Below are positions 1 through 36,134 of a stretch of 36,134 bases of DNA, piece by piece. Source of the stretch: Sneathiellales bacterium (lineage in GTDB: Bacteria > Pseudomonadota > Alphaproteobacteria > JANQFL01). The translations under genes and the position numbers were made by a program. Numbering within the stretch: position 1 is the first letter of the stretch; every line of letters begins with the position of its first letter. A model generated the notes under the pieces. The model was not told the origin of the DNA. It did not search any database and was given only the letters and a program-made list of their open reading frames with translations. Location: contig JANQFL010000028.1 in NCBI GenBank assembly GCA_028277845.1, forward strand, positions 1 to 36,134, read 5' to 3'.

Positions 1-1
1 G

Positions 2-679
2 CCCGCCATTCGCTTGTCCGCCCTGATGGGCCAGCGGGTGGTCTATGTGATGACCCATGACAGTATCGGCCTGGGCGAGGACGGCCCGACCCACCAGCCG
101 GTGGAGCATCTGGCCAGCCTCAGAGCCATGCCCAACCTGCTGGTCATGCGTCCGGCCGACGCCATCGAGACCGCCGAGTGCTGGCAGCTCGCGTTGGAGA
201 GCAGTGCCCGGCCCAGTGTCCTGGCGCTCAGCCGCCAGGGGGTCCCGGCGGTGCGCACCACGCACACAGAGGACAATCTCTGCGCCCGCGGGGCCTATGA
301 GCTGTCCCCCGCCGACGGCCAAGCAAAGGTCACCCTGCTGGCCACGGGCACGGAGGTGCAGATCGCGCTGGAGGCGCAAGCCCTGCTGCAACAGGACAAT
401 ATCCCCGCCCGCGTCGTCTCGGTGCCGTGCTGGGAGCTGTTCGACGAGCAGGACGCGGCCTACCGCCAGGAGACCCTGGGCCCGGACACGGTTCGCGTGG
501 CCGTGGAGGCGGCGGCCATGATGGGCTGGGAGCGCTACACCGGCACAAATGGAGCGACAGTCGGCATGACCAGCTTCGGCGCGTCCGCACCCGCAAACCA
601 TCTCTACACACACTTCAACATCACACCGCACGCCGTCGTGGAAGCCGCCAAGGCGTGTTTGAACCGGAACCAAGGATAA
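2..679 (+). CDS. tkt: Transketolase, C-terminal part (5' end outside window)
   Basis: Thiamine-diphosphate enzyme of the Calvin cycle and pentose phosphate pathway that moves two-carbon units between sugar phosphates. Only the last 225 residues are present; the reading frame is open from base 2. The stretch [16 protein letters not shown] is the family's substrate-binding motif, followed by [12 protein letters not shown] and the phosphate-binding ALSRQGVP segment, then the C-terminal domain ending in an AAKACL helix. The gene stops 4 bases before the aldolase start, and an AAGGA sequence overlapping the stop can serve as ribosome binding site for the next gene, so the two are co-transcribed. 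Because it precedes RuBisCO genes it is probably the cbbT copy, but a housekeeping tkt cannot be excluded since the upstream part is missing. Confidence 0.95.
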
Positions 680-683
680 TCCG

Positions 684-1748
684 ATGCCGCTCGTATCCCT
701 GCGCCAGCTTCTCGACCACGCCGCCGAACACGGCTACGGCGTGCCGGCGTTCAACGTCAACAACATGGAACAGGTGCTGGCCATCATGGCCGCCGCCAAG
801 AAGACCGATGCGCCGGTGATCCTGCAGGCCAGCCGGGGCGCCCGCTCCTACGCCGGCGACGTCATGCTGCGCCACCTGGTGCTCGGCGGCATGGAACTGG
901 CGCCCGACATTCCGGTCTGCCTGCACCAGGACCATGGCAACAACGCCGACACGTGTCTCTCGGCCATCACTTACGGATTCACTTCGGTGATGATGGATGG
1001 ATCCCTCGAGGAAGACGCCAAGACACCGGCGGATTACGACTACAACGTCGCCATCACCGGCAAGGTCACGGATCTTGCCCACCGGGTCGGCGTTTCGGTG
1101 GAGGGCGAATTGGGCTGTCTCGGTTCGCTGGAGACCGGCGAGGGCGATAAGGAAGACGGCCACGGCTTCGAAGGCAAGCTCGACCGCGACATGCTGCTGA
1201 CCGATCCGGACCAGGCCGCCGACTTCGTCGCCAAGACCAAGGTCGACGCCCTGGCGGTGGCCATCGGCACGTCCCACGGCGCCTACAAGTTCAGCCGCAA
1301 GCCGACCGGCGACATCCTGGCCATGGACGTGGTCAAGGCGATCAACCAGCGCCTGCCGGACACGCATCTGGTGATGCACGGCTCGTCCTCGGTGCCGCAG
1401 GAGTTGCAGGACATCATCAACGCATACGGCGGCGGCATGCCGCAGACCTACGGCGTGCCCGTGGAGGAGATCGCCGAAGGCATCAAACACGGCGTGCGCA
1501 AGGTCAACATCGACACGGACTGCCGCATGGCCATGACCGGCCAATTCCGCAAGGTGGCCACGGAGAAGAAGGCCGAGTTCGATCCGCGCGCCTTCCTCAA
1601 ACCGGCCATCGCCGCCATGCAGACGCTGTGCGAGCAGCGCTACGAGCAGTTCGGCACCGCCGGACAGGCCAGCAAGATCAAAGCGATTTCCCTGCCGGAC
1701 ATGGCGGCGCAATACGCCGACGGCACCCTCGATCCGAAGATTCACTAA
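684..1748 (+). CDS. fba: Class II fructose-1,6-bisphosphate aldolase
   Basis: Zinc-dependent aldolase condensing dihydroxyacetone phosphate with glyceraldehyde 3-phosphate (or erythrose 4-phosphate) in the Calvin cycle, and the reverse in glycolysis. The 354-residue length is normal for the CbbA/Fba type. Visible motifs: [10 protein letters not shown] at residues 21-30, HQDHGN at 81-86 with catalytic Asp83 and zinc ligand His84, [18 protein letters not shown] and [10 protein letters not shown] (zinc-ligand and phosphate-binding segments), and [10 protein letters not shown] near the C-terminus. The start follows the transketolase stop by 4 bases. The cbb context suggests the autotrophic role (cbbA). 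No second aldolase is visible in the window. Confidence 0.95.
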
Positions 1749-1782
1749 CCACGGCAACCGCTCAGACACAAGGAGCCTGACG

Positions 1783-3198
1783 ATGGCAAAAGAGTACACT
1801 GCGGGCGTTAAGGAATACCGCGAAACCTATTGGGACCCGGCCTACGAACCCAAGGACAGCGAGCTGCTTGCCTGCTTCAAGGTGACGCCGCAGGACGGCG
1901 TCGCGCCCGAGGAGGCCGCCGCCGCGGTGGCCGCCGAATCCTCGACCGGCACCTGGACCACGGTGTGGACCGACCTGCTGACAGACCTGGACCACTACAA
2001 GGGCCGGGCCTACCGGGTCGAACCGGTACCGGGCGAACAGGGCAGCTACTTCGCCTTCGTCGCCTATCCCCTCGACCTGTTCGAGGAAGGCTCGGTGGTC
2101 AACGTCATCACCTCGATCGCCGGCAACGTATTCGGCTTCAAGGCGGTGCGGGCGCTCAGGCTGGAGGACATCCGTTTCCCGCTGGCCTATGTCACCACCT
2201 GCGGCGGCCCGCCCCACGGCATGCAGGTCGAGCGCGACATCATGAACAAGTACGGCCGCGCCATGCTGGGCTGCACCATCAAGCCCAAGCTGGGCCTGAG
2301 CGCCAAGAACTACGGCCGGGCGGTCTATGAATGCCTGCGCGGCGGGCTCGACTTCACCAAGGACGACGAGAACGTCAACAGCCAGCCCTTCATGCGCTGG
2401 CGCCAGCGTTTCGATTTCGTCTCCGAAGCCGTGCACAAGGCCTCGGCCGAAACCGGCGAGCGCAAGGGCCATTACCTGAACGTCACCGCGCCGACGTCTG
2501 AGGAGATGCTCGAACGGGCCGAGTACGCCAAGTCGCTGGACATGCCGATCATCATGCACGACTACCTAACGGCCGGCTTCACCGCCCACACGTCGCTGGC
2601 CAATTGGTGCCGCAAGAACGGCATGCTGCTGCACGTGCACCGGGCACTGCACGCCGTGCTCGACCGCAACCCCAACCACGGCATCCACTTCCGCGTGCTG
2701 ACCAAGATGCTGCGGCTGTCGGGCGGCGACCACCTGCACTCGGGCACCGTGGTCGGCAAGCTGGAGGGCGACCGCGAGGCGACGCTCGGCTGGATCGACC
2801 TGATGCGCGAGAGCTACGTGCCGGAGAACCGGGCGCGCGGCATCTTCTTCGACCAGGATTGGGGCCACATGCCCGGCCTGTTCCCGGTGGCATCCGGCGG
2901 CATCCACGTCTGGCACATGCCGGCGCTGGTCGGCATCTTCGGCGACGACGCCGTGTTCCAGTTCGGCGGTGGCACGCTGGGCCATCCCTGGGGCAACGCC
3001 GCCGGCGCGGCCGCCAACCGGGTCGCGCTGGAGGCCTGCGTCGAAGCCCGCAACCAGGGCCGCGACGTCGAGCGCGAAGGCAAGGAGATCCTGACCGCCG
3101 CCGCCCAACACAGCCCGGAACTGCAGGCCGCGCTGGAGACCTGGAAGGAAATCCGCTTCGAGTTCGAGGTGGTCGACAAACTGGCGGCCCACGGGTAA
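1783..3198 (+). CDS. cbbL: RuBisCO large subunit, form I (IA-like)
   Basis: Large subunit of ribulose-1,5-bisphosphate carboxylase/oxygenase, the CO2-fixing enzyme. Its 471 residues carry the whole active site: TIKPKLGL with Lys167 and Lys169, [11 protein letters not shown] with carbamylated Lys193 and metal ligands Asp195 and Glu196, His286 in HVHRALH, and loop-6 Lys326 in [10 protein letters not shown]. Form IA is preferred over IC because the N-terminus is short, lacks the IC-type MGYW segment, and carries CGGPPHG and CTIKPKLGL segments as in green-like enzymes. This is a family comparison from memory, not an alignment. AGGAG about 8 bases before the ATG supports the start. It lies 34 bases after fba and 22 bases before cbbS. 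No RuBisCO activase gene (cbbQ, cbbO or cbbX) follows in this window. Confidence 0.97.
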
Positions 3199-3220
3199 TG
3201 GCCGAGAAGGAGTATTTGAT

Positions 3221-3559
3221 ATGACCGTGCAAGACTACCGCTCGAGCCTGGGCGACCCGGAAAGCCGCAAGTACGGCACCTTTTCCTACCTGCCGACCAT
3301 GGACGCCGAACGGTTGCAGCAATTACTCGCCTACCTGGTCGCGCGGCGCTGGACTCCGGCGATCGAACACGTCGAACCGGAACGCTCGCAAGACGACTAT
3401 TGGTACATGTGGAAGCTGCCGCTGTTCGGCGAGAGCGACACGGCGACGATCCTGAACGAGGTCGAAGCCTGCCGGAACGCCTATCCGGGCCACCTGATCC
3501 GCGTCATCGGTTACGATTCGAAGAGGCAGTCGCAGGGCACCTGCGTGGTTCTACGTTAA
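3221..3559 (+). CDS. cbbS: RuBisCO small subunit
   Basis: Small subunit that caps the large-subunit octamer in the L8S8 enzyme. It has 112 residues, in the range of form IA small subunits. Visible motifs are KYGTFSYLPTMD near residue 20, the YWYMWKLPLFGE core, and the RVIGYDSKRQSQG segment near the C-terminus. A good ribosome binding site (AAGGAG, about 8 bases before ATG) supports the start. It is the last gene of the cbb operon: its 3' end overlaps by 9 bases the 3' end of a glycosyltransferase gene on the other strand, so there is no room for a conventional terminator between them. Confidence 0.96.
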   Translation: MTVQDYRSSLGDPESRKYGTFSYLPTMDAERLQQLLAYLVARRWTPAIEHVEPERSQDDYWYMWKLPLFGESDTATILNEVEACRNAYPGHLIRVIGYDSKRQSQGTCVVLR

Positions 3560-4717
3560 GGCCGCGCAAGCCTCGGCAACCCGGCCGGCGACATCGCCGT
3601 AATCGCGTGCGGCGATGTCCCGGCCCAATTCCAGGGCGCGGTCCTGCATCGCCGTGTCCGCCGCCACGCCGTTGACCGCCTGGACCATCCGGTCCGGCGA
3701 CAGATCGCGCGGCAGGCGCAGGCCGACACCGGACCGCACCAGGCAATCGGCCACCAGCGTATTCTGCAAATGGCGCGGCACGACCACCTGCGGCCGACCC
3801 GCCGCCAACGCGGCCAGGCTGGTGCCCATGCTGGCGTGGTGCACGACCATGGTCGCCGCCGGTATGACCCGTTCGAACGGCTGCGGGCCGTCGAAGGCCT
3901 TGAAGTTGCTGCGCGGCAGATCCCGGGCGATATCCGCCGTCGGCTTGTGCACATAGACGCCGCCGTCGATGCCGCACCGGTTCAACCCGCGCAGCATGTT
4001 CGGCACGTATGCCAGATCGCCGCCGAGATAGGCGAAAAAGCCGGCGGTGTCCGGACCGGGCGTGGGCGCGGGCAACTGCGCCAACGGACCGGCACAGGTC
4101 TCGTCCCGGTCGCCGGCATAGGGATCCAGTTCGGGCACGGTACACAGCATGCGCGCATCACCAGCGAGGATCTCCGGTAATGTTTCAGGAACCGCGCCGC
4201 CGGTTTGGCGCTGCACGGCCGTCACGGTTTGGTGGATGGTGTCCTGTGCCAGGACCGGTTTGCCGTCGGACTGGAACAGCGGGAACGCCGTGCCGCCGGC
4301 GGGCGGCAGCGAAAAGCCATCACCCATGACCAGCGCCGGTACCCGGCCCTTGGCCGTCATCGCCAGCACCGGGGCCGATTCACAGATCACCGCGGCCGGC
4401 CGGACCGTTTCCAGCAGGCCGAGCCAACCGCGCACCAGGGCCTGCAGGGTAACGGCATCGTCATACCCCGTGCTGGCCAGGATGTCGGCATAAGACGCGG
4501 CAATGAATTTCTCGGCGTATTTGCGGATCGGCGAGACGGGCGCCTGCAGCGTGGCGATGCCTTCGTCGGCCAGCATGGCCGCCGGGCCGGTCAGGTCGCG
4601 CAGGGCCAGCACCGGTTCGTATCCGCGCTGGCGCAAGGCCCGGGCGACGGGCAGCAGCATGCCGACATGCCCGAGCCCGGCGCCCAATTCCCAGCCGATA
4701 AGTATGCGCGCCTTCAT
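3551..4717 (-). CDS. UGT/MurG-like glycosyltransferase
   Basis: Predicted nucleotide-sugar glycosyltransferase of the GT-B fold (GT1/UGT-like); acceptor unknown. The N-terminal domain begins KARILIGWELGAGLGHVGMLLPVARALRQRG, here split as KARILIGWELGAGLGHV plus a following helix, which is the glycine-rich first strand and loop of such enzymes. The C-terminal domain has HHASMGTSLAALAAG near residue 300, the donor-binding signature, followed by PRHLQNTLVA. The length of 388 residues is typical. I chose the ATG at 4717 because the MKARIL start fits the fold; ATGs 18 and 30 bases further upstream give extra residues without family character. It faces the cbb operon and shares no evident pathway with either neighbour. 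Confidence 0.82.
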   Translation of the reverse strand: MKARILIGWELGAGLGHVGMLLPVARALRQRGYEPVLALRDLTGPAAMLADEGIATLQAPVSPIRKYAEKFIAASYADILASTGYDDAVTLQALVRGWLGLLETVRPAAVICESAPVLAMTAKGRVPALVMGDGFSLPPAGGTAFPLFQSDGKPVLAQDTIHQTVTAVQRQTGGAVPETLPEILAGDARMLCTVPELDPYAGDRDETCAGPLAQLPAPTPGPDTAGFFAYLGGDLAYVPNMLRGLNRCGIDGGVYVHKPTADIARDLPRSNFKAFDGPQPFERVIPAATMVVHHASMGTSLAALAAGRPQVVVPRHLQNTLVADCLVRSGVGLRLPRDLSPDRMVQAVNGVAADTAMQDRALELGRDIAARDYGDVAGRVAEACAALT

Positions 4718-4763
4718 GCCAAGTCCCGTTCCCATGCGCGGAACCATATACGCAGACCGTTGA

Positions 4764-4798
4764 GAAAAAGAAAAGCGGGCGTCCCGAAGGACGCCCGC
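4764..4798 (-). terminator. Rho-independent terminator of the RTX gene
   Basis: Perfect 10-bp stem GCGGGCGTCC/GGACGCCCGC at 4775-4784 and 4789-4798 with a 4-base loop. Read on the minus strand it is followed by a T-rich tract (complement of 4764-4774). It lies 25 bases after the RTX stop codon. Confidence 0.9.
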
Positions 4799-4823
4799 CT
4801 GGAATTGACGCCAATAATCGTGT

Positions 4824-7800
4824 TTAGACGATCACGCCCGCATCGAGCAGGTTCTGCAAGGTCGCCCCTTCGAGGTCGATGCCTTCCAGAGTGATCGTGG
4901 AGGTCGCTTCGAACACGCCGCCGCCGTCATGGTCGATGCTGATGACCGTATCCGATCCCACATGCGCGATCTGAATGTGATCGGCATCGAGGTTGCCGCT
5001 ACCGCCGACAACGCCGCTGAGATCGAGCACGTCCATGACATCGATGCTGTCGAATACCGGACCGTCGTCGGTCATGGTGGTGTTCACCGTGATCTCGAAG
5101 TCCTTGATGACATCGTCCTCGGTATCGGACGTCGTGCCGTGGTGGCCGTTCTTCCAGACGAAGGTATCGGGCTCACCCAGACCGCCCCACATGGTGTCCT
5201 CACCCGTGCCGCCGGTAATGGTGTCCTCGCCGACGCCGGCCACGATGATGTCGTCGTCGGCGCCGCCGATGAGGATGTCGTTGCCCAGTTCGCCGAAGAT
5301 GGTGTCCTCACCTTCGCCGCCCTTGACGGTATCGACACCTTCGCCGCCGTACATGACGTCGTCGCCATCGTTACCGAACATGGCATCGTCGTCGTCACCG
5401 CCGTACATGGTGTCCTTGCCGGAACCGCCGCGCATGACGTCTTCGCCGTCGTCACCATGCATTTCGTCCTTGCCGGCGTTACCACGCATGTCGTCGGCAC
5501 CCTTGCCACCGAACATGGTGTCGTTGTCGCCACCGCCGTACATGGCGTCGGCGTCCTTGCCGCCGTACATCAGGTCGTTGCCGGTTCCGCCACGCATGAC
5601 GTCTTCGCCGTCCTCGCCATGCATGGTGTCATTGCCGCCATTGCCGGACATGGTGTCGCCACCCTTGCCGCCGAACATGGCGTCCTTGCCGGCACCGCCA
5701 TGCATATCGTCGCCGCCCTTGCCGCCGTACAGGGTGTCGTTGCCGCCACCGCCGTACATGGCATCGGCATCGTCGCCGCCATACATGGTGTCCTTGCCGG
5801 CGCCACCGTGCATGGTGTCGGCGCCATCCTCGCCGTACATGGTGTCGTTGCCGCCATTACCATGCATGGAGTCGGCGCCCTTGCCGCCGTACAGGGTGTC
5901 GTTGTCACCGCCGCCGTACATGGTGTCGGCGTTCTTGCCGCCGTACATCAGGTCGTTACCAGACCCGCCGTACATCAGATCGGCGCCGTCCTCGCCATAC
6001 ATGGTGTCCTTGCCGGCATTGCCGTGCATGGTGTCACCACCCTTGCCGCCGCGCATGAGGTCGTTGCCGCCGCCGCCGTACATCAGGTCGTCGCCGTCGC
6101 GGCCGAACATGCGGTCGGCACCGCCGTCACCGAACATCTTGTCGGCCCCTTCACCGCCGTACATCTGATCGGCACCGGAGCCGCCATACATGGTGTCGGC
6201 ACCATGGCCGCCACGCATCAGGTCGTCACCGCCGCCACCGTACATGGTATCGTCGCCGGAGCGGCCGAACATGCGGTCCGCGCCGCCTTCGCCATACATT
6301 GTGTCGTCACCGCGGCCGCCATACATCTGATCGGCGCCGGAGCCACCGTACATGGTGTCGTCGCCCTTGTGGCCACGCATCAGATCGGCACCCGATCCGC
6401 CATACATGAGGTCGGCGCCACGGCCGCCCAGCATGGTGTCGTCGCCACCGTCACCGTGCATGGTGTCGGCACCACGGCCGCCATACATCAGGTCGCCGCC
6501 GGCGCCACCGCGCATGGTGTCATCGCCGGTTTCGCCGTACATGGTGTCGGCGCCGCCGTCGCCATACATGGTGTCGTTGTCGGAGCCGCCGTACATGATG
6601 TCGGCGCCGTCATTGCCGCGCATGGAATCGTTACCGGAGCCGCCGTACATCTTGTCGGCACCGCCGTCGCCGTGCATGGTGTCGTTACCGGAACCGCCGT
6701 ACATGATGTCGGCACCGGAGCCGCCACCCATATGATCGTTGCCCGATTCGCCGTACATGATGTCGGCGCCGCCGCCGCCGTGCATGTTGTCGCGGCCCGA
6801 ACCGCCGTACATGATGTCGGCGCCGTCATCACCGTCCATGCGGTCGTTGCCGGAGCCGCCATACATGATGTCGGCGTGATTGCCGCCGCTCATGTAATCG
6901 TGGCCCGTGCCGCCGTACATGATGTCCTTGCCGTCGCCACCGTACATGTGGTCGTTGCCGTCTTCGCCGTACATGATGTCGGCGCCGCCCTGGCCGAAGA
7001 CGATGTCGTTGCCGCCGCCGGCCAGGATGATGTCCTCGCCGCCGACGCTGTGATCGACGCGGTCCGGATCGATGATGACCGGACGGCCGTCAAGGGTGCG
7101 GGTCTCGATGAACGCCTCGGCCTCGCCGAAACTGCCGAAGAAGGCGTTGTCGCCGAAGATGATGTCGTTGTCGTGGCCGGCGACGATCAGGTCTTCGTTG
7201 GTGCCGTTGCGGTCGAGCTGATGGAGCATGTGCCGGTCTTCCCAGCGCACGGCCGCATCGCCGACGATCAAATCGCCGTCGCCCATACCACCTTCACCGA
7301 TGGAGCCTTCGCCCGGCCCGAAGGGCACCGCGACCTGGCTGCCTTCGCCGTAAGAGCCGCCGGGACCACCTTCACCGTAGGACACGGGCTCACCGGGAAA
7401 TTCGCGGGTGATGATGAAATCGCGGCCGGTGCCGCCGATCAGGGTGTCGCTGCCCTGATAGTCGACCATCATGTCGCCGCCGGTGTCGCCGAACAACTCA
7501 TCATCGCCGGCACCACCGAACAGGAAATCGTTGTGGCTGTCGGGCTTCGGCTCGACTTCACCCTCGCCGTAGAAACCGTCGCCCTTGAACGCGACCTTGG
7601 CAAATTCATGGAACGGCTCTTCCTCGCCGCCATACAGCTTGTCGTCGCCGGCACCGCCGAACAGGAAGTCGGGGCCCTGGCCGCCGACGAGCGTGCCGCC
7701 CTCGTCACCCAGAGCGGCGACGGTCTGGCCGCCATTCTCGTCCGCCGTTCCCTGATCGGGATTGGTGTCGTCGTTGCCGGGGTCGCGAGGATTGCGCGAT

Positions 7801-9092
7801 TGCGCGTCGTTCAGGAAGCCAGGCGTCGGTTCGCTGGTGGTGGTCCAGTCGCCGGCCGTGTCGGAGTCGGACTTGAACACGCGCGCATAACCGGTGATCG
7901 GCTGCTCGGCGGGGCTCTCGCCCTCCTGGTTGCGGAGTAAATCGTTCAGCGTTTCGAGGAAGTTCTCCGAACCCCACCATTTGTCCGGCGACAGACCGAT
8001 TTTCTCGAAAAACGCCTTGGCGCCGCCCTTGCCCCACCAGGACGCACTGAGCAGGCCATTGAAGGTGTCGTTGTCGCCGATGATTTCCTCGAGTTCCGGA
8101 TGATCGTTGAACAGCGGATTTTTCGCGCCGCCAACCCACTGGGCGCCTTCCACGCCGGCGCCGTTGGCCAGGAAGGTGTCCAACTGGCTGGCCGTATCGA
8201 GGTCGCCATAGTTCAACACGACGCCGAGCTTCTGGCTGGCATCGGGTTCAAATCCCCAATCGGGAACGCTGGTCGAACCCGAACCGATCAATTTACCGGA
8301 CGAGCTGAACAGTTCGTATTTGTCCGTCGAATAGATCACGAGCAAGCCGCCCGGCGGAATTTCGACGAGCGGCAGAACCGTGACCGCCTTACTGCCGTCG
8401 GCGCCAACCGTCGCAACGGTCATCTGCTCGGTGCTTTGCGATTTGCCGGACGTATTCAGGAATTCGATGAAGGCGATGATTTCGCCATCCTCGCCCCTGA
8501 TGAAGCCGATTTCATTGATCAGCAGTTCCGGCTGTTCGTCTTCCAGAAGCGGGGTTTCCAGTTCGACGTCCGGCGCTCCGAAGCGCAGGGCGGTCGGGTC
8601 GAGCACGCCCAGCGCATTCAGGCCGGGGCCGATATCGCCCTGTTCGGTCGGCGCCACGGTGGTGCCGTCATCGTCGGCGCCACCGATGGGACCGGCAGCC
8701 GGGGCGCCGGCGGCGGTCGCCGTCTGCGCCACCGCGGCGGCGATCAGGTCGCCGCTGGAAATGGAAAACGCGCCGGCAAATTCGAAGGACGGCGGATTGT
8801 CGGCTTCCGACGCCGTCACCATGTTCTCGAGCAGCAGCGTGGTGCCGTCCGTCAGGGTCAGCAGCAGATCGTCGCCGGTCAGCGTCAGGTTCGCGTCATC
8901 CAGCGAGACGTCCGGCAGGCCGATGGTCTCGCCGGGCGAGACCCGGACCGTGCGGTCGGCCACGACCGGCGCGGCATCGCCGGCCACGGTCGAAGCCTGT
9001 GCGACCTGCACGCTTCCGGCGGCCTTCGAGACGGTCGATTCCGTCTGATTGTTGTTGTGCTCGTTGGAATTGGACTTCGACGAAACCGACAT
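4824..9092 (-). CDS. Large secreted RTX (hemolysin-type Ca-binding repeat) protein with Met-rich repeats
   Basis: A 1422-residue protein predicted to leave the cell by a type I secretion system; function unknown. An N-terminal region (about 1-130) contains VSPGETIGLPDVSL and LTLTGDDLLLTLTDGT, resembling the periplasmic-retention segments of large surface adhesins (inference). Residues about 188-330 (LLINEIGFIRGEDGEIIAF onward) look like a lamin-tail-type domain. Degenerate RTX repeats start near 470. Residues about 701-1249 are 61 uninterrupted nonapeptides of the type GGxGxDxMY; the array then ends in six ordinary repeats. The C-terminus (DTFVWKNGHHG... DVLDLSGVV... LLDAGVIV) matches the T1SS C-terminal target region. 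There is no Sec signal and no adjacent transporter gene. Start: ATG at 9092 with GGAG upstream; a GTG directly before it is possible. A strong terminator follows. Confidence 0.9.
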   Translation of the reverse strand: MSVSSKSNSNEHNNNQTESTVSKAAGSVQVAQASTVAGDAAPVVADRTVRVSPGETIGLPDVSLDDANLTLTGDDLLLTLTDGTTLLLENMVTASEADNPPSFEFAGAFSISSGDLIAAAVAQTATAAGAPAAGPIGGADDDGTTVAPTEQGDIGPGLNALGVLDPTALRFGAPDVELETPLLEDEQPELLINEIGFIRGEDGEIIAFIEFLNTSGKSQSTEQMTVATVGADGSKAVTVLPLVEIPPGGLLVIYSTDKYELFSSSGKLIGSGSTSVPDWGFEPDASQKLGVVLNYGDLDTASQLDTFLANGAGVEGAQWVGGAKNPLFNDHPELEEIIGDNDTFNGLLSASWWGKGGAKAFFEKIGLSPDKWWGSENFLETLNDLLRNQEGESPAEQPITGYARVFKSDSDTAGDWTTTSEPTPGFLNDAQSRNPRDPGNDDTNPDQGTADENGGQTVAALGDEGGTLVGGQGPDFLFGGAGDDKLYGGEEEPFHEFAKVAFKGDGFYGEGEVEPKPDSHNDFLFGGAGDDELFGDTGGDMMVDYQGSDTLIGGTGRDFIITREFPGEPVSYGEGGPGGSYGEGSQVAVPFGPGEGSIGEGGMGDGDLIVGDAAVRWEDRHMLHQLDRNGTNEDLIVAGHDNDIIFGDNAFFGSFGEAEAFIETRTLDGRPVIIDPDRVDHSVGGEDIILAGGGNDIVFGQGGADIMYGEDGNDHMYGGDGKDIMYGGTGHDYMSGGNHADIMYGGSGNDRMDGDDGADIMYGGSGRDNMHGGGGADIMYGESGNDHMGGGSGADIMYGGSGNDTMHGDGGADKMYGGSGNDSMRGNDGADIMYGGSDNDTMYGDGGADTMYGETGDDTMRGGAGGDLMYGGRGADTMHGDGGDDTMLGGRGADLMYGGSGADLMRGHKGDDTMYGGSGADQMYGGRGDDTMYGEGGADRMFGRSGDDTMYGGGGDDLMRGGHGADTMYGGSGADQMYGGEGADKMFGDGGADRMFGRDGDDLMYGGGGNDLMRGGKGGDTMHGNAGKDTMYGEDGADLMYGGSGNDLMYGGKNADTMYGGGDNDTLYGGKGADSMHGNGGNDTMYGEDGADTMHGGAGKDTMYGGDDADAMYGGGGNDTLYGGKGGDDMHGGAGKDAMFGGKGGDTMSGNGGNDTMHGEDGEDVMRGGTGNDLMYGGKDADAMYGGGDNDTMFGGKGADDMRGNAGKDEMHGDDGEDVMRGGSGKDTMYGGDDDDAMFGNDGDDVMYGGEGVDTVKGGEGEDTIFGELGNDILIGGADDDIIVAGVGEDTITGGTGEDTMWGGLGEPDTFVWKNGHHGTTSDTEDDVIKDFEITVNTTMTDDGPVFDSIDVMDVLDLSGVVGGSGNLDADHIQIAHVGSDTVISIDHDGGGVFEATSTITLEGIDLEGATLQNLLDAGVIV
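5343..6992 (-). repeat. 27-bp tandem repeat array encoding 61 RTX nonapeptides
   Basis: The DNA repeats with a 27-bp period, each unit encoding one calcium-binding nonapeptide. Alternating GADxMYG and GNDxMxG types produce a weaker 54-bp (18-residue) super-period. Counting by eye, 59 of the 61 units have Met and 2 have Leu (TLYG) at the position that normally holds Leu, Ile, Val or Phe. Units vary at synonymous sites, so the array is not a recent simple expansion. Confidence 0.9.
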
Positions 9093-9095
9093 CAC

Positions 9096-9572
9096 ACTAC
9101 TCCACTCAGAACAAACGACGGACGCCCAGCGCGGCGCCCGCCCAATAATTCAAAAACCAATGGCGCAAACGCGCCCGCCTATATGTCTCAAAATCTAATC
9201 AAACAAAACTCGTATTTCAACAAGTATTTATAGTTAATTTCACTAAATAGATTAAAAAAATCGCATATTTCTCAATAATTAACCAATATTCATCCAAATT
9301 AATAGTTAACAATACAATTTGAATAAAATTTTATGCAAATCATATCTACAATAATTACTGCAAACTAACCGATATTGGCAACATATTATTGATGTATTCT
9401 TTAGTTAACGGCCAACAAAGGCAAATCGTTTTGTCTTAACATCAGTCAAATCAACCGAAGCCGAGGCGGATTTTCACGGAAACGCAGTGCTAAATCTCCA
9501 CTTTGGCTACCGTTTCCCAGCCGCGTTGCGCATCAACAACACGACTACGTCGCTTGGAGAACGCATTCGGAC
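9096..9572. promoter_or_regulatory. AT-rich upstream region of the RTX gene with repeated TAGTTAAC motifs
   Basis: No gene is seen in this stretch of almost 480 bases. Bases 9180-9440 are exceptionally AT-rich against the GC-rich surroundings. Motifs TAGTTAAT (9231-9238), TAATTAAC (9276-9283), TAGTTAAC (9303-9310) and TAGTTAAC (9402-9409) recur. It lies directly upstream of the RTX gene, so it most likely holds its promoter and binding sites for a xenogeneic silencer or activator. This is inference; no single -35/-10 pair stands out enough to call. Confidence 0.55.
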
Positions 9573-9601
9573 AAAAAAAGGGAGGCCGAAGCCTCCCTTT
9601 T
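9573..9601 (-). terminator. Terminator of the transporter operon
   Basis: Stem GGGAGGC/GCCTCCC at 9580-9586 and 9591-9597 with a CGAA loop. On the minus strand it is followed by seven Ts (complement of 9573-9579); on the plus strand it has four Ts, so it may act both ways. It lies just after the substrate-binding-protein stop codon. Confidence 0.9.
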
Positions 9602-9622
9602 CGCCGTCAACGTCGGCCGGGG

Positions 9623-10624
9623 CTACATGCCCATGGCCTTGTTCCAGACGTCGTGGGTCCAGGCGCCCGTCGGCTTCTTGGAGATGACCGGCGTCGACTT
9701 GGTCGCCAGCAGCATGTTCACCGTGCGGTCGAAGTCGCCGGGCTCGAGATAGCCGATGCCCTTGGACGAGCCGGCGATCAGCTTGGCGATTTCGCCCATC
9801 ATGCGGCGCTGGTGTTTTTCCGTCTGGGCGCCCGTCGCATCGTTCTCGAGCACGATGTCGGCCGCCTCGTTGACGTTGTTCATGGCATACTGCCAGCCCT
9901 TGACGGAGGCCTTGACGAAGCGCGCCATCTTGTCGACGAACTTGGGGTCCTTCAGGCTCTTGTCGAGCACGTAAAGGCCGTCCTCGAGGGTGGCCACGCC
10001 CTGGTCCTCGTACTTGTAGACGATGAGGTCGTCGGCACCCAGGCCGGCGTCGATGACCTGCCAGTACTCGTTATAGGTCATGGTCGAGACGCAGTCGGCC
10101 TGCTTCTGCAGCAGCGGATCGACGTTGAAGCCCTGCTTCAGCACGGTCACGCCGTCGGAGCCGCCTTCGGTCGACAGGCCCAGCTTGCCCATCCAGTTGA
10201 GGAAGGGATACTCGTTGCCGAAGAACCAGACGCCGAGGGTGCGGCCCTTGAAATCGGCCGGCGCCTTGATGCCGCTGTCCTTGCGGCAGGTCAGCATCAT
10301 ACCCGATTTCTTGAAGATCTGGGCGATGTTGACCAGCGGCACGCCTTTCTCGCGCGACGCCAGGGCCGACGGCATCCAGTCGATGATGACGTCGGCGCCG
10401 CCACCGGCGATGACCTGCGGCGGGGCCACGTCGGGTCCGCCCGGCTTGATGGTGACGTCGAGATCGACCTCGTCGTAGAAGCCCTTGTCCTTGGCCACGA
10501 AATAGCCGGCGAACTGGGCCTGGGTCACCCACTTGAGCTGGATGGTGACCTTGTCCTTGGCTTCCGCGGCGGCGGCCGTCAGGGCGAACGCCGCGGCGGT
10601 CGCCAAAAGTGTCAGTTTCTTCAT
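9623..10624 (-). CDS. ABC transporter substrate-binding protein, NMT1/THI5-like
   Basis: Periplasmic binding protein that delivers a small, probably pyrimidine-related, solute to the permeases encoded just upstream. A signal peptide covers residues 1 to about 22 (MKKLTLLATAAAFALTAAAA). The mature part starts KDKVTIQLKWVTQAQFAGYFVAKDKGFYDE, here recognised by the VTIQLKWVTQAQFAGYF segment typical of ThiY/NMT1-like proteins. The total length of 333 residues is usual. ATG at 10624 is chosen because it starts the signal peptide and is preceded by AGGAGAGG; the frame is open further upstream. ThiY homologues bind formylaminopyrimidine. Here the neighbours degrade pyrimidines, so uracil, thymine, dihydropyrimidines or hydantoins are plausible ligands (inference). 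Confidence 0.88.
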   Translation of the reverse strand: MKKLTLLATAAAFALTAAAAEAKDKVTIQLKWVTQAQFAGYFVAKDKGFYDEVDLDVTIKPGGPDVAPPQVIAGGGADVIIDWMPSALASREKGVPLVNIAQIFKKSGMMLTCRKDSGIKAPADFKGRTLGVWFFGNEYPFLNWMGKLGLSTEGGSDGVTVLKQGFNVDPLLQKQADCVSTMTYNEYWQVIDAGLGADDLIVYKYEDQGVATLEDGLYVLDKSLKDPKFVDKMARFVKASVKGWQYAMNNVNEAADIVLENDATGAQTEKHQRRMMGEIAKLIAGSSKGIGYLEPGDFDRTVNMLLATKSTPVISKKPTGAWTHDVWNKAMGM

Positions 10625-10685
10625 AGAACCTCTCCTGTTGTCGTTGTCTTGCGAAAGTGAACCTGTGCCTTCTCCGTCATGCACG

Positions 10686-11813
10686 TTACTGGCGGTAGGA
10701 CGGGTGCCAGAACGTCAGCCCCCGCTCCAGGAGCGCCAGCACTCCATAAAATAAGGATCCCGAAAGTGCCGCCACCGCGATAGTGGCCCACACCATGTCC
10801 ACGTTCATGCGGCCGACCTCGGTGGAAATGCGGAAACCCATGCCGACGATGGGCGTGCCGAAAAACTCCGCCACGATGGCGCCGATCAGGGCCAGGGTGG
10901 AGTTGATCTTGAGGGCGTTGAAGATGAACGGCAGGGCGTTGGGCAGGCGCAGGCGGATCAGGGTGCTCATATAGCCCGCCGCGTAGGAGCGCATCAGATC
11001 CCGCTCCATGCGGCCCGCGGCCGCCAGTCCGGCGATGCAGTTCACCAGCATGGGGAAGAAGGTCATGATCACCACCACGGCGGCCTTGGACTGCCAGTCG
11101 AAGCCGAACCACATGACCATGATCGGCGCCACGCCGACGATGGGCAGGGCGCTGACCAGGTTGCCGAGCGGCAGTAATCCCCTTTGCAGGAACGGCACCC
11201 GGTCGACCAGGATGGCGATCAGGAAACCGGCGCCGCAGCCCATGGCGTAGCCGCTGAGCACCGACTTGATGAAGGTCTGATAGAAATCGGCGGCCAGTGT
11301 ATCGGTGCCGCCGGCCATCACCTGGGCGATGTCGCTGGGCGCCGGCAGCAGGACGCGGGGCACGCCGAAGCCGGTGACGATCACTTCCCAGAGGAAGATC
11401 AGCCAGACACCGAACAGCCCCGGCACCAGCAGCGCGACCGCCCGTCCGGCCGCCTTGCCGTCGGACTTGACGGCGGAAAACAACTCCATGCCGCGCCAGG
11501 CCAGGAACCCGAGTCCGATCAGGTAAAGCCACAATCCCAGACCCGCCTGTCCCGGCGCGCCCTCTCCCGACAGCGCGCGCAGTATCGGCGTCGCGCCAAT
11601 GACGACGGCGGCCAGCACGACGGCGCCGCCCGCCAGTCCGCTCAACCGGCGCCAGAGAAAGGCAGCGGCCAGCACGAACGCGACCGACCAATAGGCGATC
11701 GTGATGCCCCCGTACCAGGTGACAGGTGTTTCGCCGCCGATCAGGGGAAATGCCAGCGCCAGCAGCGCCAGGGCGCCGAACAGGGCCACGGGCTTGTCGA
11801 GGCGCGCCATCAT
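10686..11813 (-). CDS. ABC transporter permease with extended N-terminal membrane region
   Basis: Inner-membrane subunit of a NitT/TauT-type importer. The C-terminal two thirds hold a standard binding-protein-dependent permease domain: LPLGNLVSALPIVGVAPIM and the coupling helix region MRSYAAGYMSTLIRLRLPNALPF, here cited by the segment AAGYMSTLIRLRLPNALPF. The first about 130 residues are extra: several hydrophobic helices (LFGALALLALAFPLIGG, VAFVLAAAFLW, AVVLAAVVIGA) not needed for a minimal permease, giving 375 residues against the usual 250-300. The start overlaps the stop of the other permease by 4 bases (ATGA), indicating translational coupling. Two different permeases probably form a heterodimer. 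Confidence 0.88.
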   Translation of the reverse strand: MMARLDKPVALFGALALLALAFPLIGGETPVTWYGGITIAYWSVAFVLAAAFLWRRLSGLAGGAVVLAAVVIGATPILRALSGEGAPGQAGLGLWLYLIGLGFLAWRGMELFSAVKSDGKAAGRAVALLVPGLFGVWLIFLWEVIVTGFGVPRVLLPAPSDIAQVMAGGTDTLAADFYQTFIKSVLSGYAMGCGAGFLIAILVDRVPFLQRGLLPLGNLVSALPIVGVAPIMVMWFGFDWQSKAAVVVIMTFFPMLVNCIAGLAAAGRMERDLMRSYAAGYMSTLIRLRLPNALPFIFNALKINSTLALIGAIVAEFFGTPIVGMGFRISTEVGRMNVDMVWATIAVAALSGSLFYGVLALLERGLTFWHPSYRQ

Positions 11814-12736
11814 GACTGCGCCCCCGTGCGCCGCAGCACGGCCTTCTCGATCAGCGCCACGATGCTGACCAGCAAGGCGGCCAGCAACGCCGCGACGATC
11901 AGCGCCGCCCAGATCTTGATGGTCTGGCCGTAATAGGAGCCGACCAGCAGCCGGGCGCCGATGCCGGCCTGGGCGCCGGTGGGTAGTTCACCGACGATAG
12001 CGCCGACCAGGCTGATGGCGATGGCGACCTTGAGGCTGGTAAAGAGGAACGGCAGCGACGACGGCCAGCGCAGTTTCCAGAACACCTGGGCCTGGCTGGC
12101 GCTGTAGGTGCGCATCAGGTCCATCTGCAGCGGATCGGGCGAGCGCAGGCCCTTCACCATGCCGATGGTCACCGGGAAGAAGCACAGATACATGGAAATG
12201 ATCGCCTTCGGAATCAGGCCGGTGAACCCGATGGCGCCCAGCACGACGATGATCATCGGCGCGATGGCCAGGATGGGAATGGTTTGCGAGGCGATGATCC
12301 AGGGCAGCAGGCTGCGGTCCAGCGTGCGCACGTGCACGATGCCCACGGCCAGGGCGATCCCCAGGATGGCCCCGAAGGCGAAACCGACCAGGGTCGACGA
12401 AATGGTGACCCAGGAGTGGTAGACCAGGCTGCGTTTCGAAGTGATCTTCTTTTGAAAGATCGTCTTGTTCATTTCATCGACGATCTGATGCGGCGCCGGC
12501 AGGACCGGACGCTCCAGCGCCCAGGCGTCCTCCACCAACTGGCCGAACTGCCAGTCGACCTTTTGCCGTTCGTATTTGTCGATCAAAAGCGGCGCGTTCA
12601 TATAGACCGCGCCGGCATACCAAACGATCAGGAGAACGGCGACGACCACGGCGACCGGACCGGCCTTGCCCTCGCGCATCCGGGACCACAAGCGCGCGGC
12701 GGTCGAGTCCGGCAGGGCGATGGCCTCAGTCGTCAT
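11810..12736 (-). CDS. ABC transporter permease
   Basis: Second inner-membrane subunit of the same importer, 308 residues. The N-terminal helix VAVVVAVLLIVWYAGAVYM is followed by a periplasmic stretch and five or so helices of the binding-protein-dependent permease domain. The conserved segment MRTYSASQAQVFWKLRWPSS is the cytoplasmic loop that contacts the ATPase. The gene overlaps the ATPase gene by 11 bases on one side and the second permease by 4 on the other, so all three are translated from one message. Specificity cannot be read from the sequence; the neighbouring pyrimidine enzymes are the only guide. Confidence 0.9.
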   Translation of the reverse strand: MTTEAIALPDSTAARLWSRMREGKAGPVAVVVAVLLIVWYAGAVYMNAPLLIDKYERQKVDWQFGQLVEDAWALERPVLPAPHQIVDEMNKTIFQKKITSKRSLVYHSWVTISSTLVGFAFGAILGIALAVGIVHVRTLDRSLLPWIIASQTIPILAIAPMIIVVLGAIGFTGLIPKAIISMYLCFFPVTIGMVKGLRSPDPLQMDLMRTYSASQAQVFWKLRWPSSLPFLFTSLKVAIAISLVGAIVGELPTGAQAGIGARLLVGSYYGQTIKIWAALIVAALLAALLVSIVALIEKAVLRRTGAQS

Positions 12737-13517
12737 AACTGTGTCCGGCCCTCAGCCCTTCGCGCACCCGGTGGGCGATTTCGAGAAATTCGGGCGATTC
12801 CCGCACGTCCAGGGTGCGGTCCGGCGGCAGGTTGCAGTCGATCACGTCGATAATGCGGCCCGGCCGGGGCGACATGACGACGATGCGGGACGACAGGAAC
12901 ACCGCCTCGGGGATCGAGTGGGTGACGAATATGACCGTCTTGTCGGTCTTCTCCCACAGCCGCAGGAGCTGTTCGTTGAGGTGATCGCGGGTGATCTCGT
13001 CGAGGGCACCGAAGGGTTCGTCCATCAGCAGCAGTTCGGGCTCGAAGCTCAAGGCCCGGGCGATGGACACCCGCTGCTGCATGCCGCCCGAGAGCTGCCA
13101 GGGGAACTTTTTCTCGAACCCGCTCAGATTGACCAGCTCGAGATACCGCGCCGCACGGTCCTTCCGTTCGGCCGCCGACAGGTTCATGATTTCCAAAGGC
13201 AGGGTGACATTGCGCTCGACGGTGCGCCAGGGATAGAGCGCCGGCGCCTGGAACACATAACCGTAGGCGCGAGAGAGTCGCGCTTCCTCGGGCGACGTGC
13301 CGTTGACGGAAATGGTGCCGCCGGTGGGCTTCTCCAGATCGGCGATGACCCGCATCAGGGTCGTCTTGCCGCAGCCCGATGGACCGATGAAGGAGACGAA
13401 ATCCCCGTGGCGCACGGTCAGATCCACCTTGTCCAGGGCATAGACCGGTCCGTCCGCCGTCTGGAAGGTAAGCGACATCTGTTCGATGTCTATGACCTTG
13501 CGTCGGCTCTCTTCCAT
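12726..13517 (-). CDS. ABC transporter ATP-binding protein, NitT/TauT type
   Basis: Cytoplasmic ATPase powering the importer. It has Walker [11 protein letters not shown]-loop region [13 protein letters not shown], signature LSGGMQQR, Walker [14 protein letters not shown] and the switch histidine in VTHSIPEAV. The length of 263 residues is standard. I chose ATG at 13517 because the family domain begins shortly after it ([12 protein letters not shown]); a TTG at 13565 would add 16 residues. No strong ribosome binding site is seen for either start. About 235 bases separate it from the upstream amidohydrolase stop, but gene direction and content suggest one pyrimidine operon running from preT to the binding protein. 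Confidence 0.92.
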
Positions 13518-13752
13518 GGAAGGCTGCGTTTCGCCGATGTCCGCCGCCGCACTCTGCTGAACCAAATCGAACCGTCCCTACTTAACCGACCGGCGGCGCG
13601 GCCGAATATGCTTGCCGCCGATCATATCATTCACCCCTTCTGCACAAACCACGCCACATCGTCACACCCCGGTTTCCCTGGTGCGCCGCAGTCCGTCGAC
13701 GCAGTCATGCCCCCATTTCCATCACGCCCTGCCCAAGTTTCGACCACCCCGG

Positions 13753-14991
13753 TCACGCGTGCGCCCGCTCCAGCATGGCGTGCAGCAGCACGTTGCAGCC
13801 CGCCGCCAGGTCCTCGGGCTTGGCGTTTTCGGCTTCGTTGTGGCTGATGCCTCCCTCGCAGGGAACGAAGATCATGCCGGTCGGCGCCACCCGGTTGATG
13901 TAACAGGCGTCGTGCCCCGCGCCCGAGACGATGTCGAGATGGGGCATGCCGGCTTCCTCGGCTCCCGCCCGCACCGCGGCGACGCAATCGGGGTCGAAGT
14001 TGACCGGCGGCGAGTACCAGATCTGCTCGAAGTCCATCTCGAGGCCGATCTCGCCGGCGATCCGTTCGCTGACGGCACGCAGCTCGGCATCCATCTTGGA
14101 CAGGATCTCGTCGTCCGGATGCCGGAAATCGACGGCGAAGAACACCTGTCCGGGAATGACGTTACGCGAATTGGGGCTGACCTGCATCAGGCCGACCGTG
14201 GCGCAGGCGTTGGGCTGGTTTTCCAGGCCGATACGGTTGACGTCGCCGACGATGCGGGCGGCACCGACCAGGGCATCCTTGCGCGTGCGCATGGGTGTCG
14301 GCCCGGCGTGGGCCTCCATGCCGGTCAGCGTGATTTCATACCAGCGCTGGCCCTGGGCACCCGTGACCACGCCGATGGTCTTCTCCTCGTCCTCGAGAAT
14401 CGGGCCCTGCTCGATATGGGCTTCGAAGTTGGCGCGGATCGGCCGGCCGCCGACCTCCTCGCTGCCGGCATAGCCGATGCGTTCCAGTTCCTCGCCCATG
14501 GTCTTGCCGTCCAGGTCGGCGCGGCTGAGGCCGTAATCCAGGTCGAACACCCCGGCGAACACCCCCGACGCCACCATGGCCGGTGCGAAACGGGAGCCTT
14601 CCTCGTTGGTCCAGACAGCGACCTCCACCGGCGCGTCGGTCTCGTAGCTGTGGTCGTTGAGCGTGCGCACGACTTCGAGGCCGGCCAGCACACCGTAAAC
14701 GCCGTCGAACTTGCCGCCCGTCGGCTGGGTATCCAGATGCGAACCGGCCATCACCGGCGGCAGATCGGGATTGCGGCCGGCCCGGCGGGCGAAAATGTTG
14801 CCCATCTTGTCGACTTTGATGGAGCAGCCGGCTTCCTCGCACCAGCGTACGAACAGGTCACGGCCCTGCTTGTCCAGATCGGTCAGCGCCAGGCGGCAGT
14901 TGCCGCCCTTTTCGGTGGCACCGATCTTGGCCATCTCCATCAGGCTGTCCCACAGGCGCTGCCCATTGATGTTGATGTTTTTTACGCTCAC
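13753..14991 (-). CDS. M20-family Zn amidohydrolase (N-carbamoyl-amino acid / beta-ureidopropionase / allantoate type)
   Basis: Metal-dependent amidase of the HyuC/AllC/PydC type that removes the carbamoyl group from N-carbamoyl amino acids. In this locus the likely substrate is N-carbamoyl-beta-alanine (third step of reductive pyrimidine breakdown) or a carbamoyl amino acid from hydantoins. It has 412 residues. Visible metal-binding segments: MAGSHLDTQPTGGKFDG (His85, Asp96), the TNEEGSRFAPAM glutamate pair near 131, the family hallmark EAHIEQGP, dimer-domain GMEAHAGPTPM, and a C-terminal GISHNEAE histidine. It ends about 235 bases before the transporter ATPase start and begins 33 bases after the preA stop. 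A second, unrelated enzyme for the same step is encoded at 20066-20929. Confidence 0.88.
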   Translation of the reverse strand: MSVKNININGQRLWDSLMEMAKIGATEKGGNCRLALTDLDKQGRDLFVRWCEEAGCSIKVDKMGNIFARRAGRNPDLPPVMAGSHLDTQPTGGKFDGVYGVLAGLEVVRTLNDHSYETDAPVEVAVWTNEEGSRFAPAMVASGVFAGVFDLDYGLSRADLDGKTMGEELERIGYAGSEEVGGRPIRANFEAHIEQGPILEDEEKTIGVVTGAQGQRWYEITLTGMEAHAGPTPMRTRKDALVGAARIVGDVNRIGLENQPNACATVGLMQVSPNSRNVIPGQVFFAVDFRHPDDEILSKMDAELRAVSERIAGEIGLEMDFEQIWYSPPVNFDPDCVAAVRAGAEEAGMPHLDIVSGAGHDACYINRVAPTGMIFVPCEGGISHNEAENAKPEDLAAGCNVLLHAMLERAHA

Positions 14992-15024
14992 TCGCGCTCT
15001 CCCTTCGTTCTTTGCCGCCGCGCC

Positions 15025-16302
15025 TTACTCGGCCGCTTCCATGTTGGCCGGGTTGCGCGGATCTTCGGTCCACGTCATGTACGGCTTTCCGTTGTCGATG
15101 CGGCGCATGGTGATGCAGCCGTCCACGGGGCACACATGCATGCACAGATTACAGCCGACGCATTCCTCGTCGATCACCTCGTAACGCCGCGCACCATTGT
15201 CCTTGGCGGCACTGATGGCCTGGTGCGAGGTGTCCTCGCAGGCGATGTGGCACAGGCCGCACTTGATGCACGACTGCTGGTCGATCTGGGCGACGATCTC
15301 GTAGTTCATGTCGAGATCTTTCCAGTTGCACACGTTCGGCACCGCCGCGCCGCGGAAATCGTCGAGGGTTGCGTACCCCTTGTCGTCCATCCAGTTGTTC
15401 AGACCGTCGATCATGTCGTCGACGATCTTGAAGCCGTAATGCATGGCGGCCGTGCACACCTGCACCGAGCCCGAGCCCAGCGCCATGAACTCGGCGGCGT
15501 CGCGCCAATTGGAAATGCCGCCGATACCGGAAATGGGAATACCGCCGCATTCCGGATCGCGGGCGATTTCCGCCACCATGTTCAGCGCGATGGGCTTGAC
15601 CGCCGGGCCGCAATAGCCGCCGTGGGCGCCCTTGCCGTTGACCGTGGGCGTCGGCGCCATGACGTCGAGATCGACGGTGACGATGGAGTTGATGGTGTTG
15701 ATCAGCGATACCGCGTCGGCGCCGCCCGCCTTGGCCGCCCGGGCCGGCACCAAGACGTTGGTGACGTTGGGGGTCAGCTTGACGAACACCGGCATGCGGG
15801 TGTGCTTCTTGCACCAGCGGGTGACCATTTCGACATATTCGGGAACCTGTCCGACGGCCGATCCCATGCCACGTTCCGACATGCCGTGCGGGCAGCCGAA
15901 ATTGAGTTCGACCCCGTCGGCGCCGGTTTCCTCCACCAGCGGCAGGATCTTGGCCCAGGCCTCTTCCTCGCACGGCACCATGAGCGAGACCACCATGGCC
16001 CGGTCCGGCCAGTCGCGCTTGACCTGCTTGATTTCCCGCAGGTTCACATCCAGCGGCCGGTCGGTGATCAGCTCGATGTTATTGAAGCCGGCGACCCGCT
16101 GGCCGTTGTAATTGACGGCACCGTAACGGGACGACACGTTGACGACGGGAGGATCCTCGCCAAGGGTCTTCCACACGACGCCGCCCCAGCCCGCCTTGAA
16201 CGCGCGGACCACATTGTATTCCTTGTCCGTCGGCGGCGCCGACGCCAGCCAGAACGGATTGGGTGATGTCACACCGGCAATATTGCAACGTAGATCGGCC
16301 AT
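15025..16302 (-). CDS. preA: NAD-dependent dihydropyrimidine dehydrogenase subunit PreA
   Basis: Catalytic FMN subunit that reduces uracil and thymine to 5,6-dihydro forms together with PreT. It has 425 residues. An N-terminal dihydroorotate-dehydrogenase-like barrel includes NPFWLASAPPTD, VELNFGCPHGMSERGMG with the catalytic cysteine, and the FMN-phosphate loop SGIGGISNWRDAAEF. A C-terminal ferredoxin domain has two 4Fe-4S motifs, CIKCGLCHIACE and CVGCNLCMHVCP. The start lies 9 bases after the preT stop, so the subunits are co-translated. The order preT-preA matches the E. coli arrangement. Confidence 0.95.
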   Translation of the reverse strand: MADLRCNIAGVTSPNPFWLASAPPTDKEYNVVRAFKAGWGGVVWKTLGEDPPVVNVSSRYGAVNYNGQRVAGFNNIELITDRPLDVNLREIKQVKRDWPDRAMVVSLMVPCEEEAWAKILPLVEETGADGVELNFGCPHGMSERGMGSAVGQVPEYVEMVTRWCKKHTRMPVFVKLTPNVTNVLVPARAAKAGGADAVSLINTINSIVTVDLDVMAPTPTVNGKGAHGGYCGPAVKPIALNMVAEIARDPECGGIPISGIGGISNWRDAAEFMALGSGSVQVCTAAMHYGFKIVDDMIDGLNNWMDDKGYATLDDFRGAAVPNVCNWKDLDMNYEIVAQIDQQSCIKCGLCHIACEDTSHQAISAAKDNGARRYEVIDEECVGCNLCMHVCPVDGCITMRRIDNGKPYMTWTEDPRNPANMEAAE

Positions 16303-16311
16303 GATTTGCTC

Positions 16312-17661
16312 CTATCCTCTTAGGGCGCGGTCGATGGCATGGGCGGCAAGCTTGCCGTCCTGAACGGCGGCGACGGTCAGGTCGTCGCCCGGCACGCAAT
16401 CGCCACCGGCCCAGACATCGGCGAGCGACGTCTGGCGGTCTTCGTTGACGGCGATGCGGCCCGAATTGGTCAGCTCCAGCATCTCGGCGGACCCGTTCCG
16501 CAGCGGCGCCGGCACGAACGTCTGACCGATGGCCTTGAACACCATGTCGGCCAGCACCGTGAAGGTATCGCCGGTGCCCATCAAACGGCCGTTATCGTCG
16601 AGTTGCGTGTATTCGAACTCCACCTCCTTGACCTTGCCGTCCTGGCCGATCAGGCGCTTGGGCTGGGCCCAGTGCTTGATCTTGACGCCGTTGGTCTGGG
16701 CGAATTCCTGTTCGTGTCCGGTGGCGCTCATATGCTCGGCGCCGCGGCGGTAGACCAGGGTGACGTCTTCCGCCCCGAGCCGCTTGCTCTGCACCGCAAT
16801 GTCGATGGCGGTGTTGCCGCCGCCGATCACCACGACCCGGCGGCCGACATTGAGCGCCCCCAAATCGGTCGCCTGGCGCAGGTCGGCAATGTAGTCGACG
16901 GCATTGGCGACGCCGTCCAGATCCTCACCCTCGCATCCCAGCGCATTGACGCCCGCAAGGCCGAAGCCGAGGAACACGGCGTCATGGCCCTGGCGGAGTT
17001 GCGACAATGTGATGTCCTCGCCGAGCGATTTGCCGGTCTCGACCGAAATACCGCCGAGGGAGAGGATGAAGTCCACCTCCTTCTGGGCGAAGGAATCGGG
17101 CAGTTTGTAGGCCGCAATACCGTATTCGTTCAGGCCGCCGGCTTTGCCGCGCGCCTCGTAGACGACGACATCGTGGCCCAGCATGGACAGGCGGTGGGCG
17201 CAGGCCAGGCCGGCCGGGCCGCCGCCGACAACGGCGACGGTCTTGCCCGACAGGTCCGCCCGTTGAAACGGCTGCACGCCCTTGTCGAACAGATGGTCTG
17301 TGGCGTAGCGCTGCAATGCGCCGATCTGCACCGGTTTGCTTTCCTGGGTGTTGCGCACGCAGGCTTCCTGGCAGAGAATTTCCACCGGACAGACCCGGGC
17401 GCAGGCACCGCCCATGATATTCTCGGTCAGGATACTCACCGCCGATCCGCGCACATTGTCGGACGCGATCTTGGTGATGAAGGTGGGGATATCGATGCCC
17501 GTCGGGCAGGCCTCGATGCATGGCGCGTCGTGGCAGAAATAGCACCGGCTGGCCTCGATCAGGGCGCGGCGCCGGTCCAGCGGGGGATGGACATCGCTGA
17601 AATTGGCGGCGTATTCGTCGGACGTCAAACGCCCGGCCGCGATATCGGCAACGTGGTTCAT
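16312..17661 (-). CDS. preT: NAD-dependent dihydropyrimidine dehydrogenase subunit PreT
   Basis: Flavoprotein subunit passing electrons from NADH to PreA through iron-sulfur clusters, related to the small subunit of glutamate synthase. It has 449 residues. The N-terminal cysteine-rich domain contains CYFCHDAPCIEACPTGIDIP and GGACARVCPVEILCQEACVR, the FAD motif is VAVVGGGPAGLACAHRL near residue 145, and the NAD(P) motif is VVVIGGGNTAIDIA near 285. C-terminal GRIAVNEDRQTSLADVWAGGD closes the FAD site. It is the first gene of the minus-strand operon. A RutR-type palindrome lies about 93 bases upstream, between it and the divergent regulator gene. Confidence 0.95.
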   Translation of the reverse strand: MNHVADIAAGRLTSDEYAANFSDVHPPLDRRRALIEASRCYFCHDAPCIEACPTGIDIPTFITKIASDNVRGSAVSILTENIMGGACARVCPVEILCQEACVRNTQESKPVQIGALQRYATDHLFDKGVQPFQRADLSGKTVAVVGGGPAGLACAHRLSMLGHDVVVYEARGKAGGLNEYGIAAYKLPDSFAQKEVDFILSLGGISVETGKSLGEDITLSQLRQGHDAVFLGFGLAGVNALGCEGEDLDGVANAVDYIADLRQATDLGALNVGRRVVVIGGGNTAIDIAVQSKRLGAEDVTLVYRRGAEHMSATGHEQEFAQTNGVKIKHWAQPKRLIGQDGKVKEVEFEYTQLDDNGRLMGTGDTFTVLADMVFKAIGQTFVPAPLRNGSAEMLELTNSGRIAVNEDRQTSLADVWAGGDCVPGDDLTVAAVQDGKLAAHAIDRALRG

Positions 17662-17753
17662 ACGTTGTCTCCGGCAGCATGCGCTGCAATATTATTGTCG
17701 TTCTTGGCGTTCCCGGTGGGGAGGCCTCCTGTCAAAAAAACGTTAGCTTTAAT

Positions 17754-17769
17754 CTGACCAATCGGTCAA
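17754..17769. promoter_or_regulatory. RutR-type operator between preT and the regulator gene
   Basis: CTGACCAATCGGTCAA matches the RutR consensus TTGACCANNTGGTCAA at 12 of 14 defined positions and keeps the perfect TGACC-N4-GGTCA core. It lies 14 bases before the regulator start and can serve both divergent genes. Confidence 0.85.
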
Positions 17770-17783
17770 GATTTGAATCGAGT

Positions 17784-18482
17784 ATGACGGAACGCGCAAA
17801 CGATACGGGCCCAGCGGCCAAAACCCGCGGCCGCGCCGCTTTCACCGCAAACGGCGCGGAAAACGGTGGAAAACAAGGCCGTGTACGGCAGCAGAACCGG
17901 GCCAAGATCATCCGCGCGGCGGAAACCATTTTCGCCGAACGGGGGTTTTCCGGCGCCACCACTTCGGCCATCGCCGACAAGGCCGGCCTGCCGAAAGCCA
18001 ACGTGCATTACTATTTCGGCACCAAGGCGGCGCTGTATCGCGAAGTGATCGGCAACATCGTCAATCTGTGGCTGGCCGCCCTGCCCGACATGACCGAAGA
18101 CGACGATCCGGCCCAGGTGTTTACCGAATACCTGCGCACCAAGGTGATGCTGTCGAAGGACCGGCCGTTGGCCTCGCGCATCTTCGCCAACGAGATCATT
18201 CACGGCGCGCCGGTGCTGAAGGATTATCTCGCCACCGATCTGCGCCAGTGGGTCGAGGAAAAATCGAAAGTCCTGATGGCCTGGGAACGCATGGGTAAGA
18301 TGGACCCGGTGGATCCGTTCCATCTGTTCTTCCTGATCTGGGCGGCAACCCAGACCTACGCCGACTTCGACGTACAGATCCGCGCCGTGCTCGGCAAGCG
18401 CAAGCTGAAAGGCGCGGACTTCGAGAACGCCCTCGAAACCCTCACCCATGTGGTTCTGAAAGGCTGCGGCGTGGTGCGTTGA
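17784..18482 (+). CDS. rutR: TetR-family regulator, RutR-like
   Basis: Transcription factor expected to respond to uracil or thymine and control pyrimidine catabolism. It has 232 residues. The N-terminal about 35 residues are polar and probably disordered. The DNA-binding domain follows: IIRAAETIFAERGFSGATTS with helix-turn-helix AIADKAGLPKANVHYYFGTK, as in RutR. The C-terminal domain contains LASRIFANEIIHGAPVLKDY and FFLIWAATQTYADFD, RutR-type ligand-pocket segments. ATG at 17784 (MTERAND) is chosen because it starts just downstream of the operator; the frame opens further upstream, across the operator. Three matching palindromes at the locus support the assignment. It may also repress itself. 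Confidence 0.9.
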   Translation: MTERANDTGPAAKTRGRAAFTANGAENGGKQGRVRQQNRAKIIRAAETIFAERGFSGATTSAIADKAGLPKANVHYYFGTKAALYREVIGNIVNLWLAALPDMTEDDDPAQVFTEYLRTKVMLSKDRPLASRIFANEIIHGAPVLKDYLATDLRQWVEEKSKVLMAWERMGKMDPVDPFHLFFLIWAATQTYADFDVQIRAVLGKRKLKGADFENALETLTHVVLKGCGVVR

Positions 18483-18497
18483 CGGGTTTATCCACTG

Positions 18498-18599
18498 TCA
18501 CCAATCACCTTGACGCGGAAAGGCTTTGGCGGCCTTTACCAGTCCTCCCTTGGGATTTCTCACCTGCACGTATTCTTGACCCTCGAAAAGAAATGTCGT
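18498..18599 (-). pseudogene. Possible C-terminal remnant of a truncated gene
   Basis: On the minus strand a frame of about 30 codons reads FLFEGQEYVQVRNPKGGL, then VKAAKAFPRQGDW and a TGA stop. The residue mix and codon choice look coding, but no start or recognisable domain is present, and the frame closes within a few codons upstream. It abuts the AbiE promoter, so it could be a fragment cut off when that module arrived. This is a tentative call; the protein family is not recognised. Confidence 0.25.
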
Positions 18600-18604
18600 A
18601 TTTT
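18576..18604 (+). promoter_or_regulatory. Sigma-70-type promoter of the AbiEi/AbiEii operon
   Basis: TTGACC at 18576-18581, a 17-bp spacer, and TATTTT at 18599-18604. Transcription would start near 18611, about 35 bases before the antitoxin ATG. The first copy of a 15-bp direct repeat overlaps the -10 box, as expected for autorepression. Confidence 0.6.
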
Positions 18605-18631
18605 TGCAGAGACATTATGTCGTATTTTTGC
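18592..18631. repeat. 15-bp direct repeats over the AbiE promoter, candidate antitoxin operator
   Basis: ATGTCGTATTTTTGC occurs identically at 18593-18607 and 18617-18631, a 24-bp period. AATGTC (18592-18597) and GACATT (18611-18616) also form an inverted repeat. The placement on the -10 box and start region suggests binding by the winged-helix antitoxin. Confidence 0.55.
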
Positions 18632-18645
18632 GCGGAAACATCGAT

Positions 18646-19065
18646 ATGAAAGATAGGAAAATCAAGACCTTAGAAGATCGTGTGGCCCTGCGCATTGCGC
18701 GCAAATCGGGCGATGTATTCCTGCGTGAAGACTTCAAAGATTTAGGGGGGTACGATCAGGTTGGGCGTAGCCTGCGGCGCCTCGCCGCCAAGGGCCTGAT
18801 CGTCAAGATCGGCTATGGCCTGTACGCCCGCGCTACGGTCTCCCCACTTTACGGCAAAGCCATTCCAAATAAACCCTTGCCGATGCTTGCCACCGAAGCA
18901 CTGAAACGCCTCAACGTCGAAACGACATCCTCTGCTGCTGCAAAAGCCTACAATATGGGTTCCACGACGCAGGTCCCCACGGGCCGTGTGATCGGAGTCA
19001 AGGGCCGTGTTTCGCGCAAGATCGGTTACGACGGCAAGTATGTGACCATTGAACGCGCTTCCTAA
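18646..19065 (+). CDS. AbiEi-like / DUF6088 antitoxin
   Basis: Probable antitoxin and autorepressor of a type IV-like AbiE module. It has 139 residues. The N-terminal winged-helix part reads VALRIARKSGDVFLREDF and RSLRRLAAKGLIVKIGYGLY, the usual beta-wing ending in GLYAR, followed by PLPMLATEALKRLNVE and a basic C-terminal half. I chose ATG at 18646; a TTG at 18604 would start within the promoter repeats. The 3' end overlaps the toxin gene by 17 bases. GC content is visibly lower than in the surrounding pyrimidine genes, suggesting separate acquisition. Confidence 0.82.
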   Translation: MKDRKIKTLEDRVALRIARKSGDVFLREDFKDLGGYDQVGRSLRRLAAKGLIVKIGYGLYARATVSPLYGKAIPNKPLPMLATEALKRLNVETTSSAAAKAYNMGSTTQVPTGRVIGVKGRVSRKIGYDGKYVTIERAS

Positions 19066-19969
19066 CCAAGAGACAATCCTGGCTGTCGCCACCGAACTCG
19101 GCGTTGACCCTTCATTCGTCGAGAAGGACTGGCACGCTATGCGGCTAGTTGCCCAAATCTCAAACCTAGAAAACGACGAACTGCAACTCGTCTTTTCCGG
19201 CGGTACCAGTCTGTCCAAAGCATATGGCCTCATCCAACGCTTTTCCGAGGACCTCGATTTCAAGCTCACACTTCCCGAGACCGGCATAAGCCGCGCCACA
19301 TGCCGGCATTACCGCGACCTGGTCGTGAAGACAGTCCTTGCCGCCGGCGACTGGACGATCGACGGCGATATTCAAAGCCGCAACGCGAGCCGCTTTTTCA
19401 GTTGCTCATTCAAATATCTCACCAATTTTACCGTCGCTCCCGCTTTGCGCCCCCACATCAAACTTGATGTAAGTTTCCTTCCGCCATCGCTTCCGCCCGA
19501 AATCCGGCCGTTGCGATCCTTCGTTGCCGAAGCCCGTAGTGATCATCCGGAGGTACCAGAAATCCTCTGCGTAGTACCGGCGGAAACGGCCGCGGACAAA
19601 CTGAGCACTCTCTCACGACAGGTCCTAACCCGACAGCGTGGTGCGGCCAATGACGACGCTACCTTTATTCGTCATCTGCACGACCTGGCTGCCCTGGAAA
19701 TTCACACCACGAAACACCCGGACTTTCCCGATTTGGCGCATCACATACTCACGGAAGAAGCGACACGCGGTGGCGTCTCTCCCGAAATCGCCGTCATGAA
19801 ACCGAAAAAACGCCTTGCCGCCACTCTCGAAGCCCTCGAAACCGATTCCCATTACCCTGCAGAGTATGAGCGTTTCGTCTTGGCCATGTCTTATGCCGCG
19901 GAAGGCAAAACTCCAACTTTTGAACAAGCTCTTGAGTCCGTAAGCCGCATCGGGGCAAGCGTTACCTAA
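19049..19969 (+). CDS. AbiEii/AbiGii-family nucleotidyltransferase toxin
   Basis: Toxin component of the AbiE pair; relatives are nucleotidyltransferases that modify tRNA ends and arrest growth, some aborting phage infection. It has 306 residues. Visible family motifs are VEKDWHAMRLV near residue 24, LVFSGGTSLSKAYGLI near 47 (nucleotide-binding GGTSL) and FSEDLDFKL near 66 with the metal-binding acidic pair; AADKLSTLSRQVLTR lies further on. The start is a TTG inside the antitoxin gene, consistent with translational coupling; no better start precedes the VEKDW motif. Low GC matches the antitoxin. ATTCAC-GT-GTGAAT follows the stop at 19972-19985. Confidence 0.85.
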   Translation: MNALPNQETILAVATELGVDPSFVEKDWHAMRLVAQISNLENDELQLVFSGGTSLSKAYGLIQRFSEDLDFKLTLPETGISRATCRHYRDLVVKTVLAAGDWTIDGDIQSRNASRFFSCSFKYLTNFTVAPALRPHIKLDVSFLPPSLPPEIRPLRSFVAEARSDHPEVPEILCVVPAETAADKLSTLSRQVLTRQRGAANDDATFIRHLHDLAALEIHTTKHPDFPDLAHHILTEEATRGGVSPEIAVMKPKKRLAATLEALETDSHYPAEYERFVLAMSYAAEGKTPTFEQALESVSRIGASVT

Positions 19970-20065
19970 CTATTCACGTGTGAATCAGCGACGTCGGGCT
20001 GAATCATCAAGCCGCGTGGAACGAATTTTCCGTGAGCGCATTCGACAAACCTGAAATGATGCTTC

Positions 20066-20929
20066 TCAATAGTCGACCAGTTCGTCGTAGGTTTCCGGCC
20101 GGCGGTCGCGGAAGAACTGCCAGGTGTTGCGCACCTCGCGGATCATCTCCATGTCCATGTCGGCCATGACCATTTCGTCCTGGTCCTCGCTGCCTTCGAC
20201 GAGGAATTCACCGCGCGGATTGACGATGTAGGACGATCCGTAAAAGCGGCCGATATTCCAGGGCTCCTCGGTGCCGATCCGGTTGCAGGCGCCGATATAG
20301 ACACCGTTGGCCACCGCCGAGGCGGGCTGCTCGAGCTTCCACAGATACTGCGACAGACCGGCCACCGTGGCCGACGGGTTGACGATGTATTCGGCGCCGT
20401 TCAGGGCGAGCGCCCGCCAGCCTTCCGGGAAATGGCGGTCGTAGCAGATGTAGACGCCCAGCTTGCAATAGGCCGTATCGAACACCGGGTAGCCGAGATT
20501 GCCCGGTTTGAAGAAGAACTTCTCATAGAACCCGGCGACCTGCGGGATATGGATCTTGCGGAACTTGCCGAGATAGGAGCCGTCGGCGTCGATCACCGCG
20601 GCGGTGTTGTAGTAGACGCCGGTGATGTCTTCCTCGTAGATCGGCACGACGATGACCATGCTGTATTTCCTGGCGTATTCCTGCATCAGCTTGGTCGTCG
20701 GTCCGTCCGGAATGTTCTCGGTCGCGGCGTACCATTTGGCATCCTGGCTCGGACAGAAATAGGGCTGGGTAAAGACTTCCTGGAACGACAGCACATTGAC
20801 GCCCGCCTGGCCCGCCTGCTCGACGAACGGGATGTGGGCTTCGATCATCCGGTCGCGGATGGATTCGGGACTGTCCGAGGTATCGCCTTTCAGGGCCACC
20901 TGGGTGAGCGCGGCTTTGACGATCGCCAT
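20066..20929 (-). CDS. Nitrilase-family N-carbamoyl-beta-alanine amidohydrolase (beta-ureidopropionase)
   Basis: Carbon-nitrogen hydrolase converting N-carbamoyl-beta-alanine to beta-alanine, CO2 and ammonia, the last step of reductive pyrimidine degradation. It has 287 residues. The Glu-Lys-Cys triad is visible: Glu in LSFQEVFTQPYF near residue 51, Lys in GKFRKIHIPQVAGF near 126, and Cys in VYICYDRHFPEGWRALA near 160. The CYDRHFPEGWR context is characteristic of beta-ureidopropionases. It is divergent from dihydropyrimidinase across a 242-bp region holding two RutR-type palindromes, one of them 34 bases before this gene. It shares the third pathway step with the M20-type enzyme at 13753-14991. 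Confidence 0.92.
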   Translation of the reverse strand: MAIVKAALTQVALKGDTSDSPESIRDRMIEAHIPFVEQAGQAGVNVLSFQEVFTQPYFCPSQDAKWYAATENIPDGPTTKLMQEYARKYSMVIVVPIYEEDITGVYYNTAAVIDADGSYLGKFRKIHIPQVAGFYEKFFFKPGNLGYPVFDTAYCKLGVYICYDRHFPEGWRALALNGAEYIVNPSATVAGLSQYLWKLEQPASAVANGVYIGACNRIGTEEPWNIGRFYGSSYIVNPRGEFLVEGSEDQDEMVMADMDMEMIREVRNTWQFFRDRRPETYDELVDY

Positions 20930-20962
20930 GGATGTTTCCTTCCCTGTTGTTTGCTTATGAAG

Positions 20963-20978
20963 CTGACCGATTGGTCAA
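20963..20978. promoter_or_regulatory. RutR-type operator near the beta-ureidopropionase gene
   Basis: CTGACCGATTGGTCAA keeps the TGACC-N4-GGTCA core and matches the RutR consensus at 12 of 14 defined positions. It lies 34 bases upstream of the minus-strand gene, where it would overlap the promoter. Confidence 0.85.
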
Positions 20979-21077
20979 CAGTATTGGCCAGCGCCCGGTC
21001 CACTGGCAAGGGTCTTTGACACGCCGATTCGCAATCGTTTTCGGGGCTGGCGCGGCAGCCGCAAATGGGTTTAGAAT

Positions 21078-22626
<1,549 letters not shown>

Positions 22627-22664
22627 CCGGTCGCACAACACGCGGGCTGCCGTCCGCACAACGC

Positions 22665-22700
22665 AAAAGGGGGAGGCCACGGCCTCCCCCTTTAACTTTT
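22665..22700. terminator. Bidirectional terminator between hydA and the Hpt gene
   Basis: Arms GGGGGAGGCC (22669-22678) and GGCCTCCCCC (22681-22690), perfect complements; the inner pairs must open for the loop. T-rich on the plus strand after the stem (TTTAACTTTT) and four Ts on the minus strand, so it can end both convergent transcripts. Confidence 0.88.
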
Positions 22701-22725
22701 GTCCGGATCGAATGTGCGGGGGAGT

Positions 22726-23229
22726 TCAGGCGCGTCCGGCAAGGGACTTGCCGACGACCCGCTCGATCCCTTCCAGCATCTTGGCGCCGGTGGCGCCGCC
22801 ATCACCGTCGATACGATTTTGGATGACGGCGTGCAAGGCATCCACATGGATGGCGCACACTTCCAGATCGATCTTGGCCGGATCAACGGGGTGGCCGAGA
22901 TAGCGGCATAGGGCGCCGGCGATGTTCGTCACCAGAGGGTAGCCGAAGCTACCGCCCTGGCCGCGCATGTCATGGGCCGTGGTGTAGAGAGCCTCCAGGT
23001 AGACCGCGTTGTCGTCCGGCGAGGCCTGCGCGGCCCGCAAGGCATCGCGCAGTCTGACGAGATCCAGTTGCACCCAGGAAAGATAATCCTGCGCCAAGGC
23101 CTCGATCTCGGCTTCCGCCGCCGCCAGTCGGGCGGCGGCGATGCCGTCGCCGTCGCCGACTTTTTCTTTAAGGGTGTTGGGCAACTCGATGATTTCGTAT
23201 TCGCCCGACGGGTGTTTGGTCACCTTCAT
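22726..23229 (-). CDS. Histidine phosphotransfer (Hpt) domain protein
   Basis: Predicted phosphorelay intermediate, 167 residues. The C-terminal half contains TTAHDMRGQGGSFGYPLVTN with probable phospho-acceptor His86, followed by a helix NIAGALCRYLGH, the Hpt four-helix-bundle pattern. The N-terminal about 40 residues are polar and unassigned. It begins 16 bases after the response-regulator stop, so the pair is one operon and should interact. No histidine kinase is in the window, so the input is unknown. Confidence 0.75.
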   Translation of the reverse strand: MKVTKHPSGEYEIIELPNTLKEKVGDGDGIAAARLAAAEAEIEALAQDYLSWVQLDLVRLRDALRAAQASPDDNAVYLEALYTTAHDMRGQGGSFGYPLVTNIAGALCRYLGHPVDPAKIDLEVCAIHVDALHAVIQNRIDGDGGATGAKMLEGIERVVGKSLAGRA

Positions 23230-23245
23230 ATGCGCGCTCGGTCCG

Positions 23246-23800
23246 CTACCGGCTCTTCAACCGGGCGATCCTCTCCTCGGCCGATTCGATGTATGTATCC
23301 GCATCCTCGGACCGCCGGTCGCTGCCTTTGAACTCCCGCCGCTTGCCCCGGCGCCGGTCGGGCCCGAAGTATTTTCCGGAGCGGATGAACGGCCGCGGCC
23401 GCTCGATGACCTCCGCGATGCGCAGATAAACCGACCGCGCCGAAACCGGTTTGACAAGAAACTCCGTAACCCCGGCATCGCGCGCCTTGTGGATCAGATC
23501 GGGCTCACTGAAGCTGGTGACCATGATGATGGGCAGAAACGTGTTGGGGCTGTCGGGCGCGGTGCGCACCTTGCGCACGAACTGCAGGCCGTCGACCGAC
23601 GCCATGTGCCAGTCGCACAGCACGATGTCGGGCTTGAAATGCTTGAGCGCCTCATAGGCTTCCTCGGCATCCATGACGTCCTCCACGTCCTTGATACCTA
23701 GCGCGCTGAGAATGCGGCGGAACAACTGCAGCATGAATCTGTTGTCGTCGAGCAACAGGATCTTGAGGTGGCGGAGATTGTAATAACGTGGATTGTGCAT
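23246..23800 (-). CDS. CheY-like response regulator with basic C-terminal tail
   Basis: Receiver protein of 184 residues without a DNA-binding output domain. The receiver has the acidic pair Asp18-Asp19 in ILLLDDNRFML, phospho-acceptor Asp63 in IVLCDWHMASVDG, a switch residue in IIMVTSFSE and the conserved Lys in EFLVKPVSARS. After residue 135 comes a tail with FGPDRRRGKRREFKGSDRR, a motif often seen at the end of alphaproteobacterial receivers of this type. It is co-transcribed with the Hpt gene. Role unknown; signal relay to motility or development is possible but unsupported. Confidence 0.85.
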   Translation of the reverse strand: MHNPRYYNLRHLKILLLDDNRFMLQLFRRILSALGIKDVEDVMDAEEAYEALKHFKPDIVLCDWHMASVDGLQFVRKVRTAPDSPNTFLPIIMVTSFSEPDLIHKARDAGVTEFLVKPVSARSVYLRIAEVIERPRPFIRSGKYFGPDRRRGKRREFKGSDRRSEDADTYIESAEERIARLKSR

Positions 23801-24231
23801 TTTAGGCGTGCCGGTGGTATCGCTCGGGTTTCAGGTCTTGCCGGCAGACGGTTTCGGCAAACTTTTTCCGATATCGCCTATCCTCTACGGAATGTCGTCC
23901 GTTGCCGACTCAGTCCGCACATCCGAGGGCGTGTCCGACGTGCGGTCTGCCGTATCAATCCTCCAAATACATCCCCGCGCGCTGGCCGAAGCCGCCGTGG
24001 CGGCTGCCGGACCACGGTCCGGATGGCCGTCAATCCCTCCGTGGCGGATTTTCCGGGATTATCGTTAACGCGGTGTAAAGGCGTCCCCGAAGACACTCCG
24101 CGAACGCACTGCCCGGAGATTGCCCAGTTTTTTCATGCGATACGGTACACTTTGGTCCCGTTTCGTACCGTTTCGGCCACTGTGTCGCGCCATCCGACAC
24201 GCGGTAACCTATTGAATTTTAAGAAATAAAA
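23801..24231. other. Intergenic region rich in inverted repeats; no gene seen
   Basis: No convincing coding frame. Perfect inverted repeats: CCGCAC/GTGCGG (23915-23920, 23940-23945), AGCCGCC/GGCGGCT (23990-23996, 23999-24005), CCGGACC/GGTCCGG (24007-24013, 24016-24022), AATCCC/GGGATT (24032-24037, 24055-24060). A fifth, ACGGTAC/GTACCGT, lies at 24142-24148 and 24165-24171. Strand and role are unknown; a structured RNA or cluster of operators is possible. Confidence 0.4.
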
Positions 24232-24306
24232 TGGTGGGCGCGGCTGGGATTGAACCAGCGACCCCTACGATGTCAACGTAGTGCTCTCCCGCTGAGCTAC
24301 GCGCCC
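24232..24306 (-). tRNA. tRNA-Val (anticodon GAC)
   Basis: Read on the minus strand, a full 75-nt cloverleaf. The acceptor stem GGGCGCG pairs with CGCGCCC, followed by discriminator A and an encoded CCA. D arm GCTCAGCGGGAGAGC, anticodon stem CTACG/CGTAG around loop TTGACAT (anticodon GAC, valine), and T arm with GGTTCAATCCC are all visible. It lies downstream of cpdR on the same strand, 80 bases apart. Confidence 0.97.
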
Positions 24307-24386
24307 GGACGCGGCCATGCGCGCGCGGCGCGGCCGACCTTCAGTCCTATATCGGGATTGCCGGGGCGAGGCAAGGAGCGCCCGCC

Positions 24387-24776
24387 TCAGGCCTCGAGCA
24401 GCCGCTCGACCTCCTGCACCAGGTCCCTCAGGTGGAAGGGCTTGGAGAGCACCTTGGCGTCCTTGGGGGCCTGGTTGTCCGGATTCAGCGCGACGGCGGC
24501 GAAGCCGGTTATGAACATGATCTTCAGGTCCGGGTCCAGCTCGGCCGCGCGGCGGGCCAGCTCGATGCCGTCCATCTCCGGCATCACGATGTCCGTCAGC
24601 AGCAGCGTGAACGGCTCCTCCTTGAGACGCTCGAAGGCCTCGGCGCCGTTGCTGAAGGAGACCACGTCGTAGCCGGCCTTCTGCAGCGCCTTGACGAGGA
24701 ACCGGCGCATGTCCTCGTCGTCCTCGGCCAGGAGGATCCGGCAGATGCCGTCCTTTTGCAGCTCGTTCACCGCCAT
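24387..24776 (-). CDS. cpdR: Cell-cycle response regulator CpdR
   Basis: Single-domain receiver, 129 residues. In alphaproteobacteria CpdR in its unphosphorylated form directs the ClpXP protease to its targets and so controls cell-cycle progression. The sequence is strongly CpdR-like: RILLAEDDEDMRRFLVKALQ, the phospho-acceptor segment LLLTDIVMPEMDGIELARRA, FITGFAAVALNP and APKDAKVLSKPFHLRDLVQE. It is divergent from N-formylglutamate amidohydrolase, an arrangement common in this class. Its upstream partner phosphotransferases (CckA, ChpT) are not in the window. The best evidence that the window is alphaproteobacterial comes from this gene. Confidence 0.93.
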   Translation of the reverse strand: MAVNELQKDGICRILLAEDDEDMRRFLVKALQKAGYDVVSFSNGAEAFERLKEEPFTLLLTDIVMPEMDGIELARRAAELDPDLKIMFITGFAAVALNPDNQAPKDAKVLSKPFHLRDLVQEVERLLEA

Positions 24777-25048
24777 AGCGTTCCTCTTCGGCTCCGATCC
24801 AGATTAGACGCCAATTTCGTACGGAATTCGTAAACGGACGCGGTCGGTCAAGAAGGCACGAATCCCGTGCAAATGGCAAGCGCGGCCGCCCCTAAACGTT
24901 ACCGCCGGGTCAAAAAAAGCTGCGCCGGTCGATCTCGCCGGCACTGACGGATCTGGACAGCACCGCGCGAGCTTGGCAGAGTTCGGACCGCATTGGCCGG
25001 AACCTGGTCGACGAGAGCCGGTTCGATAGGGCGGGATGGCTGCCGGGG

Positions 25049-25951
25049 ATGACTGCGAGGGAAGCCGCGAGCATCGACGCTGAGCTGACGCCGCCGTTCA
25101 CCATCGTGCACCCGACGCGCCTCGCCGCGCCGTTCGTGTTCAACTCGCCGCACAGCGGCAGGATCTACCCCAAATCGTTCCTGGAGGCGTCGCGGCTGGA
25201 TCCGGTCGCGCTCCGCAAGTCCGAGGACGTGTTCGTCGAGGAGCTGTTCGAGCCGGTTGTGGGTCTCGGCGCGCCGCTGATGCACGCCCACTTTCCGCGC
25301 GCCTACCTGGACGTCAATCGCGAGCCCTACGAGCTCGATCCGGCACTGATCTCCGACCGGCTGCCGCGCTACGCCAACACCCAGTCGGTCCGGGTCGTGG
25401 GCGGGCTCGGCACCATCGCCCGCGTGGTGACCGAGTCGGAGGAGATCTATCGCGTGCCGCTCACGCTCGACCAGGCGCTCGTCCGGATCAATCGCCTCTA
25501 CAAGCCCTACCACCAGGCCCTGGGCGGGCTGGTCGACCGGAGCCGGGAGCTGTTCGGGGTCTCCCTGCTGGTCGATTGCCATTCCATGCCGTCCAACCCG
25601 ACCAGCGAGCTCGCCGGTCCTCGCCCCGACTTCGTGCTCGGCGATCGCTTCGGGGCCTCGTGCGAACCGGAGCTGACGCGCTTCGTGGCCCAGCTGATCA
25701 AGGACATGGGCTATGTGGTGGCGCTCAACAAGCCTTATGCCGGCGGCTACATCACCGAGCATTACGGCCGTCCGAGCGAGGGACTGCACGCCCTGCAGAT
25801 CGAGGTGAACCGCGCCCTCTACCTGAACGAGGCCAGCTTCGAGAAGGGGCCGGAGTTCGCCGAGGTGCAGGCCGATCTCGAACGGCTGGTGCGGGACATG
25901 ATCGCCGCCGCCCCGGCCCTGCTGGAAGTGCCGCGCGCCGCCGCGGAGTGA
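25049..25951 (+). CDS. N-formylglutamate amidohydrolase family protein
   Basis: Metal-dependent hydrolase of the FGase family; characterised members deformylate N-formyl-L-glutamate at the end of one histidine-degradation route. It has 300 residues. Visible segments: FVFNSPHSGRIYP near residue 30 (family N-terminal signature with the SPHSG motif), FPRAYLDVNREPYELDP near 90, LVDCHSMPS near 175 and GLHALQIEVNRALYLNE near 250. No hut genes are adjacent, so the true substrate is open. It is divergent from cpdR and followed by a candidate small RNA on the other strand. Confidence 0.88.
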   Translation: MTAREAASIDAELTPPFTIVHPTRLAAPFVFNSPHSGRIYPKSFLEASRLDPVALRKSEDVFVEELFEPVVGLGAPLMHAHFPRAYLDVNREPYELDPALISDRLPRYANTQSVRVVGGLGTIARVVTESEEIYRVPLTLDQALVRINRLYKPYHQALGGLVDRSRELFGVSLLVDCHSMPSNPTSELAGPRPDFVLGDRFGASCEPELTRFVAQLIKDMGYVVALNKPYAGGYITEHYGRPSEGLHALQIEVNRALYLNEASFEKGPEFAEVQADLERLVRDMIAAAPALLEVPRAAAE

Positions 25952-25980
25952 TCGCGCCCGATGCCCATCGCCGCCGGCAG

Positions 25981-26080
25981 AAAGAAAAGGGGCCGTCCGA
26001 GGTTTCCGAACGGCCCAAGTCTAGGGAGGAAACGCCCAAGGAGGGCAGCGGCACGACGACAGGCGTCGCCGATGCCGCGT
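25981..26080 (-). ncRNA. Candidate trans-acting small RNA, suhB (RF00519)-like
   Basis: On the minus strand a TTGAAA -35 (26110-26115), a 17-bp spacer and CATATT -10 (26087-26092) point to a start near 26080. The about 100-nt transcript folds into a GC-rich hairpin (26048-26078, arms GCGGCA/TGCCGC), a short hairpin with stem GCCC/GGGC and loop TCCTT (26034-26046), a single-stranded TTTCCTCCC segment, and a terminator stem GGGCCGT/ACGGCCC (25990-26016) followed by a T-rich tail. CCUCC-type anti-Shine-Dalgarno segments and a position beside a SuhB/HisN-type gene are features of alphaproteobacterial suhB/cuckoo-type RNAs. The family match is from memory, not a covariance search. Confidence 0.6.
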
Positions 26081-26260
26081 TGCAACAATATGTCATTGCG
26101 CCGCACAAATTTCAAGATCCCTGCATATTTGAATGTGACTTTTTCAAAAGGCGGCGTGATCTGCGGCCCGGCCGCTGTCGGGCGGCGCAAGACCCGGACG
26201 GGAACATGTCACTCATGTGACACCCCAACGGTATGAAAATCAGGGATAAATCGCCCACTG

Positions 26261-27073
26261 ATGACCGCTCTGCCACAACTCGAGAGTGACCTGTTCTCGC
26301 AATACTTGGCGTTCGCCCACCGTCTCGCCGACCTGTCGGGGAGCGCCATATTGCCCGTGTTCCGGAACACCGGAGCAATCGACGACAAGGCGGAACGCGG
26401 CGCGCTCGATCCGGTGACGGCTGCCGACCGGGCCGCCGAGGAGGTGATTCGCGCGGCCATCACAGAGGCCTGGCCGGAGCACGGCGTGCGCGGCGAGGAG
26501 TTCGGCAGCGTGTCGGCGGAGGCCGAGTTCTGCTGGGTGATCGACCCGATCGACGGCACCCGCGCCTTCATCATGGGACTGCCGGTATGGGGCACGCTGA
26601 TCGGGCTCACGCACCGGGGCGTGCCCCTGCTCGGCGTGATGAACCAGCCGTTCATCGGGGAGCGCTACTGGAGCGACCTCGACGGCGCCCGAGTGCGGGG
26701 TCCGGCCGGTGAGAGCCGGATCGCGACCCGGCCCTGCACGTCGCTGGCCGATGCGCTGCTCGCGGCCACCAGTCCGGACATGTTCGCGGCCGGCGTCGAG
26801 CAGGACCGGTTCGAGGCCCTGGTCAACCAGGTCCGACTGCGCCGGTTCGGCACCGACTGCTACGGCTTCTGCCAGTTGGCGGCGGGCCACATCGACCTGG
26901 TCGTCGAGGCCGGTCTGCATGCCTTCGACATCGCCCCGCTGATCCCGATCGTCGAGCGCGCCGGCGGCTGCGTCACCAGCTGGAGCGGCGGGCCGGCCGG
27001 TGAAGGCGGACGCGTGGTCGCGTCCGGCGACCCGCGCCTGCACGAGGCGGCGCTGGAGGTGCTCCAGGGCTGA
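26261..27073 (+). CDS. hisN: Histidinol-phosphatase, inositol monophosphatase family
   Basis: Mg-dependent phosphatase of the IMPase fold, probably removing phosphate from histidinol phosphate in histidine biosynthesis. It has 270 residues. Metal ligands are visible: Glu in VRGEEFGSV near residue 81, the WVIDPIDGTRAFIMG motif near 92-105, and the C-terminal AFDIAPLIPIVERAGG aspartate near 225. FITG-type variation (RAFIMGLPVWGTLI) is the pattern of HisN-type members rather than of inositol monophosphatase proper, but SuhB-like activity cannot be ruled out. The gene follows the candidate small RNA and converges with the alpha/beta hydrolase gene with only 9 bases between stops. Confidence 0.85.
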   Translation: MTALPQLESDLFSQYLAFAHRLADLSGSAILPVFRNTGAIDDKAERGALDPVTAADRAAEEVIRAAITEAWPEHGVRGEEFGSVSAEAEFCWVIDPIDGTRAFIMGLPVWGTLIGLTHRGVPLLGVMNQPFIGERYWSDLDGARVRGPAGESRIATRPCTSLADALLAATSPDMFAAGVEQDRFEALVNQVRLRRFGTDCYGFCQLAAGHIDLVVEAGLHAFDIAPLIPIVERAGGCVTSWSGGPAGEGGRVVASGDPRLHEAALEVLQG

Positions 27074-27082
27074 CGCCCCCGG

Positions 27083-28027
27083 CTAGCCGGGACCGGGCAG
27101 GAACGTGTCGATCGCCGCCAGGGCCTGCTCGCGCAGCACGTCCCGCTCCTGCAGGATCTCGTGCCGCGCCCCGTGCAGGATGATCTGGGATCCGGCCTTG
27201 AGCTGTGCCGCCAGCTGCTCGATGGCGCGGCCGCTGACCACCTTGTCGCTCCCGGCAACCAGCATCAGCACGGGAACGTGGACGGAGGGGGGGAACGCGA
27301 AATCGTCGATCAGCCTCATGGACGCCAGCGCGGCACGCAGCCAGCCGATGGTCGGCGAACCGAGGCCGAGATCGGGCGCTGCTTCCAGAACGGCCTTGTT
27401 GCGCGAGTAGCGGCTCTGATCGGACGTCAGGATGTTGCCCTCGAACGGCGCACACTCCCACGCCTGGTTGGTGCCGCCGGGCACATAGACGTCGCCCAGG
27501 CCGACGAAGCTGGCCAGCTCGACCGTGCCGGCCACCACCGCCACGGGCAACGGCAACCTGGTCAGACCGATCATCGGCGAGGTCAGCACGATCCGATCGA
27601 ACCAGCAGTCCCTCAGCCGCGCCACCCGCAGCAGGATGTTGCCGCCCATCGAATGCGCCAGCGCATAGAAGGGGGGCGGGCAGTCCGGCAGCACGACCTC
27701 GTTCATGAACAGGGCCAGGTCCCGATCGAAGTCCTCGAAGTCCTCCACGTGCCCCTTGCGCCGGTTCCTCAGCAGGCGTTCCGATCCGCCCTGGCCGCGC
27801 CAGTCCATGCACGCGACCGCGAACCCGCGCCGACGCAGGTCGGCGACGGTCTCGAAGTACTTCTCGATGAACTCGCCGCGCCCCCCGAACAGGCAGACGG
27901 TCCCCTTGCGGCGGCCGCCGGACGGGGTCCAGCGCGCGAATCTGAGATCGATGCCCTCGGTGCCCTCGATGCGGCCGACGACGGCCCCCGTCGGGATCGG
28001 ATTGCGTGTGATTTCAACAAGGTCCAT
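27083..28027 (-). CDS. Alpha/beta hydrolase, lysophospholipase / monoacylglycerol lipase-like
   Basis: Predicted serine hydrolase of 314 residues acting on lipid esters; exact substrate unknown. The family signs are FGGRGEFIEKYFETVADLRRRG, cited here by GGRGEFIEKYFE near residue 50, CMDWRGQGGSERLL near 75, nucleophile Ser in YALAHSMGGNIL near 125, Asp in VAGSDKVVSG near 260 and His in HGARHEILQE near 285. ATG at 28027 is used because MDLVEITRNP starts the conserved part; upstream in-frame sequence has no family character, and a GAGGGA lies about 10 bases before this ATG. It is divergent from hsp20. Confidence 0.85.
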   Translation of the reverse strand: MDLVEITRNPIPTGAVVGRIEGTEGIDLRFARWTPSGGRRKGTVCLFGGRGEFIEKYFETVADLRRRGFAVACMDWRGQGGSERLLRNRRKGHVEDFEDFDRDLALFMNEVVLPDCPPPFYALAHSMGGNILLRVARLRDCWFDRIVLTSPMIGLTRLPLPVAVVAGTVELASFVGLGDVYVPGGTNQAWECAPFEGNILTSDQSRYSRNKAVLEAAPDLGLGSPTIGWLRAALASMRLIDDFAFPPSVHVPVLMLVAGSDKVVSGRAIEQLAAQLKAGSQIILHGARHEILQERDVLREQALAAIDTFLPGPG

Positions 28028-28281
28028 GCGAACCGCGTCCCTCGTCGCAGGAGCGCCCCTTATAGCAAGCGCGTGTGCTGTCACAAGACTGCGGCGCAGG
28101 TGCGACCCCGCGCGGTCCGCCGTGACCCCGGAAATCCGCGTCCGCACGTGCGCACACGGCCGATTCCCGGGCCCGGCGTCCCCGTCCCGCCCCCATCCGC
28201 AAACGCGACGAGATCCGCGCCAACCGCGCGGAACGCCGCGATCCGATTCGTTAAGCCGAACGGTTTCAAGGCGTTAAGGAT

Positions 28282-28310
28282 CTTGAACCGCTGCCCGTGA
28301 CCCCCCATAT
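28282..28310 (+). promoter_or_regulatory. Sigma-32 (RpoH)-type heat-shock promoter of hsp20
   Basis: CTTGAAC (28282-28288), a 14-bp spacer and CCCCATAT (28303-28310) closely match the RpoH consensus CTTGAAA and CCCCATNT. The predicted start near 28317 coincides with the first base of the thermometer hairpins. Confidence 0.8.
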
Positions 28311-28317
28311 CCAGACT

Positions 28318-28405
28318 GCGCATGCCGATAGCGGGTGCGCGATCCAGAGAGCTGCCCGGCCAAATGGCGGGCATCACAACATGTCGCTTCATAGGAGGAT
28401 ATGTC
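28318..28405 (+). promoter_or_regulatory. ROSE-like RNA thermometer in the hsp20 leader
   Basis: Three consecutive stems. Stem 1: GCGCA/TGCGC (28318-28322, 28336-28340) with inner CCG/CGG. Stem 2: TGCCC/GGGCA (28353-28357, 28369-28373) with inner GCC/GGC around AAAT. Stem 3: 28379-28390 pairs with 28394-28404, burying the AGGAGG ribosome binding site (28393-28398). One unpaired G at 28386, inside a TCGCT segment, is the only interruption. This is the ROSE hallmark: a UYGCU segment opposite the Shine-Dalgarno sequence with one critical G. Heating should melt stem 3 and free the site. Confidence 0.75.
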
Positions 28406-28867
28406 ATGAGGCACTTCGACTTGACCCCCCTGTATCGGTCCACGATCGGCTTCGACCGGTTGGCGTCCATCCTCGACTCCATCACGTCGCTCGACGGCGA
28501 CGCGCCCAGCTACCCGCCCTACAACATCGAGCGGCTCGGCGAGAACGAGTATCGCATCACCATGGCGGTTGCCGGGTTCGGCGAGGAGGATGTCAATGCC
28601 GAGGTGAAGGAGAACACGCTCACCATTCGCGGCGACAAGACGGCGGAGGAAAAAGCCGCCAACTACCTGCATCGCGGGATCGCGACGCGGGCCTTCGAGC
28701 GCCGCTTCCAGCTCGCCGACCACGTCCAGGTCACCGGAGCGAAGCTGGAGAACGGGCTTCTCCACGTCGTTCTGGTGCGTGAGCTGCCGGAGGCGATGAA
28801 GCCTCGCACCATCGCCATCGAAGGCGGGTCCAAGGCGGCCACGGCCGCGATTGCGGACAACGCCTGA
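28406..28867 (+). CDS. ibpA: Small heat-shock protein, Hsp20 / IbpA family
   Basis: ATP-independent holdase that binds unfolding proteins in heat-stressed cytoplasm. It has 153 residues, typical of class A alphaproteobacterial Hsp20. The start MRHFDLTPLYRSTIGFDRL is the IbpA-type N-terminus; the alpha-crystallin domain runs from about 35 to 125 (YPPYNIERLGENEYRITMAV, cited by PPYNIERLGENEYRI, and ANYLHRGIATRAFERRFQLA). A C-terminal PRTIAIE holds the IxI-type anchor. ATG at 28406 has an ideal AGGAGG 7 bases upstream. Expression is likely controlled at two levels, by an RpoH-type promoter and a leader thermometer. Confidence 0.94.
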   Translation: MRHFDLTPLYRSTIGFDRLASILDSITSLDGDAPSYPPYNIERLGENEYRITMAVAGFGEEDVNAEVKENTLTIRGDKTAEEKAANYLHRGIATRAFERRFQLADHVQVTGAKLENGLLHVVLVRELPEAMKPRTIAIEGGSKAATAAIADNA

Positions 28868-28891
28868 CCGTTCGGAGCATCAGACTGCGGC

Positions 28892-28912
28892 GGGCGCCCG
28901 TCCTGGGCGCCC
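28892..28912. terminator. Hairpin between convergent hsp20 and hypothetical gene
   Basis: GGGCGCCC (28892-28899) and GGGCGCCC (28905-28912), self-complementary, with a 5-base spacer. No T tract follows, so it is a weaker terminator candidate than others in the window. Confidence 0.5.
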
Positions 28913-28916
28913 CCCT

Positions 28917-29342
28917 CTACGCCGTAGTCGATGACCGCTCTCGTTCCGGACCGGTGCCGAGCATCGTGGCCAGCGCGTCGATCTGTCGACCGACCAAATC
29001 GAGCGCCTGACTGTCCCAGCAGTCCTTGCGCACCGACCGACGACCGATCCTGCCGGCCAAGTCCGCGACCGCCGCGTTCCCGAAGAATCCCAGCTGCGCC
29101 GCGATATCCGTCGCCAGATCCCCGATCCGCGCCAGTCTCACGTAGTTCTCGATTCCGAGCCTGTCGGCGTCCTCGGGGACGATGGCGTCCAGCACACGGC
29201 GCATCTCGCCCACGCTCTCCCGGGCCTTGCACCGGAAGTTCGCCTCCAGCGACGCCAGCGCCAGTTCGGTGCGTGCGACGGACGCGGCGCGCATCTGCGC
29301 CTCATCCGGCGTCGGAGGGTTCGTCGTGTCCTGGTGAGCCAT
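28917..29342 (-). CDS. Hypothetical helical protein
   Basis: Unrecognised protein of 141 residues. It is predicted helical throughout, with segments such as AASVARTELALASLEANFRC and NYVRLARIGDLATDIAAQLG and no membrane helix or signal peptide. It contains two cysteines (in NFRCKA and KDCWDS). I chose ATG at 29342 (MAHQDTT); the open frame extends to 29408 but the extra residues are serine-rich and look non-coding. It starts about 80 bases downstream of the S9 peptidase stop on the same strand and could be the last gene of that transcript or independent. Function unknown. Confidence 0.55.
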   Translation of the reverse strand: MAHQDTTNPPTPDEAQMRAASVARTELALASLEANFRCKARESVGEMRRVLDAIVPEDADRLGIENYVRLARIGDLATDIAAQLGFFGNAAVADLAGRIGRRSVRKDCWDSQALDLVGRQIDALATMLGTGPERERSSTTA

Positions 29343-29420
29343 GGCCGATAGCGAGCTGTTGAAGCTCGGCGAGGTTAGCAGGCACGACTTAAACGACGGT
29401 GAACCCACGCACGGGCGGTC

Positions 29421-31364
29421 TCAGGCCGGCCAGTCGGAGATGGCGACCTCGGGGAGCGCCTCCGTCACGGGGAGGCCGAGAACGCACGCGTAGAACGCAT
29501 ACTCGGACTCCAATGCCCGCTCGAGAGCCTCCGCCTGGCGAAAGCCGTGCGCTTCCTCGGCGAAGGTGAGATAGGCGACCGGCACGCGCCGGCGCCGCAG
29601 GGTCGCCGCCATCCGCTCGGACTGCTGCGGCGGAACCACCTTGTCCTGCAAGCCCTGGAACAGGATCACCGGCGTCGCGATGCGGTCGGCCCGATTGGCC
29701 GGCGACCGCGCCGCGAACACCGCATCGGCGGTCTCGGCCGTCGTCCCGGTCAGGCCATAGAGGTAACCCGCCTCGAACTTGTGCGTCACAAGCTGCAGCT
29801 GGGCGAGGTCGGAGACGCCGTAATAGCAGGCGCCTGCCACGAACAGATCGGAGTCGGCCAGCGCCAGCAGCACGGTATAGCCGCCTGCGCTGCCGCCCGA
29901 CACGACCAGCCGGGCCGGATCGGCGAGGCCGGCCTCCCCCAGATGACGCGCCGCGGCCGCAACATCGGCGACGTCGCGAACACCCCAGCCCCCGTTCAAC
30001 CGCTCGCGATAGGCACGCCCGTAGCCCCAGCTGCCGGCATAGTCGACATCGCAGACGGCAAAGCCCCGGCTGGTCCAGAACTGGGTCTTGAGCTTGAAGC
30101 CGCGATCGGCAGAGCCGGTCGGCCCGCCATGGACGGTGAGAATGGCCGGCGGCAGCTGCCCGGGCGGCCCCTCGAAGTCCGCACTCGTCGGCGGGTAGTA
30201 GAGCGCGTGGATCGCGTCCCCGTCGTCGCCGGCGATGCGAAGCGTGCGGCCGACCGAGACGGCCTCCGGCGCGAGCGATGTCGAGGCACTGATGCGAAGC
30301 GTTTCCACCGATCCGTCGCGGACGCGCACATGCACGACCGAGGGCGGCGCCGTGTCGCTCACGCCTATGGCCGCCAGCCCCGCGCCCGCCGCCACCAGCC
30401 CGTCGATGCGGCGCAGACCCGCGTCAAGGGAAATCAGCTCGCCGGCCGGCAGATCCGCCACCCGCAGCCGGGTCTCACCGTCCTCGATCAGGGCCACGGC
30501 GACGCGGCCGTCGTCGAGACAGGCGTAGGACCGCATCCCGAATGCCCAGAGCGGCCGCCCAAGCTCTCCGTCGCAGGCGAACAGCCGCTCGACCGCCGCG
30601 CCGTCCCAGGCATAGAGGTTGCCCCAGCCGGTCTGGTCCCAGACGAAGCAGAGGCGTCCGTCCGGCGCCCATTCCGGCTGGAACACGGCGCTGCCGTCGC
30701 CACCTGCGATGACGCGCGGCCGCGCCGGATGCCCCGCAGCGTCGATCTCGGCCACATGCAGTGCCGCCGCCTCCCAGGGCATGTGCGGCAGGTCCCAGGC
30801 GAGCCAGGCGATCCGGCGCCCGTCCGGGCTCGTCCTCGGCGCAGCATAGAAGTCATGGCCCTCTGCGAGGCTCTCGACGTTCGCCCCCGGCGGGCCTTCC
30901 AGGTCGACGGCCACCAGCAGGTTCTCGGGATGATGACCATCGCCTTCGTGACGCTCGCCGACCGCGACCAGGCGCCGTCGCCGAGCGTCGTAGTCCATGT
31001 CGGCAAAACGGAGAGCGGTCTCGTCCGTCAGCCGGCGCGGAGCGGCAGGCGGCTGCAGCAGATAGATGTCCTGGTCGGCATCGTTGACGAAGTAGATGTC
31101 GTCGCCGGCGACGAGGAACTCGCCGCCGCCATACTCGTGCACGCGGGACCGGGCGGAGAAGGAGGCCGGCAGGAGCTCTCTCGGCGATCCGCCCGCCGCG
31201 GCACGCATGATGGTGACGCGCCCCTTCTCGTCCGGCCGCGTCTCGGACCAGAACGCGGCTTCGCCGTTCGACTGCAGCAGCCCGAAGCGCAGCGACTGGC
31301 CCGCCACAATGCGCGCGGACACCGTCGACGGCCAAGCGCCGAATGGCCTGACATGCTTGCCCAT
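29421..31364 (-). CDS. S9-family (prolyl oligopeptidase / dipeptidyl-aminopeptidase-like) serine peptidase
   Basis: Predicted cytoplasmic oligopeptidase of 647 residues. The N-terminal two thirds form a beta-propeller (repeated segments such as RTSPDGRRIAWLAWDLPHMP and FQPEWAPDGRLCFVWDQTG). The C-terminal alpha/beta hydrolase domain has LTVHGGPTGSADRGF, nucleophile Ser in VVSGGSAGGYTVLL near residue 490, Asp in FQGLQDKVVPP near 573 and His in FAEEAHGFRQ near 605. No signal peptide is apparent. I list the ATG at 31364; a GTG at 31412 would overlap doxX by 17 bases. Its tight linkage to the bufferin genes raises a role in peptide maturation or turnover, which is inference. Confidence 0.88.
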   Translation of the reverse strand: MGKHVRPFGAWPSTVSARIVAGQSLRFGLLQSNGEAAFWSETRPDEKGRVTIMRAAAGGSPRELLPASFSARSRVHEYGGGEFLVAGDDIYFVNDADQDIYLLQPPAAPRRLTDETALRFADMDYDARRRRLVAVGERHEGDGHHPENLLVAVDLEGPPGANVESLAEGHDFYAAPRTSPDGRRIAWLAWDLPHMPWEAAALHVAEIDAAGHPARPRVIAGGDGSAVFQPEWAPDGRLCFVWDQTGWGNLYAWDGAAVERLFACDGELGRPLWAFGMRSYACLDDGRVAVALIEDGETRLRVADLPAGELISLDAGLRRIDGLVAAGAGLAAIGVSDTAPPSVVHVRVRDGSVETLRISASTSLAPEAVSVGRTLRIAGDDGDAIHALYYPPTSADFEGPPGQLPPAILTVHGGPTGSADRGFKLKTQFWTSRGFAVCDVDYAGSWGYGRAYRERLNGGWGVRDVADVAAAARHLGEAGLADPARLVVSGGSAGGYTVLLALADSDLFVAGACYYGVSDLAQLQLVTHKFEAGYLYGLTGTTAETADAVFAARSPANRADRIATPVILFQGLQDKVVPPQQSERMAATLRRRRVPVAYLTFAEEAHGFRQAEALERALESEYAFYACVLGLPVTEALPEVAISDWPA

Positions 31365-31395
31365 GGGGCCGATATGGCCCCCGGGCGCGGGCACG

Positions 31396-31878
31396 TCAAC
31401 GCGGCGTGTCACTGCCGCGCCGGATCAGATGATCGAGCGACAGCACCCCCGGACCGTTGGCCATCAGGTAGAGCAAGGCAACGGCCCAGAGCCCGTGGGT
31501 GACGTAGGCGCCCGGATAGACGAAGGTCTGGATCACCAGCGTCATGATCAGGAGGGCGGTGGCGCTGAAGCGTGTGGCCAAACCGATCCAGAGCAGGATC
31601 GGGCAGATATGCTCCGCCAGCGTCGCCATGTAGGCGGCAATCTCCGGCGCAATCAGCGGCACCTTGTACTCCTCCTTGAAGAGAAAGTACGTCGATGGCT
31701 TGATGGTGAAGCCGTCCACCTTGGTGCGCGCGGAGTTCCAGAACACGAGCCCGACCACGACCCGCGCCAGAACCGCGATCAGGTCGGCCGGGATCCGCTC
31801 GTACAGGCGGATCAGGGCTCCGATCATTCCGGCGATGCCGCCGCGCGTGCTGCTTTCGCTGTTTGCCTCGACACTCAT
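31396..31878 (-). CDS. DoxX-family membrane protein (BufD/GigD-type)
   Basis: Inner-membrane protein of 160 residues with four predicted membrane helices (about 33-50, 75-98, 100-120, 125-142). [21 protein letters not shown] near residue 36 is the DoxX signature; the segment cited is [25 protein letters not shown] about 9 bases before the ATG gives an unusually strong ribosome binding site. It begins 18 bases after the DUF2063 stop. DoxX proteins are the usual fourth member of DUF2282-DUF692-DUF2063 operons; their role there is not settled, and links to redox chemistry at the membrane are proposed for the family. Confidence 0.9.
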
Positions 31879-31896
31879 GGCTGCTGCCTCCTCCTG

Positions 31897-32682
31897 TCAG
31901 ATCTCGGTACCGCCCGGGAGCCGATAGCCCGAGATCGCGCCACTGGCGATCAAACCGGCAATGTTGGTCTGCAGATCGAATTCCGGGGACTCGGCCATGG
32001 CGCGCTCGCAGGCGGCCGCGAGACACGCTCCCTCCGCGAGAGCGGAGACGAAGCCGACGGCCCCGTGCGGCAGGCGCCGCACCTCGACCTCGAGATGCGG
32101 CCGGACCACGAGTGCGTCCTCGCCGCCGGACGCCAGATCGATGGGCTCGACCTCGACGTCGGAGATGTTGGTCGACCAGATCGAGAACACCGGATAGGGC
32201 GAGCTGACCACGCTCACGGAGGGCAGAAGCTCGAACACCAGACGCGGGACGTCCTCGGCCGCGATCGGCGCAAGGTCGTCGGCCGACAGCGGCTGCCGAT
32301 CGGCCGCATGGTAGGCCCGGTTCCAGGCCCATTCGAGCCGCGCGACGTCGGAGAGATAGGGCAGCGGGCGCGCCGGCTCGAACTCCTCGAGGAACGCCGC
32401 GAACCCGTCTCCATACTCCATCAGCACCGGAGAGCGGGGGGGACAGGCTTCGACGAAGCAGCGGGCGGCCGCGCGGAAGAAGTCGTCACCGACCAGCCGC
32501 AGGATCACCGGATATCGGCCCGCCAGCACGTCGATGAGGCTGACATAGACATTGTTGCGGTAGACGTCGAAGCGGCGCTTCGGACGGGGGCCCGTGTGGC
32601 TGGTGACGCCGTCTGGCACCGTGCGCGCGGCGTCGAGCACCGACCGCGCGAACACGCGCTGCATGTCACCGAGCCGAGACAC
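31897..32682 (-). CDS. bufC: DUF2063-family protein (BufC/HvfC-type partner of the DUF692 enzyme)
   Basis: Partner protein of 261 residues thought to present the precursor peptide to the DUF692 enzyme. The N-terminal helical domain has [20 protein letters not shown] and [20 protein letters not shown], with [20 protein letters not shown] and [20 protein letters not shown] following, all hallmarks of DUF2063. I chose the GTG at 32682, which yields [11 protein letters not shown] and has GGAAG 6 bases upstream; an ATG at 32664, 1 base after the bufB stop, and a GTG at 32700 are alternatives. Whichever is used, translation is coupled to bufB. Confidence 0.88.
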
Positions 32683-33544
32683 GGTTGCTTCCGCGCGCAC
32701 GCATCACGCGCTCGGCCCGTCGCGCCTCGTCCTCGAGCACCGGCCATGGCGGAACGTCGTTGTCCCGTTCGATCAGCGTCGGCATCTCGCCGGTGCGCGC
32801 GATCGCGTGTGCATAGAGATCCCAGACCGGATCGGCCACGGCGCTGCCGTGGGCATCGATCAGCAGTCTCGCGTCGCCATCGTCGCGATCCTCGGCGTGA
32901 CCGCCGAGATGGATCTCGCCGACATGCTCGACCGGAAACGCGTCCAGATAGGCCCGCGCGTCGTAGGCGTGATTGGTCGCCGACACGAAAACGTTGTTGA
33001 CGTCGAGCAGGAGACCGCAGCCGGTGCGCTTCACCAGCTCGGTCAGAAACTCGATCTCGCTCAGATCGCTGCTCTCGAACTGCACATAGGTGGACGGGTT
33101 CTCGAGCAGCATTTGGCGTCCGAGCGTGCTCTGCACCTCGTCGACGTGCTCCGCCACCCTGCGCAGCGTCTCGTCGTCGTAGGGGACCGGCAGGAGATCG
33201 TTCAGATAGGTGCCGTCGTGGGTGGACCAGGCCAGATGCTCGGAGACCAGGCCTGGCCGGTAGCGATCGCAGACCGCCGCGAGCCGCGCCAGGTGCGCGC
33301 GGTCCAAAGGACCGTCCGATCCGATCGAGAGACCCACGCCGTGAACGGACAGCGGATAGCGGCTGCGGATGGCGGTCAGGTAGTGGTGCGGCGGACCGCC
33401 CTCCCCCATGTAGTTCTCGGCATGCACCTCGAACCAGCCGACGTCAGGTGCGCCGTCGAGGATGTCGGCGTAGTGCTCCGGCTTGAGTCCGACCCCGGCG
33501 CGCGCCGGGATCGGATCGTCATGTTGTTCGGGCGGGACCGACAT
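32666..33544 (-). CDS. bufB: DUF692 multinuclear iron enzyme (BufB/HvfB/MbnB family)
   Basis: Peptide-modifying iron oxygenase of 292 residues with a TIM-barrel fold; relatives convert cysteines of precursor peptides into oxazolone-thioamide or thiooxazole groups. It has [14 protein letters not shown] near residue 16, [14 protein letters not shown] near 37, [17 protein letters not shown] with His68, LVSEHLAWS with Glu102 and His103, [11 protein letters not shown] near 148, [15 protein letters not shown] near 180, [10 protein letters not shown] near 215 and TLIERDND near 260. These are the conserved His/Glu/Asp/Asn iron ligands of the family. It lies 35 bases downstream of the precursor gene and overlaps bufC. 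Confidence 0.93.
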
Positions 33545-33579
33545 GGCGCGGACCGCGTGCAGTCACCCTGCGCGAGGCG

Positions 33580-33870
33580 CTACGGACGCTTGAGCTCCGT
33601 CAAGCTGCCGGGTCCGTGAGGGGTCTTGACGGTCGTGCACGTCCCCTTGGCAACCAGCTTCCAGGCGTTGCCCTGGTAGTCGACTGTCGACGTGCCCGCG
33701 CACGACGTGCCGGGACCGGCCTTGCAGTCGTTCTCGCCTTTCTTGGCGATCCCGTAGCACTTCTCCTGATCGGCCGCGCTGACGGCACCGGGGGTCGCGA
33801 CCATCGTCAGGGCCGCCGCAAAAGCGCCCGCAACGGCAAGGGTGGACGCCGTTTTCACCGACTTGTCCAT
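33580..33870 (-). CDS. bufA1: DUF2282 bufferin-type RiPP precursor
   Basis: Precursor of a ribosomally made, post-translationally modified copper-binding peptide, exported to the periplasm. It has 96 residues. A signal peptide covers 1 to about 32 ([20 protein letters not shown]). The mature part holds four cysteines, Cys38 (EKCYG), Cys49 (NDCKA), Cys57 (TSCAG) and Cys78 (KGTCT), in the order typical of DUF2282; in characterised bufferins the central cysteines are modified. YQGNAWKL between Cys57 and Cys78 is also family-like. ATG at 33870 starts the signal peptide and has GAGGAG 8 bases upstream. It heads the operon, whose other genes are the known modification partners. Confidence 0.93.
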
Positions 33871-34003
33871 GTTCTCGCTCCTCATCTCCAATTTACGACC
33901 TGTCCGAAGGAAAGCGCGCCCGCCTTCCGTCTTTTTCGATCGGACCGCCTCCTATTAGGGCACGGGCGGGGCCGATTGATACAAACAGCAGCATCAAAAC
34001 ATC

Positions 34004-34029
34004 GTTATATGACGGTGTTAAATGACGGT
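34004..34029. repeat. Tandem 13-bp repeats upstream of bufA1
   Basis: GTTATATGACGGT is followed directly by GTTAAATGACGGT, differing at one base. They lie about 135-160 bases upstream of the bufferin precursor start and are a candidate regulator binding site. Confidence 0.5.
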
Positions 34030-34309
34030 CATGTCGCCTGTTGTCCAATTCCCATGATGAATCGGGGACCCGAGTGGCCGCTGGGACGGCGCGCGGATGC
34101 CTTCCGGGAGCGCTGTGGAGGCCGCCCGCGGTCTGCTTGTCTCACGGCTTGAAATCTGGCATTTTGGCCCCGCAATTAGGTCAGTCTTGCTGTCCTTTGC
34201 ACTGGACCGGACTCGGCAGGACCGTGCGGCGAGCCATCGGGTTCGGCAAGCCGGGCGTGTGTGGAGTACGGCCTGCAAGAGGGAGAACGCAAGCCCGCCG
34301 ACACGAAGT

Positions 34310-34327
34310 CTGTCCCGGCCGGGACAG
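34310..34327. promoter_or_regulatory. 18-bp perfect palindrome upstream of gltB
   Basis: CTGTCCCGGCCGGGACAG is perfectly self-complementary over 18 bases, 173 bases before the gltB ATG. It could be an operator for a dimeric regulator or a hairpin in a leader. No flanking T tract is present, so a terminator is less likely. Confidence 0.4.
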
Positions 34328-34500
34328 GGTCGGAACCGGGTGTCAGGGCTTCAGGTTTGTCGGTCTCGGCGAGCACCGGTCGCGTGCTCGGGTGAGCAGG
34401 CTCGTGTGCTCCTGCGGGACACCGCGGGAGAGGGTGATCAGGCTGCGGCGAGACCGAGGCACCGGCAGCGCCGCGCAGCCGGCTTCGACTTGAGGTGCAC

Positions 34501-36134
34501 ATGGCACAGCTGACGTCATTCGACACGACTGGTCTGCCCGGCCCGCAAGGGCTCTACGACCCGGCACACGAGCACGATGCCTGCGGCATCGGGTTCGTCG
34601 TCGACATGAAGAACCGACGGTCACACGACATCGTTGCCAAGGGTCTCGAGATCCTGCGCAACCTGGAGCACCGCGGCGCCGTCGGTGCCGACCCCGAGGC
34701 CGGCGACGGCGCCGGACTGCTGCTCCAGATCCCGCATCTTCTGTATGCCGAGGACTGCGCCGCGCACGGGCTGGTGCTGCCGCAGACCGGCCGGTACGGC
34801 GTCGGGCAGGTGTTCCTGCCGCGCGACGAGGCCCTGCGCCGGCACTGCGAGGCGATCGTGGAGGAGGTGGTGGCGGCCGAAGGACAGGTGCTGCTGGGCT
34901 GGCGCGACGTGCCCGTCGACAATGCCTGCCTGTCGCAGAGCGTGATCGCGACGGAGCCCGTGCACCGGCAGGTCTTCGTCGGCCGCGGCCCCGGCATCGC
35001 CGACGCCGACGATTTCGAGCGGCGCCTCTATCTGCTGCGCAAGGTGGTCTCCAACCGCATCTTCGACGAGACCGAAGGACGCGACAACGGGTTCTACATC
35101 GTCTCGCTGTCGTGTCGCACCGTGGTCTACAAGGGCATGTTCCTGTCGGCACAGCTCGGCGCCTACTACCAGGACCTGACCGACCCGCGCTGTGCCTCGG
35201 CGCTGGCATTGGTTCACCAGCGCTTCTCGACCAACACCTTCCCCTCCTGGAAGCTGGCGCACCCCTATCGGATGATCGCCCACAATGGCGAGATCAACAC
35301 GCTCCGGGGCAACGTGAACTGGATGGCGGCCCGGCAGGCCAGCGTCGCCTCGCCGCTGTTCGGGGACGAGATCTCCAAGCTGTGGCCGATCTCCTACGAG
35401 GGCCAGTCGGACACGGCCTGCTTCGACAACGCGCTCGAGTTCCTGGTGCAGGGCGGCTACTCGCTGGCGCACGCCATGATGCTATTGATCCCGGAGGCCT
35501 GGGCCGGCAACCCGCTCATGGACGAGAAGCGCCGCGCCTTCTACGAGTATCACGCCGCGCTGATGGAGCCGTGGGACGGGCCGGCGGCGGTGGCCTTCAC
35601 AGACGGCCGTCAGATCGGCGCGACCCTGGACCGCAACGGTCTCAGGCCCGCGCGCTATTTCGTCACCAGCGACGACCTCGTGATTCTGGCCTCCGAGATG
35701 GGCGTGCTGCCGGTGCCCGAGGAGACCATCATCGCGAAATGGCGCCTGCAGCCGGGCAAGATGCTGCTGATCGATCTCGAGGAGCAGCGCATCATCGACG
35801 ATGACGAGCTGAAGACGCACCTGGCCTCGGCCAACCCCTACCAGGAGTGGCTGAGCCGCGGTCAGATCCGCATCCTCGATCTGCCGCCCGTGGCGCATCG
35901 GGCGCCGAGCACCAATGTCAGTCTGCTCGATCGCCAGCAGGCGTTCGGCTACACCCAGGAGAGCCTCAAGTTCCTGATGGCGCCGATGGCGCATGTGGGC
36001 CAGGAGGCGGTCGGATCCATGGGCACGGACACGCCGCTCTCGGCGCTCTCGGACCGGCCCAAGCTGCTACATACCTATTTCAAGCAGAACTTCGCCCAGG
36101 TCACCAACCCGCCGATCGACCCGATCCGCGAGGA
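34501..36134 (+). CDS. gltB: Glutamate synthase large subunit (3' end outside window)
   Basis: NADPH-glutamate synthase alpha subunit, which transfers the glutamine amide to 2-oxoglutarate in ammonia assimilation. The first 544 codons are present and the frame is open to the window edge. DACGIGFVVDMK places the N-terminal nucleophile at Cys28, so a 27-residue propeptide would be removed. NLEHRGAVGADPEAGDGAGLL, cited by EHRGAVGADPEAGDGAG, VHQRFSTNTFPSWKLAHPYR and HNGEINTLRGNVNW are the glutaminase-domain motifs. DGRQIGATLDRNGLRPARYF follows. GAGGTG 5 bases before the ATG supports the start. The downstream small subunit gltD lies beyond the window. Confidence 0.95.
   Translation, partial: MAQLTSFDTTGLPGPQGLYDPAHEHDACGIGFVVDMKNRRSHDIVAKGLEILRNLEHRGAVGADPEAGDGAGLLLQIPHLLYAEDCAAHGLVLPQTGRYGVGQVFLPRDEALRRHCEAIVEEVVAAEGQVLLGWRDVPVDNACLSQSVIATEPVHRQVFVGRGPGIADADDFERRLYLLRKVVSNRIFDETEGRDNGFYIVSLSCRTVVYKGMFLSAQLGAYYQDLTDPRCASALALVHQRFSTNTFPSWKLAHPYRMIAHNGEINTLRGNVNWMAARQASVASPLFGDEISKLWPISYEGQSDTACFDNALEFLVQGGYSLAHAMMLLIPEAWAGNPLMDEKRRAFYEYHAALMEPWDGPAAVAFTDGRQIGATLDRNGLRPARYFVTSDDLVILASEMGVLPVPEETIIAKWRLQPGKMLLIDLEEQRIIDDDELKTHLASANPYQEWLSRGQIRILDLPPVAHRAPSTNVSLLDRQQAFGYTQESLKFLMAPMAHVGQEAVGSMGTDTPLSALSDRPKLLHTYFKQNFAQVTNPPIDPIRE

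Follow-up and report, generated by a model that had tools for sequence, protein, structure and literature searches.

Does the gap between the N-formylglutamate amidohydrolase gene and hisN in this Sneathiellales contig encode a small regulatory RNA and, if so, to which family does it belong and what may it control? The window considered here is the whole stretch of 36,134 nucleotides. The initial annotation placed a minus-strand RNA gene between the two protein genes, which is where it is found; the gap, given then as 310 bp, measures 309 bp (one gene ends at 25951 and the other starts at 26261). The flanking genes are:

25049..25951, plus strand: N-formylglutamate amidohydrolase gene (PF05013, 251.7 bits), the convergent neighbour
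26261..27073, plus strand: hisN/SuhB-type inositol monophosphatase family gene (PF00459, 176.1 bits), the divergent neighbour

The identification of the latter as a SuhB/HisN-type phosphatase is borne out by its PF00459 score, and the arrangement is that of the original Agrobacterium description from 2005, in which the family was first reported as an RNA encoded opposite to a phosphatase gene of the suhB type (PMC1273637).

A search of 25970-26120 (minus strand) with RF00519, the Rfam model of the suhB, MmgR or alpha-r8 sRNA, had been proposed in the initial annotation and gave a decisive covariance match. The match at 26053-25976 (minus strand) scores 69.2 bits (E 1.9e-12 in cmscan) against a gathering score of 41 bits and is full length (model 1-77 of 77), so that the claimed suhB-type identity is upheld over the whole model.

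25983..26080, minus strand: alpha-r8 / MmgR-type sRNA of about 98 nt with predicted ends (RF00519 match, fold z of -6.1, conservation from the -35 element to the T run)

Judged by its sequence, the locus is an intact member of the suhB/MmgR/alpha-r8 family known from many alphaproteobacteria, and the call is sound; RF00519 exceeds its cut-off in 135 of 289 alphaproteobacterial genomes. Taken as a whole, it is very likely to be a chromosomal gene for a trans-acting alpha-r8 sRNA of ~98 nt that would be repressed by PhaR and held by Hfq, and whose seed would block ribosome binding sites.

The accompanying label of a cuckoo RNA is not supported. RNAs of the Cuckoo (CcsR) type are defined by two conserved hairpin loops that each bear CCUCC. 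At this locus hairpin 2 has a variable loop, and the CCUCC of the linker is the one invariant element of this kind. No family model named cuckoo occurs among the Rfam scans of the window, and no other Rfam family reaches its gathering score here. In a scan with E values up to 10, SorY (RF02651) scored 18.8 bits against a gathering score of 111, and PK-BYV (18.2 bits) and BSR0739 (13.3 bits) were far under their cut-offs.

A complete transcription unit on the minus strand had been described as TTGAAA-N17-CATATT, a start near 26080, three hairpins and a T-tailed terminator, and every one of these features is present. Those that bound the transcript are:

26110..26115, minus strand: -35 element TTGAAA; CTTG is invariant in the six A2 loci
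26087..26092, minus strand: -10 element CATATT, 17 nt from the -35 element
25981..26016, minus strand: hairpin 3 and T-rich tail, a covarying intrinsic terminator

TTGAAA-17-CATATT is the sole sigma-70-like site in 25900-26300 (0.1 in shuffles). Transcription would start near 26080, and a start at about 26078 obtained by homology with Sinorhizobium meliloti agrees with that given by the -10 element (about 26080). The terminator is the only one found (0.5 in shuffles) and has a stem of 11 pairs at 26016-25990 followed by CTTTTCTTTC, in which the T tail is interrupted. As is characteristic of the family, the gene has its own promoter and intrinsic terminator. In alignment A2, which covers the intergenic region of the window together with those of five hisN-relative loci that share its gene order, conservation runs from the -35 box to the terminator T run while the flanks are unconserved. 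Such bounded conservation speaks for a gene under selection and for a correct assignment of the promoter.

The RNA from 26080 to 25981 (100 nt) folds with a predicted energy of -52.3 kcal/mol (z = -6.1), and none of 200 shuffled sequences was as stable. Three hairpins are predicted, with the linker UUUCCUCCCU left open in the fold. The elements upstream of the terminator hairpin are:

26048..26078, minus strand: hairpin 1, mostly outside the Rfam model
26033..26047, minus strand: hairpin 2, UGCCC-UCCUU-GGGCG, with a loop that is not conserved
26023..26032, minus strand: seed UUUCCUCCCU, the anti-Shine-Dalgarno 10-mer, with a mean unpaired probability of 0.97

Across 26 relatives, the whole named structure contains 26 double-change cells (6.7 +/- 3.0 in shuffled data). 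Pairing is possible in 92.7% of cells, versus at most 57% when the partners are slid. These figures lean towards the structure, since it was taken from one of the 26 loci and clear folds were part of the reason for choosing them. Hairpin 1 was missed by RNAalifold on a MAFFT alignment and was revealed by counting over the named structure, with double changes at four of its six basal pairs across the same relatives. The conserved, unpaired 10-mer typical of the family is UUUCCUCCCU at 26032-26023. All 26 sequences of alignment A1 share its TTTCCTCCC without change, although this invariance is partly a matter of selection since the A1 loci were gathered by that 10-mer; an exact copy of the 10-mer is present in 51 of the 59 loci that the covariance search fetched. 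Both the linker and the loop TCCTT of hairpin 2 had been put forward as exposed pairing stretches. The linker is conserved and unpaired as expected, but the loop varies freely in A1 (ACTTT, ATATC, TTTTT and TTCGT).

Seven hisN relatives were retrieved purely by protein similarity, and at six of them an RF00519 RNA occupies the equivalent position and strand, with two such RNAs at one of the six loci. A tRNA gene at 24235-24306 (minus strand) of the window is likewise matched by a tRNA at the corresponding position in six of the seven loci, so that the order tRNA, amidohydrolase, sRNA, hisN is conserved. Across alpha-r8 loci the amidohydrolase is the more widely conserved neighbour. It lies within 1.5 kb of the RNA in 34 of the 51 loci with the exact 10-mer and is on the 3' side and convergent in all 34. 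Elsewhere in the window, at 22726-24776 (minus strand), a row of genes encodes two response-regulator receiver proteins (PF00072) and one Hpt-like protein that falls just short of the Pfam cut-off, a possible phosphorelay with no kinase gene adjoining.

A second RF00519 copy occurs in the same genome at G000:C31:3570-3490 (L002:1501-1581, minus strand; 46.8 bits). It has its own terminator and a PhaR-type box equal to the full 21-mer consensus, and adjoins a second N-formylglutamate amidohydrolase that is 51% identical to the one in the window; the paralogous neighbour suggests that the amidohydrolase gene and the RNA were duplicated or acquired together. A further match at G000:C110:66862-66933 (L003:1501-1572, plus strand) is below the cut-off at 34.5 bits and is without the full 10-mer, and was not counted as a member. 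It carries GACGCCTCCCTGTTGAACT before a terminator and may be a relative that has diverged or a different sRNA of the CCUCC type. At L011, L031, L061, L065 (G032, G144, G225) and L008, two or three alpha-r8 genes stand in tandem, with a spacing of about 170-290 bp and a promoter and terminator for each gene.

Two other accounts of the locus are both very improbable. That the RNA might instead be a cis-acting leader or a cis-antisense regulator of hisN is an idea which its position on the other strand of the region upstream of hisN invites, as does the history of the family as a suhB-linked element (PMC1273637). The initial annotation had called the RNA antisense. Its orientation is indeed opposite to that of hisN, but it is not antisense to the hisN coding region since it starts about 180 bp upstream of the start codon and runs away from the gene. 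With a promoter and terminator on the minus strand, and with a hisN relative within 1.5 kb at only 2 of the 59 alpha-r8 loci, cis-regulation of hisN was rejected here, as it had been by the authors of the 2005 study (PMC1273637). There is equally little to favor a window copy that is decayed or silent and has left the C31 copy as the active sRNA. The interrupted T tail (CTTTTCTTTC) would fit such decay, and the C31 copy has the box and terminator described above; however, the window copy scores the higher of the two (69.2 versus 46.8 bits), retains its promoter, seed and terminator, and is positionally conserved across relatives.

The question of what controls the gene leads to PhaR (AniA). 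In S. meliloti, the PhaR motif has the core YGCRNYGCR, and PhaR binds the mmgR promoter in gel shifts at a site that ends 13 nt before the start (PMC12542648). The window promoter contains two sequences of this type:

26091..26111, minus strand: PhaR/AniA-type box 1, AATTTGTGCGGCGCAATGACA, core TGCGGCGCA at 26105-26097, in the -35/-10 spacer
26070..26090, minus strand: PhaR/AniA-type box 2, TATTGTTGCAACGCGGCATCG, core TGCAACGCG at 26084-26076, over the start site

Both cores fit YGCRNYGCR exactly and each 21-mer is one mismatch from the full consensus. The boxes are 21 bp apart, and a pair spaced by 19-22 bp arises with P = 0.001 in shuffles of the window promoter. The pattern extends to other members of the family. 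Among 48 diverged alpha-r8 promoters, a core lies between -100 and -20 from the 10-mer in 34, compared with 4.6 +/- 2.0 in dinucleotide shuffles (about sevenfold enrichment), and a pair of cores 19-22 bp apart is present in 10, compared with 0.02. For mmgR, conservation of a motif at about -28 in the promoter has reportedly also been described. The genome encodes PhaR (C33:96-404, 155 bits) and the PHB synthase PhaC (C19:38736-39251, 269 bits), and PhaR is encoded in 50 of 54 genomes tested. Among genomes with an alpha-r8 match above the cut-off, only G024 (86% complete) gave no PhaR, and its match has no box (L018); this is a single case. Genome-wide, near-perfect PhaR palindromes (TGTGCRNYGCACA, one mismatch) occur at 29 sites versus 31 in a reversed control, so this search is uninformative on the PhaR regulon here.

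Binding of PhaR at the window boxes is suggested by these observations. The same sRNA gene might instead carry TGC-N3-GCA boxes that are not PhaR operators, with another regulator acting at them or with box 2 being simply the 5' arm of hairpin 1, and this is unlikely but deserves more weight than either account above. Since box 2 overlaps that arm, its conservation has two possible causes. In addition, the four Caulobacter siblings SisA-D are reported to have no shared promoter motifs (PMC12559287), and published work places mmgR of S. meliloti under NtrC control as well. Against this, box 1 is outside the RNA and fits the gel-shift-confirmed mmgR motif at the corresponding distance from the start (PMC12542648), the enrichment of cores is seen across the family, and the regulator is encoded here and in nearly all genomes tested.

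With PhaR as regulator, the RNA probably acts as a small regulatory RNA that blocks translation of nutrient-uptake genes under this carbon-storage regulator. A sigma-70-type promoter would make the RNA from near 26080 and PhaR on one or both boxes would repress it. As PHB granules accumulate PhaR would be titrated away and released from the sRNA promoter. Hfq would then hold the RNA while its seed pairs with ribosome binding sites of the GGGAGGAA type and translation is blocked, the chief targets being genes for nutrient uptake and for acyl-CoA or amide metabolism. What can be read from the DNA itself is family membership, a putative promoter and terminator, the predicted open UUUCCUCCCU seed, a conserved gene order, and genes for PhaR and for Hfq (114.6 bits). 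The pairing of the seed with ribosome binding sites, as proposed in the initial annotation, agrees with published work on the family, in which repression by the anti-Shine-Dalgarno 10-mer was demonstrated with the Hfq-bound alpha-r8 RNA SisA in Caulobacter (PMC12559287). For MmgR, published work on S. meliloti gives no direct target.

Targets were predicted by pattern searches of the genome. GGGAGGAA with an ATG 1-8 nt downstream was counted at 37 sites compared with 5 for the reversed pattern, an excess of which much is ordinary Shine-Dalgarno signal. Solute-binding proteins of ABC or TRAP transporters make up 11 of the 27 proteins behind such sites and none of 31 other genes from loci of the same genome (Fisher P 6e-5), which is a lead only because that background is small and unmatched for Shine-Dalgarno strength. 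The best single candidate is a TRAP-type DctP gene (L077; C115, 22.8 kb), with 15 contiguous predicted pairs at -28.5 kcal/mol. Other candidate targets are genes for an AMP-binding ligase (C81, 34.9 kb) and an amidase (C111, 5.4 kb). A canonical phasin was rejected as a target since no Phasin_2 was recognised in the genome with PF09361 or TIGR01985; the phasin may be divergent or fall in a gap of the draft genome. As a result, the output known from S. meliloti may not apply here.

Comparison with known systems places the gene closest to its family relatives. Like the suhB element of Agrobacterium tumefaciens (PMC1273637), it belongs to RF00519, lies opposite a suhB-type gene and has its own promoter and terminator, but it is single at its place with the second copy elsewhere in the genome. 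With MmgR of S. meliloti (SmelC689, alpha-r8; PMC7143759, PMC12542648) it shares the family, the seed, the three hairpins and a PhaR/AniA-type promoter site at the corresponding distance from the start. It differs in predicted length (98 nt versus 77 nt) and in having two PhaR-type boxes where one is reported for mmgR; furthermore, MmgR acts on PHB and phasin levels whereas this genome has no recognised Phasin_2. SisA-D of Caulobacter crescentus share the family and the 10-mer anti-Shine-Dalgarno seed and are Hfq-bound repressors of uptake genes (PMC12559287), for which the window sRNA has candidate counterparts among its predicted targets. In Caulobacter SisA-D are sponged by CrfA; no sponge of the window sRNA was identified.

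Publications from 2005 onwards already describe the family and its seed, the placement opposite suhB, control by PhaR and the logic of the regulation; the direct targets of the family were mapped only recently, in Caulobacter. The find itself is an ordinary one. What is added is a new member together with the other copy in its genome, the observation that an amidohydrolase gene converges on the RNA at two thirds of loci, and a PhaR-box pattern that extends across the class, in part as box pairs, and is the part worth following. An intact MmgR-type gene is thereby placed in an alphaproteobacterium that has only its class in common with the closest genomes sampled. Somewhat short of an even chance is given to the idea that sensing of the PHB state through a PhaR operator, often a box pair 19-22 bp apart that spans the promoter, is an ancestral, class-wide input of alpha-r8 genes, which in this genome, without a recognised Phasin_2, would have repression of nutrient uptake as its output. 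If so, the state of carbon storage would directly set import in this lineage, and the circuit from PhaR through the alpha-r8 RNA to uptake genes is one that can be tested.

The exact complement of the seed, AGGGAGGAAA, occurs at 11 sites, of which two are the sRNA genes themselves and three lie right before a start codon. The complement is also contained in CCGGGGGAGTTCGAGGGAGGAAAGAACGCTACG, which is present twice on the same strand 1240 bp apart (G000:C71:41859 and 43099; L071, L072) and could be a repeat element or an RNA.
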